From assembly GCF_014295415.1 (NCBI RefSeq), contig NZ_CP052909.1:2790001-2854000 (forward strand): DNA of 64,000 nt. Direction: 5' to 3'. A model generated the notes under the pieces. That model worked only from the letters and a program-made list of their open reading frames with translations. It searched no databases and was not told the origin of the DNA. Made by a program: the position numbers and the translations under genes. Of the stretch, positions 1 to 64,000 are shown piece by piece (positions within the stretch are counted from its first letter, which is position 1; each line of letters opens with the position of its first letter). This stretch comes from Constantimarinum furrinae. GTDB taxonomy: Bacteria > Bacteroidota > Bacteroidia > Flavobacteriales > Flavobacteriaceae.

Positions 1-551
1 AGTGCATAAAACAACCATCCAAAGGCTCCTAAATATAAAATACGTTGATGTAATCCTCTATATTCAGGGAATTGCCACATCAACAAAGGTGCAATGATTG
101 CTAGTGAAAATGCCCCGAAAGTTTGCCATTTATGATTCTTTTTTTCAATTATGAAAATAAATGAAATACAAAAAAGACAGAATGCAAACCCCGCAATTAT
201 TGTAAAAAGCGAATGGAAAGCATCATCAGTATAATTAAAAATATATTGATATGTATCAGGACTGGCAAGTTGATACACCCCTGTTAGCAAAAAGGAAAAA
301 CAAAAAAAATAAAGAATAGCAAGCTGTTTCCAATACAAATTTAATTGTTTAGTGGCTAAAAGTGCAATTGCCAAGCTTAATATAACAATCGTATCATTGG
401 CAATCCAATTGCCGGGTACTTTTTGCGCACCTAATTCATTTATTGAATTTTGAGCAACTGAATACCCTTCAAAAGAAAATAGAGGGAGTAGAAAAATAGT
501 GATTATAAATAGTGCATAAGCAATTATGTATATTTTAGCATATAATCTCAT
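1..551 (-). CDS. DUF998 family membrane protein, 3' end cut by the window edge
   Basis: Reading on the minus strand from the ATG at 551, the frame stays open for 183 codons to base 1, so the C-terminus lies outside the window. The product is strongly hydrophobic, with about five predicted membrane helices. An NELGAQ...GNW..N segment follows the first helix, as in DUF998 proteins, a family of small integral membrane proteins without an established biochemical role. It begins one base after the stop of the lipoprotein gene at 553-1449, so the two are probably co-transcribed. The family assignment rests on reading the motif by eye. Confidence 0.75.
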   Translation of the reverse strand, partial: MRLYAKIYIIAYALFIITIFLLPLFSFEGYSVAQNSINELGAQKVPGNWIANDTIVILSLAIALLATKQLNLYWKQLAILYFFCFSFLLTGVYQLASPDTYQYIFNYTDDAFHSLFTIIAGFAFCLFCISFIFIIEKKNHKWQTFGAFSLAIIAPLLMWQFPEYRGLHQRILYLGAFGWLFYA

Positions 552-552
552 A

Positions 553-1449
553 TTAAAGAATAAGAGGATTTAGGTTGAATTTTCTTAGTATAGGAAGCAA
601 TCGCTCCAAAGGAATTTCTACCGAAAATGTACCAGTGTATGATGGGCAAATCACGCAATCATCAAAATAGTATTCCACCTTATAATCGTTTATAACGAAA
701 TTATTTTTGTATTCAAAAAAATCGTCAAAGGTTATTTCCCAGCAGTCATAATACATATCTCCTTTATAAATCTGATCTGTAATAATTTCGTTGAGGATTT
801 TGGTCATTTCTTCTTCAGTTCCCTCATTAAAAAAATCTTCATAGTTCATAAACACTGAACGATTTAAATCAAAATTTAGACAATCAAAACTATAAGTTGG
901 ATGCAACGTACCAGAGTAATAATTCTCCTTGTAAAAAAGTATACTTATAAGCTTTTCATTGAGAGCGTATAATTTATAATCAATCAAGCGTTGTTCTTTA
1001 AACCGATTGATACGAACCGTGTCACAGATCATCTCTTTATCTTCTAAAATGCTTGCCTCCACACCTTCAATATTCAAATATGTCTCTTCTAGATATTCGT
1101 TAAAATTGTGGTAAGATTCTTTGAGGGATTCGTTCAAGTAAGGATACTTAAAATCTATTAAATATAGATCTTTATCCTTTTTATAATTTTTGTGAACGAT
1201 TAGTTCATCCAGCGCTGCCTTGTCATCTTTTTTATCGATAAGGTTTTGTCGTTTTATGATTATAGATTTGGATTTATTGAGCTCAGTATCATTGTGTGTA
1301 TACAAGCTGTCAAACGGTAATACCTGCTCAAAAGGCACTAGGTCTGTTTCAATAGTACCGGAAAAGTCTTCTGGGTCCTGAGTTTTTTCAACCTCATTTT
1401 TACAGGAAACTATTAAAAGAATTATTAATGCAAGGCTTATATATTTCAT
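553..1449 (-). CDS. RsiV-like lipoprotein (DUF4163/DUF3298 type)
   Basis: The 298-residue product starts with a lipoprotein signal peptide whose lipobox ends at Cys16 (IVSC), so it should be anchored in an outer or periplasmic membrane leaflet. The central part (about 90-200) and the C-terminal part (about 215-295, with PSYTGTFSVEIP near the end) match the DUF4163 plus DUF3298 arrangement of RsiV-like proteins. In Bacillus RsiV is an anti-sigma factor that binds lysozyme, but most Bacteroidota homologues are free lipoproteins of unknown role. No anti-sigma segment or partner sigma factor is visible here. It is the second gene of a minus-strand operon (1867 to 1). Confidence 0.65.
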   Translation of the reverse strand: MKYISLALIILLIVSCKNEVEKTQDPEDFSGTIETDLVPFEQVLPFDSLYTHNDTELNKSKSIIIKRQNLIDKKDDKAALDELIVHKNYKKDKDLYLIDFKYPYLNESLKESYHNFNEYLEETYLNIEGVEASILEDKEMICDTVRINRFKEQRLIDYKLYALNEKLISILFYKENYYSGTLHPTYSFDCLNFDLNRSVFMNYEDFFNEGTEEEMTKILNEIITDQIYKGDMYYDCWEITFDDFFEYKNNFVINDYKVEYYFDDCVICPSYTGTFSVEIPLERLLPILRKFNLNPLIL

Positions 1450-1459
1450 AATTATAGAT

Positions 1460-1867
1460 TTAGTTGTTTTTAAACAGCAATTGCAATTTTGTAATCATTA
1501 TTAACTCACTCTTATTTGTTCCACTAAAAGCATCGGCAATTTCCTGAACCGTATTCAGAATAAGGATTTTTCTTTCTTCTGAAAATAGATTCTTATGATC
1601 CTTGTAATATTCACTAAAACTCTCGAAACAGTCATCAGCCTCCATACTCTCATAATCAAACCACTCAAACACAATTGAAATTTGGTATGCGGCATCGGTT
1701 CCAAATTGATCTTCGAAATCATCTTTTGCTTTCCACTCTTCTTCAACAAAACGTGTGAGTTCTATATATTCAGATCGCCGTACGACGTTATCTGATGCTG
1801 CAATAGCGTAGAAGAGTTCTCCCAGTTTTTGGTAGAATAACAATTCCGTTTGGCTCACTTTTTTCAT
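1460..1867 (-). CDS. TerB-like small acidic helical protein
   Basis: This 135-residue acidic protein is predicted to be all-helical, without signal peptide or membrane segment, so it is probably cytoplasmic. The opening LGELFYAIAASDNVV, followed by helices ending in a VQEIADAFSG segment, resembles the TerB/tellurite-resistance-like fold, which contains acidic helix pairs and often begins with an AxADG-type turn. The match is weak and no metal ligands can be assigned with confidence. It is the first gene of the minus-strand operon, with a 10-bp gap to the RsiV-like lipoprotein. Its function is unknown; tellurite resistance itself is not implied. Confidence 0.45.
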   Translation of the reverse strand: MKKVSQTELLFYQKLGELFYAIAASDNVVRRSEYIELTRFVEEEWKAKDDFEDQFGTDAAYQISIVFEWFDYESMEADDCFESFSEYYKDHKNLFSEERKILILNTVQEIADAFSGTNKSELIMITKLQLLFKNN

Positions 1868-1918
1868 AGTTTAATTTATTGATAGTATAAAAATACCTTC
1901 ATGAAATAGGATTCACTA

Positions 1919-1966
1919 TGATATTTATCAGTTTCAGAAATTTTGAGAGCTTATTACTTATCTTTG
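1919..1966 (+). promoter_or_regulatory. Crp/Fnr-type site and -7 element before the sensor kinase gene
   Basis: The palindrome TGA-TATTTA-TCA lies at 1919-1930. A Bacteroidota -7 element, TATCTTTG, lies at 1959-1966, only four bases before the ATG at 1971. The distance from palindrome centre to the last base of the -7 element is 41.5 bp, five more than at the other sites of this kind. The site may therefore act differently, or the true promoter may differ. The position suggests autoregulation of the two-component system. Confidence 0.5.
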
Positions 1967-1970
1967 GAGT

Positions 1971-3476
1971 ATGGATGTTTTTAATAAGGGTAGCAACGTT
2001 TTTAAAATACTTTCTGAAGCCGTTTCAGAAGGAATTATAATCGTTAATCAAAACCAAACTATAGTTGCTACAAATATGGCTGCCAACTCATTATTTGGCT
2101 ACGCAGAAGATGAACTAATGGGTCAACATCTTGATGTTTTAATTCCTAAAAGGTATCACTCAAATCATCATATACACGTAAGGGGTTTTATGAAAAAGAG
2201 TGATAAACGCCAAATGGGTCACGGTAGGGATCTCTTCGGTCTTCGCAAAGACGGATCACAGTTTCCTGTAGAAGCAGGACTTAATCCATTTACGATTTAC
2301 GATAATGATTATGTAATGGCACTAGTTATTGATATTTCGGTTCGAAAAAAGGCGGAGCAAGAACTTAAACATTGGGCCAATATATTTAATGAATCGCTCA
2401 ACGAGATTTTTATTTTTGATGCTAGAACACTCAAATTCATTGACGTAAATAAGGGAGCGTTAAATAATATAGGATACACGCTAGAAGAATTACGCTCAAT
2501 GACGCCTGTTGATATTAAACCAAATTTTACACTAGTTAAATTTAACAACTTAATAGCACCACTCTTAAACGATCTGGAAGCTAAATTAAAATTCAATACT
2601 ATTCATAAGCGTAAGGATGGAAGTATCTATCCCGTTGAAGTACACTTACAAAAATCGAAAACAGGAGAGAACGATTTACTGGTAGCTATCATTTTAGATG
2701 TTACAGAGCAAGAAGCATATACTCAAAAATTAGAGCAACAAGTTACAGAACGAACAAGACGTCTAGAAGAGGCTCTTAACAAAGAAAAAGAATTGAATGA
2801 GTTGAAAACTAAGTTCTTATCACTAGTTTCGCACGAGTTTAAAACACCGCTGAGTGGAATATTGACATCGGCCACTTTGGCGGGAAAATACACAGAGTCC
2901 GAGCAACAAGAGAAGCGTGATAAGCATTTAAAGACTATCCAATCTAAAGTCAAATATCTTAATAATATTATCAACGACTTTTTATCTATTGAGCGTTTAG
3001 AAAGTGGTAAGGTAAAATATATATTTTCTAATTTTCCGTTGAGTAAAGTGGTAAATGAAGTAATTTATGATGCCAATATGTTATTAAAAGAGGGACAGCA
3101 TATAGAATATCCCGAAAATATTGACAGCATCTTCATAGATTTTGACGAGAAGATATTAGAATTGATTTTGACAAACCTTATCAATAATGCAATAAAATAC
3201 TCCTCAGAAAATTCCACGATACATATTATGGCAGAAACTCAAGCTAAGGAGCTCGTATTGACCGTTAAAGATGAAGGTATTGGTATTCCTGAGAATGAGC
3301 AAAAATATATTTTCAATAGGTATTTTAGAGCAGAGAATGCCTTACTTAATCAAGGTACAGGTATTGGTCTCAACATTGTTAAAACCCATTTGGAAAATCT
3401 GGGCGGCGCAATTACCTTTACCAGTATTCAAGAAAGAGGGACAGAATTTAAAGTTACCATCCCTACTGATGCTTAA
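1971..3476 (+). CDS. PAS-PAS sensor histidine kinase, possibly FixL-like
   Basis: The 501-residue kinase has no membrane segment, so it should sense a cytoplasmic signal. PAS1 spans about 10-125 and PAS2 about 135-250. A coiled coil (252-285) leads to HisKA with phospho-acceptor His288 in SLVSHEFKTPL. The HATPase domain shows an N box (NLINNAIKYS), G1 (DEGIGIP) and G2 (GTGIGLNIV). PAS1 aligns without gaps to the FixL haem-binding stretch: His66 falls on the FixL proximal histidine and Arg86 on its distal arginine, before RKDGSQFP. Many PAS domains without haem share part of this pattern, so oxygen sensing is an inference. The next gene, 12 bp downstream, is the obvious partner regulator. Confidence 0.88.
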   Translation: MDVFNKGSNVFKILSEAVSEGIIIVNQNQTIVATNMAANSLFGYAEDELMGQHLDVLIPKRYHSNHHIHVRGFMKKSDKRQMGHGRDLFGLRKDGSQFPVEAGLNPFTIYDNDYVMALVIDISVRKKAEQELKHWANIFNESLNEIFIFDARTLKFIDVNKGALNNIGYTLEELRSMTPVDIKPNFTLVKFNNLIAPLLNDLEAKLKFNTIHKRKDGSIYPVEVHLQKSKTGENDLLVAIILDVTEQEAYTQKLEQQVTERTRRLEEALNKEKELNELKTKFLSLVSHEFKTPLSGILTSATLAGKYTESEQQEKRDKHLKTIQSKVKYLNNIINDFLSIERLESGKVKYIFSNFPLSKVVNEVIYDANMLLKEGQHIEYPENIDSIFIDFDEKILELILTNLINNAIKYSSENSTIHIMAETQAKELVLTVKDEGIGIPENEQKYIFNRYFRAENALLNQGTGIGLNIVKTHLENLGGAITFTSIQERGTEFKVTIPTDA

Positions 3477-3488
3477 TCGTTTACTCTT

Positions 3489-4538
3489 ATGAAAACCATC
3501 CTGTTAATAGAAGATGATACCGCACTTCGCGAGAATACAGCAGAACTTTTAGAACTAGCAAACTATGCGGTATACAGCGCTCCAAACGGTAAAATAGGAA
3601 TTGAAGTTGCAAGAGAAAAGCTTCCGGACTTAATAGTTTGTGATATTATGATGCCAGAAGTAGATGGATATGGTGTCTTGGAGGCTGTGTCAATAGACCC
3701 CACCACTTCACACATTCCATTTATTTTTCTTTCAGCAAGGACTGAACATAAAGAAATAAGAAAGGGAATGGATCTAGGAGCTGATGACTATTTGACAAAA
3801 CCGTTTGAAGAAGATGAACTTTTAAGTGCCATTGAAAGTAGATTGGCAAAAGCAGAAATCCTCTCAAATGCTTTAGAGAATTCTACTAAAAAAAAAGTAA
3901 ATGAAGGTGATATTAGAAACCTAAATGAACTCAAAAATCTCTTTGATGATACCGGGGAAATTAGGCATTTCGAAAAAGGAGAGATCATTTATAAAGAGGG
4001 AAGCTATTCGACAAAAATCTATCTTATCCTTAATGGCATCGTAAAGAGTACAAAAATGGAAGACAGTGGAAAAGAATTAATCACTGCCCTTCATAAACCA
4101 GATGAATTTTTAGGATTTACATCATTTGCAAATAATATTCCTTATCAAGAAACAGCTACAGCTGTAGAAAAAGTGGAATTGGCTGGAATTTCTAAAGAAG
4201 AGCTTAAGAGCATTCTTGGCAAAAATCAAAATGTATCGCTGGAACTGGTAAATGTGCTTACTGAAAATATTTCAGAGATTAAAGAGCAGCTCCTTCAAAT
4301 GGCCTATAGTAGTGTTCGAAGAAAAACGGCCCAAACTATCCTTCAGTTTGCACGAATTTTAAATAGAAATCCTGAAGATGCTATTAGAATTGCACGTAGC
4401 GATCTGGCGAGTGTGGCGGGAATCGCAACAGAAAGCTTAATTCGAACTATTTCAGAATTCAAAAAAAAGGGGCTTATTGAAATTGAAGGTAGGAATATAA
4501 AAATCCTTCAACTTTCGGCCTTAGAAGAAGTAGAATAA
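3489..4538 (+). CDS. response regulator with Crp/Fnr-type effector domain
   Basis: The product has 349 residues. The receiver domain (1-120) has the acidic pair Glu8/Asp9-Asp10, phospho-acceptor Asp52 in CDIMMPE and Lys104 in TKPF. A cyclic-nucleotide-binding-type beta-roll (about 148-260) and a Crp-type winged helix (about 285-345, recognition region ATESLIRTISEFKKKGLI) follow. There is no N-terminal cysteine cluster, so unlike Fnr it should be switched by phosphorylation and not by an iron-sulphur cluster. It sits 12 bp after the kinase gene. It is the best candidate to bind the TGA-N6-TCA palindromes found before the stress, OsmC, Hsp20 and nos units of this window. Confidence 0.9.
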   Translation: MKTILLIEDDTALRENTAELLELANYAVYSAPNGKIGIEVAREKLPDLIVCDIMMPEVDGYGVLEAVSIDPTTSHIPFIFLSARTEHKEIRKGMDLGADDYLTKPFEEDELLSAIESRLAKAEILSNALENSTKKKVNEGDIRNLNELKNLFDDTGEIRHFEKGEIIYKEGSYSTKIYLILNGIVKSTKMEDSGKELITALHKPDEFLGFTSFANNIPYQETATAVEKVELAGISKEELKSILGKNQNVSLELVNVLTENISEIKEQLLQMAYSSVRRKTAQTILQFARILNRNPEDAIRIARSDLASVAGIATESLIRTISEFKKKGLIEIEGRNIKILQLSALEEVE

Positions 4539-4547
4539 TAACAAAAC

Positions 4548-4590
4548 TGACTTTTATCATATCTTACCTTTAGGCTCGTTGATACTTTTG
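4548..4590 (+). promoter_or_regulatory. Crp/Fnr-type site with -7 element before usp gene 1
   Basis: TGA-CTTTTA-TCA lies at 4548-4559 and TACTTTTG, a perfect TAnnTTTG element, at 4583-4590. The centre-to-element-end distance is 36.5 bp. If transcription starts about five bases after the element, the site is centred near -41.5, the class II activator position. The gene starts at 4608. Confidence 0.7.
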
Positions 4591-4607
4591 TTTTTATAAA
4601 GTGTACG

Positions 4608-5438
4608 ATGCAGCAAATTTTAATACCTACCGATTTTTCCGATAATGCGTGGAATGCAACAATTTATGCCTTGCAGTTTTTCAAAACTCAGAATATCACC
4701 TTTCATTTTTTACACATAGATATCTCTCTCCAGGTTGATGATGAACTACATTACAATGGTGTTTTTACTAAAAAAGAAATCTCAAAAGAAAAAACGGCTA
4801 ACATGGTGGATTGGATGCACAAAATAAACATTCACTACCCTAATCCGAATCATAAATTTAGATTTTCGATACGACCGGGATTATTTATAGCATGTTTTAG
4901 AAACTACGTAACAAAGGAAAACATTGACCTAATCGTAATGGGGACTAAAGGAGCTTCAGGCCTAAAAGAAATGACAATTGGCAGTAAAACTGGTGCTGTT
5001 ATAAAGCGTATTAAATGCCCCAACTTAGTAATACCTGAAGAGGCCCAATTCACGAAACCCCTTAATATTGGTTTCCCGACTGATTTTAATATGTTTTACA
5101 AACAAAGAATAATTCGAACATTATTGGAGATAGCTAATACTTATCAGTCATCAATAAAGGTACTTCGAGTTGCTCAAAATGAAAAACCTATGGATAAGGT
5201 CCAAAAAACAAATAGGAAACATCTTATACAATATCTCCATGAGATTTCACATAGTTTTCACGTAATTGATAATCCTATTCTTGAGAGTGCCTTACAATCC
5301 TTTGTAAATTCGATGCATATAGATATGGTGGCCATGATCGCTAAGAATTTAAATTTCTTTCAACGTTTATTATTTAAGCCTCAGGTGGAACAAATTAGTT
5401 ATCACATGCAGATCCCATTTCTAGTTTTGCACGAATAG
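4608..5438 (+). CDS. tandem universal stress protein 1
   Basis: This 276-residue cytoplasmic protein has two UspA-type domains. The first (about 1-145) starts ILIPTDFSDNAW and ends with the ATP-binding signature GTKGASG...GS followed by CPNLVIP. The second (about 150-276) is degenerate and lacks the G-x2-G-x9-GS loop. Two-domain Usp proteins in Bacteroidota are usually induced by starvation or low oxygen. Four paralogues lie in this window (4608, 5564, 6424 and 14292), each with only one intact nucleotide loop. It has its own TGA-N6-TCA site and is separated from the next usp gene by 125 bp holding a second such promoter. Confidence 0.88.
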   Translation: MQQILIPTDFSDNAWNATIYALQFFKTQNITFHFLHIDISLQVDDELHYNGVFTKKEISKEKTANMVDWMHKINIHYPNPNHKFRFSIRPGLFIACFRNYVTKENIDLIVMGTKGASGLKEMTIGSKTGAVIKRIKCPNLVIPEEAQFTKPLNIGFPTDFNMFYKQRIIRTLLEIANTYQSSIKVLRVAQNEKPMDKVQKTNRKHLIQYLHEISHSFHVIDNPILESALQSFVNSMHIDMVAMIAKNLNFFQRLLFKPQVEQISYHMQIPFLVLHE

Positions 5439-5497
5439 TTTAAGTACTTCAATCTTCCCTAACGGTCGCTATAACTTATTTGTATATAAGGGGGTAC

Positions 5498-5540
5498 TGA
5501 TAATTATCATTTTAAGATTATGGCTGATACCATAGATTTG
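5498..5540 (+). promoter_or_regulatory. Crp/Fnr-type site with -7 element before the usp-usp-nuclease-MBL operon
   Basis: TGA-TAATTA-TCA is at 5498-5509 and TAGATTTG at 5533-5540, again with 36.5 bp from palindrome centre to element end. The ATG of the first gene is at 5564, leaving a short leader. This is the clearest site of the series and would drive four tightly packed genes up to 9486. Confidence 0.75.
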
Positions 5541-5563
5541 GATATTTCTAAAAATAATATCCT

Positions 5564-6412
5564 ATGAGAACGATAATTATTCCAACAGATTTTTCAGAAA
5601 CTGCGATGAATGCCATTCGCTACTCCATGGAACTTTTTAAATATGAGAAGAGCAAATTTATCGTGACGAACGCTTTTGCAGACGAAGTATACGAGAATAC
5701 AATGGAAATGGATCGAGAATTTTTCGAGGAATATAGAGATAAAGTGGAGTCAGCTACAGACCGATTATTGCAAAAAGTAGTTGCCGAAATGTTACAGATT
5801 TCTGGGAATCCGAAACACTCGTATCATTACAAACCGCTATTTGAAAGTTTGGTTGATGGTGTAAATGACTTGGTAGATAAACACAATGCTGATGCTGTTT
5901 TAATGGGAACCAAAGGAAATAGTAACTGTGATGACGTAACGTTTGGGAGCCAAACACTTCAGGTCATTAAATACGTAAAGTGTCCAGTAATTGCAGTACC
6001 TGTGGGCTACCACGGCCACCCTCTTAAGAATATTTTATTTCCGACAGATTATATGTTACCCTTTAAACGTCGTGAATTGAAGCTGGTCAGCACTCTAGCA
6101 GCACGATTTGCTTCTATGGTACATTTTCTACATATATCGGAAGCAAAGGAGCTTTCTCATAGACAAAAGGATAATAAAGCAATTGCATCCTGTTCTTTTC
6201 AAGAAAATCAGGTTTCTCACATAAGAGTACCCGGTAAAGACATCACTCAAGCAATTAATAAAACGATGACTGCGTCCTCTGTAGATATGCTAGTAATGGT
6301 AAACCAAAGACACTCTTATCTTGAAAACATTTTATATCGCTCTACTATCGAGAAAATCGGTTTGGATATAAAGATTCCATTCCTAGTATTACAAAATTTA
6401 CAACGCCATTAA
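5564..6412 (+). CDS. tandem universal stress protein 2
   Basis: The 282-residue protein has two Usp domains. The first opens with IIIPTDFSETAM and carries the nucleotide loop as GTKGNSNCDDVTFGS (about 125-140), followed by CPVIAVP. The second begins near 155 (NILFPTDYMLPF) and has lost its loop. It should be a cytoplasmic ATP-binding stress protein of unknown precise action. It is the first gene of a four-gene operon (gaps 11 and 5 bp, then a 14-bp overlap) that continues with another usp, an ATP-cone nuclease and a beta-CASP hydrolase. Confidence 0.88.
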   Translation: MRTIIIPTDFSETAMNAIRYSMELFKYEKSKFIVTNAFADEVYENTMEMDREFFEEYRDKVESATDRLLQKVVAEMLQISGNPKHSYHYKPLFESLVDGVNDLVDKHNADAVLMGTKGNSNCDDVTFGSQTLQVIKYVKCPVIAVPVGYHGHPLKNILFPTDYMLPFKRRELKLVSTLAARFASMVHFLHISEAKELSHRQKDNKAIASCSFQENQVSHIRVPGKDITQAINKTMTASSVDMLVMVNQRHSYLENILYRSTIEKIGLDIKIPFLVLQNLQRH

Positions 6413-6423
6413 TACTCACAACA

Positions 6424-7272
6424 ATGAAACGTATTCTATTACCCACAGATTTTTCAGAAAATGCTTGGAATGCATTGCATTATGCTAGCAATTTATACAA
6501 AAATGAAGAGGTGGATTTCTACCTTCTCAACGCTTTTACTACCCATAATTTTTCTTTGGACAATATGATGGTCCCAGAACCGGGTGAAAAATGGTATGAC
6601 GATGCCAAAACACGTTCGGAAAACGAACTTGAAAATATATTAAAACGAATTGAAAAGCTAGAGGTGCCGAGCAACCATACTTATTTTACAATAGCAGTTT
6701 TCAATACACCATTAGATGCTGTAAAACATCTTGTGGAAGATAAGGACATAGATTTAGTGATCGCATCCAACAAGGGTGAAACAAACGATGTGGATAGTAT
6801 ATTAGGTAGTAACAGTATCAATTTTATGGAAAAAATACGAAATTGTCCGGTACTTATAATTCCTGCAGAAGCCATGTTAGGAGAAATAAATGAGATTGTA
6901 TTCCCAACTAGCTTTAAAACCCATTACAAGCGTAAAGAACTTACTCATTTAAACCAAATAGCGCGCATTTCCAATGCACCTATTCGTATTTTGCACGTGG
7001 GTCAAAAGGAAAAACTTACCAAAAAACAAAAACAAAATAAACTTCTTTTGGAAGAATGTTTTGAAGGTCTTGGCTATACTTTTCATTTTTTAGAAAATAC
7101 CGAGGTGCAGACTGGACTAAATCTTTTTGTGCAAAGCCGAAACAGCGGTATGATTTCATTTATAAATAAAAAACACAGCTTCTTTGGTTCTATATTTTCA
7201 AAACCAATGGTAAAAGATTTGGGTTTTAATGCCAAAGTGCCTGTATTGGCACTGCACGATTTGCGTAACTAA
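6424..7272 (+). CDS. tandem universal stress protein 3
   Basis: The 282-residue protein is a paralogue of its upstream neighbour with the same opening (ILLPTDFSENAW). Its first-domain loop reads SNKGETNDVDSILGS, where the usual MGT start is replaced by ASN, so nucleotide binding may be altered. The second domain (about 155-282) has no loop. It lies 11 bp after the previous usp gene and 5 bp before the ATP-cone nuclease, so it is clearly co-transcribed. The three plus-strand copies probably arose by local duplication. Confidence 0.87.
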   Translation: MKRILLPTDFSENAWNALHYASNLYKNEEVDFYLLNAFTTHNFSLDNMMVPEPGEKWYDDAKTRSENELENILKRIEKLEVPSNHTYFTIAVFNTPLDAVKHLVEDKDIDLVIASNKGETNDVDSILGSNSINFMEKIRNCPVLIIPAEAMLGEINEIVFPTSFKTHYKRKELTHLNQIARISNAPIRILHVGQKEKLTKKQKQNKLLLEECFEGLGYTFHFLENTEVQTGLNLFVQSRNSGMISFINKKHSFFGSIFSKPMVKDLGFNAKVPVLALHDLRN

Positions 7273-7277
7273 ATAAT

Positions 7278-8129
7278 ATGAAAAAAGAAAATCTTCAAAT
7301 TGTAAAATCTTCTGGTGACAAAGTAGATTTTTCTATATCCAAATTACGAAGCAGTTTATATAGAAGCGGTGCTGACGAGTTAACGGTCGATAACATCATG
7401 AATGTGATACACGAAGAGTTGTATCAAGGCATATCTACCAAGGAAATCTACAACCGGGCCTATGCACTTTTGAAAAAAAGTAAGTCGATATATGCTTCTA
7501 AATACAAACTTAAAAAAGCGATATATGAATTAGGTCCTACCGGTTTTCCATTTGAAAATTTTATTGGGGCATTATTGGAATATTCAGGTTATCACGTGGA
7601 GGTAGGTAAAATTATGCAGGGAAAATGTGTATCACACGAAGTGGATGTGATTGCTTCAAAAAATGGACAGCACATTGTGGCAGAATGCAAATTTCATAGT
7701 GAAAAAACCACAACCTGTAATGTTAAGATACCTCTTTATATTAATTCGCGGTATCGGGATATTATTGACCAATATAAAAATAGTACCAAGTGTCCTAACG
7801 AGGGTTGGGTTGTCACTAATACTCGATTTACTGTAGATGCACTTACTTACGGTAAATGTTCAGGACTCTATTTGTTAAGCTGGGATTATCCTCGGGACAA
7901 TGGGTTAAAAGACCGTATCGATAAGTTGGGGTTATACCCTATTACGGTTTCAACATTACTCACCAAAAGAGAAAAACAGTTCCTATTGAGTAGAGAAATA
8001 GTTTTGTGTCGCCAATTATTGAATGACGTTTTTTATTTAGATCATTTAGGAATTTCAGAAACAAGAAAAGAAAAAATACAATCTGAAATTTCGATGCTTT
8101 GTAAACCTGATAATAATGAACAATATTAA
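7278..8129 (+). CDS. ATP-cone domain fused to Mrr-like PD-(D/E)XK nuclease
   Basis: The 283-residue protein begins with an ATP-cone (about 4-88: QIVKSSGDKVDFSISKLR...), the nucleotide-sensing module known from ribonucleotide reductase and NrdR. A restriction-endonuclease-like domain (about 90-190) follows. Its catalytic residues can be read as Asp123 in HEVDVIA and Glu136-Cys-Lys138 in AECKFH, with Glu93 upstream. The C-terminal 90 residues are unassigned. This architecture implies a DNA- or RNA-cleaving enzyme gated by ATP or dATP. There is no methylase or restriction partner nearby. It sits between usp genes and a beta-CASP hydrolase in one operon, which suggests a stress role over classical restriction. 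The substrate is unknown. Confidence 0.8.
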   Translation: MKKENLQIVKSSGDKVDFSISKLRSSLYRSGADELTVDNIMNVIHEELYQGISTKEIYNRAYALLKKSKSIYASKYKLKKAIYELGPTGFPFENFIGALLEYSGYHVEVGKIMQGKCVSHEVDVIASKNGQHIVAECKFHSEKTTTCNVKIPLYINSRYRDIIDQYKNSTKCPNEGWVVTNTRFTVDALTYGKCSGLYLLSWDYPRDNGLKDRIDKLGLYPITVSTLLTKREKQFLLSREIVLCRQLLNDVFYLDHLGISETRKEKIQSEISMLCKPDNNEQY

Positions 8130-9486
8130 AATCCATTTTTTGGGAGCTTCGGGAACGGTAACCGGATCTAAATTTCTTCTAGAAACTCCCATACAAAACT
8201 TACTTATTGACTGTGGAATGTTTCAAGGTCTAAAAGAACTTCGGGAGCAAAACTGGCGGGACTTCCCTTTCGATGTTCCGGCTATCGATGCTGTTTTTTT
8301 AACACACGGTCATCTAGATCATACGGGATATTTGCCTAGATTGGTTAAACAGGGATTTACAGGAAAAATAATCGGTTCTGCACCCACGTTAGAAATCGCA
8401 AAAATCATATTGCTAGATAGCGCAAAGATTAATGAAGAGGATGCAGAAAAGGCTAATGACGAAAATTATAGTAAACACTATCCAGCACTTCCCTTTTATT
8501 CCATGGAAGAGGCCGAAAAGACTATTAAAATGTTCAATTCTGTTACAAAAGATACTTGGCATTCCCTTTCAGACCACGTAAAGTACCGCTTTAGATATAA
8601 TGGCCACATAATAGGTGCTACTTTCATCGAAATGGAAGTATACGGAAAAACATTTGTATTTTCTGGCGACATAGGAAGGCAGGATGATCTGCTATTATTC
8701 CCGCCAGAAAAACCACAATGGGCAGATTATGTGTTTATTGAAAGTACTTACGGCAATAAATTGCACCCACAGGAAAGTGTTTCAGAAAAATTAATCACAC
8801 TCATCAATAAAGCAATACATGATCGAGGCACATTAATTATCCCTTCTTTTGCAGTAGAACGGTTGCAAGCCTTGATGTTTCTTTTATGGAAGTTATACAA
8901 CGAACGTCGCATTCCTAATATTCCAATTTTTATAGATAGTCCAATGGGCAATAATGTCTTGGATGTTTTTGAACGTTATATGGGTTGGCATAAACTTCCA
9001 CCAGGCGAATTAATGGCGATAAAGCAACGTATGAATATTATCACTTCCTATAAAGAAACTTGGGAAACTATAGACGATCCAAGACCCAAAATCGTTATTG
9101 CTGGAAGCGGGATGGTTACCGGAGGTCGGGTGTTAACCTATTTAAAGCAATTAATAGATGAACCAAACACCACTATTTTAATGGTAGGATATCAAGCCGA
9201 AGGCACCCGCGGGAGACTATTATTGGAAGGCGCACACGAGCTCAAAATCTTTGGAAAATATTATACGGTCAAAGCTACAGTGCATCATATTGAAAGCTTA
9301 TCCGCACATGCAGATCAGGCTGAACTTATACATTGGTTGAATGATATAAAGAATATTCCAGAAATTACCTTTTTGATTCACGGAGAACCTACAGCTTTAG
9401 ATGCATTACGGGTTAAAATTCGAGATACCTATGGTTGGAGAGCGTCTATTCCGAGACTGAATGAAATAGTAGAAATTTTAATATAA
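8116..9486 (+). CDS. MBL-fold, beta-CASP metallo-hydrolase (RNA exonuclease/endonuclease type)
   Basis: The 456-residue protein has the metallo-beta-lactamase motif HGHLDH at 64-69, further ligands near SGDIGR and a C-terminal HIESLSAHAD segment. The beta-CASP insertion includes PSFAVERLQ and SGMVTGGR. Such YSH1-like proteins are zinc-dependent nucleases acting on RNA; a cytoplasmic location is expected, as there is no signal peptide. The start overlaps the ATP-cone nuclease gene by 14 bp, so translation is probably coupled. Homologues in bacteria often sit next to universal stress and phosphoribosyltransferase genes; here two usp genes precede it. It is the last gene of the operon. Confidence 0.9.
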   Translation: MNNIKIHFLGASGTVTGSKFLLETPIQNLLIDCGMFQGLKELREQNWRDFPFDVPAIDAVFLTHGHLDHTGYLPRLVKQGFTGKIIGSAPTLEIAKIILLDSAKINEEDAEKANDENYSKHYPALPFYSMEEAEKTIKMFNSVTKDTWHSLSDHVKYRFRYNGHIIGATFIEMEVYGKTFVFSGDIGRQDDLLLFPPEKPQWADYVFIESTYGNKLHPQESVSEKLITLINKAIHDRGTLIIPSFAVERLQALMFLLWKLYNERRIPNIPIFIDSPMGNNVLDVFERYMGWHKLPPGELMAIKQRMNIITSYKETWETIDDPRPKIVIAGSGMVTGGRVLTYLKQLIDEPNTTILMVGYQAEGTRGRLLLEGAHELKIFGKYYTVKATVHHIESLSAHADQAELIHWLNDIKNIPEITFLIHGEPTALDALRVKIRDTYGWRASIPRLNEIVEILI

Positions 9487-9529
9487 TTTCTATTATAATC
9501 TCTCCTTACCACTATTTGGGTTAATATCT

Positions 9530-9862
9530 CTCTTTGACAAATCCAAATTTTAAAATAGCGTTCACAGTAATATACTCAATAACGTTTTCGGCAGAAGTAT
9601 GTACAATAAGCAATTTCTTAGCTTCAGAAATAATACTTTTATCTTTCGTCAATATCTTCATTGGTTGACCCCATTAAGTAACCACCTGCTCCAAAAGCTT
9701 ATTTATTTGCAGCTTCCATTATCCCGGAAAACCGCTGGTCATACTGGTAAACTCCAATTTTAAAATTGCTTCGCAAATTTTTTTCAGCATTTTAAGGTGC
9801 TTAGAATTTCGATTGGTTAGGGATGTACCAAAAACAGCACTATAAACTCCTATAAAGTGCAT
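9530..9862 (-). pseudogene. decayed LOG-family (TIGR00730-like) gene
   Basis: Read on the minus strand from the ATG at 9862, the translation starts MHFIGVYSAVFGTSLTN and continues to TSMTSGFPG. It then shifts frame into GIMEAANK, a TAA stop, and AFGAGGYLMGSTNE. This is the PGIMEAANKGA..AGG signature of LOG/lysine-decarboxylase-like proteins (cytokinin-riboside 5'-phosphate phosphoribohydrolase family). A possible C-terminal remnant (TSAENVIEYI) follows near 9590-9560, but the PGGxGTxxE motif is missing. At least one frameshift, one in-frame stop and an internal deletion mark it as dead. The stretch 9487-10014 holds no intact gene. Confidence 0.75.
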
Positions 9863-10014
9863 TTTTCAAAATGCAGCAATAAGATGGTACTGTACACTTA
9901 AAGTAAATCAATTACATTCATTTTGAATATGGTAATTGGAGCAAGCGATATACGGTTTTTTGTATATGAAACTTATATTATCAATTTACCGTTTGTGGGC
10001 TTAAGTTATCATTC

Positions 10015-10470
10015 TTATTCAATTATTATTTGAATTTCCATAGTGATTTTTGATTTTATAGAGTTGGAAATTAAACAGACAGCTTCAGATTTTTCAACAA
10101 TACGTTTCGCACGCCCTACATCTTTTTCGTTTTTAATGTAGACTTTAGGTTTCAGCATTACTTCAGTCATTAGAAATTTCCCATCTACTTTCTCTAATAT
10201 ACCTTTCGCATTACAACTGAATGCTGAAAATTCTAATTTTGAGTTCTCTGCTATGGCCAAAAAAGTAGTCATTAAGCAACTACTTACCGCGGCTGTGAAT
10301 AAATGCTCCGGTGACCATATATTAGGCATTCCCATAGGAAATTGTGGTGGTGTTGCTACCTCAATACAGTTGGAAGAAGCCGTCTTGCTTTCGTTTATTT
10401 CTGGAGAGCACATTAATCCTTTACGGTCTTGACTCCAGTTAATATCTACATTATAAATATGTCTTTCCAT
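10015..10470 (-). CDS. OsmC/Ohr-family peroxidase-like protein
   Basis: The 151-residue protein shows the family's two cysteines, Cys65 in VSSCLMTTF and Cys132 in EAVCLISNS, spaced as in OsmC and Ohr, which reduce organic hydroperoxides through a thiolate. SPEHLFTAA before Cys65 is also typical, including the conserved glutamate. The N-terminus is short and matches stand-alone OsmC proteins. The protein should be cytoplasmic. A TGA-N6-TCA palindrome lies 61 bp upstream on the minus strand, tying it to the same regulon as the usp genes. Confidence 0.88.
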   Translation of the reverse strand: MERHIYNVDINWSQDRKGLMCSPEINESKTASSNCIEVATPPQFPMGMPNIWSPEHLFTAAVSSCLMTTFLAIAENSKLEFSAFSCNAKGILEKVDGKFLMTEVMLKPKVYIKNEKDVGRAKRIVEKSEAVCLISNSIKSKITMEIQIIIE

Positions 10471-10499
10471 TAATCTAATTTTCTTTGAATTTAATTAAC

Positions 10500-10542
10500 G
10501 AAATTTAGAAAGGAAGGAGCTATTAGTAAATGATATATGTCA
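10500..10542 (-). promoter_or_regulatory. Crp/Fnr-type site and near-consensus -7 element before osmC-like gene
   Basis: TGA-TATATG-TCA lies at 10531-10542. On the minus strand TAAATTTC (10507-10500) matches TAnnTTTG in all but the last base. It lies exactly 36.5 bp from the palindrome centre, the same geometry as at 4548, 5498 and 15230. Confidence 0.6.
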
Positions 10543-10554
10543 TTTTTAATGGTT

Positions 10555-11190
10555 TAGTGAAAACTACCTTAGAATTTTAATTAATATGTTTAGCAAAGAC
10601 CGAATCACAGAACCCTGCACACATTGTGTCAAGATATGAAACAACATTGTGGTTTTTGCCATCCGATTTGTAGAATAAGATCTGGTATTCATAAAAAGAG
10701 GACCTACCGCACCTATTTTTAAATATAATTCACCTAATCTATTCGAATGTCTCACTACATAGCTTACGCAGTTAAACGAGTTGTCATAAAAGATGGGGCC
10801 ATTCATAAATGTGGTCATTATTTTCAAAGAATACCTTGATAATTATCCTGAAAAAAACAACCCATCTTTAGATGCATATGGTTGTGGTTAGCATCAACAT
10901 TTGATGGATGATTACAATAAATTTAACACTCTGCACTTAGAATTAAAGCCTGCCGTCTTTGACTATTTAACCAGAGTACTTCTTACCATTAAAACAGTGT
11001 AAATTGAAAATTGTGCCTTCATATCCTTTAGGAAGCCATATCTGTAAGATTGCCTTAATTGGAACAGTTAACTTACAAAATACAGAAAACAAAAAGAATG
11101 TATTGAGCAATATATAAATAGTGCAAAAATGAATTTTGAAGCTATCGATACAGAATATTGACAGTATAATTTGCGATCAAAACATTCAAA
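10555..11190. other. gene-free stretch with probable coding remnants
   Basis: No convincing intact gene is present. An 87-codon minus-strand frame (10564-10827) lacks any recognisable domain. On the plus strand, fragments such as NPSLDAYGC and FNTLHLELKPAVFDYL (about 10855-10985) read like protein but are broken by stops. The region may be the remains of one or two stress-island genes, next to the dead LOG gene. I cannot name the parent family. Confidence 0.35.
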
Positions 11191-11192
11191 AC

Positions 11193-11235
11193 TGACAATT
11201 ATCATTTTTAAACCCTTACATACGAGTTATTTTCA
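11193..11235 (+). promoter_or_regulatory. Crp/Fnr-type site before the hsp20 gene
   Basis: TGA-CAATTA-TCA is at 11193-11204. At the spacing seen elsewhere (ending 11235) the sequence is TATTTTCA, a weak match to TAnnTTTG. The hsp20 ATG is at 11275. Confidence 0.55.
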
Positions 11236-11274
11236 CTTTATAAATAAGTAATAACCGTTTAAAATTTAAATGCA

Positions 11275-11721
11275 ATGTCTTTAGTAAAATTGAATAGAAA
11301 AAAAATTCCTTGGATCAATGATGTCACAACACACTGGTTCAATACCGATGATTTTTTCACAGATGACTTCATGTCACGAGGGGCTAATCTACCTGCAATG
11401 AATGTGAAGGAAAATCCAAAAAACTTCGAAGTCGAACTGGCCGTTCCAGGTTTTGACAAGACGGATATTGAGGTGTCTTTAGAAAATGATATACTACACG
11501 TTTGTGCTAAAAAAAAACAAGATGCAGTGGAAGAGAATGAAAATGGCTACACTCGAAGGGAGTTTAGCTATAACTCTTTTGATCGCAAACTGCAAATGCC
11601 CAAATCAGTAAATCAAAAGAAAGATGTAAAAGCTACTTACAAAAATGGTATTCTTAAACTGCAACTCGCTAAAAGTGATGCTGCCGTTCAATCATCAAAA
11701 AAGTTGATTGAAATAGCTTAG
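11275..11721 (+). CDS. Hsp20/alpha-crystallin small heat-shock protein
   Basis: The 148-residue protein contains an alpha-crystallin domain from about 40 to 140. It begins ENPKNFEVELAVPGF, has the beta-strand region DILHVCAKK in the middle, and ends with the conserved A-x-x-x-N-G-I-L-x-L motif (TYKNGILKLQL). The N-terminal arm (1-38) is short. It should form oligomers that hold unfolded proteins in the cytoplasm without ATP. It is monocistronic, with a TGA-N6-TCA site upstream and a hairpin terminator at 11737-11777, so induction by oxygen limitation or stress is likely. Confidence 0.93.
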   Translation: MSLVKLNRKKIPWINDVTTHWFNTDDFFTDDFMSRGANLPAMNVKENPKNFEVELAVPGFDKTDIEVSLENDILHVCAKKKQDAVEENENGYTRREFSYNSFDRKLQMPKSVNQKKDVKATYKNGILKLQLAKSDAAVQSSKKLIEIA

Positions 11722-11736
11722 TTTATTTTTAAGAAG

Positions 11737-11777
11737 AAGGCAGAGAAACAACGAGGAGAAGTTTTCTGCCTTTTTTA
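11737..11777 (+). terminator. rho-independent terminator after hsp20
   Basis: AAGGCAGA (11737-11744) pairs with TCTGCCTT (11764-11771), extended by GAAAC/GTTT with one bulge, and is followed by a T-rich tract. Confidence 0.75.
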
Positions 11778-11794
11778 TTTTAAATTATAACATT

Positions 11795-12226
11795 ATGAAT
11801 TCGCATTTTAAATATATAGAGTGGCGTGATACAAGTGGTCTACACCAAGACACACTTCATTCTCTTTCTGAGCTTCATTTTTTGAAAGATGAGCTTCGAT
11901 TTCTAGAAGATCTCGTGGAAGAGCATACACTTCAATTATTTTATGGTAAAGACCAGATTGAGAACAAATCGATTCTTAATCAATTAGATAATCACTCAAA
12001 GCGGTTGTTAATATTGTTAAAAGAACTAGAAGCACATAAAAATAAATTGCAGGTATTAATGGACAATAATGATGTCCTAGGTGAATTGCGTGAATACAAA
12101 GATGAACATTATAAACTCCTTTTAGAAGAAATGGATTTTCATTCAGACGTAAAAAACACCAAACGAACCATTTTTGAAATACTTTCAGTTCTAATAAAAA
12201 AGAACAAACAGAAAAAATTGCTATAA
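11795..12226 (+). CDS. small coiled-coil protein, function unknown
   Basis: The 143-residue product is acidic and predicted to be almost wholly helical. Long heptad-like leucine patterns run from about 20 to 110 (for example LSELHFLKDELRFLEDLVEE). It has no cysteine, signal peptide or membrane segment. Similar short coiled-coil proteins accompany Usp and Hsp20 genes in Flavobacteriaceae, so a stress-related scaffold or chaperone-like role is possible. I do not recognise a named family. It follows the hsp20 terminator; no promoter was identified with confidence. Confidence 0.6.
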   Translation: MNSHFKYIEWRDTSGLHQDTLHSLSELHFLKDELRFLEDLVEEHTLQLFYGKDQIENKSILNQLDNHSKRLLILLKELEAHKNKLQVLMDNNDVLGELREYKDEHYKLLLEEMDFHSDVKNTKRTIFEILSVLIKKNKQKKLL

Positions 12227-12658
12227 AAGTATTGGAATGAAAAATATCACCAATAAGATGGTGCAACGACGCAATCCGGGTCAATTGTACAGCGAATGCT
12301 CAGAGAGGACTTCGCAATTCATTTTTTATGGTTGATTACTTAACAAAATATTCCATGCTTATTATTTGAGACAAAGTATAGGATAATTCATTGAAACTAG
12401 TAGATGAATTAAATACTGAGGCAATGGAACTTACGTGTAAATCAAGTGGACCAAGAAGTATACTAATACCCTTGTTACATTATTTGATTATACGCTAGAC
12501 CCACTTGAAAGTACTAATAATGAAATTATTGATTATTTAAAATTAGAAACCTATGGTTGTTCGGAAAATTATCCGGAAACGAAAACGACTCCTGTGGACA
12601 AAAAAAGTATTAAAGACGCAAGTATTATATAAAATAATTCATTTAAAACCCGATCATT
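12227..12658. other. gene-free stretch, possible decayed coding sequence
   Basis: No intact frame longer than about 50 codons reads convincingly. A plus-strand fragment ending at the TAA near 12633 (DYTLDPLESTNNEIIDYLK, then ETYGCSENYPETK) looks protein-like but has no start. It may be the end of a gene destroyed by frameshifts, like the remnants at 9.5-11.2 kb. The parent family is not recognised. Confidence 0.3.
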
Positions 12659-13303
12659 ATGAAGTTAATCTTACAATTTAGTCGCTTGTTTATACTAGCA
12701 CTCTTGCTAATTAACTGTGGATCCACAAAGCTAATCCAGCAATATAAAAATCCGGACACAGCGTATTTTCAAGCTAATAAAGTTTTGGTCGTGGGTATTT
12801 CTGCCGAAAAAGAATTGAGACGCAACTACGAAAAAAAGATGACCGATGAACTCGATAAGAAAGGTGTAATTGCAGTAAAAAGCATCGATTTTTTTGAAAC
12901 GTCATTTACAGATAATAAAAACTCTCTGGCACAACTAGACAAAATTGAACTACGGTTATTAGAAGCTGGTTTTGACGCTATACTGTTTACAAAAATTACA
13001 GGGCAAGAGAGCAGGGTTACGATGGTTGATTCTTATCGAAATTTTTCTAAAAGCTATCAATCTTTTGAAGAATATTTCTATGGAAACATGCATCTGTATT
13101 ATAAAGAACAATTAGAGCGTTATCAAGTATACACCACTGAAACTTCCCTTTATTGCATTTGTCCAGGAAAGGAACGCGAACTTTTATGGCGAGGAGAAAT
13201 TGAAGTGGTTGACGCCAATAAAATTAATCGAAACATTAGCAGTTTTATCACCGTTTTATTTAAAAGTCTAAAAGAAAATAAACTTTTAATTCTCGAAGAA
13301 TGA
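12659..13303 (+). CDS. lipoprotein of unknown function
   Basis: The 214-residue product starts with a lipoprotein signal peptide, lipobox ending at Cys20 (INCGST). A mixed alpha/beta domain follows, with KVLVVGIS near residue 42 and a second strand-like segment, FDAILFTKITG, near 105. This resembles the small periplasmic DUF4136-like lipoproteins of Bacteroidota, but I cannot confirm the family. It overlaps the next gene, a 2-hydroxyacid dehydrogenase, by four bases (ATGA), so the two are translationally coupled although their compartments differ. Confidence 0.6.
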   Translation: MKLILQFSRLFILALLLINCGSTKLIQQYKNPDTAYFQANKVLVVGISAEKELRRNYEKKMTDELDKKGVIAVKSIDFFETSFTDNKNSLAQLDKIELRLLEAGFDAILFTKITGQESRVTMVDSYRNFSKSYQSFEEYFYGNMHLYYKEQLERYQVYTTETSLYCICPGKERELLWRGEIEVVDANKINRNISSFITVLFKSLKENKLLILEE

Positions 13304-14289
13304 AAGTATTGATATATAGCGCAAAGCCATTTGAAATCCCCTTGCTACAAGAAGCAAATAGAAAAAAACATCAAATAGATTTTACAGAGGTACGCCTTAA
13401 TTCGGACAGCGCGATGCTCGCATTAAACTACGATGCTATTTCCCTTCTTTCTGCAGATGACCCTTCGCCAAACGTTCTTGAAAAGCTTCAAGATTTTGGA
13501 GTAAAGTATATCACCCTGCGTTCTGCCGGTTATGATAACATCAATTTAAGGTTGGCCCATAAATTAAATTTGAAAGTGGCCAATACTCCCAGCTACTCTC
13601 CAAATGCCATTGCCGAACATGCAATAATGCTTCTTCTAGCTTTCAATAGAAAAGTTACAATGGCTCAGAATCAAACACTTCGTTATAATTTCATAATAGA
13701 TAATTTAATTGGTTTCGATCTAAAAGATAAAATTATTGGAGTAATGGGTACCGGGAAAATTGGTAGTGTCCTTATTAAAATCTTACACGGATTCGACTGT
13801 ACTATTTTGGCCAATGATACTAGTAGTAATGAGCAGTTAATAACTGATTTCAATGTTTCGTACATTTCAAAAAATGCGCTCGCTAAAGAGGCAGAAGTGA
13901 TCTTTATTTGTTTACCTCTAACTGCATCAACTCGTTATCTAATAGATAAAGAATTTCTAAGTAATCTTAAAAAAAGACCTATCATAGTAAATGTCGCTCG
14001 TGGCGCCATCGTGCAAACTACAGAAATTTTAAAAGCCTTGGATACGGATATAATTAGTGGATACGCAACCGATGTCTATGAGCATGAACATGGTATTTTC
14101 TTTTATGACCGGTCCAATGATAGACCAAAGGACGAAGTATTGCATCGGTTACTGCATCATCGTAAAACCTTAGTAACACCTCATCAAGCATTCGCTACGA
14201 ATGAAGCATTACAAAATATTGCTGTAGCAACTATCAAAAATCTAAATGCTTGGGAAAGTGGTATACACTCAATAAACGAGCTTACTTAA
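13300..14289 (+). CDS. D-2-hydroxyacid dehydrogenase (D-lactate dehydrogenase type)
   Basis: The 329-residue enzyme shows the family's two-domain layout. The catalytic domain's first half is 1-100, the Rossmann domain about 100-300 with GVMGTGKIGS near 148-157, then VNVARGAIV (catalytic arginine), a DVYEHE segment (glutamate) and TPHQAFAT (catalytic histidine near 297). The EHEHGIFFYDRS insertion before it is typical of fermentative D-lactate dehydrogenases, which reduce pyruvate with NADH. It would fit a low-oxygen programme like that suggested by the neighbouring regulatory sites. It starts inside the stop of the lipoprotein gene and ends 3 bp before the converging usp gene. Confidence 0.88.
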   Translation: MKVLIYSAKPFEIPLLQEANRKKHQIDFTEVRLNSDSAMLALNYDAISLLSADDPSPNVLEKLQDFGVKYITLRSAGYDNINLRLAHKLNLKVANTPSYSPNAIAEHAIMLLLAFNRKVTMAQNQTLRYNFIIDNLIGFDLKDKIIGVMGTGKIGSVLIKILHGFDCTILANDTSSNEQLITDFNVSYISKNALAKEAEVIFICLPLTASTRYLIDKEFLSNLKKRPIIVNVARGAIVQTTEILKALDTDIISGYATDVYEHEHGIFFYDRSNDRPKDEVLHRLLHHRKTLVTPHQAFATNEALQNIAVATIKNLNAWESGIHSINELT

Positions 14290-14291
14290 TC

Positions 14292-15125
14292 TTATCGATG
14301 CAAGAATAGTAAAGGTATAAGACTTCCGTAAGCCAATTTTGAATTTTCTGAGCCAAATAGTAAGCGATCTAAGAATGTTTCCTTTTCAATAAAAGCGGCA
14401 TGAATATCTACTTTTAAGAGTTGAGTTGCAGTATTCACTGCTATTAATCCAGGAATAGTATTAAGACTATAATAGGTATATGGGTATTCGGGAAATAAGG
14501 CCCGTACACATTTACTATCTTCCCTGCGAGAGATAACGATGGCATCATCATCGAGCTCTAATACATTCAACTCACATTGATGCATATTGAGCATTTCTTT
14601 AAAAGCTTTAATATCAATATAAGAAATATCTTCACATCGATGTGTGGTAAACAAAGCTCGCCTAACACTTGTATATTCATAATGCTCTGGAATCGTTAAA
14701 GTTGGACAATTTATTTTCCGTATTACTTGTAATGTATTACTACCAAAAAGTACTTCTTTTGCTCCTGTGGCACCATTAGTGCCCATTATAATAAGATCTA
14801 TGGAATGGATTTGCACAGTCTGATCTATTGCAGAAATGAAATTGTCATAGTTAAACAACCCTTGAAAAGTATATGATTGCATCGAGAATTGCTTGTCTAA
14901 CTTTTTAATTAATTGATTAAGCAACTTTTTATTATCGTTAGCTATGCTGTCATAAATGGTATTTGTCTTCGAACCAGCTACTAAATCATCACTAATATAC
15001 TCTGACATCTTCTTTACATTGAGAATGTAGAAATTACACTCCCAATTCATGAAAAAATGCATGGCGTAATCGATTGCATTTAGTGAGTTTTCTGAAAAGT
15101 CTGTGGGCAAAAGGATGTTTTTCAT
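14292..15125 (-). CDS. tandem universal stress protein 4
   Basis: This 277-residue minus-strand protein is related to the three plus-strand copies. It opens with ILLPTDFSENSL, and its first-domain nucleotide loop reads GTNGATGAKEVLFGS (about 127-141), followed by CPTLTIP. The second domain (about 160-277) lacks the loop. It is transcribed divergently from the cytochrome c/nos unit, and the shared 172-bp interval has two TGA-N6-TCA palindromes, one facing each way. Its 3' end converges on the hydroxyacid dehydrogenase. Confidence 0.87.
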   Translation of the reverse strand: MKNILLPTDFSENSLNAIDYAMHFFMNWECNFYILNVKKMSEYISDDLVAGSKTNTIYDSIANDNKKLLNQLIKKLDKQFSMQSYTFQGLFNYDNFISAIDQTVQIHSIDLIIMGTNGATGAKEVLFGSNTLQVIRKINCPTLTIPEHYEYTSVRRALFTTHRCEDISYIDIKAFKEMLNMHQCELNVLELDDDAIVISRREDSKCVRALFPEYPYTYYSLNTIPGLIAVNTATQLLKVDIHAAFIEKETFLDRLLFGSENSKLAYGSLIPLLFLHR

Positions 15126-15146
15126 TTATACGAAATTTTAATTAAG

Positions 15147-15189
15147 GGAAACTACTATGGAAGTGGTCACTATACAATGATGAATGTCA
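15147..15189 (-). promoter_or_regulatory. Crp/Fnr-type site before usp gene 4
   Basis: TGA-TGAATG-TCA is at 15178-15189. At the shared 36.5-bp spacing, the minus strand reads TAGTTTCC (15154-15147), a six-of-eight match to TAnnTTTG. Confidence 0.5.
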
Positions 15190-15229
15190 TATCTCATTAT
15201 AAACCTTACTTGTTTAGGAATTGCAGATA

Positions 15230-15272
15230 TGATAATTGTCATATTTTAATATTCCTTCTGCTCGTACTTTTG
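15230..15272 (+). promoter_or_regulatory. Crp/Fnr-type site with -7 element before the cytochrome c/nos unit
   Basis: TGA-TAATTG-TCA is at 15230-15241, and the perfect -7 element TACTTTTG at 15265-15272, again 36.5 bp from the palindrome centre. The first gene starts at 15298. The genes to 18376 are closely spaced, so this is the likely promoter for nosZ too. Confidence 0.72.
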
Positions 15273-15297
15273 AAGCATACATCTTAATTAACATATC

Positions 15298-15801
15298 ATG
15301 CGCTATCTAATCAAAACTGTAACAATACTCTTTTCGGCCTTGCTGATAAGCTGTGGTGGTGAAGAGAAAAAAGAAGAAAAAATTAAAATTGGTCAAAAAC
15401 CAAAGGTGGAAACCAAGAAGGAATTACCAGTGTCTGATGAAGTTCCGGCATCAAAACGGATTACTTTAGACAATAAAGGAGTTGGAAAAATTAAAAATTT
15501 AGAACTCAATCCAACAATAGACCAAGCAATGGTTGAACGGGGTGCGGCACTTTTTAAAACCAACTGTACTGCATGTCATAAAATTGGAAAACGGTTTATT
15601 GGACCCTCTCCTTCAGGGATAATGAAACGCAGAAGTCCGGAATGGATCATGAATATGATTTTAGATCCCAAATTGATGGCTGAAGAGGATCAGTGCGCAA
15701 AAGACTTGTTGGTAGAATTTAATGGTGCAGCAATGGCGAACCAAAACTTGACCGAAGCACAGGCTCGGGACATTTTAGAATATTTCAGAACTTTAAATTA
15801 A
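15298..15801 (+). CDS. lipid-anchored c-type cytochrome of the nos cluster
   Basis: The 167-residue protein has a lipobox ending at Cys19 (LISCGG), a charged Lys/Glu-rich linker (22-50), and one class I cytochrome c domain (about 75-167) with haem motif CTACH at 90-94. A methionine such as Met146 in GAAMANQ could be the sixth ligand. It should carry electrons in the periplasm. Clade II nos clusters often contain such cytochromes, which are thought to deliver electrons to NosZ. It is the first gene after the TGA-N6-TCA promoter and lies 6 bp before the fasciclin gene. Confidence 0.88.
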   Translation: MRYLIKTVTILFSALLISCGGEEKKEEKIKIGQKPKVETKKELPVSDEVPASKRITLDNKGVGKIKNLELNPTIDQAMVERGAALFKTNCTACHKIGKRFIGPSPSGIMKRRSPEWIMNMILDPKLMAEEDQCAKDLLVEFNGAAMANQNLTEAQARDILEYFRTLN

Positions 15802-15807
15802 GCCATT

Positions 15808-16389
15808 ATGAAGATCCACCAAATTTCAAAAGTACTTTCAATTGTATTCGTAATTGTTCTGCTTCACAGTTGTAATAATGAGGCATCACAGAATTCAACA
15901 TCAACTACTACAATTGAAGAATCAACTTCAGAAAACAAACAAGGTCAAGCTTACATTGAAGACGATAGTTCAACACCAAATGTGCTGCAAATAGCCATGA
16001 ATTCACCCGATCATACCACACTAGTAGCTGCGGTACAAACGGCAGGTTTAGAGAATGTTTTGGTAAATGCGGGCCCGTTGATGGTGTTTGCACCAACTAA
16101 TGAGGCTTTTAAAGCGCTTCCGGAAGGAGTGTTGGAAGATCTTCTAAAGCCTGAGAAAAAAGATGCGCTCGCAAACATTTTAAAACATCACGTTACTGCA
16201 GGAAATTATTCAAAAGATTTTTTAAAAAAGTTTAAAAAATTAGGCCAAGCAAATGATCAAAGTACAACGGTAGAAGTAAGTGGTGAAGATGTGCTAGTAG
16301 GTGGCGCAAAGATAATTGCCAGTATAGAGGCCGGCAATGGTATCGTACATGTGGTAGACAAGGTGATTTTACCGCCGTCCAATAAATAA
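15808..16389 (+). CDS. fasciclin (FAS1) domain lipoprotein
   Basis: The 193-residue protein has a lipoprotein signal with Cys22 (LLHSCNN), a Ser/Thr/Glu-rich linker to about residue 50, and one FAS1 domain (about 52-190). FAS1 motifs H1 (GPLMVFAPTNEAF) and H2 (NGIVHVVDKVILPP) are clear. FAS1 domains mediate adhesion or protein contact. Their presence between a cytochrome c and nosZ is recurrent in Bacteroidota but unexplained; a scaffold or copper-related role is possible. It sits 6 bp after the cytochrome and 28 bp before nosZ. Confidence 0.88.
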   Translation: MKIHQISKVLSIVFVIVLLHSCNNEASQNSTSTTTIEESTSENKQGQAYIEDDSSTPNVLQIAMNSPDHTTLVAAVQTAGLENVLVNAGPLMVFAPTNEAFKALPEGVLEDLLKPEKKDALANILKHHVTAGNYSKDFLKKFKKLGQANDQSTTVEVSGEDVLVGGAKIIASIEAGNGIVHVVDKVILPPSNK

Positions 16390-16417
16390 CCGATAAATTC
16401 ATCTTAAATCAACACAA

Positions 16418-18376
16418 ATGAAAACTTATAAATATTACATTGTATCGCTAATATGCGCAGCATTCCTTCTTACTAGTTGCGGAAAAACTAATAATTCCGC
16501 TAGTGGTGCACTTAATTCCAGCGCTGCTGAGAAAGTGTATGTTGCACCAGGTGAACACGACGAATTTTATGCATTTATGTCTGGTGGTTACAGTGGTAAT
16601 TTGACCGTTTATGGTCTGCCTTCCGGAAGAATGTTAAAGGAAATTCCTGTTTTTTCACAATTTCCCACGTCTGGATACGGATATTCTGAGGAAACAAAAC
16701 CTATGTTAAACACCTCTCACGGTTTTGTTCCCTGGGATGATTCTCACCATCCAGATATTTCACAAACCAACGGAGAATTGGATGGACGATGGATTTTTAT
16801 CAATGGAAACAACACTCCAAGAATTGCAAGAATTAATTTAAGCACTTTCGAAACTGAAGAAATTATTGAAGTTCCCAATAGTGCAGGTAATCATAGTTCT
16901 TCCTTTGTTACTGAAAATACAGAGTATGTAGTGGCAGGAACTCGTTTTTCCGTACCTATACCTCAACGTGACATTCCTATTAATGAGTACAAAGGGAATT
17001 TTCAAGGTGCTTTATCTTTTATAAGCGTTGATCCAGAACACGGGCATATGGATATAAAATTCCAGATAATAATGCCTGGTTTTAATTACGATCTTTCGCA
17101 CCCGGGACGTGGAAAATCTCACGGTTGGTTCTTCTTTACAACATATAATACCGAAGAAGCTAATACATTACAAGAAGTTAACGCATCACAGAATGATAAA
17201 GACTTTATAGCAGCCATAAACTGGAAAAAAGTTGAAGAATTTGTTAACAATGGTGGTGGTACAAAAGTTCCGGTAAAATATGCACACAACATTTATAATG
17301 AAGCTACACATACCGCAACAAGCACCATAAAAAAAGAAGTTCTCACGGTAAATCCGCTTGATATCCCTGGCGCTGTATATTTTCTGCCAACTCCTAAATC
17401 ACCTCACGGTTGTGACGTAGATCCTACAGGAGAGTATATTATTGGTAATGGCAAACTTTCTGCAGATTTAACGGTACATTCATTTGACAAAATGCTTGCG
17501 GCTATTGAGGCCAAAAAGTTTGATGGTGAAGCTTACGGTATACCCATTCTTAAATTTGAGGATGTGCTTGCTGGATCCGTAAAAAGTGGTGGTTTAGGTC
17601 CCCTGCACACCGAGTTTGATGGCAATGGAAATGCTTATACCACATTTTTTATCTCTTCGGAAGTGGTGAAATGGAAACTTGGAACATGGGAAGTTATTGA
17701 TAGAAAACCTACCTATTACTCCGTAGGTCACTTAATGATCCCTGGCGGAAATTCTAGAAAGCCTTTTGGTAAATATGTAGTTGCATTAAATAAAATCACA
17801 AAAGATAGATATCTTCCTGTTGGTCCAGAAATGGAACACTCCGCACAGATTTACGACATCTCAGGTGAGAAAATGGAATTATTATATGACTTTCCTACTC
17901 ACGGAGAACCGCATTACGCTGCCGGATGTCCTGCAGATTTGTTAACCTCAAAAGCCAAGAAGATCTATAGATTGGATGAAAACAAACACCCTTATGCAGT
18001 ACTGAGCCCCGATCAAGCAAGAGTGGAACGCAAAGGCAACGAAGTCCATATCTATATGTCAACTATACGCAGTCATTTTACACCGGATAATATAGAGGGT
18101 ATAAAGGTGGGTGATAAAGTATATTTCCATATCACCAATCACGAGCAAGATTTTGATGTTCCCCATGGCTTTGCCATATTAGGGCAAAACACAGCAGAAT
18201 TATTAATTATGCCCGGTCAGACGAAAACTTCTGTTTGGGAACCAAAACAAGTAGGTGTATGGCCATTCTATTGTACCGATTTCTGTTCGGCATTACACCA
18301 AGAGATGCAAGGCTACATTCGAGTTTCACCTGCCTCTTCTAAGCTGGAATTAAGTTGGTCGTTAGGCGAAGATTAG
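16418..18376 (+). CDS. nosZ: nitrous-oxide reductase, clade II, Sec-exported
   Basis: The 652-residue protein is the terminal reductase converting N2O to N2 in the periplasm. Its N-terminus is a Sec/lipoprotein-type signal (LLTSCGK, Cys21) without a twin-arginine motif, which is the mark of clade II. A seven-bladed propeller (about 50-530) supplies histidines for the CuZ cluster, for instance in DDSHHPD, GNHSSS and KSPHGCD. A C-terminal cupredoxin carries the CuA ligands in CTDFCSALHQEM. A DVPHGFAI strand precedes them. The length is normal. A strong hairpin terminator follows 54 bp downstream, so expression of the maturation genes may be lower. Confidence 0.96.
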   Translation: MKTYKYYIVSLICAAFLLTSCGKTNNSASGALNSSAAEKVYVAPGEHDEFYAFMSGGYSGNLTVYGLPSGRMLKEIPVFSQFPTSGYGYSEETKPMLNTSHGFVPWDDSHHPDISQTNGELDGRWIFINGNNTPRIARINLSTFETEEIIEVPNSAGNHSSSFVTENTEYVVAGTRFSVPIPQRDIPINEYKGNFQGALSFISVDPEHGHMDIKFQIIMPGFNYDLSHPGRGKSHGWFFFTTYNTEEANTLQEVNASQNDKDFIAAINWKKVEEFVNNGGGTKVPVKYAHNIYNEATHTATSTIKKEVLTVNPLDIPGAVYFLPTPKSPHGCDVDPTGEYIIGNGKLSADLTVHSFDKMLAAIEAKKFDGEAYGIPILKFEDVLAGSVKSGGLGPLHTEFDGNGNAYTTFFISSEVVKWKLGTWEVIDRKPTYYSVGHLMIPGGNSRKPFGKYVVALNKITKDRYLPVGPEMEHSAQIYDISGEKMELLYDFPTHGEPHYAAGCPADLLTSKAKKIYRLDENKHPYAVLSPDQARVERKGNEVHIYMSTIRSHFTPDNIEGIKVGDKVYFHITNHEQDFDVPHGFAILGQNTAELLIMPGQTKTSVWEPKQVGVWPFYCTDFCSALHQEMQGYIRVSPASSKLELSWSLGED

Positions 18377-18429
18377 TGATTAGTGAATTCGGCAACCTGT
18401 AAGTTCATTGCTATTGGCTTCCGAATACA

Positions 18430-18467
18430 AAGACGGGGGCTATGTAATAACCCCCGTCTTATTTTTT
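18430..18467 (+). terminator. hairpin after nosZ, probably attenuating the maturation genes
   Basis: AAGACGGGGG (18430-18439) pairs with CCCCCGTCTT (18451-18460), followed by ATTTTTT. It lies between nosZ and the next nos gene on the same strand. It may set nosZ mRNA apart from a less abundant read-through transcript. Confidence 0.8.
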
Positions 18468-18485
18468 AAAAATAAATCAATTGAA

Positions 18486-19109
18486 ATGAAAAAAAGTGGA
18501 GTATTAATGATTGTAGGCTCTTTGCTACTCCTAGGGCTTTTTAAATTCCCTCTGTGGAACATCATGTTAGGAGCTCCGCAGTATCCAGAACCTTTGGGAA
18601 TGGACATATACATTCATGGCATTAAAGGGGTAAATGAGTTCGATATTCAGAATATAGATGGCTTAAATCATTACATCGGAATGAAAACCATTCCTAAGCC
18701 TGATGATATGTGGGAATTTAACACATTTCCTATTATAATCGGGATCATGGTGACTCTTGGAGTACTTATAGGATTATTAAGTATGTTCGGAAAGGTAAAT
18801 CATTGGTGGTTCATAGGTTGGTTTGGAGTAATGTCCGTTCTTGGAATCTTGGGGATGTACGATTTCAATGCTTGGTTGACTGATTACGGAACGAATCTCG
18901 ACCCACAGGCCATTATGAAGTTACAAAACCCCGATGGAACTCCAATGAGTTATAAACCACCACTGTTTGGCCATGCAAAAATGTTAAATTTCGACGTAGA
19001 TTCATTGCCACATACAGGTGGTTATATGATGTTTACAGGAATGATGTTTACTGTAATTGCCTTTTTCGTCGGCAAAAAGGAAGCTAGAAAGTTGAAAACT
19101 CGAATATGA
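18486..19109 (+). CDS. nos-cluster membrane protein
   Basis: The start is placed at ATG 18486 (MKKSGVLMIVGSL) because upstream codons of the frame run through the terminator hairpin. The 207-residue product has a membrane helix at about 5-25, a periplasmic stretch (about 30-75) and three further helices (near 80-105, 110-130 and 175-195). It carries no haem or iron-sulphur motif. Proteins of this kind sit between nosZ and nosL in Bacteroidota nos clusters in place of nosR. A role in electron transfer or copper delivery is plausible but unproven. It overlaps nosL by four bases. Confidence 0.7.
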   Translation: MKKSGVLMIVGSLLLLGLFKFPLWNIMLGAPQYPEPLGMDIYIHGIKGVNEFDIQNIDGLNHYIGMKTIPKPDDMWEFNTFPIIIGIMVTLGVLIGLLSMFGKVNHWWFIGWFGVMSVLGILGMYDFNAWLTDYGTNLDPQAIMKLQNPDGTPMSYKPPLFGHAKMLNFDVDSLPHTGGYMMFTGMMFTVIAFFVGKKEARKLKTRI

Positions 19110-19540
19110 TGAAAGCACATATTTTACTACTATTAACGACTCTACTAGTCGTTTCATGCAATGTCGACCCACAGCCTTTTGAATTTGGAACGGATGGTTG
19201 TGACTATTGCAAGATGACCATAGTAGATCGTCAACACGCTTCGCAATTGGTAACCAACAAAGGTAAAGTATATAAATTTGATGCGATTGAATGTATGATT
19301 CACCACATGGAAGTAAATAAAGAAATTGAATATGCTCATACTGTAGTAGCAGATTTCACTGCTCCGGGAACATTGATTGATGCTAAAAAAGCCATATATC
19401 TTATAAGTCCAGAGATATCAAGTCCGATGGGAGCATTTCTATCTGCATTCGCCAATGAACAAGCAGCCCAAAAAACTAAAAGAGAATCTGGTGGAAATCT
19501 CTATTATTGGAACGATTTATTAATCCATCTAAGAAAGTAA
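19106..19540 (+). CDS. nosL: NosL, copper-binding accessory lipoprotein
   Basis: The 144-residue protein has a lipobox ending at Cys18 (VVSCNV), followed by the NosL signature GCDYCKMTIVD, whose cysteines and methionine bind Cu(I). It should donate copper for CuZ assembly in the periplasm. The ATG overlaps the stop of the membrane-protein gene (ATGA at 19106-19109), so the two are coupled. The downstream cupin gene follows after 7 bp. Confidence 0.9.
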   Translation: MMKAHILLLLTTLLVVSCNVDPQPFEFGTDGCDYCKMTIVDRQHASQLVTNKGKVYKFDAIECMIHHMEVNKEIEYAHTVVADFTAPGTLIDAKKAIYLISPEISSPMGAFLSAFANEQAAQKTKRESGGNLYYWNDLLIHLRK

Positions 19541-19547
19541 TACAGTC

Positions 19548-19841
19548 ATGTTTGAAATTAAAAACACCATTAAAAATACCGAGTGCATAGGTCTTACCAT
19601 GGTGAAATTGACGCAAGAAAAAAAATATGAAATCTTATTGATCGTTTTGGAAAAAGGTCAATCGTTCCCTCCGCACAGTTCCCTTAGAAATACCCTCTTG
19701 ATAATGCTCGAAGGTAATGTAAAATTTAATATCAATAGCGAACGCTATACCCTAGGAAAAAATCAAATTTTCGAATTTCCTGCAAAGATTAATCACGACG
19801 TGTTGGCCAATGGAAATTCTAAATTTTTAATCATCAGATAA
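19548..19841 (+). CDS. small cupin protein in the nos cluster
   Basis: The 97-residue protein reads as a single cupin barrel: LEKGQSFPPHSS at 43-54 as a degenerate first cupin motif with one histidine, and FEFPAKINHDVLAN near 76-89 as the second. Only two to three histidines are present, so metal binding is possible but weak. It has no signal peptide and should be cytoplasmic. Its place between nosL and nosD, with tight spacing on both sides, suggests a role in regulation or maturation of N2O reductase, but none is known to me. Confidence 0.7.
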   Translation: MFEIKNTIKNTECIGLTMVKLTQEKKYEILLIVLEKGQSFPPHSSLRNTLLIMLEGNVKFNINSERYTLGKNQIFEFPAKINHDVLANGNSKFLIIR

Positions 19842-19859
19842 TTCATCCGAAGAAATAAA

Positions 19860-21110
19860 ATGCAGCTGAAATTAACATTACCGCTATTAATTATTGGTCT
19901 ATTTATGCATTCGGCTTTTTCTAAAATTATTACGGTATGTGATAATTGTGGTTACAAATCCATCAATGAAGCGGTATTGCAAGCCGAAGATTACGATACT
20001 ATTTTAGTTAAAAAAGGAACTTATAAAGAGTTCAATATTAGAATTCTTAAACCGCTCACACTTTTAGGTGAAAATAATTCAATAATAGATGGGGAAGACC
20101 AGGGTGAGATTATCACTGTCTATTCAAATAACGTCACAATTGATGGCTTGACTATTATAAATGTCGGAACAAGTTATACGACGGATTATGCCGCAATTCG
20201 TGTGGTTAAAAGTGACCATTTTGTGATTCAAAATGTGATTTTGGAAAAGCTGTTTTTTGGAATTTATCTGGAGAAATCCAATGATGGAAGGCTTTCCTGT
20301 AACAAAATAACCGGAGATGCAGTTGAAGAATTCAATTCAGGAAATGGAATTCACCTCTGGCATTGCAAAAATATAAAAGTCAATCAAAATATAGTGCAAC
20401 ATGTTCGTGATGGGATTTATCTCGAATTTTCAGATAATATCAAGATAGAAAACAACCTAAGCATTAATAATGTACGTTACGGTCTACATTTTATGTTTTC
20501 TAATCATGACATGTATCAAAATAATATCTTCGAAAATAATGGGGCCGGAGTTGCAGTGATGTTTTCAAAGGATATAAAAATGTACAACAATACGTTCAAG
20601 AAAAACTGGGGTACAGCATCTTTCGGAATGTTGCTCAAAGAAATAAACGATGCCGAAATCTTAGGAAATACCTTTGAGGAAAACACCGTCGGTATTAATA
20701 TTGAAGGTACAAACAGAATAGTGTATTGTAACAACGATTTTATACGTAACGGATGGGCCATAAAGGTTCGTGGAGCCTGTTATGCTAACTCGTTTGAACA
20801 AAATAATTTCCTACATAACTCATTCGACATTTCATATAACAGTGGAATGAACAACAATGTTTTTATTAATAACTTTTGGAGCAATTATGCGGGATATGAT
20901 CTTGATAAAAACGGGATTGGCGACGTACCATACCGTCCTGTAAAACTATTTTCTTATATCGTAAACCGAACTCCCGAGACTATTATTTTATTGCGCAGCT
21001 TGTTTATAGACATTATAGATATTTCGGAAAAAGTCTCGCCTGTGTTTACTCCAGACTATTTGGTGGATGAACAACCAAATATGAAAAAAATAAATCATGA
21101 TAGAAGTTAG
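19860..21110 (+). CDS. nosD: NosD, periplasmic maturation protein (parallel beta-helix)
   Basis: The 416-residue protein has a cleavable signal peptide (about 1-21, ending HSAFS) followed by many repeats of the right-handed beta-helix type, with asparagine-rich turns (about 60-360, such as NNVTIDGLTI and NNLSINN). This is the CASH/NosD fold. With NosF and NosY it forms the ABC-type complex needed for assembly of the CuZ site of NosZ. Length is normal. The last 14 bases overlap nosF. Confidence 0.93.
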   Translation: MQLKLTLPLLIIGLFMHSAFSKIITVCDNCGYKSINEAVLQAEDYDTILVKKGTYKEFNIRILKPLTLLGENNSIIDGEDQGEIITVYSNNVTIDGLTIINVGTSYTTDYAAIRVVKSDHFVIQNVILEKLFFGIYLEKSNDGRLSCNKITGDAVEEFNSGNGIHLWHCKNIKVNQNIVQHVRDGIYLEFSDNIKIENNLSINNVRYGLHFMFSNHDMYQNNIFENNGAGVAVMFSKDIKMYNNTFKKNWGTASFGMLLKEINDAEILGNTFEENTVGINIEGTNRIVYCNNDFIRNGWAIKVRGACYANSFEQNNFLHNSFDISYNSGMNNNVFINNFWSNYAGYDLDKNGIGDVPYRPVKLFSYIVNRTPETIILLRSLFIDIIDISEKVSPVFTPDYLVDEQPNMKKINHDRS

Positions 21111-21807
21111 TAATTTATATAAAAGGTTCGGGAAAAATGAAGTGCTCAAAGGGATTGACCTTTCTATTGAACGCGGTGGTATTTTTTCGATACTGGGACC
21201 CAATGGCTCAGGTAAGACTACGCTTATAAAATGTATGCTGGGTATGGTTTTGCCGGATTCTGGAATCATTTCCATTGAAGGTGCCGCATTGAAAAACAAT
21301 TACAAATACCGCAATCAAATAGATTACTTGCCTCAAATAGCTAATTTTCCGGGAAACTTGAAAGTTAGTGAACTCATAAATATGATTAAGGATTTACGTA
21401 ACTCGGATATTACAAAAGAACTAGAACTCATTGGGCTTTTCAAACTTCATCCTTTTCTGAATAAAAAATTGGGAAATCTTTCCGGTGGAACGAAGCAAAA
21501 GGTGAATGTGGTACTTGCCTTTATGTTTGACAGTCCGTTGTTGATCTTGGACGAGCCTACTAACGGCTTAGACCCGATTTCACATTTGCGTTTAAAAAAC
21601 CTGATCAAATTAGAAAAAGATAAGGGAAAAACCATCCTTATCACCTCTCACATATTAAGTTTTGTGGAAGAAATTTCTGATGAAATTGTATTTCTTCTTG
21701 AAGGAAAAATCCATTTCAAAGGAAGTATTTCAGACCTGAAAAAGACAACAGCCCAACCCGATTTTGAACGAGCAATAGCCTCCATTCTAACCTCAAGTTA
21801 TGCTTAA
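21097..21807 (+). CDS. nosF: NosF, ABC transporter ATPase for NosZ maturation
   Basis: The 236-residue ATPase has Walker A GPNGSGKTT (about 35-43), Q-loop near LPQIANF, signature LSGGTKQKV (about 128-136), Walker B LLILDEPTNGLD (about 147-158) and a switch histidine in ITSHIL. It works with NosY in the cytoplasmic membrane and with NosD. The gene overlaps nosD by 14 bp and nosY by 8 bp. Confidence 0.94.
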   Translation: MIEVSNLYKRFGKNEVLKGIDLSIERGGIFSILGPNGSGKTTLIKCMLGMVLPDSGIISIEGAALKNNYKYRNQIDYLPQIANFPGNLKVSELINMIKDLRNSDITKELELIGLFKLHPFLNKKLGNLSGGTKQKVNVVLAFMFDSPLLILDEPTNGLDPISHLRLKNLIKLEKDKGKTILITSHILSFVEEISDEIVFLLEGKIHFKGSISDLKKTTAQPDFERAIASILTSSYA

Positions 21808-22582
21808 AATATTAAAATACGGTTGTTATGATTTAATGCGCAGCAGATGGACGTACGTCTACTTTTTGTTCTATCTTCTATTGGGCCTTGTACTCTTGTT
21901 TTTAAACAATGATCTCTCCAAAGCTGTAATAACTCTAATGAATGTAATCATTATTTTGGTGCCGCTCATAGGGACTATTTTTGGGGTTATGTATTATTAC
22001 AATTCCCGTGAGTTTACCGAGCTACTCCTAGCGCAACCCGTAAAACGGAGTGCTATCTTTTTAGGGCAATATTTTGGCGTAGCCACTTCACTTTCATTAA
22101 GTTTGGTCATTGGTCTTGGAATTCCTTTTATTTTTTATGGTATTTTTAATAGTGGTGCTATTTGGGATTTTTCACTTCTATTGGTCACCGGTACGTTTCT
22201 AACCTTTGCTTTTACAGCGTTGGCTTTTTTGATAGCACTTTCCAATGAAAATAGAATTAAAGGTTTTGGTTACGCTATTTTACTTTGGCTGTTTATGGCT
22301 GTAATTTATGACGGCATCTTCTTAATGTCTTTGCTCTATTTCGAGGCGTATCCTTTAGATAAATTCTCGCTTTTGGCAACCATGCTCAATCCTATTGATC
22401 TGTCTCGGGTACTAATTCTTTTAAAACTTGATATTTCAGCTTTGCTTGGGTATACCGGTGCAGTTTTTCAAAAGTTCTTTGGAACCAGTTTCGGTTTAGT
22501 ACTTTCTTCAGGGATACTGATGCTTTGGGTCGTGGTACCGATATTATTTATTTGGCGAATCGCAAAGCGGAAAGATTTTTAA
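21800..22582 (+). CDS. nosY: NosY, ABC transporter permease for NosZ maturation
   Basis: The 260-residue protein has six predicted membrane helices (near 15-35, 40-65, 95-125, 130-155, 160-190 and 230-255) and belongs to the ABC-2 type. NosFY provides the energy-coupled membrane part of the NosDFY machinery. It overlaps nosF by 8 bp and is the last gene of the nos cluster. tRNA-Ser follows 145 bp downstream. Confidence 0.93.
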   Translation: MLKILKYGCYDLMRSRWTYVYFLFYLLLGLVLLFLNNDLSKAVITLMNVIIILVPLIGTIFGVMYYYNSREFTELLLAQPVKRSAIFLGQYFGVATSLSLSLVIGLGIPFIFYGIFNSGAIWDFSLLLVTGTFLTFAFTALAFLIALSNENRIKGFGYAILLWLFMAVIYDGIFLMSLLYFEAYPLDKFSLLATMLNPIDLSRVLILLKLDISALLGYTGAVFQKFFGTSFGLVLSSGILMLWVVVPILFIWRIAKRKDF

Positions 22583-22727
22583 ATGATTTCCGTGGTAATT
22601 GATATTTTCGAGTAATTCAAACTTAAAGAAAATTTGCCATAAGTAGCTTGTTATAAAAATTGATTATTAATTGTTCAAAATTTGCTTTTATAGAACGAAA
22701 AAGCATAGTATATTTGCACTCGCTAAT

Positions 22728-22812
22728 GGAGAAATGGCAGAGTGGTCGAATGCGGCAGTCTTGAAAACTGTTGAGGGTCACACCTCCGGGGGTTCGAATC
22801 CCTCTTTCTCCG
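22728..22812 (+). tRNA. tRNA-Ser (anticodon UGA), integration target
   Basis: The acceptor stem GGAGAAA (22728-22734) pairs with TTTCTCC (22805-22811), with discriminator G22812. The anticodon loop reads CTTGAAA between AGT/ACT stem ends, giving UGA. A long variable arm (GAGGGTCACACCTC) identifies the serine type, and GGTTCGAATCC is the T arm. CCA is not encoded. The 3' 18 bases are duplicated at 56908-56925, so the island restored an intact tRNA gene upon insertion. Confidence 0.95.
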
Positions 22813-22813
22813 C
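22796..22813 (+). other. attL of the island (18-bp direct repeat, in tRNA-Ser)
   Basis: GAATCCCTCTTTCTCCGC is found here at the 3' end of tRNA-Ser and identically at 56908-56925, 34,112 bp away. The base before the repeat differs (C here, T there), which sets its left limit. Confidence 0.9.
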
Positions 22814-22815
22814 GT

Positions 22816-22854
22816 AACAGCTCATAATCTTAATGATTATGAGCTGTTTTAATT
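22816..22854 (+). terminator. island-supplied terminator for tRNA-Ser
   Basis: A perfect 14-bp stem, AACAGCTCATAATC (22816-22829) with GATTATGAGCTGTT (22835-22848), is followed by T-rich sequence. It lies just inside the island and replaces the tRNA's original terminator, now at 56932. Confidence 0.85.
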
Positions 22855-22855
22855 T

Positions 22856-22877
22856 TAGGGGCATATTTAGGGGCATA
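22856..22877 (+). repeat. pair of TAGGGGCATA repeats, candidate integrase arm sites (left)
   Basis: TAGGGGCATA occurs at 22856-22865 and 22868-22877, 12 bp apart. The same pair with the same 12-bp pitch and orientation occurs at 56771-56792 beside the integrase gene. Such short repeats near both ends of an element are what tyrosine integrases use as arm-type sites. Confidence 0.65.
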
Positions 22878-23001
22878 ATTATTTCTAATTTGTTATCCCG
22901 ATTTTATTTCCATATTTACAACTAACTCTCCTATTTTAAACTTTAATTAGCTAATAATATCCGGATATACACATATTTTGATATATTAGAAGTTTTGTGT
23001 A

Positions 23002-23781
23002 ATGAGGAAAAATATTCTAGGTAATATAGATAATCATAAAGGCGAAGGACTTGTAGCCTTCATAGATATTCTGGGCTTTTCCGAAGAAATACTCTCTAAC
23101 TGGAATGATCCTAAAAATGACCCGTTAAAAAAAATACTAAATTTAAAAAAGAATATACCAGTTCAATCAGATAAAAATGCACCAAAAGTTAAATTGGATA
23201 AATCTTTTGAAAGAATTTATAAATGTAGAATTCAAACAATATCTGATAGCATAGTTGTTTCATTTGGTTTTAACAATAATAACCTAGTATATGGTGACTT
23301 GGTTTTGGGAACTATTACCTTTTTTGAAACTATAGCTGTAATATGGAGAAATTCGTTAGAGTCCGGTTACACAATTAGAGGGGCTGTTGACTGGGGTGAA
23401 ATTTATTGGGATAGTAAAGAAATAATAGGCCCAGCATTTATAACAGCCTACAAACTTGAGTCTACACAAGCTAAATCGTCAAGGGTTATCATATCTTCTT
23501 CCTTTAATCGAGAACTGGCTAATATTGCCAAACAATATAAAACATTCTGGAACGATTTTATTCTTGATTGTGTTTATAAAGATATAGATGGCTATTTGAT
23601 CCTAAATCCACACAAACTTTATGATCCCGACCGAAAAAATGATAAAAATAAAATTATCGAAATTTTACATGATTTACAGAATAAAGCTAAAAACCTTAAT
23701 AAAGAAAAATACAATCCAATATTAGCAGCAATGGAATCTCCCAAAATAAATATTACTAATTCGGATTTTGGAAAATACTAG
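23002..23781 (+). CDS. class III nucleotide-cyclase-like protein, probable defence gene
   Basis: The 259-residue soluble protein aligns with the catalytic core of class III cyclases. AFIDILGF places Asp22 and TISDSIVVSF places Asp82, the two metal-binding aspartates. RGAVDWGEI (126-134) and GPAFITAYKLES (143-154) match the R-G-x-x-x-G and GxxVNxAxRLE motifs. The transition-state Asn and Arg appear as Ile147 and Lys151, so activity may be altered. Pycsar-type antiphage systems use divergent cyclases with a membrane effector, and a small membrane protein lies 1.4 kb downstream. The assignment to signalling or defence is inference. It is the first gene of the island. Confidence 0.55.
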   Translation: MRKNILGNIDNHKGEGLVAFIDILGFSEEILSNWNDPKNDPLKKILNLKKNIPVQSDKNAPKVKLDKSFERIYKCRIQTISDSIVVSFGFNNNNLVYGDLVLGTITFFETIAVIWRNSLESGYTIRGAVDWGEIYWDSKEIIGPAFITAYKLESTQAKSSRVIISSSFNRELANIAKQYKTFWNDFILDCVYKDIDGYLILNPHKLYDPDRKNDKNKIIEILHDLQNKAKNLNKEKYNPILAAMESPKINITNSDFGKY

Positions 23782-23880
23782 CTCACTAGAAATAGCAATG
23801 GCTAATGCCAATTACTCAATAAGTAAGAAAATTATTATTACATTTAATTGAAATAAAAAGGTTTCAATAAATAGCAGAGG

Positions 23881-24000
23881 CGGCTCATCCCATGGTGCTG
23901 GATCGCACGTCACGCCGTTGGCGTGACTTTCAACATTTGCTACCGCAAATTTTTGGCACGTCCGATTCGGCTACTAATCGCGGCACGAGTATTATACCAA
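23881..24000 (+). other. GC-rich structured junction with two hairpins
   Basis: In this AT-rich island a GC-rich stretch forms two tight hairpins: GTCACGCC/GGCGTGAC (23909-23916 with 23920-23927, loop GTT) and ATTTGC/GCAAAT (23935-23940 with 23945-23950, loop TACC). It ends near CCGTTAAGT (24002-24010), which fits the GTTRRRY core of attC sites. The spacing and second core are not convincing, so an integron-like cassette junction is only a possibility. Confidence 0.4.
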
Positions 24001-24021
24001 ACCGTTAAGTACAAGTATGAA

Positions 24022-24927
24022 ATGAACGAAAAGGGAATAATCGATATAGAAGATTGGAACAAGGAATTTATATCTCTGAACGACCGATTTGAATTGCTTC
24101 AAAACAGATTTCTAGCTATCGCAATGGATTATAAATACTATATAGATAGTTCTTGGGGAGAGAATGAAATATACCAATTGAGAGACGACATTTCGTTTCG
24201 CCTTTTTTGTTCAAAATTTCACATCGAATTATTATTAAAACATCATATTGAAATTAAACATAGACTTCACGAAAGATTTAAAAAAGACCCAAGCTATTTT
24301 AGCCGACAATATTTTGGAGCAAATCCACTTTACGAACACTATGGGAAAGAAGTATCATCAATTTTTGACAGTATTGTCTATCACGCAGTTTCATCTTTTG
24401 ACTACTTAGCCGTTTTATGTAACTACATTTGCGGAGCAAAAAAGAGCGATAAACTAAAGTGGACTCAACTTGCAAGGTCAGTTAGAGATAAAAAAAATAT
24501 ATTTTCTACAACAGAAATAGCAAATCCAATAACCGAAATTGACAGAGAGTTTGTGGGTAAATTATATAATCATCGTTCCCATGTAATTCATAAAAAATCT
24601 GACCAAAATAAATACTCAATTACAATGTCTTTTGGTCAAACCAAATTAGAATTTATTCCAAAATTTTTCATTGGGAATAATCTAATTAAAGAGTTTAATC
24701 ATTTTCGGGAATTAAATAAGTCAAATAATATTACTGATGTATATGCAAGTTTTTGGATAATTAATCAAGTTGTAGAGAAGATTACAGATATTTTATTTAG
24801 CCTAAAGAAACATATGGAATTAAACCCAAAACAAAATGATGGACATATATTTAATCTCGATAAAGATACTAGTACAAAAAAACCTGTGTCCGAAAGTTAT
24901 TGGAAAGAAAATGAATATAAAAAATGA
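24022..24927 (+). CDS. HEPN-like helical protein of unknown function
   Basis: I place the start at ATG 24022 (MNEKGIIDIEDW), because the upstream codons run through the GC-rich hairpin element. The 301-residue protein is predicted mainly helical and cytoplasmic. Residues 176-192 read REFVGKLYNHRSHVIHK: Arg185 and His190 form an R-x4-H motif after a helix, as in HEPN ribonucleases of toxin and antiphage systems. An earlier helix (SSIFDSIVYHAVSSFDYLA, 112-130) would pack beside it. No other domain is recognised. HEPN membership is an inference from one short motif. It lies between the cyclase-like gene and the membrane-protein cassette. Confidence 0.5.
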   Translation: MNEKGIIDIEDWNKEFISLNDRFELLQNRFLAIAMDYKYYIDSSWGENEIYQLRDDISFRLFCSKFHIELLLKHHIEIKHRLHERFKKDPSYFSRQYFGANPLYEHYGKEVSSIFDSIVYHAVSSFDYLAVLCNYICGAKKSDKLKWTQLARSVRDKKNIFSTTEIANPITEIDREFVGKLYNHRSHVIHKKSDQNKYSITMSFGQTKLEFIPKFFIGNNLIKEFNHFRELNKSNNITDVYASFWIINQVVEKITDILFSLKKHMELNPKQNDGHIFNLDKDTSTKKPVSESYWKENEYKK

Positions 24928-25022
24928 CTGTATCAAACAATGAATAACATTTTGATAGAAAATTTCGGTTATTCGGTTAAATAAAATTATTTTTATCTGG
25001 AATAATATTTAAACTAAACCTA

Positions 25023-25154
25023 ATGGGTATTAAGCCAGGACCAAAAAGAACAGCGAAATCAACGGGTAAACCAGACAGACGCCAACGAGATAATAAATCA
25101 ACACCCAAAAATACACCATCACTAAAACCTCATAAGCATAAGAAAGGTGATTAG
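25023..25154 (+). CDS. 43-residue very basic small protein
   Basis: An ATG at 25023 opens a 43-codon frame ending at TAG 25152-25154. The peptide (start MGIKPGPKRTAKSTGK, end KPHKHKKGD) has about 17 Lys/Arg/His, several prolines and almost no hydrophobic residues, so it should be unstructured and may bind nucleic acid. It lies 46 bp before the membrane protein's start on the same strand. Its composition is unlike random AT-rich sequence, which supports real coding. No family is recognised. Confidence 0.5.
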   Translation: MGIKPGPKRTAKSTGKPDRRQRDNKSTPKNTPSLKPHKHKKGD

Positions 25155-25177
25155 TCGTATTTTTTAAAAAATGAAAA

Positions 25178-25732
25178 TTGAAAAACCAACTTCAATTTTA
25201 TAAAGAAATTCATTTAAGTGAATTGAAAAGAAAAAGTGAAATTGATAGTTCCATTAGTTTTCCAACTACCCTTTTAACTTTATTAATTGGTGGTGGGTTT
25301 TACCTTTTTCAAAAGGAAATTGTTGAATATCAAGATGAAAATATTTTATCAATTCTGATTATTATTGGCGGAATACTTTTTCTATTGTCAATTTTCGGTG
25401 CAATAATATTACTTTCAAGAATGTACTTAAATAGATTTCGCAAATACAGATACTTGCCTTGTTCATTAGACCTTATAAATCGTGAGAATGAACTTTATCA
25501 TCATTATCTAAATTTTTATAAGCAGACAGATATTGATAAGCCTAATAAAAAAGCTCTTAAAGATGCAGATGAAGAGTTTCAGAAAAATTTATTAAATTAT
25601 TACATCGAATTTGGAACCCACAATCAACTTGTGAATGATGTGCGAATAAAAGATTTTTATAGATCGAGAAAAATATTGATTCTTTCCATTATCTTACTAG
25701 CTATAACAGCATTATTAATTCTAATTAGGTAA
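25178..25732 (+). CDS. small membrane protein with three helices, possible effector
   Basis: The 184-residue protein has an N-terminal amphipathic helix (LQFYKEIHLSELKRK), two close membrane helices (about 28-45 and 56-82), a soluble helical segment (about 85-160), and a C-terminal membrane helix (about 164-183). This layout resembles the SLATT and Pycsar-effector type of small membrane proteins, thought to open the membrane upon phage infection, but I cannot confirm homology. Its start codon may instead be the upstream ATG at 25171 in another frame; the 25178 frame gives the best protein. It is flanked by two tiny ORFs. Confidence 0.55.
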   Translation: MKNQLQFYKEIHLSELKRKSEIDSSISFPTTLLTLLIGGGFYLFQKEIVEYQDENILSILIIIGGILFLLSIFGAIILLSRMYLNRFRKYRYLPCSLDLINRENELYHHYLNFYKQTDIDKPNKKALKDADEEFQKNLLNYYIEFGTHNQLVNDVRIKDFYRSRKILILSIILLAITALLILIR

Positions 25733-25736
25733 CAAT

Positions 25737-25850
25737 ATGGCAAATCAAAAACCCCCTCCTCCGCCACCACCACCCCCAGGAAGAGAATTAGGACAACCAC
25801 CAGGTTCACCAAAACCACCAAAACCACTGCCACCTAAACCAAGGCGATAA
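25737..25850 (+). CDS. 37-residue polyproline small protein
   Basis: ATG 25737, four bases after the stop of the membrane-protein gene, opens a 37-codon frame ending at TAA 25848-25850. The peptide contains nine consecutive prolines and 19 prolines in total (MANQKPPPPPPPPPGREL... and a KPPKPLPPKPRR tail). Codons CCA, CCC, CCT and CCG are mixed, which argues for selection on protein and against simple-repeat slippage. It should form a polyproline-II helix. No family is recognised. Tight spacing suggests it works with the membrane protein. Confidence 0.5.
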   Translation: MANQKPPPPPPPPPGRELGQPPGSPKPPKPLPPKPRR

Positions 25851-26231
25851 AAACGTTTTATAACACCTTATAATGAAAATGGTTAGTTTTTATATGTGTT
25901 AGTATTCTCACAATTAATTACTTTTAACCCCAACAAAACTCGATTGCGTCGACACCAATGCTGCTAATTCGAACGCAGTTCTTCACGCTGCTCACCACAA
26001 AACTTTATGTTGTTTTTGCCCCTTGCCTATAGAGTCGTCCAACGACTGCGCTAGCTTTCGTTAATACCGTTGCTATTTTTGCTATAAAAGCGTCCTAATC
26101 ATAAAAATTTTGGTAACGATGCCAACTCTAACTCAAAGCAGTTATTTCTATTCAATTTAATAAGACCTAAATTAAACCGCAGAATATGAGACAACTTTGC
26201 ACAACCATTGCATTAAATAATTTATATCTTT
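25851..26231 (+). other. gene-free interval before the metal-resistance block
   Basis: No gene is visible in these 381 bases. The middle (25950-26100) is richer in GC than its surroundings and has small imperfect inverted repeats (for example GTCGTCCAACGAC at 26034-26046), reminiscent of the structured junction at 23.9 kb. The right end holds the promoter of the next gene, with a -7 element TATCTTTG at 26225-26232. Confidence 0.4.
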
Positions 26232-26237
26232 GTGTCA

Positions 26238-26549
26238 GTGAAATTTACAGCCTTCATATTATCAATTTATATTTTCACGCTTAATTTAGCTCCTTGTGAA
26301 GATAATACTGTGCTTGACAATGAGGTGAAAACAGAGATTTCACAGTCTACTGGTGATAACCATAATCACCAAAATTCGGATTTATGTTCTCCTTTTTGTA
26401 TTTGTCAATGTTGCCATATCAATGCAACTTATTTACAATTTACAGATCTTAAATTGGATATAGATCAATTTTCCACTAATGATTTTCTTTTCTTCAACAA
26501 TACAGTAAAGGGTTTTACAGGCTCCATTTTACAGCCACCAAGGGCATAA
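26238..26549 (+). CDS. DUF6660-like small exported protein of metal clusters
   Basis: Start is placed at GTG 26238 (reading MKFTAFILSIYIF) because family members begin this way; the GTG at 26232 overlaps the -7 element. The product of about 103 residues has a signal-like hydrophobic N-terminus (to about 20), a polar middle, and a cluster CSPFCICQCCH near residue 50 that could bind metal. Such short Cys/His proteins precede RND metal pumps in Bacteroidota and are probably periplasmic metal sensors or chaperones. The pump gene follows after 125 bp. Confidence 0.65.
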   Translation: MKFTAFILSIYIFTLNLAPCEDNTVLDNEVKTEISQSTGDNHNHQNSDLCSPFCICQCCHINATYLQFTDLKLDIDQFSTNDFLFFNNTVKGFTGSILQPPRA

Positions 26550-26674
26550 TTTAGTTCTTCAAAGGATAGCTATATCCTGTCTTGACGTGTCTATATTTTC
26601 GATATGTCAATATAGTGCGATGCATTTCTGTAATCCACTCAAGGTGAATTTAAACTGAATTAACACCCTTATCT

Positions 26675-29600
26675 ATGATCAATAGAATCATTGATTTTTC
26701 AATCAATAACAAATTTATTATCGGTCTGCTAACCTTGGCACTAATCGGTGCGGGTATCTATAGCATGACCCAAGTTCCCGTTGACGCCGTACCGGACATC
26801 ACCAACAATCAGGTACAGGTCATCACTCAATCTCCTAACCTAGGAACAGAGGATATAGAACAATTTGTGACCTACCCCATTGAGGTAGCAATGAGTAACT
26901 TGCCTAATGTAAAGGAAATTCGATCTGTTTCCCGCTTTGGACTCTCTGTTGTAACCATTGTATTTGACGATGATGTAGGAACATTTCTACCCAGACAGCT
27001 TGTGGCTGAAAAGCTCACAGAAGTACAGGAACAAATACCTATGGGGTTTGGTGAACCAGCAATGGGGCCGATTTCAACGGGACTGGGCGAAATTTATCAA
27101 TACACCCTTGAAGTCGATGATGATTACCAGAGTGAATTCACAGTAACAGACCTACGAACCATTCAAGACTGGATTGTACGCAGACAAATGGCAATGGTTG
27201 CTGGCGTTGTGGAAGTAAATGCTTTTGGTGGAAATATAAAACAATATGAAGTAGCCGTTGATCCTGACGAACTTCATGCCATTGGAATTTCAATATCTGA
27301 AATATTTTCCGCCTTGGAAAATAACAACCAAAATACGGGCGGTGCCTATATCGAGCGTAATCATCAAGCTAATTTTATACGTGGAGAAGGTTTGGCAAGA
27401 TCAGTTTCGGATATCGAAAATATTGTGGTCAAAACGGTAAATGGAATTCCTATCAAAATTAAAGATGTGGGGAACGTGAATACTGGAAGTACCGTTCGCT
27501 ACGGTGCGCTGACCAAAGATGGTAAGGGTGAAGCTGTTGGTGGAATGATTTTGATGCTAAAAGGCGCAAATTCCAACGAAGTTATCGAAAACGTGACCCA
27601 TCGGATGAAACAGATTCAACAATCTCTTCCGGAAGGTGTGAATATCAAACCTTTCCTTGACCGTAGCGAATTGATTGCGGAAACTACGGGAACGGTAACC
27701 GGAAACCTCTTAGAAGGTGGCTTAATCGTAATCTTTGTTTTGGTTTTGCTCTTAGGAAATTGGCGTGGCGGTCTCATTGTTGCATCCACAATTCCCCTAT
27801 CGCTATTGTTTGCATTCATATTAATGAACGTTTTTGATGTTTGGGCAAACCTGATGAGTTTGGGGGCAATTGACTTCGGAATCATTGTGGACGGTGCAGT
27901 AATTATTGTAGAAAGCACGGTTTTCCTGATGTATTCTTATGTTGTCAAAAAGAAAGCGGTAAGTTCTGAAACGAGGGACGAAATCGCTGCAAAGGCTTCC
28001 AAAAAGATGATGAACGCCGCTTTCTTTGGCCAGCTTATTATCCTAATTGTATTCCTTCCTATTCTGGCACTCGAAGGTGTTGAAGGCAAGATGTTTCAGC
28101 CTATGGCTTTAACATTCATATTTGCGATGATTGGTGCAATGTTACTTTGCCTGACTTATGTTCCTATGATTTCAGCTTTATTCCTAAGACCGCCAAAATC
28201 CGCAAAAAAATCTTACGGCGATAAGTTTATCCATTGGATTGAAAGAAAATACAAACCGCTGTTAAGCAAATCGCTCTCAAAAGGAAAGATGGTAATAGGT
28301 ATCGCCATTGCCCTTTTTGCTGTTGCCATTTTTGCCTTTACCAAAATGGGCGGTGAGTTCATCCCACAATTGGATGAAGGTGATATAGCATTTCATGCCA
28401 TCTTAAAACCTGGTAGTTCGCTTTCAGAAACTATAGAAACTACAACAAAAATAGAGCGCGTAGTTAAGGCGGAATTTCCAGAAGTAGAAACTATCATCAG
28501 TAGAATTGGTGTGGCAGATGTGCCTACCGACCCAATGCCAATGGATATTGCCGATGTATTCGTTATTTTAAAACCAAGTGAAGAATGGACATCTGCTGAA
28601 AGTAAAGATGAATTGGTGGAGAAAATGAAGGAAGCCATAAGCATTATTCCCGGGGTTAATTTTGAATTTACTCAACCTATCGAAATGCGTTTTAACGAAC
28701 TTCTTACGGGAGTACGTGAAGATGTTGCTATCAAACTGTTTGGGGAAGATTTGGACGTATTGGCAAGCATAGCGGAAGAAATGGGTAAAATCATTGCAAC
28801 CGTTCCGGGTGTTGCGGATATGAAAGTAGAGGCAACAGATGGCTTACCTCAAATAACTATTGATTACAACCGAAATAAACTAGCGCAATACGGTCTGGAA
28901 ATTAACCAACTCAATAGAGTGGTACAGGCTGCTTTTGCAGGTGGTAAAGCAGGAGTTATTTTCGAAGGTGAAAAGCGATTTGACCTTGTGGTAAGACTTC
29001 AAAAAGAAAACCGGGCAAGCATTGACGATATCCAAAACCTTTTCATCAATTTGCCTAATCGTTCACAAATCCCATTAAGGGAAATTGCAACTGTAAGTTA
29101 CGAACCCGGTCCAATGCAAATAAGCAGAGACAATACAAATAGACGAACGTATGTAGGAATCAATATTCGCGACCGTGATGTTAAATCGGTAGTAGAAGAA
29201 ATTAAGGATAAATTGAATGACCAATTGGAATTACCTCCTGGATACTACATTCGTTATGGTGGTGCCTTTGAAAACCTTGAGCGTGCCAGCAATAAATTAC
29301 AGACCGTTGTCCCGATAGCATTATTGCTCATTTTTATTTTAATTTATTTCGCCTTGAAATCTATTCCGCAAACCCTGATGATTTACCTTGCGATCCCAAT
29401 GGCGACCATTGGCGGTGTATTCGCTTTATGGTTCAGAGATATGCCGTTTAGTATTTCCGCCGGAGTCGGTTTCATCGTTCTTTTTGGAGTAGCGGTACTG
29501 AATGGATTGGTAATGATTAGCGGTCTAAATGAACTGAAAGAAGAAGGTGTGTCTAACTTAAAAGACCGTATCGTGGAAGGAACAAAACGAAGAATACGCC

Positions 29601-31018
29601 CAATTATGTTAACGGCCTTGACCGATATTTTGGGTTTTCTGCCTATGGCCATTTCAGCATCAGCAGGTGCGGAAGTACAAAGACCATTGGCTACTGTAGT
29701 TATTGGCGGATTGATAACTTCAACTCTCTTGACACTCTTTATTCTTCCAATATTTTATCAATGGGTTGAAAAACGTTCGGAACGAAAAGTAAAACTCAAT
29801 CCAAAATTCGGTCTGGCCACTCTGGTAATTTGTTTATTATTCACATCGAATCTTGTTAAAGCACAACAGGATGAACAAAATGTTTCCTTGCCAATTATTT
29901 CATTGGAAGAATCAGTAGAAATTTCTAAGAAAAATTACCCGCTCCTAAAATCGAAACAAATGGAAATCCAAAAACAAACTGCTCTCAAGGGCACAGCTTA
30001 CGATTTTGGTTACACCCAAGTATTTACGGGTGGCGAGGAAATTTCGGATGGTCAGGGTATTTATACTATCGTTGGTTTAGGGCAACAGAATATGGATTTA
30101 TTCGGTATTGGTGCTAAAAAGCGTCTGCAAAAGCAACGTATCGCATTGGCTGAAACAGCATTTACCTTTTCCGAACGTCAAGTAGAGCAGGAAGTTAAGA
30201 AGGCTTGGTCGCAAGCCTATCAGCAACGGCAAAAATTTGAATTGTACCGAGAACTGGATTCTATCTATTCACAATTTGAAAAAGCCATTGAACTCAAATA
30301 TGAGGTAGAAGCCATTTCCCGATTGGAATATTCGTCTGCTACCAATCAAGCCTTGCAAATCAGTAACCTATTGCAACAAGCAGAAAGCGATTACGCCATT
30401 GCCCTTCAAAGACTCAATCTTTGGCTGGTTTCAGACATTTTCTATACTGTTCCTAAATCGATTAATGAAAGTGAAGTTGCTATATTGGGCATACCCACAT
30501 CAGTAGAAAATCATCCCGAACTGAAACTTTGGCAAAAGCGCGTTGATGAGGCTGAAGCTAATTATAAAGCAGCTCGTGCTGATTTGCTTCCTAAGTTCAA
30601 TCTCCAAGGCGGGCTTCAAAGAGTAAACGGTAATACCGGTTTTTATAGTTATCAGGTAGGTATTTCCATGCCGTTATTTTCCGGTGCAGAGCGCAGCCAG
30701 GCAAAAGCTGCCCAAATCGATAGTGAAATCGCACAGACAAATGCTAATTATACACAACTCCAATTGCAATCCGAATATCAGCAGGCCCTACGATCTTATC
30801 AAAAATGGAAAGTATCCTGGCAATTTTATAGGGATAAAGTGTTGCCGCTCGCCAAAGAGCAACGTAAGGGTGCGCTCCTTGCTTACAAGGAAGGCGCGGT
30901 GGACTATGTAGCATTTACACAAATAATAAGGGATGCCATAAATACCGAAATGGATGCACTGGATGCGCTCAACAATTATCTAAAATCAGTTTTCGAACTA
31001 CAATATTTCAAACAATAA
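26675..31018 (+). CDS. czcA: CzcA-type heavy-metal RND pump fused to a TolC-like outer-membrane factor
   Basis: The 1447-residue protein has a full HME-RND transporter at about 1-1040 and an OEP/TolC domain at about 1065-1447. TM4 reads DFGIIVDGAV (Asp400) and the porter domain reads DPMPMDIAD (from Asp619). Both match divalent-type (Zn/Co/Ni/Cd) pumps, not the Cu/Ag type. Between the halves, LATLVICLLFTSNLVKAQQ is a typical signal peptide with expected cleavage after Ala1063, so the fusion may be processed into two proteins. The next gene, the adaptor, starts at the last base (ATGA-type overlap, one base). Confidence 0.93.
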   Translation: MINRIIDFSINNKFIIGLLTLALIGAGIYSMTQVPVDAVPDITNNQVQVITQSPNLGTEDIEQFVTYPIEVAMSNLPNVKEIRSVSRFGLSVVTIVFDDDVGTFLPRQLVAEKLTEVQEQIPMGFGEPAMGPISTGLGEIYQYTLEVDDDYQSEFTVTDLRTIQDWIVRRQMAMVAGVVEVNAFGGNIKQYEVAVDPDELHAIGISISEIFSALENNNQNTGGAYIERNHQANFIRGEGLARSVSDIENIVVKTVNGIPIKIKDVGNVNTGSTVRYGALTKDGKGEAVGGMILMLKGANSNEVIENVTHRMKQIQQSLPEGVNIKPFLDRSELIAETTGTVTGNLLEGGLIVIFVLVLLLGNWRGGLIVASTIPLSLLFAFILMNVFDVWANLMSLGAIDFGIIVDGAVIIVESTVFLMYSYVVKKKAVSSETRDEIAAKASKKMMNAAFFGQLIILIVFLPILALEGVEGKMFQPMALTFIFAMIGAMLLCLTYVPMISALFLRPPKSAKKSYGDKFIHWIERKYKPLLSKSLSKGKMVIGIAIALFAVAIFAFTKMGGEFIPQLDEGDIAFHAILKPGSSLSETIETTTKIERVVKAEFPEVETIISRIGVADVPTDPMPMDIADVFVILKPSEEWTSAESKDELVEKMKEAISIIPGVNFEFTQPIEMRFNELLTGVREDVAIKLFGEDLDVLASIAEEMGKIIATVPGVADMKVEATDGLPQITIDYNRNKLAQYGLEINQLNRVVQAAFAGGKAGVIFEGEKRFDLVVRLQKENRASIDDIQNLFINLPNRSQIPLREIATVSYEPGPMQISRDNTNRRTYVGINIRDRDVKSVVEEIKDKLNDQLELPPGYYIRYGGAFENLERASNKLQTVVPIALLLIFILIYFALKSIPQTLMIYLAIPMATIGGVFALWFRDMPFSISAGVGFIVLFGVAVLNGLVMISGLNELKEEGVSNLKDRIVEGTKRRIRPIMLTALTDILGFLPMAISASAGAEVQRPLATVVIGGLITSTLLTLFILPIFYQWVEKRSERKVKLNPKFGLATLVICLLFTSNLVKAQQDEQNVSLPIISLEESVEISKKNYPLLKSKQMEIQKQTALKGTAYDFGYTQVFTGGEEISDGQGIYTIVGLGQQNMDLFGIGAKKRLQKQRIALAETAFTFSERQVEQEVKKAWSQAYQQRQKFELYRELDSIYSQFEKAIELKYEVEAISRLEYSSATNQALQISNLLQQAESDYAIALQRLNLWLVSDIFYTVPKSINESEVAILGIPTSVENHPELKLWQKRVDEAEANYKAARADLLPKFNLQGGLQRVNGNTGFYSYQVGISMPLFSGAERSQAKAAQIDSEIAQTNANYTQLQLQSEYQQALRSYQKWKVSWQFYRDKVLPLAKEQRKGALLAYKEGAVDYVAFTQIIRDAINTEMDALDALNNYLKSVFELQYFKQ

Positions 31019-32217
31019 TGAAAAATCTATCTAAATACACAGTCATCGGCTTACTGGCTATGCTCTTAGGGTTGACCTCATGTAGAGACTCTTTATTAAA
31101 GTCAGTAGAAAACAATGAGGGAAATCCTGAAACGGAAAAATCTCACACCGAAGGCGAAGCTGAAGAGGTGGTGCTTACTGCCAAACAGTTCGATGCATTA
31201 CAAATGAAGGTCGACACCTTACAAAAAAGAAATATGAGCGGATATGTAGAGGCCAATGGTCAGTTAGAAGTCCCACCGCAGAACGAGGCAACAATTACAA
31301 CAGTAGTAGGTGCAAATGTAGTTTCCATCGAGGTTATCGAGGGTGATAAAGTCAATAAAGGGCAAACGGTCGCTTACCTCTCACATCCCAACATCATCGA
31401 GAAACAGACGGATTACCTAAATGCCTTCAGTAATAGTCAATTTCTAAAGAAAGAATTTGAACGACAAAAAACCCTCTATGATGCAGGCATAGGAAGTGGC
31501 GCAAATTTTCAAAAGGCAGAAGCCGAATATGAAGCATCCCGAAGTTTGGTGAAAGGTCTTGAAGCCCAACTTCAACAACTAAACGTTAGTGCATCGGGCG
31601 TAAGAAATGGAACGATATACCAGCGTGTTGCACTGCAAAGTCCCATTGAAGGATTTGTTCAAAAGGTTGAGGTCAAAACAGGGCAGTTTGTAGAACCACA
31701 GACCGACCTAATGGATATCGTGGATACCCATCACGTTCACGCAGATCTTATGGTTTTTGAAAAAGATGTCTTTATGGTCAAGGTAGGGCAAAAAGTCGTT
31801 TTTAATGTTCAATCCATTCCAGGGAAGGAACTTACCGCTGAAATCTATTCCGTTGGAAAGACTTTTGAGCAGAACCCAAAAGCGATACATGTTCACGCAG
31901 AAATTGAGAATAAGGAAGGCAACTTGATACCCGGAATGTACATTCAGGGACGCATCCAAACGGAAAACAATAAGAAATTGGCTATACCCGAAAGTGCCAT
32001 AGCCGCTGACGGCAACCGATTTTTTGTGTTTTCGGCTAAAAAGGAAGGAAATGATTGGGCTTTTACACCTAACGAAGTAATAAAGGGGGCTCAAGATGGG
32101 GAATGGGTTCCCATTGATTTTCTAACGGAACAAAGAAAGAATGCCAAATATGCCTTGAACAATGCGTATTATTTGATGGCCGAAATGAAAAAAGGCGAAG
32201 CGGAACACAGCCATTAA
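31018..32217 (+). CDS. czcB: CzcB/CusB-type periplasmic adaptor of the divalent RND pump
   Basis: The 399-residue membrane-fusion protein has a lipoprotein signal (lipobox ending at Cys22, LTSCRDS). A barrel-sandwich hybrid (about 75-110 and 200-235), a helical hairpin (about 115-185, including EFERQKTLYDAGIG) and a beta-barrel (about 240-320) follow. It links the inner-membrane pump and the outer-membrane factor encoded in the preceding gene. There is no CPMHP metal-binding zinc-ribbon, unlike the CusB at 50423. Fur follows after 22 bp. Confidence 0.92.
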   Translation: MKNLSKYTVIGLLAMLLGLTSCRDSLLKSVENNEGNPETEKSHTEGEAEEVVLTAKQFDALQMKVDTLQKRNMSGYVEANGQLEVPPQNEATITTVVGANVVSIEVIEGDKVNKGQTVAYLSHPNIIEKQTDYLNAFSNSQFLKKEFERQKTLYDAGIGSGANFQKAEAEYEASRSLVKGLEAQLQQLNVSASGVRNGTIYQRVALQSPIEGFVQKVEVKTGQFVEPQTDLMDIVDTHHVHADLMVFEKDVFMVKVGQKVVFNVQSIPGKELTAEIYSVGKTFEQNPKAIHVHAEIENKEGNLIPGMYIQGRIQTENNKKLAIPESAIAADGNRFFVFSAKKEGNDWAFTPNEVIKGAQDGEWVPIDFLTEQRKNAKYALNNAYYLMAEMKKGEAEHSH

Positions 32218-32239
32218 TACCGATTAAAATCATAATAAT

Positions 32240-32656
32240 ATGAAGGAAATAGAAAATACATTGAAAAATAAAAATGTACGTCCTACGGCAATGCGCATTT
32301 TGATTTATAAGTATATGGCCGAGAAAGAAATTGCAGTTGCATTAACGGACATTGAGAACGCTTTCACGAAAGCTGACAGAACTACTCTGTACCGGACCTT
32401 AAAAACTTTTGAAGAAAGAGGAATCGTGCATCAAATTGACGATGGCACTAATATTTCAAAATATGCACTTTGTGAACCTGGGTGCAATTGTGAAATTGAA
32501 CAAGATTTACACTTACATTTTCATTGCAACAACTGCGATGAAACAGTATGCCTCACAGAACATAAGATACCTCAGGTTAATCTACCTGATGGATATATAG
32601 CTGAGAATGCAAACTTAGTGATTAAAGGTATTTGCGAAAAGTGTAGTGGACAATAA
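32240..32656 (+). CDS. Fur-family metal-dependent repressor
   Basis: The 138-residue protein shows the Fur layout: winged helix (about 8-80, with TTLYRTLKTFEERGIV as recognition region) and a C-terminal dimerisation domain. The metal ligands include HLHFHCNNCDE (about 92-102) and CEKC at the end. Additional cysteines (CEPGCNCE) lie before them. Its position after a divalent RND pump and before a Zn/Cd ATPase suggests Zur-like zinc sensing, but the metal cannot be read from sequence. Confidence 0.9.
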   Translation: MKEIENTLKNKNVRPTAMRILIYKYMAEKEIAVALTDIENAFTKADRTTLYRTLKTFEERGIVHQIDDGTNISKYALCEPGCNCEIEQDLHLHFHCNNCDETVCLTEHKIPQVNLPDGYIAENANLVIKGICEKCSGQ

Positions 32657-32709
32657 ATGCACTTCCGTTGCACCTATCTTTCCAGTAAATTAATTTTGAG
32701 GTTTTAAAA

Positions 32710-33075
32710 ATGAAAACGATGATAAAAATTATTGAAAGTGAAAAAGATAATTTGATTTCCGCTAAAATAAGCGGTATAATCTCAAAAACAGATGTAGAAA
32801 AAATACATTCGCTCATCCATATTATTATCGAAAAGGGTAATAAAGTGGATTTCTATTTTGATATTCACGATTTTGAAGGTTATACGTTACAAGGCTTTTG
32901 GGAAGATATTAAAGTAGATAGCGCACACATTTCCGATTATGGAAAAATGGCTTTTGTGGGCGATAAGAAATGGCAGGAATGGGTCGCAAAGGCTACCGAT
33001 TTCTTTTCTAGCTCTGAAGTGAAATACTTCGATTTAAGAGAAAAAGAAGCAGCTAAAAAATGGATAGCACAATAA
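32710..33075 (+). CDS. SpoIIAA-like (STAS-type) protein
   Basis: The 121-residue cytoplasmic protein fits the SpoIIAA-like family (PF11964-type): an opening strand (LISAKISGIISKTDVEKI), then VDFYFDIHDFEGYTLQGFWEDIK, and a closing WQEWVAKATDFFSSSEVKYF segment. Members often lie in metal- or stress-resistance loci and bind hydrophobic ligands; their role is unknown. It sits 53 bp after fur and 10 bp before the Zn/Cd ATPase. Confidence 0.8.
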   Translation: MKTMIKIIESEKDNLISAKISGIISKTDVEKIHSLIHIIIEKGNKVDFYFDIHDFEGYTLQGFWEDIKVDSAHISDYGKMAFVGDKKWQEWVAKATDFFSSSEVKYFDLREKEAAKKWIAQ

Positions 33076-33085
33076 AATTGAATCA

Positions 33086-35056
33086 ATGATAAAACAAAAA
33101 AGAAACCTTCGGGATTTAGACCCAAAAGAACATCAAGGCCAACATTCCGACTCGAATGGCCACAATCACAGCAATCCCGAAAACCTTGGCAAGTTTAGAA
33201 CCTATTTGCCAGCAATTTTCAGTTTTGTAATGCTTATCGCAGGCATTGCGTTCGATTATTTTGAATCCTTCCCCTACTTTTCGGGTTGGATACGCATCGT
33301 TTGGTATGTCGTGGCATACCTTCCTGTTGGATTTCCAGTAATCAGAGAAGGCTGGAACAGCATTGTAAAAGGCGATTTCTTTACGGAATTTCTGTTGATG
33401 TCTATTGCTACCATTGGCGCATTCGCCATTGGTGAATATCCCGAAGGTGTTGCCGTTATGTTGTTTTATGCCGTTGGCGAGCTTTTTCAGAATGCTGCAA
33501 TCAACAAGGCAAAAAAAAATATAAAGGCATTGCTCGATGTGCGTCCCAATGAGGCCTTGGTATATCGGAACAATGATTATGTATCTGTAAATCCCGAAAC
33601 CGTTGAAATTGGCGAAAAGGTGCAAATCCGTGTGGGCGAAAAAATCCCTTTGGATGGTATTTTGTTGTCCGAAAAAGGCTCATTTAACACGGCGGCCCTA
33701 ACAGGAGAAAGCAAACCCGATACTATTGCCAAGGGCGAAAAAGTGTTTGCGGGAAGCCTCAATTTGGAAGGTGTTGTTGAAATTGAAACTACCAAAGAAT
33801 TTAAGGACAGTTCTATTGCCCGAATCCTCGATATGGTGCAGAATGCAACCGCCCGAAAATCAAAAACCGAATTGTTCATCAGAAAGTTTGCAAGAATCTA
33901 TACACCAATTGTGGTTTTCTTGGCAATTGGTTTGACGTTTTTACCTTTCTTTTTTGTGGACAACTATGTCTTTAACGATTGGCTATACAGAGCATTGATT
34001 TTCCTGGTTATTTCCTGTCCATGTGCGTTGGTCATTTCAATACCATTGGGCTATTTTGGGGGGTTGGGAGCAGCTTCAAAAAATGGCATTCTGTTTAAAG
34101 GTGCTTCCTATTTGGATGAAATGACCAAAATAACAACGGTTGTTATGGACAAAACGGGGACGGTGACCAAAGGTGTTTTCAAGATCAAGGACATAAAAGC
34201 CATTGATTGGGAAGAACCTGAATTTATGAAGTACCTGATGGCGATGGAAGAGCAATCCACCCACCCCATTGCCAAGGCCATTATGGAATATAAAGCCGAA
34301 GGCGAGGATTTGGAGGCTACCAACGTCAATGAAGTTGCAGGAAAAGGTCTAAAGGGAACAATAAAAGGTAAAACCGTATTGGTGGGCAACAAAGCATTAA
34401 TGACTTCGAATGGTATCGAAGTTCCTCCTGAGACTGACGATATTGTGGAATCTATCGTAATGGTTTCCATTGAGGGCAAATTCGTAGGCTATGTAATTAT
34501 TGCAGACGAATTAAAGGATGATGCCTACGAAGCCATTGCACAAATCCGCGAATCCGGAATTTCTAAAATCATTATGCTTTCGGGCGATAAAGATTCCATT
34601 ACCCAACAAGTCGCCAAAGAAATGGGTGTGGATTGGGCAAAAGGTGGTCTATTACCAGAGGATAAGTTGAATGAAGTCGAAAAACTGATGACAGGATCCG
34701 ATAATAAAGTAGCCTTTATTGGCGACGGCATCAACGATGCGCCAGTTTTGGCCGCAAGCGATGTGGGTATCGCAATGGGTGGCTTGGGTAGTGATGTGGC
34801 CATAGAAACGGCAGATGTTATCATCCAAACAGACCAACCCAGCAAAATTACAAGAGCCATAAAAATTGGAAATTCTACCCGAAAAATTGTTTGGCAGAAT
34901 ATTGGTTTGGCGTTTGGTGTAAAAGCTGTGGTTTTGGTTCTGGGAGCAGGCGGATTGGCAACAATGTGGGAGGCCGTTTTTGCTGACGTTGGTGTGGCCT
35001 TGTTGGCAATTTTGAATGCTGTGAGATTGCAGAAGATGAATTGGTCAAACAATTAA
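33086..35056 (+). CDS. zntA: P1B-2-type Zn2+/Cd2+/Pb2+ translocating ATPase
   Basis: The 656-residue pump has a short His-rich N-terminus (HQGQHSDSNGHNH) instead of an HMA domain. Its metal site is Cys311-Pro-Cys313, the phosphorylated Asp355 is in DKTGTVTKG, a conserved HP lies in STHPIAKA, and the hinge reads GDGINDAPVLAASD. In the last helices NIGLAFGVK and FADVGVALLAILN match the P1B-2 signature (K and DxG), so divalent ions are the substrate. It exports them from the cytoplasm to the periplasm, where the CzcAB pump can take over. Length is normal. Confidence 0.93.
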   Translation: MIKQKRNLRDLDPKEHQGQHSDSNGHNHSNPENLGKFRTYLPAIFSFVMLIAGIAFDYFESFPYFSGWIRIVWYVVAYLPVGFPVIREGWNSIVKGDFFTEFLLMSIATIGAFAIGEYPEGVAVMLFYAVGELFQNAAINKAKKNIKALLDVRPNEALVYRNNDYVSVNPETVEIGEKVQIRVGEKIPLDGILLSEKGSFNTAALTGESKPDTIAKGEKVFAGSLNLEGVVEIETTKEFKDSSIARILDMVQNATARKSKTELFIRKFARIYTPIVVFLAIGLTFLPFFFVDNYVFNDWLYRALIFLVISCPCALVISIPLGYFGGLGAASKNGILFKGASYLDEMTKITTVVMDKTGTVTKGVFKIKDIKAIDWEEPEFMKYLMAMEEQSTHPIAKAIMEYKAEGEDLEATNVNEVAGKGLKGTIKGKTVLVGNKALMTSNGIEVPPETDDIVESIVMVSIEGKFVGYVIIADELKDDAYEAIAQIRESGISKIIMLSGDKDSITQQVAKEMGVDWAKGGLLPEDKLNEVEKLMTGSDNKVAFIGDGINDAPVLAASDVGIAMGGLGSDVAIETADVIIQTDQPSKITRAIKIGNSTRKIVWQNIGLAFGVKAVVLVLGAGGLATMWEAVFADVGVALLAILNAVRLQKMNWSNN

Positions 35057-35106
35057 AATTCTGTTAATTTCGACAATACCCTTGAAAAATTTGTACTTTT
35101 ACGTTG

Positions 35107-35526
35107 ATGAAAAAGGTCTTTCATAAAGTATTATCCATTCTAATGGCCGTTGTTGTTTTATTCTCAACAATGTCCTTTACCATTGACATGCATTATTGTG
35201 GAGATTCTTTGGTAGATTTTTCATTTATTCAGAAAGTGAAAACTTGTGGAATGGAAAAAGCTCAGGCTACTTTTAGTTGTGAAAACCCGGCACTTTCAGA
35301 AAAATCTTGTTGCACAGACAAGCAGGTTCTTAAAGAGGGACAGGACGATCTAAAGCTCTCTTTGGATCACCTTACCTTCGAACATCAAGTGTTTGTTGTC
35401 TCATTTTCATATTCTTATTTAAATATTTTTGAAGTCACTGAATTTACAGTTGATTCCTTCTTCGATTACCCGCCCCCGTTTATTGAACGGGATGTGCAGG
35501 TGCTGCATCAGACTTTTTTAATTTGA
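35107..35526 (+). CDS. HYC_CC_PP family protein
   Basis: The start is placed at ATG 35107; a TTG three bases earlier is in frame but less likely. The 139-residue protein has an N-terminal membrane or signal helix (about 8-28), then MHYCGDSL (HYC), ESKSCC-type double cysteine in EKSCCTD, and a late FDYPPPF (PP). These give the family its name. The protein is probably exported and metal-binding. Members nearly always precede a CusA gene in Bacteroidota, as here. A -7-like TACTTTTA at 35094-35101 leaves almost no leader. Confidence 0.8.
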   Translation: MKKVFHKVLSILMAVVVLFSTMSFTIDMHYCGDSLVDFSFIQKVKTCGMEKAQATFSCENPALSEKSCCTDKQVLKEGQDDLKLSLDHLTFEHQVFVVSFSYSYLNIFEVTEFTVDSFFDYPPPFIERDVQVLHQTFLI

Positions 35527-35639
35527 TTTATTAGACTTTTGAAACAAAGCCCAATCCCGGACGTGCGGAATAGTGGGCTCAATCTCGTGCAATGTATTTT
35601 CTGTTTTGCGCAATTTCAACTATCTAATAATCGAATCGT

Positions 35640-38600
35640 ATGCTTAATAAAGCGATTAAATTTTTTATTGAGAATAAACTTGTAGCAGTACTCATAATAA
35701 CACTGTTTGTTGGTTGGGGTATAGTCAACGCTCCCTTTAAATGGGAAACAGGTATTTTACCAACAGATCCTGTAGCTGTTGATGCCATTCCTGATATTGG
35801 AGAAAACCAGCAAATTGTATTTACCAAATGGCAAGGGCGTTCACCGCAGGATATTGAGGATCAAATTACCTATCCACTTACGACTTCATTGTTGGGAATC
35901 CCTGGTGTCAAGACAGTCCGTAGTTCTTCAATGTTTGGGTTTTCCAGTATCTATATCATTTTTGAAGAAGATATAGAGTTTTATTGGTCGCGCAGCCGGA
36001 TTCTCGAAAAGCTAAATTCTCTTCCTGCAAACTTATTGCCCGAAGGTGTAAACCCTGCATTGGGACCAGACGCCACAGGTTTGGGTCAAATTTTTTGGTA
36101 TACTCTGGAAGGTCGGGATAAAGATGGCAAAGTAACTGGAGGTTGGGATTTACAAGAATTACGCAGCATTCAGGATTATTATGTGAAATACGGATTGTCA
36201 TCAGCAAGCGGTGTTTCCGAAGTGGCCTCAATTGGTGGTTTCGTTCAGGAATACCAAGTGGATGTTGATCCTGAAAAAATGCGCCAGTATAACATCGGCT
36301 TGTCAGATATTGTAAAAGCGGTTAAAGAAAGCAATCAAGATATCGGTGCTCAGACTTTGGAAATTAATCAAGCTGAATATTTGGTTCGTGGTTTGGGGTA
36401 TGTGAAATCGATTGCAGATATTGAAAATGCGGTGGTCGCCTCTGAAAACTTCACTTCCATCCGAATCAAAGACATCGCTAATGTTCATTTGGGACCACAA
36501 ACGCGACGTGGAATTTTAGATAAGGAAGGTGCCGAAGTGGTAGGTGGTGTAGTAGTGGCCCGGTATGGTTCAAATCCATTGGAAGTCATCAATAATGTAA
36601 AAGACCAAATAGCTGAATTATCACCCGGACTACCCACCAAAATCTTGGCAGATGGTCGTACTTCACAAGTAACTATTGTTCCCTTTTATGACCGCACGCA
36701 ACTTATTCAGGAAACACTTCACACGCTCAATGAAGCCCTTACGCTTGAAATCCTGATTACCATTTTGGTCATCATCGTAATGGTGTTTAACCTACGCGCA
36801 TCTATCCTCATCTCTGGCTTGTTGCCTGTCGCGGTGTTGATGGTATTTATTACGATGAAGCTCTTTAATGTAGATGCCAACATTGTTGCCTTATCGGGAA
36901 TTGCAATTGCTATCGGTACGATGGTGGACGTGGGCGTCATACTTGCCGAAAATATGATTCGGCATCTGGAAGATGAAAAATTACGCTTTCGCGAAAGCGG
37001 AATAGAATACACCACAAACGAAATTATCTACAACGCAACTGCGGAAGTTTCTGGTGCAATTTTGACCGCAGTTCTCACAACGATTATCAGTTTTCTACCT
37101 GTGTTTACAATGATAGGTGCTGAGGGAAAACTATTCAGACCACTCGCCTTTACAAAAACAATGGCACTTGCTGCATCGCTTGTAATCGCGCTGTTTTTAA
37201 TACCGCCTTTTGCCGCGATTCTTTTTAAGAAAAGTAACCTAATGGAACGCTCAAAGTACATTATTAATGGTGTTCTCATTGTCCTTGGTATCACAGCCAT
37301 CTTTTATGGCTATTGGCTTGGTCTCATTTTGATTGCCTACGGTGTTGTTGCGCTTTTGAGCGTAAGGGATAGAATTACAGAAAAACGAGCTAATCTCATC
37401 CATATTATTATTTCCTGTGTTGCTATTGTTTTCCTACTCGCCGAATACTGGCGACCACTTGGTTTTGACCGCAGCATTCTAATGAATTTGATTTTTGTAG
37501 CGATTATCTGCTTTGGACTGCTTGGTGTGTTTACAGTTTTCCGAAGATACTATGACAGCATTTTGCGTTGGGCACTTCAAAACCGATACCTGTTTTTAAT
37601 CATTCCAACCACGGTGCTGATTTTAGGTGTGGTCATAATGCGAAACACGGGAAAGGAATTTATGCCAGCACTTAATGAAGGTTCATTCTTATTAATGCCT
37701 ACATCCTTACCGCACGCCGGTGTGGAAGAAAATAAACGGGTGCTACAACAACTGGATATGGCTGTGGCGAGCATTCCTGAAATTGAAACGGTAGTAGGAA
37801 AAGCGGGTAGAACAGAATCTGCTCTCGACCCTGCGCCACTCTCGATGTATGAAAATGTAATTCAGTACAAGTCTGAATATATGCGAAATGAAAATGGCGA
37901 GAGACAACGCTATCTTGTAAACGATGATGGTCTATTTGTTCTGAAAGATGACAAGTTCATTATCAACCCAAATAATGAAATCGATGATGATGCAAACTAT
38001 GCAGCATCAAAACTCAAAACAAGTGCAACGCGCAATGATTTGATTGAAGACGACGACGGCGAATATTACCGAAACTGGCGACCGGAAATCAGTAGTCCTG
38101 ATGATATTTGGAATGAAATCGTAAAAGTGACCAAATTCCCAGGCGTTACTTCTGCGCCAAAGTTGCAGCCCATCGAGACGCGACTCGTTATGCTACAAAC
38201 AGGTATGCGAGCACCTATGGGTATCAAGGTAAAAGGACCAGATTTAAAAACCATAGAAAACTTTGGACTGCAACTGGAAGACATCCTAAAACAAGCCGAA
38301 GGTGTTAAAGAACAAGCCGTTTTCGCAGACCGCATCGTGGGTAAACCTTATTTGCTGATTGACATTAAAAGAGACCAGTTGGCACGCTATGGGATTTCAA
38401 TAATGGATGTTCAGGAAGTCCTTCAAGTAGCTGTGGGCGGTATGCCGCTTACCCAAACGGTAGAAGGCCGTGAGCGGTATGGTGTAAGAGTACGCTATCC
38501 ACGGGAATTGCGTGCAAATCCAGAAGACTTAAAAAGTATCTATGTACCTGTATCAACTGGAAGTCCGGTTCCTTTGGGCGAATTGGTAGATATACGATAT

Positions 38601-39392
38601 GAGCAAGGTCCACAGGTCATTAAGAGTGAAGACACCTTCTTAATTGGCTACGTGCTGTTTGATAAACTCGATGGCTTTGCCGAAGTCGATGTGGTGGAAA
38701 ATGCCCAAGCGCTCATTCAACAGAAAATAGATAATGGCGATTTGGTCGTGCCACAAGGAATCAGTTACCGATTTACGGGAACGTACGAAAATCAATTGCG
38801 AGCAGAAAAAACGTTATCGGTCGTTGTGCCACTTTGTTTGCTGGTCATTTTCTTGATTTTGTATTTCCAGTTCAAGTCGGTTTCTACGTCGCTTATGGTT
38901 TTTACTGCCATCGCCGTAGCATTTGCAGGTGGCTTTATAATGATTTGGTTATACGGTCAGGATTGGTTTTTCAATTTCAGCTTTTTTGGCGAGAACCTAC
39001 GGGATTTGTTCAATATGAAAACCATCAATTTGAGTGTGGCCGTTTGGGTCGGCTTTATAGCCTTGTTTGGAATCGCGACAGATGATGGTGTTGTAATGGC
39101 AACTTATTTAGACCAATCTTTTAAAAGCAACGAGCCAGACAGTAAAAAAGGCATACGTCTCGCCACATTGGAAGCGGCAGGAAAACGCATACGTCCTTGT
39201 TTGATGACCACCGTGACCACAGTTTTGGCATTGTTGCCAGTACTCACATCTACAGGAAAAGGAAGCGACATTATGATACCGATGGCCATCCCCATTTTTG
39301 GCGGAATGATAATCGACGTCACATCTTATTTCCTGTTACCGGTTCTATATAGCTGGAAAAAGGAATACCAACTTAAAAGAGCAAACAAATGA
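35640..39392 (+). CDS. cusA: CusA-type Cu+/Ag+ RND efflux pump
   Basis: The 1250-residue pump is longer than E. coli CusA (about 1047) owing to an acidic insertion near residues 745-815 (LVNDDGLFVLKDD...) and extra helices near 545-630. TM4 reads AIGTMVDVGVILAEN (Asp430) and the porter domain DPAPLSM (730-736). These are the monovalent-type signatures, unlike the pump at 26675. It should drive Cu+ or Ag+ out with the TolC protein encoded next (4-bp overlap) and the adaptor at 50423. A palindrome CGCTTTCGCGAAAGCG sits in frame at 36984-36999. Confidence 0.95.
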   Translation: MLNKAIKFFIENKLVAVLIITLFVGWGIVNAPFKWETGILPTDPVAVDAIPDIGENQQIVFTKWQGRSPQDIEDQITYPLTTSLLGIPGVKTVRSSSMFGFSSIYIIFEEDIEFYWSRSRILEKLNSLPANLLPEGVNPALGPDATGLGQIFWYTLEGRDKDGKVTGGWDLQELRSIQDYYVKYGLSSASGVSEVASIGGFVQEYQVDVDPEKMRQYNIGLSDIVKAVKESNQDIGAQTLEINQAEYLVRGLGYVKSIADIENAVVASENFTSIRIKDIANVHLGPQTRRGILDKEGAEVVGGVVVARYGSNPLEVINNVKDQIAELSPGLPTKILADGRTSQVTIVPFYDRTQLIQETLHTLNEALTLEILITILVIIVMVFNLRASILISGLLPVAVLMVFITMKLFNVDANIVALSGIAIAIGTMVDVGVILAENMIRHLEDEKLRFRESGIEYTTNEIIYNATAEVSGAILTAVLTTIISFLPVFTMIGAEGKLFRPLAFTKTMALAASLVIALFLIPPFAAILFKKSNLMERSKYIINGVLIVLGITAIFYGYWLGLILIAYGVVALLSVRDRITEKRANLIHIIISCVAIVFLLAEYWRPLGFDRSILMNLIFVAIICFGLLGVFTVFRRYYDSILRWALQNRYLFLIIPTTVLILGVVIMRNTGKEFMPALNEGSFLLMPTSLPHAGVEENKRVLQQLDMAVASIPEIETVVGKAGRTESALDPAPLSMYENVIQYKSEYMRNENGERQRYLVNDDGLFVLKDDKFIINPNNEIDDDANYAASKLKTSATRNDLIEDDDGEYYRNWRPEISSPDDIWNEIVKVTKFPGVTSAPKLQPIETRLVMLQTGMRAPMGIKVKGPDLKTIENFGLQLEDILKQAEGVKEQAVFADRIVGKPYLLIDIKRDQLARYGISIMDVQEVLQVAVGGMPLTQTVEGRERYGVRVRYPRELRANPEDLKSIYVPVSTGSPVPLGELVDIRYEQGPQVIKSEDTFLIGYVLFDKLDGFAEVDVVENAQALIQQKIDNGDLVVPQGISYRFTGTYENQLRAEKTLSVVVPLCLLVIFLILYFQFKSVSTSLMVFTAIAVAFAGGFIMIWLYGQDWFFNFSFFGENLRDLFNMKTINLSVAVWVGFIALFGIATDDGVVMATYLDQSFKSNEPDSKKGIRLATLEAAGKRIRPCLMTTVTTVLALLPVLTSTGKGSDIMIPMAIPIFGGMIIDVTSYFLLPVLYSWKKEYQLKRANK
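36984..36999 (+). repeat. palindrome CGCTTTCGCGAAAGCG, copy 1 (in cusA)
   Basis: A perfect 16-bp palindrome inside the cusA reading frame. Identical copies occur at 39430-39445, 40363-40378 and 47721-47736, and a core (TTTCGCGAAA) at 51826-51835. Confidence 0.85.
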
Positions 39393-40606
39393 AAAATATT
39401 AAAATCATAATCTGTCTTTTGTTTGTTTCCGCTTTCGCGAAAGCGCAACAACTACAAAGCTACATTGAAGAAGCTGAAGCTAATAACCCAGAAATTCAGG
39501 CTTTTGAATTGCGCTACAATATTGCCGAAGAAAAGGTAAATGAAGCAAACTGGCTACCCAATACGGAAGTCAGCGCAGGCTATTTTGTAAGTGAGCCAGA
39601 AACAAGAGTGGGCGCTCAAAGAGCGCGAATAGGCGTAAAACAGATGTTACCTTGGTTTGGTACCATTACCGCACGTGAAAATTATGCGACTTCAATGGCC
39701 GAAGCTGAATACGTGGAAATCACAATCGCCAAACGAAAATTGGCGCTTTCAGTAGCGCAATCCTATTACAGGTTGTATGAAACAAGAGCAAAGCAAAAGG
39801 TACTCGACGAGAATATTCAGCTACTAAAAACTTATGAGCGTCTTGCCTTGACTTCGGTAGAAGTGGGCAAGGCATCTGCGGTAGATGTGTTGCGGTTACA
39901 GATTCGTCAAAATGAATTGCAGCAACAAAAGGAAGTATTGGAAGAGGAATTTAGCGCAGAACAAACAACATTCAATAATCTCTTGAATCGTGATGAAAAT
40001 AGGACGGTTGATTTAGTAGCAGCAATGGAAATTCCAGATAATGACCCTATATACGGTACGGAAGCTTTATCACTCAATCCTGAATTGCTCAAATACGATA
40101 AGCTCTACGAATCCATAGCACAATCGGAACTGCTCAATCAGCGTGAGAGCCTACCTATGATTGGTTTTGGCGTGGACTACCTACCTGTAAGTGAACGCAC
40201 CGATATGAACCCAATAGACAATGGAAAGGATGTGTTGATGCCAATGGTTTCGGTTTCCATTCCCATTTTTAATAATAGATATAAGTCTATTACAAGACAA
40301 AATGAGCTACGCCAACAGGAAATTGAGACGCAGAAATCACAACGATTGAATGTTTTGGAATCCGCTTTCGCGAAAGCGATATCTCAACGCAATCAGGCCC
40401 GAATTAAATTTAATACCCAAGCTAAGAATTTGAAACAGGCGAAAGATGCTGAGCAAATTCTTATCAAGAATTATGAAACGGGAACAATAGATTTCAACGA
40501 TGTGCTCGACATTCAAGAACTGCAATTAAAATTTCAGATGGAGCAAATAGCTTCTGTGCAGCAATATTATGTGCAGCAGTCAATTATTAATTACCTAATC
40601 AACTAA
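39389..40606 (+). CDS. cusC: TolC-family outer-membrane factor of the Cus pump
   Basis: The 405-residue protein has a signal peptide (about 1-19, ending AFAKAQ) and two OEP repeats of long helices with beta-hairpins (about 20-210 and 215-405). The start overlaps cusA by four bases. It forms the outer-membrane channel for the copper pump. The signal peptide's last residues are encoded by one copy of the CGCTTTCGCGAAAGCG palindrome (39430-39445), and another copy lies at 40363-40378. Confidence 0.92.
   Translation: MKNIKIIICLLFVSAFAKAQQLQSYIEEAEANNPEIQAFELRYNIAEEKVNEANWLPNTEVSAGYFVSEPETRVGAQRARIGVKQMLPWFGTITARENYATSMAEAEYVEITIAKRKLALSVAQSYYRLYETRAKQKVLDENIQLLKTYERLALTSVEVGKASAVDVLRLQIRQNELQQQKEVLEEEFSAEQTTFNNLLNRDENRTVDLVAAMEIPDNDPIYGTEALSLNPELLKYDKLYESIAQSELLNQRESLPMIGFGVDYLPVSERTDMNPIDNGKDVLMPMVSVSIPIFNNRYKSITRQNELRQQEIETQKSQRLNVLESAFAKAISQRNQARIKFNTQAKNLKQAKDAEQILIKNYETGTIDFNDVLDIQELQLKFQMEQIASVQQYYVQQSIINYLIN
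39430..39445 (+). repeat. palindrome CGCTTTCGCGAAAGCG, copy 2 (in cusC)
   Basis: Identical to the copy in cusA; here it encodes AFAKA at the end of the signal peptide. Confidence 0.85.
40363..40378 (+). repeat. palindrome CGCTTTCGCGAAAGCG, copy 3 (in cusC)
   Basis: Identical copy in the second half of cusC, encoding AFAKA again (ESAFAKAI). Confidence 0.85.
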
Positions 40607-40608
40607 CG

Positions 40609-41175
40609 ATGGCAAAGGATTACTACATAAAAAATATGGTGTGTGACCGCTGCATCAAGGTCTTAAAAGATGAACTGTTTAAGGCTAACATTAGTCTGTT
40701 GGATATTGAGTTGGGTAGGCTTCGATTAGATATGAATGAAAAAGAACAATTGAGCATACTTACCGAAATTTTAAAAAGAAATGGATTTGCACTCATCGCT
40801 TCTACTGAGGATAAATTGACCGAGCAAGTAAAAATTGAATTGATAAAGTTATTGAATGTAATGCCCCTTGAAATTGATGGTAAGCTATCCGATTTTCTTG
40901 CGGATAAATTACAAAAGGACTATTCAAAAATCAGCAAGGTGTTTTCCATTACCGAGGGCATCACTATTGAAAAATATTTTATCAAACTGAAGATAGAAAA
41001 GGTCAAGGAACTTATCCAAACACCCGATTATAATTTCACAGAAATAAGCCAATTGCTCGATTACAGCAACGTGAATCATCTAAGTAAACAATTTAAAAGT
41101 GAGACCGGAATGAGCCTGAGCGATTATAGGGATGGGCAGAAAAATTTTAGAAATCCTTTAGACAAGATTGTATAG
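40609..41175 (+). CDS. AraC-type regulator with HMA-like CxxC N-terminus
   Basis: The 188-residue protein begins with an HMA-like ferredoxin fold (about 1-65) carrying MVCDRC, with Cys12 and Cys15 as in copper chaperones. It ends with an AraC-type double helix-turn-helix, of which the second half is clear (FTEISQLLDYSNVNHLSKQFKSE, about 140-162). Together these suggest a transcription factor that senses Cu+ directly. It lies two bases after cusC and before the multicopper oxidase gene, so it probably controls this copper block. Length is typical of this short AraC group. Confidence 0.8.
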   Translation: MAKDYYIKNMVCDRCIKVLKDELFKANISLLDIELGRLRLDMNEKEQLSILTEILKRNGFALIASTEDKLTEQVKIELIKLLNVMPLEIDGKLSDFLADKLQKDYSKISKVFSITEGITIEKYFIKLKIEKVKELIQTPDYNFTEISQLLDYSNVNHLSKQFKSETGMSLSDYRDGQKNFRNPLDKIV

Positions 41176-41248
41176 ATATGAACCAAAATTATAACACAAC
41201 AAGCTGAAATTCAGTATTAATTTTGTGTAAAAATTAAAAAATACACCT

Positions 41249-43684
41249 ATGAAAATGAGAATATTATTTGGGCTTTTACTTTGTGTTTCTTTCGGAGCAA
41301 ATGCACAGTTAATTGCAAATGAGTCCGAAGAAAATGTGGACAATTGGCCGGAGCGCGTCTATGACCTAACCATTGAGTACGAGACGGTCAACTTCACGGG
41401 AAAAGATGTACAAGCGATGACTATAAATGGTGGCATTCCTGGTCCCAATCTGGAATTTAATGAAGGGGAATTTGCCATCATTAATGTGACCAATAAAATG
41501 AATGTAGAAACATCTGTGCATTGGCACGGATTGATACTTCCAAATTTTTACGATGGTGTACCGTATTTGACAACGCCACCAATTCTTCCCGGAGAAACCC
41601 AACAATACAAGTTTGCATTAAAACAATCTGGTACGTACTGGTATCATTCACACACAGGACTTCAGGAGCAGCGTGGTGTTTATGGTTCCATCCAAATCAA
41701 TCCAAAAGAAACTGATTTGGAATATGACAAAGATTTGGTTTTGGTGTTATCCGACTGGGTTGACGAGAATCCACAATCCCAACTAAAAAATCTTAAACGA
41801 GGAAACGAATGGTACTTGATTAAAAAAGGTCAAGTACAAAGTCTCGATAAATTAATTGCTCAAAATGCAGTAGGCGCAAAGTTAAAAATGGCTTGGAAAC
41901 GTATGCCTGATATGGCAATTTCAGACAACTACTACGATAAATTCTTCATCAATGGTGGCTCTGAGCAAAATTATCCCGATTTCCAAGCTGGAGAACGTGT
42001 GCGCTTACGATTTGTTAATGCTGCCGCAGCCTCTTATTTCTGGTTGACTTTTGGCGGAGAAGATCCTATGCTCGTTTCAGCAGATGGCCTTGACGTGGTT
42101 CCTGTTGCCCACAATAAAACCTTGATTGGCGTAGCAGAAACCTATGATTTCATTGTTACGGTTCCCGAAAATGGTAAACTTCAAGTGAGAGCTACTGCAC
42201 AAGATGGTTCAGGCGAAGCTTCAGCATATATAGGTACTGGTTCAATACTCGAAGCACCGAGTATTCCAGAACCAAACCTTATAAAAAGTATGAAACAGAT
42301 GATGTCTATGGGAATGAAAATGGGTGCACCAGCTTCAAAATTCAATCCTTCTAAAAACGATTCCATTCAAGTGATGGAAAAATACAAGATGGATATGGGC
42401 GGTATGCAGATGGACGGAATGCCTATGAGAGATGATAAGATGAAGATGGATGGAATGGACCTGCCTGCCGGACAGGCAGGTATGAAGAAAGATTCTGCCC
42501 AAATGGACCACGGTAAAATGAATCACGATAAGATGCAGATGTCAAAGTCCGAAATGAAAATGAAAAAAGGTAAGGCCAATATGCAGAAGGGTAAAGATAA
42601 GGAAATGGGAGCAATGAAAATGGGCTATATGATACCTAAAGATAAAGTCGTGGGCGACAATATGAAAACTGGCGGTAACCCAGAATTCAATTACAATTAT
42701 CTAAAGTCGCCCGAAAAAACTGAGTTTGACAATGATAAACCTGTAAAAGAAATGCTCTTCAACCTTACCGGAAATATGAACCGCTATGTCTGGTCTATAA
42801 ATGGTGTTCCCCTTTCTGAAACCGATAAGATAAAAATCAAACAAGGCGAAGTGGTTCGTGTCACACTCAACAACCTTACGATGATGCACCACCCAATGCA
42901 CCTGCACGGGCACTTCTTTAGGGTACTGAATGAAAATGGCGAGTACTCGCCTTTAAAGCATACAGTAAACGTAGCGCCAATGCAGAAGGTGGTTTTTGAA
43001 TTTGCAGCCGATGAATCTGGAGATTGGTTTTTTCATTGCCACATTTTATACCATATGATGAGTGGTATGGCAAGGGTTTTTAGCTATGATACACAACGAG
43101 ATGACCGCTTAGAAGGTTATCCGCTAACAAATCTCACAAATGAAGCAGACCACATATTTACGTGGGGCGAAATCACAGGGGCAAGCCATATGACGGAACT
43201 GTATGCGACTGCCACCAATATCCGAAATCAGTTTGCCGTAAGGGGCGAATATGGCTGGAACAAAAATCTGGAAGCTGAGCTTACATACGAGCGCTATTTA
43301 AATGATTATTTCCGTGTATTCGGTGGAGTCAATGTTGAAAATGGTATGGAAGATAGCCTTGAAGAAATCAATACCACAGCAATCGCTGGTGTTAGATGGT
43401 TGATGCCAATGCTTATCAATTCAGATTTTAGGATAGATAGCAAACTACGTCCTCAAATTGCTTTTAGTACAGGCTTTATGATTTTCCCACGCTTGGGAAT
43501 CTATGGCGAGTATGAATACCAAATGGATTTTGGCTGGGACGGCAAGTTGCCAGAAGGTCAGGATTTTGAAGAAGAGACCACTTGGCAGGTAGGACTTGAA
43601 TATGTCCTTGGTAGAAACTTCTCATTAATGGGGAGTTATGACAACCGTTTCGGTGCAGGTGGTGGACTATCAGTTAGATTTTAA
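41249..43684 (+). CDS. multicopper oxidase fused to a CopB-like outer-membrane barrel
   Basis: The 811-residue protein has a signal peptide (about 1-20) and cupredoxin domains with all copper ligands: HWHG (91-94), WYHSHTG, HHPMHLHGHFF and FHCHILYHMMSGM (His596-Cys597-His598). A Met-rich stretch (about 345-460) resembles CopA/PcoA copper loops. From about 645 to 811 the sequence becomes amphipathic beta strands ending in F (VLGRNFSLMGSYDNRFG...VRF), like CopB/PcoB, which is normally a separate outer-membrane protein. It should oxidise Cu+ in the periplasm at the outer membrane. The repeat at 42459-42481 adds LPAGQAG within the Met-rich loop. Confidence 0.92.
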   Translation: MKMRILFGLLLCVSFGANAQLIANESEENVDNWPERVYDLTIEYETVNFTGKDVQAMTINGGIPGPNLEFNEGEFAIINVTNKMNVETSVHWHGLILPNFYDGVPYLTTPPILPGETQQYKFALKQSGTYWYHSHTGLQEQRGVYGSIQINPKETDLEYDKDLVLVLSDWVDENPQSQLKNLKRGNEWYLIKKGQVQSLDKLIAQNAVGAKLKMAWKRMPDMAISDNYYDKFFINGGSEQNYPDFQAGERVRLRFVNAAAASYFWLTFGGEDPMLVSADGLDVVPVAHNKTLIGVAETYDFIVTVPENGKLQVRATAQDGSGEASAYIGTGSILEAPSIPEPNLIKSMKQMMSMGMKMGAPASKFNPSKNDSIQVMEKYKMDMGGMQMDGMPMRDDKMKMDGMDLPAGQAGMKKDSAQMDHGKMNHDKMQMSKSEMKMKKGKANMQKGKDKEMGAMKMGYMIPKDKVVGDNMKTGGNPEFNYNYLKSPEKTEFDNDKPVKEMLFNLTGNMNRYVWSINGVPLSETDKIKIKQGEVVRVTLNNLTMMHHPMHLHGHFFRVLNENGEYSPLKHTVNVAPMQKVVFEFAADESGDWFFHCHILYHMMSGMARVFSYDTQRDDRLEGYPLTNLTNEADHIFTWGEITGASHMTELYATATNIRNQFAVRGEYGWNKNLEAELTYERYLNDYFRVFGGVNVENGMEDSLEEINTTAIAGVRWLMPMLINSDFRIDSKLRPQIAFSTGFMIFPRLGIYGEYEYQMDFGWDGKLPEGQDFEEETTWQVGLEYVLGRNFSLMGSYDNRFGAGGGLSVRF
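42459..42481 (+). repeat. in-frame palindromic repeat coding for LPAGQAG
   Basis: ACCTGCCTG (42459-42467) and CAGGCAGGT (42473-42481) form a perfect 9-bp stem around CCGGA. This GC-rich hairpin is a dispersed palindrome of Bacteroidota genomes. Here it lies inside the Met-rich loop of the multicopper oxidase and keeps the frame, so the loop tolerates it. Confidence 0.8.
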
Positions 43685-43716
43685 AAAAATAATTATTAAC
43701 CTAAATACAATACAAA

Positions 43717-44313
43717 ATGAAAACAGTAAAAAGAACAATGAGTACAATGGCACTGGCTGCCACAATGATATTAACAGTTTCCTGTAAAGACGGAAACACA
43801 GAAGAGGCTGCTGCGCCGATGAGCAATGAGATGCACCAAGAATCTATGGATGACAAGGACGATATGGCGATGAGTGACAACCAAGATGCAAAAGCAGAAG
43901 CAATCCTGAATGATTATTTCAACTTAAAAGATGCGCTTGTAAGCGATGACAATGGCAAAGCGAAGGAGCTTGGTAACACATTAGCGAAATCACTAAAAGC
44001 TTTTGATGTATCCAACTATTCCGATAATGAACAAACTGAATTAAAAGACATAATTGAAGATGCCACAGAACACGCAGAGCATATTGGAGAGAGCGATATC
44101 AAGCATCAACGCGAGCATTTTAAGACGTTGAGCAAAGACGTTACCGATATGGTAGCCATTACCGGAACCGATAAAAAACTCTATGAGCAGTTCTGCCCTA
44201 TGTACAATAATAACGAAGGCGGAGCTTGGCTGAGTATGAATGAAGAAATTAGAAATCCATATTTCGGTAGTCAAATGTTGAAATGTGGCAAAGTACAACG
44301 AGAAATAAACTAA
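43717..44313 (+). CDS. DUF3347 lipoprotein
   Basis: The 198-residue protein has a lipoprotein signal (Cys23 in LTVSCKDG), a Met/Asp-rich linker (about 30-60) likely to bind copper, and a DUF3347 domain (about 62-196). The latter ends with the conserved CPMYNNNEGGAWLSMNEEIRN-like signature (residues near 163-183) and a late cysteine in MLKCGKV. The same domain is fused to the end of CusB at 50423. It is periplasmic and probably a copper-binding accessory. Confidence 0.85.
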   Translation: MKTVKRTMSTMALAATMILTVSCKDGNTEEAAAPMSNEMHQESMDDKDDMAMSDNQDAKAEAILNDYFNLKDALVSDDNGKAKELGNTLAKSLKAFDVSNYSDNEQTELKDIIEDATEHAEHIGESDIKHQREHFKTLSKDVTDMVAITGTDKKLYEQFCPMYNNNEGGAWLSMNEEIRNPYFGSQMLKCGKVQREIN

Positions 44314-44769
44314 TTGAAAGTTTTAAAAATCATAGCGTGGATAGCATTAATTGCGTTTGTGGTCATTCAGTTGTTTCCGATGGATTATAACAAGAGTGAG
44401 GCCGTACCGCAAACGGATTTTATGCTTGTCAATATAGTGCCTGCAACGGTCGAGAAATCGTTGCAGGTTTCCTGCTATGATTGCCATAGCAACAATACAA
44501 AGTACCCTTGGTACAATAAGGTGCAACCTGTTGCTTGGTTTTTGGAAGACCATATTAAAGAAGGAAAAGAAGAATTGAATTTTAACGAATGGGCCAACTA
44601 TTCAGACAGAAGAAAGAACAGTAAACTGCGCTCTATCATTAAGCAGATAGAAAACGGCGAGATGCCCTTAGATAGCTACACGCTTATTCATAGGGATGCT
44701 ATTTTTTCAAAAGAGGAAAAGGAAGCAGTATTGAACTATATGAAAACTTTAAAAGATGACTTAGAGTAA
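44314..44769 (+). CDS. haem-binding domain protein
   Basis: A TTG directly after the previous stop codon serves as start (MKVLKIIAWIALI). The 151-residue protein has an N-terminal membrane anchor (about 4-22) and one CYDCH haem motif near 54-58, followed by TKYPWYNKVQPVAWFLEDH and a late GEMPLDSYTLIH, as in the haem_bd family (PF14376-type). It should be a membrane-bound cytochrome facing the periplasm. Its link with copper resistance is unclear; it may pass electrons to or from the oxidase. Confidence 0.83.
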   Translation: MKVLKIIAWIALIAFVVIQLFPMDYNKSEAVPQTDFMLVNIVPATVEKSLQVSCYDCHSNNTKYPWYNKVQPVAWFLEDHIKEGKEELNFNEWANYSDRRKNSKLRSIIKQIENGEMPLDSYTLIHRDAIFSKEEKEAVLNYMKTLKDDLE

Positions 44770-44772
44770 AGT

Positions 44773-44836
44773 CCTGATACGGGAAGGGAATTTTTTCATT
44801 GATGGTTGGTTAGTTAGAACCCCTTCCCATTTCAGG
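44773..44836 (+). promoter_or_regulatory. long imperfect inverted repeat before the permease gene
   Basis: Sixteen bases at 44773-44788 (CCTGATACGGGAAGGG) pair with 44821-44836 with two mismatches, leaving a 32-base loop. It lies between the haem protein and the permease gene at 44854. It could be a terminator-like or regulatory RNA structure. Confidence 0.5.
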
Positions 44837-44853
44837 CACAAATATTAAGAGGT

Positions 44854-46080
44854 ATGAATGATTTTTTAAAACAATGGGGCGAAGCAGCCTATACCACCAC
44901 TGGATTCTTCTGGATGGCATTATGGGCGTTCATATTGGGTTACATCATCAGTAGTATGATACAGATTTTTGTAACCGAAAAGCGGATGCAAAAAGCAATG
45001 GGAGAAAAGGAAGGCAAAAGTATGCTCTTGGGCACTTTTTTTGGCTTTATAAGTAGCTCGTGCAGCTTTGCCGCGCTGGCAGGAACTAAATCCATCTTCA
45101 AGAAAGGAGCAAGTTTTTCATCTTCCATAGCGTATCTACTGGCATCTACAAATTTGGTTATAGAACTGGGAATCATCATTTCCATTTTTCTGGGATGGCA
45201 ATTTGTTGTGGGCGAGTATGTAGGTGGCATATTGCTAATCCTCATTTGCTGGATTCTAATACGCATTATCAATCCTAAAAAGCTTATTGAGAAAGCAAGA
45301 AAAAATCTTGAGAGCGAAGACGATGATGCGATGGACGATTCCAAGGATTGGAAAAAACAGATTAAAAAGGAAGAGAGCTGGGCGCGTGTGGCTAAAAAAT
45401 ATAAGATGGAATGGCAGATGGTCTGGAAGGACGTAACCGTAGGCTTTACCATCGCTGGAATCGTAGCTGCATTCGTTCCCGATTCCTTTTTTCAGACCTT
45501 GTTCATCAATAGTGGTCAAGGCAATACCGATTTTACTTTTCTCGAAATTCTGGAACATATCGTGGTCGGTCCGGTTGCTGCGTTTTTGACGTTTATCGGT
45601 TCAATGGGTAATATTCCTTTGGCAGCATTACTGTTCGGAAAAGGCGTAAGTTTTGCGGGAGTTATGGCATTTATTTTTAGCGACTTGGTCGTTTTTCCCG
45701 TATTGCGCATCAATGCAAAATATTACGGATGGAAGATGTCATTGTTCATATTATTCCTGCTGTTTACGGCTTTGATTTGTACATCACTCGCACTACATTA
45801 TAGTTTCGACTTGCTTAGCATACTGCCAGATCCATCGCAGGTAAAAATTCAGGATAAAGAACATTTTAAGATTGACTACACCTTCTTTTTGAACATTGCC
45901 TTTCTTGCTATATCCGCCTACCTAATTTACTTGGGCTTTTATAAGAAAAAAGACGTTGAGCATTCTATGAGCGAGATGGCACCAAAAAGCCAATTGCTGG
46001 AAACCATCTTAAAATATGCAGCATTCATTTGTTATGTATGGCTTGCAGGAGGTTTGATTATAAAATTCATAATTCAATAA
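44854..46080 (+). CDS. ArsP_1-type permease (PF03773 family)
   Basis: The 408-residue protein has about eight to ten membrane helices. It shows the family's SSCSFAALAGTKSIFKKGA segment (about 68-86) and a second inverted-repeat half with FIGSMGNIPLAALLFGKG (about 248-265). A charged cytosolic loop (about 145-190) separates the halves. Relatives export trivalent organoarsenicals or are uncharacterised; in copper clusters the substrate is unknown. It lies two bases before the copA start, so it is probably co-translated. Confidence 0.8.
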   Translation: MNDFLKQWGEAAYTTTGFFWMALWAFILGYIISSMIQIFVTEKRMQKAMGEKEGKSMLLGTFFGFISSSCSFAALAGTKSIFKKGASFSSSIAYLLASTNLVIELGIIISIFLGWQFVVGEYVGGILLILICWILIRIINPKKLIEKARKNLESEDDDAMDDSKDWKKQIKKEESWARVAKKYKMEWQMVWKDVTVGFTIAGIVAAFVPDSFFQTLFINSGQGNTDFTFLEILEHIVVGPVAAFLTFIGSMGNIPLAALLFGKGVSFAGVMAFIFSDLVVFPVLRINAKYYGWKMSLFILFLLFTALICTSLALHYSFDLLSILPDPSQVKIQDKEHFKIDYTFFLNIAFLAISAYLIYLGFYKKKDVEHSMSEMAPKSQLLETILKYAAFICYVWLAGGLIIKFIIQ

Positions 46081-46082
46081 AA

Positions 46083-48605
46083 ATGAAACACACCTATCAC
46101 ATACAAGGAATGACCTGCAATGGTTGCAGAACCCACGTTGAGCAAACACTTTCTAAAGTGGAAGGTGTGACTAACGCTTCGGTTAATTTAGAGAAAGAAG
46201 AGGCGACCATCGAAATGGAATCTCATATTTCTATCGAAACATTTCAAAAAGCTCTAAAGCAAGATGGTGGTTCGTATAGCATCCACAAATCAGGCGAACA
46301 TTATCACGATGATGATTCCGCTTCAGCAAAACCGAAAAAAGCGAAACCAGAGGGCAAGGGAACGGGAACGTTTTATTGCCCAATGCACTGCGAGGGCGAT
46401 AAAACCTATGACAAACCAGGCGATTGTCCCGTTTGTGGAATGGATTTGGTCGAAGAGCAAAATTTGTCAGCTACAACTACTACTGAACAGTGGACCTGCC
46501 CAATGCATCCTGAAATCGTAAAGGACGAGCCGGGAAGCTGTCCTATTTGCGGAATGGATTTAGTGCCGATGGAACCTGATTTATCTGCCGAAGAAAAAAC
46601 ATATAATAAGCTGATTAAGAAATTTTGGATAGCAGTAGCCTTTACGCTTCCTATTTTCCTAATCGCTATGAGCGAGATGATTCCCAACAATCCACTTTAT
46701 GATGTAATGGAGCAGAAATGGTGGAACTGGATTCAATTTGGGCTTTCCATTCCTGTGGTGTTTTATGCCACTTGGATGTTCTTTGAACGTGCTTATCGAA
46801 GTATTAAAACCTGGAATCTCAATATGTTCACCTTAATCGGTATAGGTGCGGGCGTGGCTTGGCTCTTTAGTGTTTTTGGGATGTTGTTTCCAGACTTTTT
46901 TCCGGAACAATTTAAAACAGAATCCGGTGCGGTTCACGTGTATTTTGAAGCCGCTACGGTTATCCTCACATTGGTATTGATGGGTCAAGTTTTAGAAGCC
47001 CGTGCACATAGTAAAACCAATTCAGCAGTGAAAGAATTATTAAAGCTTGCACCTAACAAAGCAGTACGCGTAGTGGATGGAAACGAAGAAGAAGTTTCCA
47101 TCGACCAGATTGAAAAAGGAGATATCCTACGAGTAAAGCCAGGAGATAAAATCCCTGTGGATGGCAAAATTACCGAAGGCGAAACTACCGTAGATGAGTC
47201 AATGATTTCAGGAGAACCGATTCCAGTCAATAAATCTGTAGATGATAAAGTAAGTAGCGGTACCATTAATGGGAATCAATCTTTCTTGATGGAAGCCGAA
47301 AAAGTAGGTAGCGACACCTTGCTTTCCCAAATCATACATATGGTAAACGATGCCAGTCGCAGTCGTGCCCCTATTCAGAAATTGGCAGATACGGTTTCAG
47401 GCTATTTCGTGCCTGTCGTGGTTATCATTGCGGTCATCACTTTCATTGTCTGGGCGATTTGGGGACCAGAACCAGCTTATGTATTTGCTCTTGTAAATGC
47501 CATTGCCGTATTGATTATAGCCTGTCCTTGTGCATTGGGATTGGCAACACCGATGTCCGTTATGGTAGGTGTTGGTAAAGGTGCCCAAAATGGTGTCCTA
47601 ATTAAGAATGCCGAAGCCTTAGAGAAAATGGACAAAGTGGACACCCTTATCGTTGATAAAACAGGAACCATTACGGAAGGGAAACCAACGGTTGAGAAAA
47701 TTGGGTCGTTTGATGAATCTCGCTTTCGCGAAAGCGAAATTCTACATCTTATCGCATCCCTAAACAGTTCCAGCGAGCATCCACTTGCCGAAGCCACCGT
47801 GAAATATGGAAAGGAGCAGAAGGTCGAAATATCAAAAACCGAAAACTTTAGCGCAGTAACCGGAAAAGGCGTAGAAGGAACAGTTGATGGCAAGAAGCTC
47901 GATTTAGGAAACGATAAAATGATGGAATATGCTAAGGCAACAATTTCATCTGCTATGAAAGATGAAGCACAATCCTTTCAGAAACAGGGGAAAACGGTTT
48001 CCTACTTATCCATTGATGGCGAAGTTTCAGGCTATGTGGTCATTGGCGATAAAATAAAAGAAACGAGCGCCAAGGCAATCAAAGAATTACAGGACAAAGG
48101 CATTGAAGTGAGAATGCTCACAGGAGATAATCACGACACCGCCCAAGCTGTGGCGAGCGAACTCAATCTCGCTGACTTCAAAGCAGGAATGTTACCTGAA
48201 AACAAACTGGATGAGGTTAAAAAACTACAACAGCAAGGCAAAGTAGTCGCAATGGCAGGCGATGGTATCAATGATGCACCAGCACTGGCAAAAAGTGATG
48301 TGGGTATTGCAATGGGCACAGGAACTGATGTCGCTATAGAAAGCGCTATGATAACCTTGGTAAAGGGCGATTTGCACGGTATCGTAAAAGCAAGAAACCT
48401 TAGCCACAAAGTTATGCGTAACATAAAACAAAATCTATTTTTTGCTATGATATACAACACGCTGGGTGTACCGATTGCGGCAGGTGTATTATTCCCATTT
48501 TTCGGAATTCTGTTATCGCCTATGATTGCGGCGCTGGCAATGAGTTTTAGTTCAGTTTCAGTAATAGCAAACGCACTTAGGCTCAGAACAAAATCAATTA
48601 ACTAA
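46083..48605 (+). CDS. copA: CopA-type Cu+ translocating P1B-1 ATPase with HMA and two zinc-ribbon-like domains
   Basis: I place the start at ATG 46083 (MKHTYHIQGMTC); a longer frame would overlap the permease gene. The 840-residue pump begins with an HMA domain (Cys12, Cys15), a His/Asp linker, and two heavy-metal-binding modules of CPMH...CPxCGMDL type (about 97-125 and 140-168). The membrane metal site is Cys481-Pro-Cys483, the phosphorylated Asp525 is in DKTGTITEG, and the hinge is GDGINDAPALAKSD. YNTLGVP and MSFSS in the last helices give the Cu+ signature. A palindrome copy is embedded at 47720-47737. Confidence 0.95.
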   Translation: MKHTYHIQGMTCNGCRTHVEQTLSKVEGVTNASVNLEKEEATIEMESHISIETFQKALKQDGGSYSIHKSGEHYHDDDSASAKPKKAKPEGKGTGTFYCPMHCEGDKTYDKPGDCPVCGMDLVEEQNLSATTTTEQWTCPMHPEIVKDEPGSCPICGMDLVPMEPDLSAEEKTYNKLIKKFWIAVAFTLPIFLIAMSEMIPNNPLYDVMEQKWWNWIQFGLSIPVVFYATWMFFERAYRSIKTWNLNMFTLIGIGAGVAWLFSVFGMLFPDFFPEQFKTESGAVHVYFEAATVILTLVLMGQVLEARAHSKTNSAVKELLKLAPNKAVRVVDGNEEEVSIDQIEKGDILRVKPGDKIPVDGKITEGETTVDESMISGEPIPVNKSVDDKVSSGTINGNQSFLMEAEKVGSDTLLSQIIHMVNDASRSRAPIQKLADTVSGYFVPVVVIIAVITFIVWAIWGPEPAYVFALVNAIAVLIIACPCALGLATPMSVMVGVGKGAQNGVLIKNAEALEKMDKVDTLIVDKTGTITEGKPTVEKIGSFDESRFRESEILHLIASLNSSSEHPLAEATVKYGKEQKVEISKTENFSAVTGKGVEGTVDGKKLDLGNDKMMEYAKATISSAMKDEAQSFQKQGKTVSYLSIDGEVSGYVVIGDKIKETSAKAIKELQDKGIEVRMLTGDNHDTAQAVASELNLADFKAGMLPENKLDEVKKLQQQGKVVAMAGDGINDAPALAKSDVGIAMGTGTDVAIESAMITLVKGDLHGIVKARNLSHKVMRNIKQNLFFAMIYNTLGVPIAAGVLFPFFGILLSPMIAALAMSFSSVSVIANALRLRTKSIN
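47720..47737 (+). repeat. palindrome CGCTTTCGCGAAAGCG, copy 4 (in copA)
   Basis: Extended to an 18-bp palindrome (T...A). It encodes RFRES in copA, the same peptide as in cusA (RFRESG). Confidence 0.85.
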
Positions 48606-48618
48606 ACCATCCTATATA

Positions 48619-49206
48619 ATGAAAAAAAGTATCATTCTATTATGTATTATCCTTTTAGCTTCTTGTAAAGAAGCTTCAAAGGAAGCTCAAGAAGTGCCAA
48701 TTACCGACAAAACAGAGCAAAATTCAACAAGTGCAGAACCTAATAAAAAAAAATCATTGAGTCCGCATACAAGCGCAATGGCGATGGTGGGCGATGCGCA
48801 TATTCATATTGATTATTCATCCCCAGGAGTTCGTAAACGTATCATTTTTGGCGGTTTACTTCCTTATAATACCGTTTGGCAAGCGGGCGCACATATGGCC
48901 ACTTGGATAGAAACCAATAAGGATTTGACCATTGATGGTAAAGAGTTGAAGGCAGGGAAATACGGGTTCTTTGTTATTCCGAATCAAGAGGAATGGACAA
49001 TTATTTTTAATTCCAACTGGAACCAGCACGGTAAAGATGAATATAATGAGAAAGATGATGTGATGAGATTTAAAGTAACCCCAAAAATTTCCGAAGAAAT
49101 CAAGGAACATTTAGAATACAAGGTAACAAAGACTACCAATGATTCAGGAACAATTAGCTTGAGTTGGGAAAAGGTTCTTGTTGAATTTCCTTTTGAAGTA
49201 AAATAA
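48619..49206 (+). CDS. DUF2911 lipoprotein
   Basis: The 195-residue protein has a lipoprotein signal with Cys15 (LLASCKEA), a short linker and a DUF2911 domain (about 48-190). VHIDYSSPG-like (HIHIDYSSPGVRKR), VWQAGAHMATWIE and LKAGKYGFFVIPN are typical. The family is secreted and of unknown role; in copper clusters it may assist periplasmic metal handling. It follows copA by 13 bp and PepSY starts two bases after its stop. Confidence 0.85.
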   Translation: MKKSIILLCIILLASCKEASKEAQEVPITDKTEQNSTSAEPNKKKSLSPHTSAMAMVGDAHIHIDYSSPGVRKRIIFGGLLPYNTVWQAGAHMATWIETNKDLTIDGKELKAGKYGFFVIPNQEEWTIIFNSNWNQHGKDEYNEKDDVMRFKVTPKISEEIKEHLEYKVTKTTNDSGTISLSWEKVLVEFPFEVK

Positions 49207-49207
49207 A

Positions 49208-49918
49208 ATGGTCAAAAGAAAAACAGCACTAAAAATAAGAAAAGCGCATCGCTATCTGGGTATCTTTTTAGGTATTCAGTTCTTGATGTGGACGATTAGT
49301 GGAATGTATTTCAGCTGGACAGATATTGATGAGATACACGGCGACCATTTTAAAAAAGAGATTCCTGAACAAACTGCATTTTCAGATTTGGTGGGAAGTT
49401 CTCAACTAAATATTCAGGAACCGATTAAGTCATTAGAATTACTTGAAATAGCGGATGCGCCCTATTATTGGATTAATGAGACTGTGCTTTATAATGCACT
49501 TACAGGAACAAAGAAAGACGAGCTCACAGAACAAGAAGCAATCAAAGTAGCAGAACGCTATATGTTGGCTGATTTAGAATTTGACCAAATACAACGGATT
49601 GAATCTGTAGGCGACCACCACGAGTACCGCGGAAGACCATTACCGGCTTATGAGATTTCATATAAAACCGATGAAAATTTAAAAGCCTACGTGGCGATTG
49701 AAAATGGCGCTTTTCAAACCGTACGTCATCGCGATTGGCGTTGGTTCGATTTTCTTTGGATGACGCACACTATGGACTATCAAGGTCGAGACAATTTTAA
49801 TACAATTGTGCTAAGGGCTTTTTCGCTTTTAGGCTTGATAACGGTGTTTAGTGGATTTCTACTTTGGTACACAAGTTCACCTACTGTGAGAAAATTGATT
49901 AAAAACAAACGTAAATAA
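49208..49918 (+). CDS. PepSY-domain membrane protein
   Basis: The 236-residue protein has an N-terminal membrane helix after RKAHRYLGIFLG (about 14-38), a periplasmic PepSY-type region (about 40-180), and a C-terminal helix (about 200-225). The short-form PepSY_TM family often contains histidines beside the helices (HRYLG, HTMDY), which suggests haem b binding or ferric-reductase-like activity. In the copper block it may reduce Cu2+ or feed the other redox proteins; this is inference. Confidence 0.78.
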   Translation: MVKRKTALKIRKAHRYLGIFLGIQFLMWTISGMYFSWTDIDEIHGDHFKKEIPEQTAFSDLVGSSQLNIQEPIKSLELLEIADAPYYWINETVLYNALTGTKKDELTEQEAIKVAERYMLADLEFDQIQRIESVGDHHEYRGRPLPAYEISYKTDENLKAYVAIENGAFQTVRHRDWRWFDFLWMTHTMDYQGRDNFNTIVLRAFSLLGLITVFSGFLLWYTSSPTVRKLIKNKRK

Positions 49919-49938
49919 GTAACAAAAAACCGACTATT

Positions 49939-50421
49939 ATGGAAAATTCAAATGAACACAAAAAGAAAAATCAATACACAAAATTTGTAGGAATGCTCGC
50001 AGCGTCCTTCGTAGCTATGTACATCACAATGTACCTGAACACTTATGAGTGGGACCACGTATGGTTCAGTCTAACTCGCTTTTATATGGTTTGCTTAGGG
50101 ATTGCGGCAATGGCCATTATAATGTTTGTAGCAATGCGTGGGATGTATCAAAATAAAAAGAAGAATATCGCCATTGTTTTGGGAAGTATCGTTCTATTTG
50201 TAGGTGCGTTGGGACTGGTACGTGACCAAAAATCAACTGTAGGCGATGTGCTCTGGATGAAAGCAATGATACCGCACCATTCCATAGCAATTTTAACAAG
50301 CGAGCGTGCAGACATTAAAGACCCAGAAGTAAAAAAATTAGCCGAAGATATCATCAAAGCACAACGAAAGGAAATTGAAGAAATGAAGCAAATGATTGAT
50401 AGGTTACAAAACGAAAAATAG
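49939..50421 (+). CDS. DUF305 membrane protein
   Basis: The 160-residue protein has three membrane helices (about 18-35, 45-70 and 75-95) followed by a DUF305 segment with WMKAMIPHHSIAILTSERA (about 108-126) and a helical tail. The HH pair of DUF305 domains is thought to bind copper. Members are common in copper-resistance loci. It overlaps nothing and the cusB start lies 2 bp after its stop codon. Confidence 0.85.
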   Translation: MENSNEHKKKNQYTKFVGMLAASFVAMYITMYLNTYEWDHVWFSLTRFYMVCLGIAAMAIIMFVAMRGMYQNKKKNIAIVLGSIVLFVGALGLVRDQKSTVGDVLWMKAMIPHHSIAILTSERADIKDPEVKKLAEDIIKAQRKEIEEMKQMIDRLQNEK

Positions 50422-50422
50422 T

Positions 50423-52165
50423 ATGAACAAGAACATTTTATATATAGCAATTGCAGTAATCGTGGGACTATTGGCGGGCTGGCTCATTTTTGGCAATTCC
50501 GGAAGCGAAGCAAATGCAAACAAGGACGTTTCTGAAATGTCAGATACCCACGACCATTCGGGCGAGTCGGAAAACCAAATATGGACCTGCTCAATGCACC
50601 CACAGATTATGCAACCCGAACCTGGCGACTGCCCTATATGTGGAATGGACTTAATACCTGCCGAATCTGGTGCCGATGGCCTTGCAATGAATGAGATTAA
50701 AATGACAGAGAACGCAATGGCGCTGGCCAACATTCAAACTACTATTGTGGGTAATGGCAGTATGTCAGAAGATGATGGAATGATTTCGCTTTCGGGCAAA
50801 ATCGCCACCAACGAAGAAAATAATGCCGTGCAAGCAAGTTATTTTGATGGGCGTATTGAGCGTTTGAATGTCAATTATGAAGGCCAAAAAGTAAATCGTG
50901 GTCAATTGCTGGCTACAATTTATGCGCCAAATTTGGTCGCTGCACAGCAAGAATTGCTCACAACCGCTTCACTAAAAAAATCGCAGCCTGAACTGTATAA
51001 AGCTGTTCGAAATAAATTGAAAAATTGGAAGCTTTCCGAAAGCCAGATTGATGCCATAGAATCCTCTGGAAACGTGCGCGATAATTTTCCTGTATATGCC
51101 ACCGTTTCAGGAACGGTTTCGGAAGTAATGGCACGAGAAGGCGACTATGTAAAACAAGGTCAGCCCATTTTGAAAGTAAGCAATTTGAATTCGGTTTGGG
51201 CAGAATTTGATGCCTATGAAAATCAGATTTCAAATTTAAAAGTAGGTCAAAAAATAAAAGTAGTAACCAATGCGTACGCTAATAAAGAATTTGACGCTAC
51301 GGTTTCGTTTATTGACCCCATACTTAACAATGCAACGAGAACGGTTACCGTAAGAGCAACACTAAAAAATACAGATGACCTCTTTAAACCAGGAATGTTT
51401 GTAACGGGTAAACTCAAAGGGGAAATGAAGATGAACAACGAAGTGATAACAGTTCCTGCAAGTGCCGTAATGTGGACGGGCGAACGCTCATTGGTCTATA
51501 TAAAAACCAATCCCAACGAACCCGTTTTTGAAATGCGTGAAGTAACAATCGGTAACCGAAATGGCGAAAATTACACAGTTACCGAGGGCTTACAAAATGG
51601 CGATGAGATTGTGACCAATGGAACCTTTACAGTAGATGCGGCAGCACAGCTACAAGGCAAAAAATCTATGATGAATCAAGAAAAGAAAGAGGATGCTATG
51701 ATGCCAATGTCTGAAATGGAGATGGAATTTTCAGAGAATTTTCAAAAACAATTTAAAAAGGCGCTCAAGCCTTATTTGCAGATGAAAGATGCTTTAGTAG
51801 CAAGTGATGCCGATCAAGTTTCCTTTTTCGCGAAAGAGGCATTATTACTTTTAAAAGCCGTAGATTTTAAAGGTATCGGCAATATGGAACAATCACATTT
51901 AAAAAAAAGTATAGAAATGCTTGAGGCCATTGTTGCGAATGACAATCTGGAAAATCAACGTAGCCATTTCGTGATATTAAATGAAAATATAGTTCCAATT
52001 ACAATGAATGTTAAAGGAACTGATGAAATACTATTTATTCAAAAATGTCCAATGGCAAATAATAACAAAGGAGCCATTTGGATAAGTAATCAAAAAGAAA
52101 TTCGAAATCCATATTTTGGCGAGGACATGTTAACCTGTGGCGAGGTAGTGGATTCCATTAATTAG
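50423..52165 (+). CDS. cusB: CusB-type adaptor with zinc-ribbon-like and DUF3347 domains
   Basis: I place the start at ATG 50423 (MNKNILYIAIAV), just after the DUF305 stop. The 580-residue protein has an N-terminal anchor (1-27), a CSMHPQI...CPICGMDL module (about 55-80), adaptor domains (barrel-sandwich about 120-260, helical hairpin about 175-215, beta-barrel 260-340, membrane-proximal 340-420), and a C-terminal DUF3347 domain (about 440-578, ending ILFIQKCPMANNNKGAIW and LTCGEV). It is a periplasmic partner for the CusA pump encoded 11 kb upstream. The DUF3347 extension is like the stand-alone lipoprotein at 43717. Confidence 0.92.
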   Translation: MNKNILYIAIAVIVGLLAGWLIFGNSGSEANANKDVSEMSDTHDHSGESENQIWTCSMHPQIMQPEPGDCPICGMDLIPAESGADGLAMNEIKMTENAMALANIQTTIVGNGSMSEDDGMISLSGKIATNEENNAVQASYFDGRIERLNVNYEGQKVNRGQLLATIYAPNLVAAQQELLTTASLKKSQPELYKAVRNKLKNWKLSESQIDAIESSGNVRDNFPVYATVSGTVSEVMAREGDYVKQGQPILKVSNLNSVWAEFDAYENQISNLKVGQKIKVVTNAYANKEFDATVSFIDPILNNATRTVTVRATLKNTDDLFKPGMFVTGKLKGEMKMNNEVITVPASAVMWTGERSLVYIKTNPNEPVFEMREVTIGNRNGENYTVTEGLQNGDEIVTNGTFTVDAAAQLQGKKSMMNQEKKEDAMMPMSEMEMEFSENFQKQFKKALKPYLQMKDALVASDADQVSFFAKEALLLLKAVDFKGIGNMEQSHLKKSIEMLEAIVANDNLENQRSHFVILNENIVPITMNVKGTDEILFIQKCPMANNNKGAIWISNQKEIRNPYFGEDMLTCGEVVDSIN

Positions 52166-52406
52166 GATTTAATTTAAAATTTTAGAAAAAATAAAGTGTC
52201 CTGACACCCTGTAAAAGACAATTTTTATTCGAGAATTATCATAATAGTGTTTTTGATGAATTATTCCTATGATGATATTAATAAAGGTGAAATCGGATAA
52301 TGATAAAGGATTATTTGACTGTTTAGTTAGAAATAAATTCAAAAATACAAAGTTTGGGAAGAAAGGTAGAATTTAAATGAATCTAATGAATTGATATTAT
52401 AGTTAT

Positions 52407-53030
52407 TTACCTTCTCATACTTACTCCCTTAAATTCAAGAATGTTAAACATTTCGAACAAGCGATCATATACTCGTCCTCCGTATTTGGTTCTGAATTGT
52501 AATAATCCTTCTTCTAAATTACAGCCATACGAAGGGTTATAGTTACAAGTTAAAAATGTTTTAGCCTTTTTAGCACATCTAATTTCCAGTAATTCTCGAA
52601 AAACATTCTTTTGTCCGTAGTTGTTTGCAAAGTCTTCGGTTAAAATGTCATCAAACAAACGATTACCAGAACTAAATTTTTTATAAAATGCACTTTTCTC
52701 ACTTGGAGTATTTATATTTTCATAGTCTAAAGTGACCTCTAGGGCAGTATGGAATTTGAAAAGATAGTTGTCCAATCTAGATAAGGTTTTGAGAATGCTT
52801 GATTTTCCTGTACCATAATTACCTATTACCAATAACCCCTTATTGAATGATGGGGTCGATATTTTGCTATTTAATATGGGAGATTTATAAAAGGATTGGT
52901 GCTGGGCAAAATAATATATAATTGTCTTAAATCTTATTGAGCTTTCTTCGGTATATAAAAAATCATTACTATGATCAATTTTATATTGGCGTTCAAAGTC
53001 AATTGAAAATTGTGGCTTATTATTATTCAT
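52407..53030 (-). CDS. DnaC-like AAA+ ATPase
   Basis: The 207-residue protein has Walker A GNYGTGKSS (about 72-80), a likely Walker B in RLFDDILTED, and a sensor-like TFLTCNYNP, as in DnaC/IstB-type helicase loaders. It should be cytoplasmic and load a replicative helicase or remodel DNA. It is the last of three minus-strand genes that look like a replication module of the mobile element. The 241 bases upstream of it on the plus coordinate side (52166-52406) hold no gene. Confidence 0.75.
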   Translation of the reverse strand: MNNNKPQFSIDFERQYKIDHSNDFLYTEESSIRFKTIIYYFAQHQSFYKSPILNSKISTPSFNKGLLVIGNYGTGKSSILKTLSRLDNYLFKFHTALEVTLDYENINTPSEKSAFYKKFSSGNRLFDDILTEDFANNYGQKNVFRELLEIRCAKKAKTFLTCNYNPSYGCNLEEGLLQFRTKYGGRVYDRLFEMFNILEFKGVSMRR

Positions 53031-53064
53031 TTACTTTATTTTAGATTTCGGTTTATCTTTCGAT

Positions 53065-53682
53065 TTACCTATTTAAATCAAGCATTCTATCTTTCGTTTG
53101 CGATTTTTCGTTTGAGGCCCACTTTTTAATTCTTTTTTCTATTTCCCAGAATTTTTCATTCTGAAAACGCAATGTCCCTTTTTGAGAATTTTTTTCGGTC
53201 CAGTATGCATAAAAAGAATCAAGAATGTGTTTTTTATAATTTGAGAGGGCATATACTTTCTCCTTAAATTCTTTTTTAATTATTTCTATTTCTTTTTCAT
53301 TATTAGTTGTTGCGATTTGTTTGCTATTCGCTTGCGATTGGTGAGTTATTTCCTTGCTATTTTGTTTGTTATCAAAAAAAAATTGATTCACCTTAATTTT
53401 AGTGAATTTATTGGTGGATTCAATAATGACATCATTTGAGCTTTTAAGCTTATCGATTGCAGTTCTAACCTTGCTAATACTTAATCCGGTTTGTAGACTT
53501 AGTTTCTCATAAGAAGTAATTAATTGGCCTGGATGGATGTCAACGCCTCGCCATGATTTTTTCTCAAAATTTGCCTTTAAAAGTAAATGTACCATGATCT
53601 TAGACGTATTGACATCATCATACCATTCCCAGTCCATTATGGTTCTAGGAAGCCTTATAAAACCTTTACTAAATTTTGTCAT
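53065..53682 (-). CDS. replication-initiator-like protein with winged helix
   Basis: The 205-residue protein opens with GFIRLPRTIMDWEWYDDVNT and contains a winged-helix region (about 45-95, GQLITSYEKLSLQTGLSISKVRTAIDKLKSS split by a turn), as in phage and plasmid DnaD/RepO-like initiators. Its C-terminal part (about 120-205) is charged. A partner DnaC-like gene follows 34 bp downstream and the gene starts one base inside the preceding gene. It may recruit the ATPase to the element's origin. Confidence 0.65.
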   Translation of the reverse strand: MTKFSKGFIRLPRTIMDWEWYDDVNTSKIMVHLLLKANFEKKSWRGVDIHPGQLITSYEKLSLQTGLSISKVRTAIDKLKSSNDVIIESTNKFTKIKVNQFFFDNKQNSKEITHQSQANSKQIATTNNEKEIEIIKKEFKEKVYALSNYKKHILDSFYAYWTEKNSQKGTLRFQNEKFWEIEKRIKKWASNEKSQTKDRMLDLNR

Positions 53683-54116
53683 TATAATATTTGTTTACGA
53701 TATACAATAATTTGATTTACGGAATCGAAGAAAGGAAATGTCCCATCGGGTTTGTTCGGAATATTTAGAACTCTTTGAAAACGACCTAGTTTTTCTTCAA
53801 TACGGCTAATGTCTCCCTTGGTTGCTGGTCTATTCTTTTCCGGTGTTAATACTTTCGTAATTAGATCAGCCGTAATATTTCCAACAGCTGCATTTCCTAC
53901 TCCTGCTACCGACATTCTATCAATTTTATATTTATCTGTTTTAGGCTGTTTTAATCCAGACTCTAAGTCTCTGGCAACTTTTAAATTTGAATCAGTTGAT
54001 TTCCGTTGATGATAAGCTTTCGATCTACAGCTCGCCGAACAATATTTTTGTATTCTACGCTTCTTTGGCACATACTTTTTTCGACAGTATTGGCACTTGT
54101 ATTGTCTTTTTTCCAT
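53682..54116 (-). CDS. small zinc-finger-like protein of the replication module
   Basis: The 144-residue basic protein has an N-terminal CQYCRKKYVPKKRRIQKYC...C arrangement (Cys9, Cys12, Cys27, Cys31), a four-cysteine zinc site like that of recombination and phage proteins. The remainder has a helical segment near 95-110 (ISRIEEKLGRFQRVL). It overlaps the initiator-like gene by one base, so the two are coupled. DNA binding is likely; the specific role is unknown. Confidence 0.65.
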   Translation of the reverse strand: MEKRQYKCQYCRKKYVPKKRRIQKYCSASCRSKAYHQRKSTDSNLKVARDLESGLKQPKTDKYKIDRMSVAGVGNAAVGNITADLITKVLTPEKNRPATKGDISRIEEKLGRFQRVLNIPNKPDGTFPFFDSVNQIIVYRKQIL

Positions 54117-54152
54117 AAAACGTGCGTTAATTTGACGGATAACTCAAAAAAA

Positions 54153-54443
54153 TCAGTCTCTTTTGTACTTTAGAGACTTAACTTCTTTGAGTGTTTCTTC
54201 CAATTTTTTTCTATTGATAATAATCCTGTTGCCGATTTTTTCAGCCCGGATAAGTCCACGTTTAATATAATTTCGGATAGTGAGCTCAGAAACCTTTAAA
54301 TAATCTGAAGCTTCTCTAACGGATAAGTTTTGACTAACCTTTTCGTTTTCGCTTTTTTTGGAATAAAAAAGGTTCAGTGATTTTTCTACTGAGGACTTTA
54401 CTATTTCTTCAAGTTCCTCTTTGGGTATAATTGATAATTCCAT
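54153..54443 (-). CDS. excisionase-like MerR/HTH_17-type DNA-binding protein
   Basis: The 96-residue protein ends with a clear helix-turn-helix of the excisionase family (LSVREASDYLKVSELTIRNYIKRG, about 43-66 in two helices) and the wing AEKIGNRIIINRKKLEE. Such small proteins direct excision of integrated elements with a tyrosine integrase. It lies between the replication-like genes and the integrase pair, with a 134-bp AT-rich gap upstream (54444-54577) that may hold its promoter. Confidence 0.8.
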   Translation of the reverse strand: MELSIIPKEELEEIVKSSVEKSLNLFYSKKSENEKVSQNLSVREASDYLKVSELTIRNYIKRGLIRAEKIGNRIIINRKKLEETLKEVKSLKYKRD

Positions 54444-54577
54444 GATTCAAACCTACCTGAGATAATTTGAATCATTTTATAATTCTAATTATAATTATTA
54501 ATGAAATTTATAATTATAACACAATGATTATCAGTGTATTTAGGCAACAATAATATATATTCTTTGATATTACGATT

Positions 54578-55543
54578 TTACCCAATCGATATTTGTTTCA
54601 ATTTTTCTAAAGTTTCAATAAAATCTAATATTGATTTCTGGTTTTTGGTTGGTTCAATATCAGTGTTTTTATATGGTCTGATATAATTTTTGTATTGCTT
54701 TTGATTGAAATCAAACTTTGAACCCCTATCTGAGTATATCACAAACTTCTCTGTTAAGAAATTTAAGTATTCACTTTTATTTTGAGAATCATGCCAAGTG
54801 CTTAATAAATATAATAAGTAACCAATATCGGGGTTTTTAAAGTTTGACTCTTTTAGACCTAATATTAATCTCTTAGAGCTCGATTTATGAAGCAGTCGAG
54901 CAAATTCAGGAAAAGTATAATATGTATAGAAAGCACCATTTCTCTTTAACAGTTGATACAATTGAGATATTCCAATAATGTCTATTGAAAATATAAATTT
55001 TTGAAACAGATCATCATCAGAAAATCTATCTTTTCTCATTTCATCGATAAAAAATTGTTCCACATAATCAAACTCTTTGAGTTTGAATCGTTGTTCTCGA
55101 GAAGGATTGAATCTAGCCGCAACTCTATGAAATAAAACTATTGTTCTAACTTTTTGAATATACGTTAGTCTAGTTTTTAGCTCTCTCAATAAATGATTTA
55201 ATTCTAACTTGTTTTGGGTAAGTAAATAAAAAGCTATATTTTTTACTCGCTCCTCTTTATTATTTGGTTGAGAAAAAAAAACATATAGAGGATCTTCAGC
55301 CATATCTAAAAGTTCAGCTTTATACTCAATATATTTATTAATGTAATCTCTAGAATAAATTTCATCATAGATTCTAATTTCTCCATGAAGAGAGGAAACT
55401 GGTTCGAATATTCTTGAGTGAATAGAAATCCCTTCTGTCATACCATTTTTCAAGGACTCATTGCAGATCTGCTTGATCTTTGTATGTACATCGCTTATCC
55501 CAAATTTTTTATTTAAATAGTCAATTGGGTCCATTAATTCCAA
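54578..55543 (-). CDS. uncharacterised protein coupled to the integrase
   Basis: The 321-residue protein is predicted to be mostly helical and soluble, with several basic patches (for example RLTYIQKVRTIVLFHRVAARF). No domain is recognised. Its start lies ten bases inside the end of the integrase gene, so it is translated after it. Proteins of similar size follow integrases in several Flavobacteriaceae islands, which suggests a part in excision, transfer or regulation. This is inference. Confidence 0.6.
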   Translation of the reverse strand: MELMDPIDYLNKKFGISDVHTKIKQICNESLKNGMTEGISIHSRIFEPVSSLHGEIRIYDEIYSRDYINKYIEYKAELLDMAEDPLYVFFSQPNNKEERVKNIAFYLLTQNKLELNHLLRELKTRLTYIQKVRTIVLFHRVAARFNPSREQRFKLKEFDYVEQFFIDEMRKDRFSDDDLFQKFIFSIDIIGISQLYQLLKRNGAFYTYYTFPEFARLLHKSSSKRLILGLKESNFKNPDIGYLLYLLSTWHDSQNKSEYLNFLTEKFVIYSDRGSKFDFNQKQYKNYIRPYKNTDIEPTKNQKSILDFIETLEKLKQISIG

Positions 55544-56766
55544 GCTTTACTCATTTCATCCTCTCTAATTTTCTTAGAGAGTTTTATATATTTTTTAAAA
55601 CTACTATAGCTTTTATGTCCAGTGATACTCATCACGATATCCGGGCGCATTCCCTTTTCTAAAGATAGAGTGATAAAGGTTCTTCGGGCAGTATGTGTAC
55701 TGATCATCCGGTATTTAGGGATTGTTTCTTCAATCCGCTCATTACCTATAAAGGAAGTTTTAATAATCGATTCGTTAAATCCAGCTTTTTTGCAAGCTTC
55801 TTTAATATATTCTCTAAACTTTTGAGCACTTATTAGTGGTAATGCATAATCATATTTCTCCAAGATAGTCGTTGAATATTTATTCAGTGGAATTCCTAGA
55901 TTGCTTTTTTGTTTTACGGTATTGATCACAATCTGACCGTTGCGAATATTTTCCTTCCCTATCCTGGAATAATCGGAATAACGCATACCTGTGGTACAAC
56001 CAAAAACAAATACATCACGGACCTGTTCTAGTCTTTTATTTTTAAAGTCAAATTGAAACAGTTCCTCAAGTTCAGTCATTGACAAGGCAACTTCGTCAGT
56101 TTCACTTGAAGTTTTTTCAAAGTTTTTAAAGTCAAAATTCCTATGAAGCTTCTTATTCGCCGCCCAATTCATAAAAGTTTTTATAAAACCTATATTTCGA
56201 CCCAAGGTATTATTCTTATGTCTTAATTCCTTTCGGCTATAACTCACAAATTTTACATAGAATTCATTTGTAATTGATCCAAAGGTCAATTTGTAATGAG
56301 CATGATCAGAAAAATCTTCAAGTATTTGTTTAATATTTATATAACGTTGTATTGTGCCTTTAGTTATTTTAGCTAAGTCTCTTTTCTCTTGAATGAAATC
56401 ATTAAAGACATTTAAGAAGGAACCAGGAGAGCTTTTTGTTCTCTTAAACAAGTAATTCAGCTCAGCCTTTATGCGACCCACGGTTAATGAAGTTTCATCT
56501 GCCTCTAGTCTTGTACAAATAAGTTGAAAAGCCTCCCCATATCTTGTAATTTGAGCAATGATAGAATTTATACCAACTGCTTGAGCGCTTCTCCCGGAAA
56601 TTCGTTTAGGGAATTGCGTTTTTGAATCCCAGAATTTTGGATGTATTTTTTCTCCTGTAGAATATTTTAAATATTTATTCTCATCTTTAATTCTGGCTCG
56701 AATATAAATCAGCGTTTCTTTATTAGAGTTTGGTTCTTTTAAATTGAAGGTATAAGAATAATTCAT
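55534..56766 (-). CDS. int: tyrosine recombinase, island integrase
   Basis: The 410-residue integrase has an arm-binding domain (about 1-80), a SAM-like core-binding domain (about 115-215) and a catalytic domain (about 225-410). The active residues are readable: Arg262 in TGMRYSDY, Lys285 region (VKQKS), His358-x-x-Arg361 in HTARRTF, His384 in TGHKSY, and the nucleophile Tyr393 in FKKYIKL. It should recombine the 18-bp sites at tRNA-Ser. Candidate arm sites lie just upstream of its start (56771-56792). Confidence 0.93.
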   Translation of the reverse strand: MNYSYTFNLKEPNSNKETLIYIRARIKDENKYLKYSTGEKIHPKFWDSKTQFPKRISGRSAQAVGINSIIAQITRYGEAFQLICTRLEADETSLTVGRIKAELNYLFKRTKSSPGSFLNVFNDFIQEKRDLAKITKGTIQRYINIKQILEDFSDHAHYKLTFGSITNEFYVKFVSYSRKELRHKNNTLGRNIGFIKTFMNWAANKKLHRNFDFKNFEKTSSETDEVALSMTELEELFQFDFKNKRLEQVRDVFVFGCTTGMRYSDYSRIGKENIRNGQIVINTVKQKSNLGIPLNKYSTTILEKYDYALPLISAQKFREYIKEACKKAGFNESIIKTSFIGNERIEETIPKYRMISTHTARRTFITLSLEKGMRPDIVMSITGHKSYSSFKKYIKLSKKIREDEMSKAWN

Positions 56767-56770
56767 TAGT

Positions 56771-56792
56771 TAGGGGCATAATTAGGGGCATA
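56771..56792 (+). repeat. pair of TAGGGGCATA repeats, candidate integrase arm sites (right)
   Basis: TAGGGGCATA at 56771-56780 and 56783-56792, 12 bp apart, the same as the pair at 22856-22877. They also overlap the likely promoter of the integrase, so the protein may regulate its own gene. Confidence 0.65.
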
Positions 56793-56907
56793 TTTTCTTT
56801 ATAACCCCTATACATTCGATATATAAACAAACATATGAAATTCAGTAATAATAAGCAATAACAACAGTATTTATAATACTTGACATCCTATTTTCAATAA
56901 AAGGTGT

Positions 56908-56925
56908 GAATCCCTCTTTCTCCGC
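56908..56925 (+). other. attR of the island (18-bp direct repeat)
   Basis: Identical to the 3' end of tRNA-Ser at 22796-22813. The upstream T arm is absent, so this is a bare repeat left at the right junction. Confidence 0.9.
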
Positions 56926-56931
56926 AAAAGG

Positions 56932-56960
56932 AAACCCACAACGAAAGTTGTGGGTTTTTT
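56932..56960 (+). terminator. original tRNA-Ser terminator, displaced by the island
   Basis: AAACCCACAAC (56932-56942) and GTTGTGGGTTT (56947-56957) form a perfect 11-bp stem with a GAAA loop, then a T tract. It lies 6 bp after attR, where a tRNA terminator would stand before insertion. A second hairpin (ACCACGC/GCGTGGT, 57015-57032) follows. Confidence 0.8.
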
Positions 56961-57044
56961 GTTTCAGAAACGTCGAAAGTTTACTTTCGTAAGTGATTCG
57001 AAACAAAAAACCGACCACGCTTTAGCGTGGTTGTGGTTTCTATG

Positions 57045-57380
57045 GTTGCACCGGATTCCCTTGTAGGGATCAACGAAGTTAATCCTAAGCTTTAATCGAT
57101 TCTGAAAGAAGTAATACACCTAACATACTCCGGTGTTCCTGGTTGCACCGGATTCCCTTGTAGGGATCAACGAAGTTAATCCTAAGCTTTAATCGATTCC
57201 GAAAGAAGTATTACACATAACAAACTCCGGTGTTCCTGGTTGCACCGGATTCCCTTGTAGGGATCAACGAAGTTAATCCTAAGCTTTAATCGATTCTGAA
57301 AGAAGTAATACACCTAACATACTCCGGTGTTCCTAGTTGCACCGGATTCCCTTGTAGGATCAACGAAGTTAATCCTATTC
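57045..57380 (+). repeat. tandem array of a 96-97 bp unit, about 3.5 copies
   Basis: Units start at 57045, 57141, 57238 and 57335, the last one partial. Each begins GGTTGCACCGGATTCC (AGTTGC in the last) and full copies end ACTCCGGTGTTCCT, so CACCGGA and TCCGGTG can pair across each unit. The first unit lacks one C, and the copies differ at a few positions. There is no open reading frame. The array lies just outside the island. The stretch 57381-57595 after it holds only the promoter region of the CsbD gene. Confidence 0.85.
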
Positions 57381-57595
57381 TTATTTGATGGGAGTATGAT
57401 GTGCAAATTTAGTCGTGGTTTCAATGTATACACGTCGCTCTATTACCGAAATCAAAACGCGTTAAATTCATTAACCAATACATTATAATATTGGGAGTTT
57501 ACTAACAATTCATACGAATATTTTGACATTTCTTTATTACAGTTTCTGCCGATTCTGTAATAATTTAGATGTATTAACAATTAAAAAAAATAACT

Positions 57596-57781
57596 ATGAA
57601 CTCAGATCAAATTAAAGGTAAATGGAACCAATTTAAAGGTAAAATGCAGCAAAAATACGGTATTGCTGTAGATGACGACGAAACGTTCAGTGAAGGTAAA
57701 TACAACGAACTAGTTGGTCGTGCACAGGAAAAGTCAGGTGAATCTAAGGAGAAGATCAAACGTGAAATAGAATCCTGGTAG
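57596..57781 (+). CDS. CsbD-family stress protein
   Basis: The 61-residue protein reads MNSDQIKGKWNQFKGK and continues with GKYNELVGRAQEKSG, the typical CsbD arrangement of charged helices with G-x-x-x-E repeats. CsbD proteins are general-stress proteins of unknown mechanism. It is monocistronic, with a terminator at 57799-57829. Confidence 0.93.
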   Translation: MNSDQIKGKWNQFKGKMQQKYGIAVDDDETFSEGKYNELVGRAQEKSGESKEKIKREIESW

Positions 57782-57798
57782 AAGTAATAATGAAGAAA

Positions 57799-57829
57799 AA
57801 CCTCTTGAAAAATTCAAGAGGTTTTTTTT
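57799..57829 (+). terminator. rho-independent terminator after csbD-like gene
   Basis: AACCTCTTGAA (57799-57809) pairs with TTCAAGAGGTT (57813-57823), loop AAA, followed by a run of T. Confidence 0.88.
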
Positions 57830-57865
57830 GATTAATTGTGTTCAACTAATAATTGTTGATAAACG

Positions 57866-58012
57866 CTAGGCCGTATCTCTTGGCTGATGTTGCTCACGTC
57901 GTTGCTTCTCCTGATAGTTAATTTCACGACCGTCCGACTCCTTTTCTTTTTTATTGATAGCCGATTCCTCAATACTTTGTTGTTGCTTGTCTTGATTCTT
58001 TTCCTTTTTCAT
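57866..58012 (-). CDS. small charged protein, unknown function
   Basis: I place the start at ATG 58012 (MKKEKNQDKQQQ), giving 48 residues; an upstream in-frame ATG would add 18 residues of different composition. The product is rich in Lys, Glu and Gln and has no hydrophobic core, so it should be disordered. It lies beside the CsbD-like gene. Similar short disordered proteins are common in Flavobacteriaceae; no role is known. Confidence 0.5.
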   Translation of the reverse strand: MKKEKNQDKQQQSIEESAINKKEKESDGREINYQEKQRREQHQPRDTA

Positions 58013-58105
58013 AACGGTAAAATTTTGAATTCGAGTTAATTTATGAACCATACAGTGGTAAATCAAGAAATTTATAACTGATTAACATTTTAGTGTTAAA
58101 AAAAC

Positions 58106-58708
58106 TTAAGCACTTTCAAATTCCGGACAGTCGAGTCGGATATCTGCAGTAAATAATGGTTTTTCTAACAAATTACAATAGTTTGAAGATTTGGATCTTG
58201 AATAGAATTTACACCCATAACAGGTGCGTTGAACGGTCAATATCCCCGTCCTGTTAAGTTGAAAGATTAGCTTGCTTAAGGTTTCGAATACATGTTCCAG
58301 ATCGCTATCACTCATAGCTTCTATTTGCTGTTGCATTGGATCGGCAAAATTTTCGGTCATTTTTACTATTTCTTTACCGCTTTCCGATAGAATGATCGTA
58401 TAACTCCTGCTGTCTGCCGAAGAATGGTCCTTAATGATAAAGCCCTTATTGTGAAGTACGCGTATGGCATCACTCACCGTGGGCTTTGTAACATTGAATT
58501 CTCTTGCCAAGTCACTTACATTGCACAGCGCTTCTTTGTGAAACGCAGTAAAAATAAGAAGCTGGATCTGAATAGGGCTCAACCCCAATTCCTTTGCCTT
58601 TTCCCACAGTAATACTTTAAAGGCTTCTGAAATTCGTTCCATTCCGGCAACTATCTTTCCAGATAGGTGCGCTTGTTGCCCCTCAGGATTAAAAGCACTT
58701 TTCTTCAT
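58106..58708 (-). CDS. MarR-family regulator with C-terminal cysteine cluster
   Basis: The 200-residue protein has a MarR winged helix (about 20-150, with NVSDLAREFNVTKPTVSDAI as the recognition unit). A C-terminal extension (about 160-198) contains the cysteines CYGCKFY, YCNLL and DCPEF, four in all, which could bind a metal or iron-sulphur cluster or react to oxidants. It is preceded by a perfect palindrome (58714-58742), suggesting autoregulation. Genes upstream on the same strand encode DUF2024, an exported protein and a thioredoxin-like protein that share a candidate operator. Confidence 0.88.
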   Translation of the reverse strand: MKKSAFNPEGQQAHLSGKIVAGMERISEAFKVLLWEKAKELGLSPIQIQLLIFTAFHKEALCNVSDLAREFNVTKPTVSDAIRVLHNKGFIIKDHSSADSRSYTIILSESGKEIVKMTENFADPMQQQIEAMSDSDLEHVFETLSKLIFQLNRTGILTVQRTCYGCKFYSRSKSSNYCNLLEKPLFTADIRLDCPEFESA

Positions 58709-58713
58709 AAAAA

Positions 58714-58742
58714 TTGTCTGTCGGAATTAGTCCGACAGACAA
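58714..58742 (-). promoter_or_regulatory. perfect 12-bp palindrome before marR-like gene
   Basis: TTGTCTGTCGGA (58714-58725) and TCCGACAGACAA (58731-58742) flank ATTAG, five bases before the start codon complement. It is most likely the autoregulatory operator. A terminator for the upstream minus-strand genes is the alternative, as T bases follow on the minus strand. Confidence 0.65.
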
Positions 58743-58743
58743 A

Positions 58744-58758
58744 GTTAGTAATCCTTAT
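58744..58758 (-). promoter_or_regulatory. candidate MarR operator, copy 1
   Basis: GTTAGTAATCCTTAT matches the 60098 site (GTTAGGATTCCTTAC) at 12 of 15 positions. It is 36 bp upstream of the marR-like start. Confidence 0.45.
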
Positions 58759-58761
58759 TAA

Positions 58762-59025
58762 TTAATGACAATGTTCCATTTCGATAATATGAAAACCAAA
58801 GTTCTCAATATTTTTTATGATGTCTTCGGAAGCGTTCTCGATATGACAAAATCTGCATTCTTTTGAAGTGAGATCGCCCGTACCGAAAGATTTTTGATGC
58901 AAATATTGCTTTCCGAAGTGTACTATTTTATCCTCATCCTGTACTGAAACCGGAACCAGAATGTCGAAATGCATGGTTAGACCATCGTTGCGTTTTACGT
59001 AAGTATCCCAGACTGAAACTCTCAC
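58762..59025 (-). CDS. DUF2024 family protein
   Basis: The 87-residue protein begins MRVSVWDTYVKRNDG and continues with MHFDILVPVSVQDEDKI; CRFCHIE near residue 58 and a closing GFHIIEMEHC are also typical of DUF2024. The CxxC and terminal Cys-His may bind metal. Function is unknown. It lies 3 bp after the exported-protein gene on the minus strand, so it is in its operon. Confidence 0.88.
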   Translation of the reverse strand: MRVSVWDTYVKRNDGLTMHFDILVPVSVQDEDKIVHFGKQYLHQKSFGTGDLTSKECRFCHIENASEDIIKNIENFGFHIIEMEHCH

Positions 59026-59028
59026 GGC

Positions 59029-59757
59029 CTATTGTTTTACTGAATAAGGAAGCGAGAGATCACCGCTAGCTACACTAAATACCTGATACACCCCCAGCAT
59101 TGGCAATTCAGAATTACTGGTATTAACTTGCATAAATGCAGACACCGCATCATATTTAAAATCGGTTCGATTATTCATTCTGTAATCTGGAACTACAACT
59201 TTTATTCGCTGCATATTGGTGGTAACGGGAAATCCTGGGGAATCCATATACATGGGCATTCCCGGATTGGTCGGCGGCAATTTTACTGCATCATCCTCTT
59301 TCTTAAATTGTTTTACCGAGAAGCCACCTTCTACCCTATCGTCTTTTATTAGTATTACCCAATGCGGATGCCATACAATACCATCATTGTCATAAACCGA
59401 ATCGCTGTTTTCATCCCATAGTGGTGTATCGTCGAAATCCGGGTGAGAGGTTAAGGCAAGTGCCACTATTCCGTCAGTCTGGTTAAAACCGACATCGGTA
59501 GGTGATAAACTGGTGGGAAAAACATAACCCAGGACAGGAGCCCCATCTAGACGACCAACAGGGTTTGGCATTGTTTTTCCGGCCTCACCACTTACCGTAA
59601 TTTCCCACACTGTGATACCAAGATCTGAGTGATGGGTGACTAATGCCGATTGAATTATAAAGTTATCATTATGGTAGTTGTTTTTTGGTTGACCATACAT
59701 TAGACTTACCGTACTACATATGGCAAAAACTGAAAATATATTGAAAATTGATTTCAT
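59029..59757 (-). CDS. exported protein of unknown function
   Basis: The 242-residue protein has a signal peptide (about 1-22, ending LMYGQ) and a beta-rich body with TVSGEAGKTMPNPVGRLDGAP, then HPHWVILIKDD and a late TSNSELPMLGVYQVFS segment. No conserved catalytic motif stands out, though an HPDFDD and several Asp/His residues could bind a metal. It is periplasmic or surface-located. It heads the DUF2024 operon and is preceded by a candidate MarR operator. Confidence 0.65.
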   Translation of the reverse strand: MKSIFNIFSVFAICSTVSLMYGQPKNNYHNDNFIIQSALVTHHSDLGITVWEITVSGEAGKTMPNPVGRLDGAPVLGYVFPTSLSPTDVGFNQTDGIVALALTSHPDFDDTPLWDENSDSVYDNDGIVWHPHWVILIKDDRVEGGFSVKQFKKEDDAVKLPPTNPGMPMYMDSPGFPVTTNMQRIKVVVPDYRMNNRTDFKYDAVSAFMQVNTSNSELPMLGVYQVFSVASGDLSLPYSVKQ

Positions 59758-59772
59758 AGTTTTGTGATTTAA

Positions 59773-59805
59773 AGTTAGAACTCCAAAAAAATAGGAGTCC
59801 TAACT
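59773..59805 (-). promoter_or_regulatory. candidate MarR operator, copy 2 (inverted pair)
   Basis: AGTTAGAACTCC (59773-59784) and GGAGTCCTAACT (59794-59805) form an inverted repeat with one mismatch. The right arm, read on the minus strand, is AGTTAGGACTCC, close to the site at 60098. It is 16 bp before the start of the exported-protein gene. Confidence 0.55.
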
Positions 59806-59820
59806 ATATGACTTAAAAAA

Positions 59821-60054
59821 TTATGCTTTTACATCTTCCATTGAAGCTCCATAGTTAATATGAAGTACATTACCATTTGGGGTTACCATGGCGGGAACCG
59901 ATTTAACTCCGGCATTTTCGGCTTCAGGGATTCTAGATTTGTCCTGTCCAATATGAACAACTTCTAACTTGTCTTTCCCTACTAATTCGATGATGTCCTG
60001 TTCGGCACTAACACATACCGGACAACCTGCGTGATAAAAAACTGATCTTTTCAT
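59821..60054 (-). CDS. thioredoxin/glutaredoxin-like protein
   Basis: The 77-residue protein has a CxxC active site, Cys11-Pro-Val-Cys14 (HAGCPVC), the cis-proline segment KSVPAMV (about 51-57) and a final beta strand GNVLHINYGA. It is a short thioredoxin-fold protein of the glutaredoxin-like type, probably reducing protein disulphides in the cytoplasm. It is the first gene of a minus-strand group with a shared operator motif. Confidence 0.82.
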   Translation of the reverse strand: MKRSVFYHAGCPVCVSAEQDIIELVGKDKLEVVHIGQDKSRIPEAENAGVKSVPAMVTPNGNVLHINYGASMEDVKA

Positions 60055-60097
60055 TGCTATAAAATTTAAGTTCTTGCATTATTGCAACACAAATATA

Positions 60098-60112
60098 GTT
60101 AGGATTCCTTAC
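60098..60112 (-). promoter_or_regulatory. candidate MarR operator, copy 3
   Basis: GTTAGGATTCCTTAC, with the palindromic core AGGATTCCT, is 44 bp upstream of the thioredoxin-like start. It shares ATAGTTAGGA-Y-TCCT with the reverse complement of the copy at 59790-59807. Confidence 0.5.
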
Positions 60113-60251
60113 TTTATAATATGTTAGATGATTTTTTTTTTAAATTATTCTAAAAATTGCTTAAGCGTTGAACCAAGATTTATAAATGTATTCAAGATAT
60201 AACCAGCCTAAAGAAATATTTTACCTTTGATAAACTGTATACAATAGATAA

Positions 60252-61331
60252 ATGATTTCCACCGAAGAAAAGCTAAAAGAGCGAATTAAGGAATTGACCT
60301 GTTTATATGAAGTATCTTCCATTCTTGTAAATGCAGACGTTGAGGCTATTGAAGAAACTTTACGAGCAATTGCATTAAGTCTAAAGCGTGGATTTCAATT
60401 TCCAAATGCTACAGAAATCGCTCTTGAAACACCCATAGCGAACTTTCAAACCGGTCCCGTTAACCTTAATAATCGTGTGATCTCTAATCTACTGGTATTT
60501 AATAAAATTGAAGGGGTAATTATCGCTTCACAAGACGATTCCAAATCTCATTTTCTTAAAGAAGAGCAACCATTACTGGACACTGTTGCCCTAAAATTAG
60601 GTAATCTATTGGAGCGTATCCAAATTCAGAAAAATGAAGCCTCAATGAAACGACAGATGGAGCGAGCTGACCGATTGTCTATTATTGGAGAAATTACGGC
60701 CGGTATCGCACATGAGCTTAATACACCCTTGGCCAATATTTTAGGTTTTGCCGAATTACTGAAAGAGGATCTAAAAAAAGACAAGCAAGCATTGAATGAT
60801 GTTGACAAAATTATTCACAATGCAATTTTCTCAAGGGAAGTAGTGAAAAAGCTAATGTTCTTTGCCTGTGAAATGCCTCAGGAAATGAAGAAAGTAAATA
60901 TCGTGCCAAGCATAAAGAACGCAATAGCACTTCTAGACCCTTCATTTAAGAAAGCTGAAGTAAAATATATCGTAAAAATAGAAGAAGAGGAACTATTCTT
61001 ACGAGCAGATATTATTCAACTTACTCAGATCATTTTTAATTTAACTATAAATGCAATTTATTTCTCACCTAAAAATGGTGTAGTTAGTATAGAAACTTTT
61101 CAAACTAAAGATCACATAGTGTTAAAAATAGCAGATGAAGGAACCGGACTATCGCAGGAAGCCCTGGAGAAAGTGTTTCAACCCTTTTTTACTACTAAAC
61201 CTATCGGAGATGGTTCTGGATTAGGCCTAAGTGTTGTGCATGGAATTGTGGCTAGTCATAACGGCACTATTACCGTTAGTAACAACCCAAATAAAGGTGC
61301 TACCTTTACAGTAAAGCTTCCGAAATCCTAA
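60252..61331 (+). CDS. soluble GAF-type sensor histidine kinase
   Basis: The 359-residue kinase begins with a GAF-like domain (about 10-125), then a HisKA domain with His154 in GIAHELNTPLANI, and a HATPase domain (about 225-358) with N box (LTINAIYFS), G1 (DEGTGLS) and G2 (GDGSGLGLSVV). It has no membrane helix. It pairs with the sigma-54 activator 14 bp downstream, and so forms an NtrB/NtrC-like system. Confidence 0.9.
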   Translation: MISTEEKLKERIKELTCLYEVSSILVNADVEAIEETLRAIALSLKRGFQFPNATEIALETPIANFQTGPVNLNNRVISNLLVFNKIEGVIIASQDDSKSHFLKEEQPLLDTVALKLGNLLERIQIQKNEASMKRQMERADRLSIIGEITAGIAHELNTPLANILGFAELLKEDLKKDKQALNDVDKIIHNAIFSREVVKKLMFFACEMPQEMKKVNIVPSIKNAIALLDPSFKKAEVKYIVKIEEEELFLRADIIQLTQIIFNLTINAIYFSPKNGVVSIETFQTKDHIVLKIADEGTGLSQEALEKVFQPFFTTKPIGDGSGLGLSVVHGIVASHNGTITVSNNPNKGATFTVKLPKS

Positions 61332-61345
61332 TTCTTTTGTGAGTT

Positions 61346-62674
61346 ATGCAACTAAAAAAGGAAAACATATTAATCGTTGATGACGATATTAGCATATTAG
61401 AGTTGATACAACGCCATTTACAATCTTGGAATTATCATACTTATAAGGCTGTATCGGTAAAGGAGGCAGTTCAAATATTGCGGGATACCCCTATCGATCT
61501 GTTAATTACCGATTTGAAAATGCCCGAAATTGATGGTTTTGAACTAATAAAATTTGTGTCTGAACATTATCCGAAATTACCTAAACTAGTAGTGACAGGT
61601 TATCCTTCCGTGCAAGATTCCTTACATGCCATAAAGTCGGGAGTGATAGATTATTTGACCAAACCATTTACCAAAGCTGAGTTGCAAAGTGCCGTAGAAA
61701 ATTCAATGAAATCTAATACAGATAAAAATCAGTTTACAGCGAAGCCTTCAGAAGAAAAAAACAAACCCTACGGTGATATTATTGGTAGTTCAGAAAAAAT
61801 TCATGAAATCATACAAATCATAGAGCGCGTAAAGGATAATAAAGCTACCATCTTCATAAGCGGTGAAAGTGGAACCGGAAAGGAACTTGTAGCAAGAGCA
61901 ATACATTATCAGGGTAAATTTTCGAGAGCACCCTTTATTGCTGTAAACTGCGGGGGTATTCCTGAAAATCTTTTAGAATCTGAACTTTTCGGTTATACCA
62001 AAGGTGCATTTACCGGTGCCGAGAAAAACAGAGATGGCTTTTTTCAAGCCGCAAACGGTGGTACTATTTTTCTAGATGAAATTGGGAATGCTTCTAAGGC
62101 CGTACAGTCTCGATTACTTCGGGTACTACAGGAAAAAGAGGTGGTAAAAGTAGGGGCTCAAAAAGCCGAGAAAATTGATATTCGTATCATCGCTGCCACA
62201 AACAGCGATCTGAAAGAAATGATTAAGAACGAATTATTTAGAGAGGATTTATATTACCGACTTACGGTAGTTGAAATTGAAGTGGCTCCTTTGCGAGATC
62301 GAAAAGAAGATATTCCCCTGCTCACCGAAAAATTTCTCTTTAAGTACGGTGTAGAATATAAGGATCGCTTAATAAAGTTGAGCCCTGAAGCCACAGCAGT
62401 GTTACAACGTTACGATTGGCCCGGCAACATTCGCGAACTGGAAAACGTCATTCAACGCGCTGTGATCATGTGTGATAGAATCATTGAAATTGAACATCTC
62501 CCCGATTCGTTGAAATACTCCATTACTTTTCCGGAAGACGGTTTACTTCCATTAAAAGAGGTCGAGAAGCGATATATTCAAAAAGTACTTCATTCTACAA
62601 ATGATAACAAGACCAAAGCCGCCGAGATTTTGGGTATTGATCGTAAGACTATTCGTCAAAAACTATCCGAATAA
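61346..62674 (+). CDS. NtrC-type sigma-54 response regulator
   Basis: The 442-residue protein has a receiver (about 1-120; phospho-acceptor Asp56 in ITDLKMPE), an AAA+ domain (about 145-380; Walker A GESGTGKE, GAFTGAEK loop, Walker B region IFLDEIG, arginine finger region in LFREDLYYRL), and a C-terminal Fis-type HTH (about 405-442, KTKAAEILGIDRKTIRQKL). It activates sigma-54 promoters after phosphorylation. No -24/-12 promoter (TGGCAC-N5-TTGC) was found with confidence within this window. Confidence 0.95.
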   Translation: MQLKKENILIVDDDISILELIQRHLQSWNYHTYKAVSVKEAVQILRDTPIDLLITDLKMPEIDGFELIKFVSEHYPKLPKLVVTGYPSVQDSLHAIKSGVIDYLTKPFTKAELQSAVENSMKSNTDKNQFTAKPSEEKNKPYGDIIGSSEKIHEIIQIIERVKDNKATIFISGESGTGKELVARAIHYQGKFSRAPFIAVNCGGIPENLLESELFGYTKGAFTGAEKNRDGFFQAANGGTIFLDEIGNASKAVQSRLLRVLQEKEVVKVGAQKAEKIDIRIIAATNSDLKEMIKNELFREDLYYRLTVVEIEVAPLRDRKEDIPLLTEKFLFKYGVEYKDRLIKLSPEATAVLQRYDWPGNIRELENVIQRAVIMCDRIIEIEHLPDSLKYSITFPEDGLLPLKEVEKRYIQKVLHSTNDNKTKAAEILGIDRKTIRQKLSE

Positions 62675-62751
62675 AATGGTTTTATACGCTAAATAATTCC
62701 GAAATGGGGCAACTCTGATGATGTGTTTTAATAAATAAATAATAATAGCTA

Positions 62752-63426
62752 TTAAATTATCATTTTCATGACCTTCTCCGTTAATCGGTCACACTTACTA
62801 AAGCCAAACTCAAAGACATTTTTATCATTAGTGATTTCATAAAGCTTATCCTTTAGCATTTCTTTGGCACGATGAAGCCGTATTTTTACATTGGCAAGGC
62901 TTAACTCTAAGGAAACCGCAACTTCTTTGAGACTCATTTCTTCTACTTCTTTGAGAATATAAACAGCTTTGTATTTAACAGGTAGACTGTCTATTGCATT
63001 TTCCAACAATAGCCTTGATTCTTGTTGTATCATTTTGTCTTGTGGATTTAACTGTCTTCGATCCTGAATTTCAAGAATAGCACCGGATCTTAGACTGTCT
63101 AATTGATCGTTTATTTGAATGAGTTTCCCTTTGTCTTTAAGCCGGGCCAATGCCTGATTGATTCCTATTCGAATAAGCCAGGTAGAAAATGAGGACTCCA
63201 TTTTAAATTGATATAATTTTGAAAATGCGCTTAAATAGGTATTCTGCATTACATCCTCAATATCTGCATTGTCTTTTAAATAACTCCGAACTACGCGATA
63301 CAGTTTTTGATTATTTCTGCGAACTAAAATTTCATAAAGTTCCTTTTCTCCTCTTAGCACACGTTGAATAACTTCCACTTCAGTTATTTTATGTTGTGTG
63401 AGTTCATGTCTTTTTGCTGTTTCCAT
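62752..63426 (-). CDS. ECF-type RNA polymerase sigma factor
   Basis: The 224-residue protein has sigma region 2 (about 25-95, with YRVVRSYLKDNADIEDVMQ, then FSTWLIRIGINQAL) and region 4 (about 130-190, PVKYKAVYILKEVEEMSLKEVA..SLANVKIRLHRAK). The C-terminal tail of about 25 residues (DRLTEKVMKMII) is extra. No anti-sigma gene is adjacent on its strand. It is divergent from the DoxX-like gene with an inverted repeat between them. Confidence 0.93.
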   Translation of the reverse strand: METAKRHELTQHKITEVEVIQRVLRGEKELYEILVRRNNQKLYRVVRSYLKDNADIEDVMQNTYLSAFSKLYQFKMESSFSTWLIRIGINQALARLKDKGKLIQINDQLDSLRSGAILEIQDRRQLNPQDKMIQQESRLLLENAIDSLPVKYKAVYILKEVEEMSLKEVAVSLELSLANVKIRLHRAKEMLKDKLYEITNDKNVFEFGFSKCDRLTEKVMKMII

Positions 63427-63462
63427 AGTATTCCCGGTTTTACTTTAGATACTAAAAGAGAA

Positions 63463-63490
63463 AAAAAGATACAAATTATTGTATCCTTTT
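63463..63490. promoter_or_regulatory. inverted repeat between sigma factor and doxX-like gene
   Basis: AAAAAGATACAA (63463-63474) and TTGTATCCTTTT (63479-63490) are reverse complements apart from one base, around ATTA. It is a probable operator in the 121-bp divergent interval, 37 bp before the sigma start and 58 bp before the other start. Confidence 0.6.
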
Positions 63491-63547
63491 ATAAATGTTG
63501 TTATCAAAAGGGTGTAACTCATTTAAAAACAATAAAAATTTAAATTT

Positions 63548-63931
63548 ATGGATTCAAATGTGCTTTTAGTAAAAAACATCTTAAAATACACTTTTGGTTT
63601 AGTGCCAATTGTTGCAGGATTAGACAAATTCACAAATATATTAACTAACTGGAGTCAGTATCTTTCCGAAGGCCTTATAGAAATGCTTCCTTTTGAGCCA
63701 TTAACTTTTATGATGATCGTTGGCATCATAGAAATCGTAGCCGGAATACTTGTTCTATCTAAGACTCAATTAGGCGCCTATATCGTATCTGCTTGGCTTG
63801 TAGCCATTGCGTTAACCCTAATTTTTAGTTGGACGTATATAGATGTCGCTGTTCGAGATTTAGTTATGGCAATTGGAGCATTTTCACTGGCCAAGTTATC
63901 TACAAGTACTTCAGCTAAACTCTACAATTAA
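63548..63931 (+). CDS. DoxX-like small membrane protein
   Basis: The 127-residue protein has four predicted membrane helices (about 12-30, 45-68, 75-97 and 100-118) with the DoxX-type opening YTFGLVPIVAGLDKFTN and the late IVSAWLVAIALTLIF. DoxX-family proteins act in redox or sulphur chemistry at the membrane; the substrate is unknown here. A terminator follows. Confidence 0.75.
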   Translation: MDSNVLLVKNILKYTFGLVPIVAGLDKFTNILTNWSQYLSEGLIEMLPFEPLTFMMIVGIIEIVAGILVLSKTQLGAYIVSAWLVAIALTLIFSWTYIDVAVRDLVMAIGAFSLAKLSTSTSAKLYN

Positions 63932-63951
63932 ATAAAGTACTCATTCTGTTT

Positions 63952-63991
63952 AAATATCACGCATTAAATAAATAATGCGTGATATTTTTTT
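63952..63991 (+). terminator. rho-independent terminator after the doxX-like gene
   Basis: AAATATCACGCATTA (63952-63966) pairs with TAATGCGTGATATTT (63973-63987), followed by T residues. Confidence 0.88.
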
Positions 63992-64000
63992 AGATACAAA

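Follow-up and report, generated by a model that had tools for sequence, protein, structure and literature searches.

An operon of universal stress proteins with a probable ATP-sensing nuclease and its dedicated beta-CASP RNase in Constantimarinum furrinae

The window, a 64,000-nucleotide stretch of contig NZ_CP052909.1 of the marine bacterium Constantimarinum furrinae, contains an operon in which two universal stress protein (Usp) genes precede a dedicated enzyme pair: ACM, a probable ATP-sensing nuclease that combines an ATP-cone with an Mrr-type domain, and a beta-CASP RNase. The arrangement, set under a stress switch of its own, suggests a coupling of RNA or DNA breakdown to the energy state of the cell. 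We give an even chance to the explanation that the operon supplies the effectors of a stress response to low energy or low oxygen, with its nucleases gated by adenine nucleotides. The four-gene order is confirmed to the base, with all genes on the plus strand: Universal stress protein 2 (5564..6412; 282 aa; Pfam Usp 80.9 bits), Universal stress protein 3 (6424..7272; 282 aa; Pfam Usp 53.1 bits), ACM (7278..8129; 283 aa; ATP-cone at approximately residues 1-80, AF1548/Mrr-type PD-(D/E)XK nuclease domain at approximately residues 85-278) and its dedicated partner, a beta-CASP metallo-RNase of the TTHA0252 type (8116..9486; 456 aa; Beta-Casp 106 bits, RMMBL 70 bits). The spacing given in the original prediction, with gaps of 11 and 5 bp and a 14-bp overlap, is exact throughout; its interpretation overall is partly supported.

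ACM and the beta-CASP RNase are a dedicated pair. Across 296 Bacteroidota genomes, all 33 places where a beta-CASP scores at least 698 bits adjoin ACM, and 32 lie no more than 50 bp from it. The neighbourhood was expected to recur, and it does: of 80 named Flavobacteriaceae loci, 75 have the beta-CASP gene straight after ACM and 2 more have a single ORF separating them, and a beta-CASP of at least 698 bits is adjacent at 33 of the 54 ACM places found phylum-wide in the same 296 genomes. The other 21 ACM places are without an adjacent high-scoring beta-CASP, which indicates that ACM can act alone. In a tree of 50 beta-CASPs, from which TTHA0252 itself was left out, those from ACM-bearing loci form one group (38/38; support 98/96) that includes a chlamydial plasmid copy. 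That unrelated stress genes lie together by chance might be argued from the Usp, Hsp20 and P-type ATPase neighbours, which differ between lineages, but the unbroken adjacency, the single tree group and the shared operator described below already disfavour this reading, and it is scarcely credible.

The beta-CASP protein carries both the beta-CASP and RMMBL domains by which TTHA0252-type RNases are assigned, and it matches TTHA0252 over its full length (233 bits). Residues H64, H66, D68, H69, H164, D185, H398 and H422, which we take to be the metal ligands (HxHxDH and the later ones), are invariant (23/23). By score, type VII Cas14 is about as close as TTHA0252 (231 bits), and the nuclease fold of ACM is similar to those of Card1, Can2 and Cdn1 (Z approximately 10), as would befit an anti-phage system in which a nucleotide-sensing nuclease like the CARF nucleases acts with a Cas14-like beta-CASP effector. 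This is very unlikely: the protein scores 376 bits on the curated Cas14 model, whose cutoff is 800, and its assignment to type VII Cas14 was rejected; PADLOC matches the two nucleases only at E 0.001 to 0.0034 and the Usps not at all; and the operon is conserved and lies under a stress operator. The dual-use defence role initially envisaged finds no support: the PADLOC matches of the two nucleases are no stronger than E 0.001, and the searches yielded neither a phage record nor a confirmed viral contig.

The nuclease domain of ACM had been called Mrr-like. Its PD-(D/E)XK type holds, but its nearest solved relative is AF1548 (PDB 1y88; phmmer 2.3e-25), not Mrr proper. The predicted structure of ACM (pLDDT 93) aligns with AF1548 across 183 residues of the nuclease part (Z 22.2, rmsd 3.4). 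Among Pfam models, the ATP-cone passes (PF03477; 26.8 bits, cutoff 25.8), with Mrr_cat (PF04471; 20.9 bits, cutoff 21) and AF1548-like_C (PF22357; 20.9 bits, cutoff 23.9) falling just below. The residues proposed to be catalytic, D123, E136 and K138, are invariant in 41/41 Bacteroidota homologues, so that the predicted active site, D-x(n)-ExK, is intact; they are equally invariant in 80/80 named Flavobacteriaceae loci, 7/7 further loci of the family and both plasmid copies. The fold relatives of this domain include several DNA-cutting restriction and repair enzymes, and the matches, at Z 9 to 11, to EndoMS and to a repair endonuclease of Pyrococcus would suit a pair engaged in DNA or RNA quality control, by repair or by mRNA decay, that only happens to accompany stress genes, its ATP-cone reading a dATP/ATP replication signal as in NrdR. 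The available text on TTHA0252, which suggests that the enzyme shares in global mRNA decay, points the same way (PMC4229858). Such a role is nonetheless improbable, given that, in the various lineages, most of the neighbours that could be named belong to stress, redox, metal transport or energy functions, and that no repair gene recurs among the part of the neighbour clusters that was identified.

The ATP-cone of ACM has the fold of that of NrdR (Z 11.5, rmsd 1.5), and in this respect the proposal of ATP sensing stands. It is weakened at the phosphate-binding Lys-Arg pair: Lys is kept in 41/41 homologues, but the residue after it is Ala in 21, Ser in 10 and Tyr in 5 (36/41 together), with others besides. 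Since the pair is reduced in these 36 to Lys with Ala, Ser or Tyr, the ligand of ACM is unproven. Though the pair is incomplete, Lys alone may suffice for phosphate; Thr54 is kept in 39/41, and ATP sensing by ACM is plausible from the modelled structure. The papers searched contain no biochemistry of ACM, and we know of no such work. Both the ATP control and the substrate of the pair are what we infer. Among the papers listed, ATP-cones are treated mainly in ribonucleotide reductase and NrdR.

The original prediction placed the operon behind one TGA-N6-TCA promoter. The palindrome is present as TGATAATTATCA (5498..5509), 66 bp 5' of the ATG, and such sites occur far above chance; it is not, however, an isolated promoter, as boxes also lie at 1919, 4548, 10531 and 11193. 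With several operator boxes around the operon, the unit is better described as an island that takes in a third Usp, a PAS histidine kinase and a receiver-CRP regulator. The PAS-PAS histidine kinase (1971..3476, plus strand; Pfam PAS_9, HisKA, HATPase_c), probably the signal input of the island, has the box at 1919 upstream; in the family, a box precedes 20 of the 29 kinase genes scored. Downstream are the candidate activator of the regulon, a receiver-CRP/FNR-type response regulator (3489..4538, plus strand; REC, cNMP_binding and HTH_Crp_2), and Universal stress protein 1 (4608..5438, plus strand; Pfam Usp 71 bits), which is preceded by the operator TGACTTTTATCA (4548..4559). Beyond the operon lie an OsmC-family peroxiredoxin (10015..10470, minus strand; box at 10531), an Hsp20 chaperone (11275..11721, plus strand; box at 11193), which is preceded by a box in 23 of 24 cases scored, a D-2-hydroxyacid (lactate-type) dehydrogenase (13300..14289, plus strand; Pfam 2-Hacid_dh_C) and a further Usp facing away (14292..15125, minus strand; boxes at 15178 and 15230). 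The island also includes a thioredoxin gene and an S30AE hibernation-factor gene, the latter with a box approximately 67 bp upstream. The Usp genes were added mostly within the Flavobacteriaceae: of 13 survey loci with a similar Usp, 12 belong to the window's family, and elsewhere the pair occurs without Usp.

The TGAY-N4-RTCA palindrome is the predicted operator of this regulon, with the family consensus [AC]TGAY-AWWT-RTCA[TG]. In 81 Flavobacteriaceae loci (the first 20 kb of the window plus 80 others) it has 350 intergenic sites against 11.3 expected from single-base shuffling, and is therefore more than a chance sequence; 9 of the 61 sites in the genome fall within 19 kb. The box is usually followed 23 bp downstream by a TAnnTTTG-like promoter element, here TAGATTTG (5533..5540, plus strand), a Bacteroidota-type -7 element. 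The exact TAnnTTTG lies near 54 of 306 boxes, at an offset of 23 in 50 of the 54. Within the window's family, the enrichment of boxes is limited to genomes that carry the receiver-CRP regulator. The 13 loci of such genomes contain 50 sites (2.7 expected), and the 8 loci of genomes without a match to the regulator contain 1 (1.7 expected). Even in regulator-bearing genomes, boxes are absent from 3 of 13 loci in the family and from 3 of 4 in other families. Among the 22 ACM-bearing genomes of the family, 9 showed no regulator (strict E cut, 7 candidates scored per genome), which argues that the regulon is not essential to the pair. The helix motif G-x-[AS]-x-E-[ST]-x-I-R is present in 30 of 31 relatives of the regulator. 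FNR uses four cysteines for its iron-sulphur cluster; among the 31, cysteines number at most three in 24 and at least four in 7 (totals only, irrespective of position). Identity as FNR was rejected (curated model 65.7 bits, cutoff 228); PADLOC matches the regulator at E 0.0001 to 0.001.

The regulon supports well the original view of a stress or dormancy system, and a route from signal to effector can be proposed. The PAS histidine kinase would phosphorylate the receiver-CRP protein, which would bind TGAY-N4-RTCA approximately 41.5 bp before a predicted transcription start and, as the spacing to the promoter element suggests, switch on the island as a class II activator. The island would then yield Usps, a chaperone, proteins of peroxide and thiol defence, a dehydrogenase of the lactate type and a ribosome-hibernation factor, together with the nuclease pair, whose genes overlap. 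ACM and its RNase would work together, probably in contact, with adenine nucleotides at the ATP-cone setting the nuclease off or on, such that RNA, or less likely DNA, would be cut only upon a change in energy state. The likely purpose would be to clear or recycle mRNA and rRNA during ribosome hibernation.

In other genomes the pair keeps company with energy metabolism. ACM, beta-CASP, phosphorylase and PRPP synthetase genes form an unbroken run on Pontibacter and Criblamydia plasmids, the latter also carrying phosphoketolase, glucan phosphorylase and acetate kinase. Clusters of phosphorylase and PRPP synthetase lie near the pair at loci L042 and L046, and the phosphorylase lies beside it at these and at L152 and L153. 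Phosphofructokinase, aldolase, GAPDH-type and hydroxyacid dehydrogenase genes accompany the pair at L041; the family of the window's own hydroxyacid dehydrogenase is found just upstream of it on the Pontibacter plasmid and at L041. At L040 an ATP-cone fused to a glucoamylase-type domain is encoded next door, with the same gene cluster in L039 and L043. Among the matches listed, beta-CASP and phosphorylase are at most 100 bp apart in 25 of 28 plasmid records with both; at E 1e-5, no more than two plasmid records matched ACM, and none of the four proteobacterial plasmid regions viewed has an ACM gene annotated. In the available text on Bradyrhizobium diazoefficiens, bll3115-3117 (MBL-fold hydrolase, PRPP synthetase and thymidine-phosphorylase family) are up at both protein and transcript level in microoxia (0.5% oxygen; less stringent list) and are not marked there as targets of the oxygen regulators NifA or FixK2 (PMC6515984).

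These plasmid runs and clusters, the Criblamydia acetate kinase and phosphoketolase, and the microoxic co-induction speak for RNA salvage, whereby the pair would shred RNA to nucleoside monophosphates and an AMP-phosphorylase-like enzyme, PRPP synthetase, phosphoketolase and acetate kinase would convert these to ATP and acetate. The ATP-cone would throttle the process, and the window's operon would be a reduced form of it. The step from RNA to ATP is a bold extension, and salvage as a whole is doubtful. Of 296 Bacteroidota genomes, just 4 match the phosphorylase profile (one weakly, 210 bits; one in part), and the window's genome offers no useful match, just a 335-aa frame that matches at 21%; the phosphorylases score just under the curated AMP-phosphorylase cutoff of 535 (506, 480 and 500); and beta-CASP enzymes need not free all nucleotides. 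Low oxygen as the signal is drawn from a different phylum and gene set, that of Bradyrhizobium.

The preferred reading, nucleases gated by adenine nucleotides under stress control, can be carried further to an ATP-gated self-digestion module, which we offer tentatively and think rather unlikely. As ATP falls, ACM and beta-CASP would degrade rRNA or mRNA; full versions would burn the nucleotides via AMP-phosphorylase, PRPP and phosphoketolase-acetate kinase to ATP; a hibernation factor would protect the remaining ribosomes; and in marine Flavobacteriaceae the module would fall under the receiver-CRP regulon. The preferred reading, if true, would link adenine nucleotide level directly to nucleic-acid breakdown in dormant or oxygen-starved bacteria. 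The predicted active site of ACM is intact, the beta-CASP partner is closely tied to it, and there are a defined operator and a candidate regulator. ACM and a neighbour of the pair also add two output domains to those of ATP-cones, a nuclease and a glucoamylase-type domain.

Several known systems resemble parts of the island. Class II activation by CRP/FNR proteins shares with it a palindrome with TGA half sites at a fixed distance from a promoter element and a Crp-type helix with Glu and Arg, but the regulator of the island belongs to the response regulators and has a receiver domain. The FNR operator is TTGAT...ATCAA, whereas that of the island is [AC]TGAY...RTCA[TG]. In bll3115-3117 an MBL-fold hydrolase gene adjoins PRPP-synthetase and thymidine-phosphorylase-family genes, as the pair does on plasmids; by contrast, the window's genome is without the phosphorylase, and the proteobacterial plasmid regions viewed are without an annotated ACM. 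TTHA0252 (PDB 2dkf and relatives), matched by the beta-CASP over its full length, is described in the available text as a 5'-3' exo-RNase and probable endo-RNase of Thermus that degrades RNA and whose loss changes mRNA levels (PMC4229858); the ACM-linked beta-CASPs differ in forming their own tree group, with the top-scoring places all beside ACM. The ATP-cones of NrdR and ribonucleotide reductase match ACM in fold (Z approximately 9 to 11.5, rmsd 1.5 to 2.4), but where K50 and R51 of NrdR bind phosphates according to the available text (PMC9110341), ACM has Ala, Ser or Tyr at the Arg position in 36/41, and its output domain is a nuclease. AF1548 of Archaeoglobus, a predicted restriction-type endonuclease, has the same nuclease and C-terminal fold as ACM and a common predicted D/E/K site, given as 38D, 51E and 53K in the available text (PMC1821046). 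Its solved chain covers only residues 85-278 of ACM, which differs in carrying a fused N-terminal ATP-cone and in being followed by the beta-CASP gene.

The operon at window positions 5564-9486 comprises two genes for universal stress proteins (Usp), an ATP-cone/Mrr-like nuclease gene (ACM; 7278-8129, + strand) and a beta-CASP gene (8116-9486), and its four genes, two gaps and one overlap agree with the original prediction. The stress or dormancy theme of that prediction was borne out, as the operon belongs to a stress regulon of many Flavobacteriaceae. The findings support a reading of ACM and beta-CASP (the pair) as a dedicated two-nuclease module plugged into this regulon in many members of the family. 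In the 2.99 Mb source genome, genes for a PAS histidine kinase, a response regulator (receiver-CRP, with REC, cNMP_binding and HTH_Crp_2 domains; 3489-4538, + strand) and one further Usp lie 5' of the operon on the same strand, and genes for OsmC, Hsp20 and a 2-hydroxyacid dehydrogenase lie 3' of it. This island of stress genes extends left of the window (genome 2786473-2788792, equivalent to L159:13473-15792); just outside the window, an S30AE-family (hibernation factor) gene (genome 2,787,651-2,787,959) has its own operator about 67 bp upstream and is followed by another Usp gene, with a thioredoxin gene close by. Two small families with no or weak family matches (window 11795-12226 and 12659-13303) are recurrent members of the island across many Flavobacteriaceae, and window 26675-52165 contains long ORFs of 1447, 1250, 858 and 811 aa, all on one strand. 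By ACM protein, the closest named relatives are also Flavobacteriaceae, namely the MAG UBA1903 (89%) and Patiriisocius marinus (85%). The marine flavobacterium Dokdonia sinensis (locus L079) likewise carries the operon. A universal link between Usp and ACM was rejected: Usps similar to those of the window, a definition that misses more distant ones, occur in 13 of 41 survey loci, 12 of these in the window's family. Literature searches found no paper joining ATP-cone, Mrr and universal stress protein, none joining AMP phosphorylase and universal stress protein, and none joining ATP cone, metallo-beta-lactamase and universal stress. They did bring up a Salmonella Fur study that mentions both ATP-cone domain and universal stress protein, a Pseudomonas metalloproteome paper, and two papers in which AMP phosphorylase and RNA degradation occur together.

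The regulon is marked by a palindromic operator, TGAY-N4-RTCA (the box; TGATAATTATCA in the island). Across the first 20 kb of the window and 80 relatives, 350 intergenic boxes were observed against 11.3 expected from single-base shuffling, with a density of 2.2 per kb between genes and 0.08 per kb within them. Some gene of the ACM-bearing run has a box upstream in 69 of 81 loci, and box positions peak 60-70 bp 5' of start codons. Among the cases scored, boxes precede genes for Hsp20 (23/24), Usp2-type proteins (53/63) and histidine kinases (20/29), as well as families each named from one member: DnaJ (8/8), thioredoxin (11/12), S30AE (3/3) and uracil phosphoribosyltransferase (6/8). Just 3 of the 31 ACM genes scored have a box of their own, as their position inside an operon would predict. 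An exact TAnnTTTG, which we take to be the Bacteroidota -7 promoter element, accompanies 54 of the 306 boxes, and in 50 of these cases it begins exactly 23 bp downstream of the box; the profile of all 306 boxes gives a relaxed form of the element (T 81%, A 87%, T 88% and T 94% at the key positions). A mirror control had its maximum at this offset as well (12/19), as would follow if some boxes served two promoters. With this spacing, the box would be centered some 41.5 bp upstream of the predicted transcription start, a class II position. In the source genome, 9 of 61 matches to the extended pattern MTGAYN4RTCAK fall within the island's 19 kb, compared with about 0.4 for an even spread; the reversed pattern has 30 matches genome-wide, and therefore around half of the 61 may be due to chance.

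Receiver-CRP is the likely activator of the stress regulon, and within the family the operator tracks this regulator, with exceptions. In family genomes that have a receiver-CRP match, 13 loci contain 50 intergenic boxes versus 2.7 expected (at least two boxes in 10 loci, none in three), and in family genomes lacking a match, eight loci contain a single box versus 1.7 expected. In other families, 21 loci without the regulator hold six boxes (4.2 expected) and four loci with it hold five (0.7 expected), all in a single locus (L063), with zero in L046, L066 and L069. The box-less loci from regulator-bearing family genomes (L042, L047 and L048) are second or third ACM copies, and L049, whose genome matches the regulator weakly, likewise has no box. 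A strict tie between regulator and ACM was rejected at the genome level, given that the family genomes comprise 13 with both, nine with ACM only, three with the regulator only and five with neither.

The partner of ACM is a beta-CASP protein of the TTHA0252 type, in which the conserved residues that we take to form the metal site are invariant in 23 of 23 sequences. TTHA0252 degrades RNA, and its loss alters mRNA levels in Thermus (PMC4229858). RNA would likewise be the substrate of the pair. ACM was found at 54 places in 49 of 296 Bacteroidota genomes (one split match joined and three short ATP-cone-only matches excluded), and a profile of linked beta-CASPs has matches in 189 of these genomes (E 1e-40); a search by family PF22357 returned zero matches, the source genome included, and is hence uninformative on distribution. 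All 33 beta-CASP places scoring at least 698 bits adjoin ACM (the distance is at most 50 bp for 32 of them and 315 bp for the other), and none of five weaker places (620, 604, 592, 542 and 511 bits) does so, these five being selected from the matches listed and not the next five by score. Because 23 linked sequences served to build the profile, its scores are biased towards them; adjacency is independent of the profile. In the 80 named Flavobacteriaceae loci, which were kept from a genome-contig scan and represent close relatives (coverage outside the phylum comes from plasmid records only), beta-CASP is the next gene 3' of ACM in 75 and is separated from it by one ORF in two; two of the remaining three end at a contig edge and one is without beta-CASP. 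ACM stands without an adjoining beta-CASP at 21 of the 54 places (by the 698-bit set) and in 18 of 40 fetched survey loci, six of which instead carry a glutaredoxin-family gene cluster (named from one member) 3' of ACM. In L045, an ORF convergent to an ACM gene that lacks a beta-CASP encodes a protein with a putative RtcB RNA ligase-like start. A midpoint-rooted tree of 50 beta-CASPs places all 38 sequences from ACM-bearing loci in one group (support 98/96). Copies from a Pontibacter plasmid and a plasmid of the chlamydia Criblamydia belong to this group, so the pair has probably been transferred between phyla. A beta-CASP near this group (L161, genome G210) lies beside genes for Hsp20, receiver-CRP, a histidine kinase and Usp, without ACM.

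Several neighborhoods of the pair are related to energy metabolism. In one locus (L041), it shares a same-strand run with genes for phosphofructokinase, a DeoC/LacD-family aldolase, a GAPDH-type protein, a D-2-hydroxyacid dehydrogenase and Usp. The gene order on the Pontibacter actiniarum plasmid is hydroxyacid dehydrogenase, ACM, beta-CASP, a thymidine-phosphorylase-family gene and PRPP synthetase, and that on the Criblamydia plasmid is phosphoketolase, glucan phosphorylase, ACM, beta-CASP, phosphorylase, PRPP synthetase and acetate kinase. AbiEii/AbiEi toxin-antitoxin genes also occur near the module on the latter plasmid (L153:17872-18822). A second ATP-cone enzyme, in which the cone is fused to a PF10091 glucoamylase-type domain, is encoded two genes after ACM in L040 (10182-11714), and this gene cluster is also present in L039 and L043. 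The phosphorylase falls within the archaeal AMP-phosphorylase group, but its score is just below the equivalog cutoff. When 60 of 115 phosphorylase records were compared with the best 40 and a spread of 60 of 263 beta-CASP records, mostly proteobacterial and including some near-copies, the 28 plasmid records common to both had the two genes within 100 bp of each other in 25 cases and 10-13 kb apart in three. In Bradyrhizobium, bll3115-3117, encoding an MBL-fold hydrolase, PRPP synthetase and thymidine-phosphorylase-family protein, are raised at 0.5% oxygen, with protein log2 changes of 2.9, 4.4 and 2.1 and transcripts up 15.4-, 7.7- and 5.1-fold (PMC6515984). In that source's tables, they are in the less stringent of the lists, which asks for a log2 change of 1 or more in both protein and transcript, outside the 62 significant proteins, and bear no NifA or FixK2 target mark (PMC6515984). 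These microoxia data support an energy- or oxygen-related role, though they come from other bacteria. The purpose of the pair may be recycling in low-energy cells. A universal salvage pathway was rejected for the source genome, in which no AMP-phosphorylase-type gene was found. The original prediction also raised a dual-use defense function; searches with PADLOC and of phage records and viral contigs yielded no useful support, and an anti-phage role for the pair is unlikely.

Judged by sequence and predicted structure, ACM combines an ATP-cone with an AF1548/Mrr-type PD-(D/E)XK domain. AF1548 (1y88) matches it by phmmer (2e-25) and is similar to its AlphaFold model (built from 41 homologues; mean pLDDT 93) at Z 22.2. 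The model also resembles NrdR ATP-cones (Z up to 11.5) and the CARF nucleases Card1, Can2 and Cdn1 as well as AspBHI and EndoMS (Z 9 to 12); a search of solved structures with the ATP-cone fragment alone gave no ATP-cone match. In NrdR, K50 and R51 bind phosphates (PMC9110341). ACM retains the lysine (K10) in 41 of 41 homologues, but 36 of these have Ala, Ser or Tyr in place of the neighboring arginine, a combination that makes a nucleotide ligand likely. Such an ATP-cone would gate the nuclease. The catalytic residues named in the original prediction, D123, E136 and K138, proved invariant in 41 of 41 homologues, as are H120, E121, C137 and R158, with C117, H140 and C194 nearly so; the three are also present in all 80 named loci, in each of seven additional loci of the family and in the two plasmid copies, and they are consistent with the D, E, K site that was predicted for AF1548 (PMC1821046).
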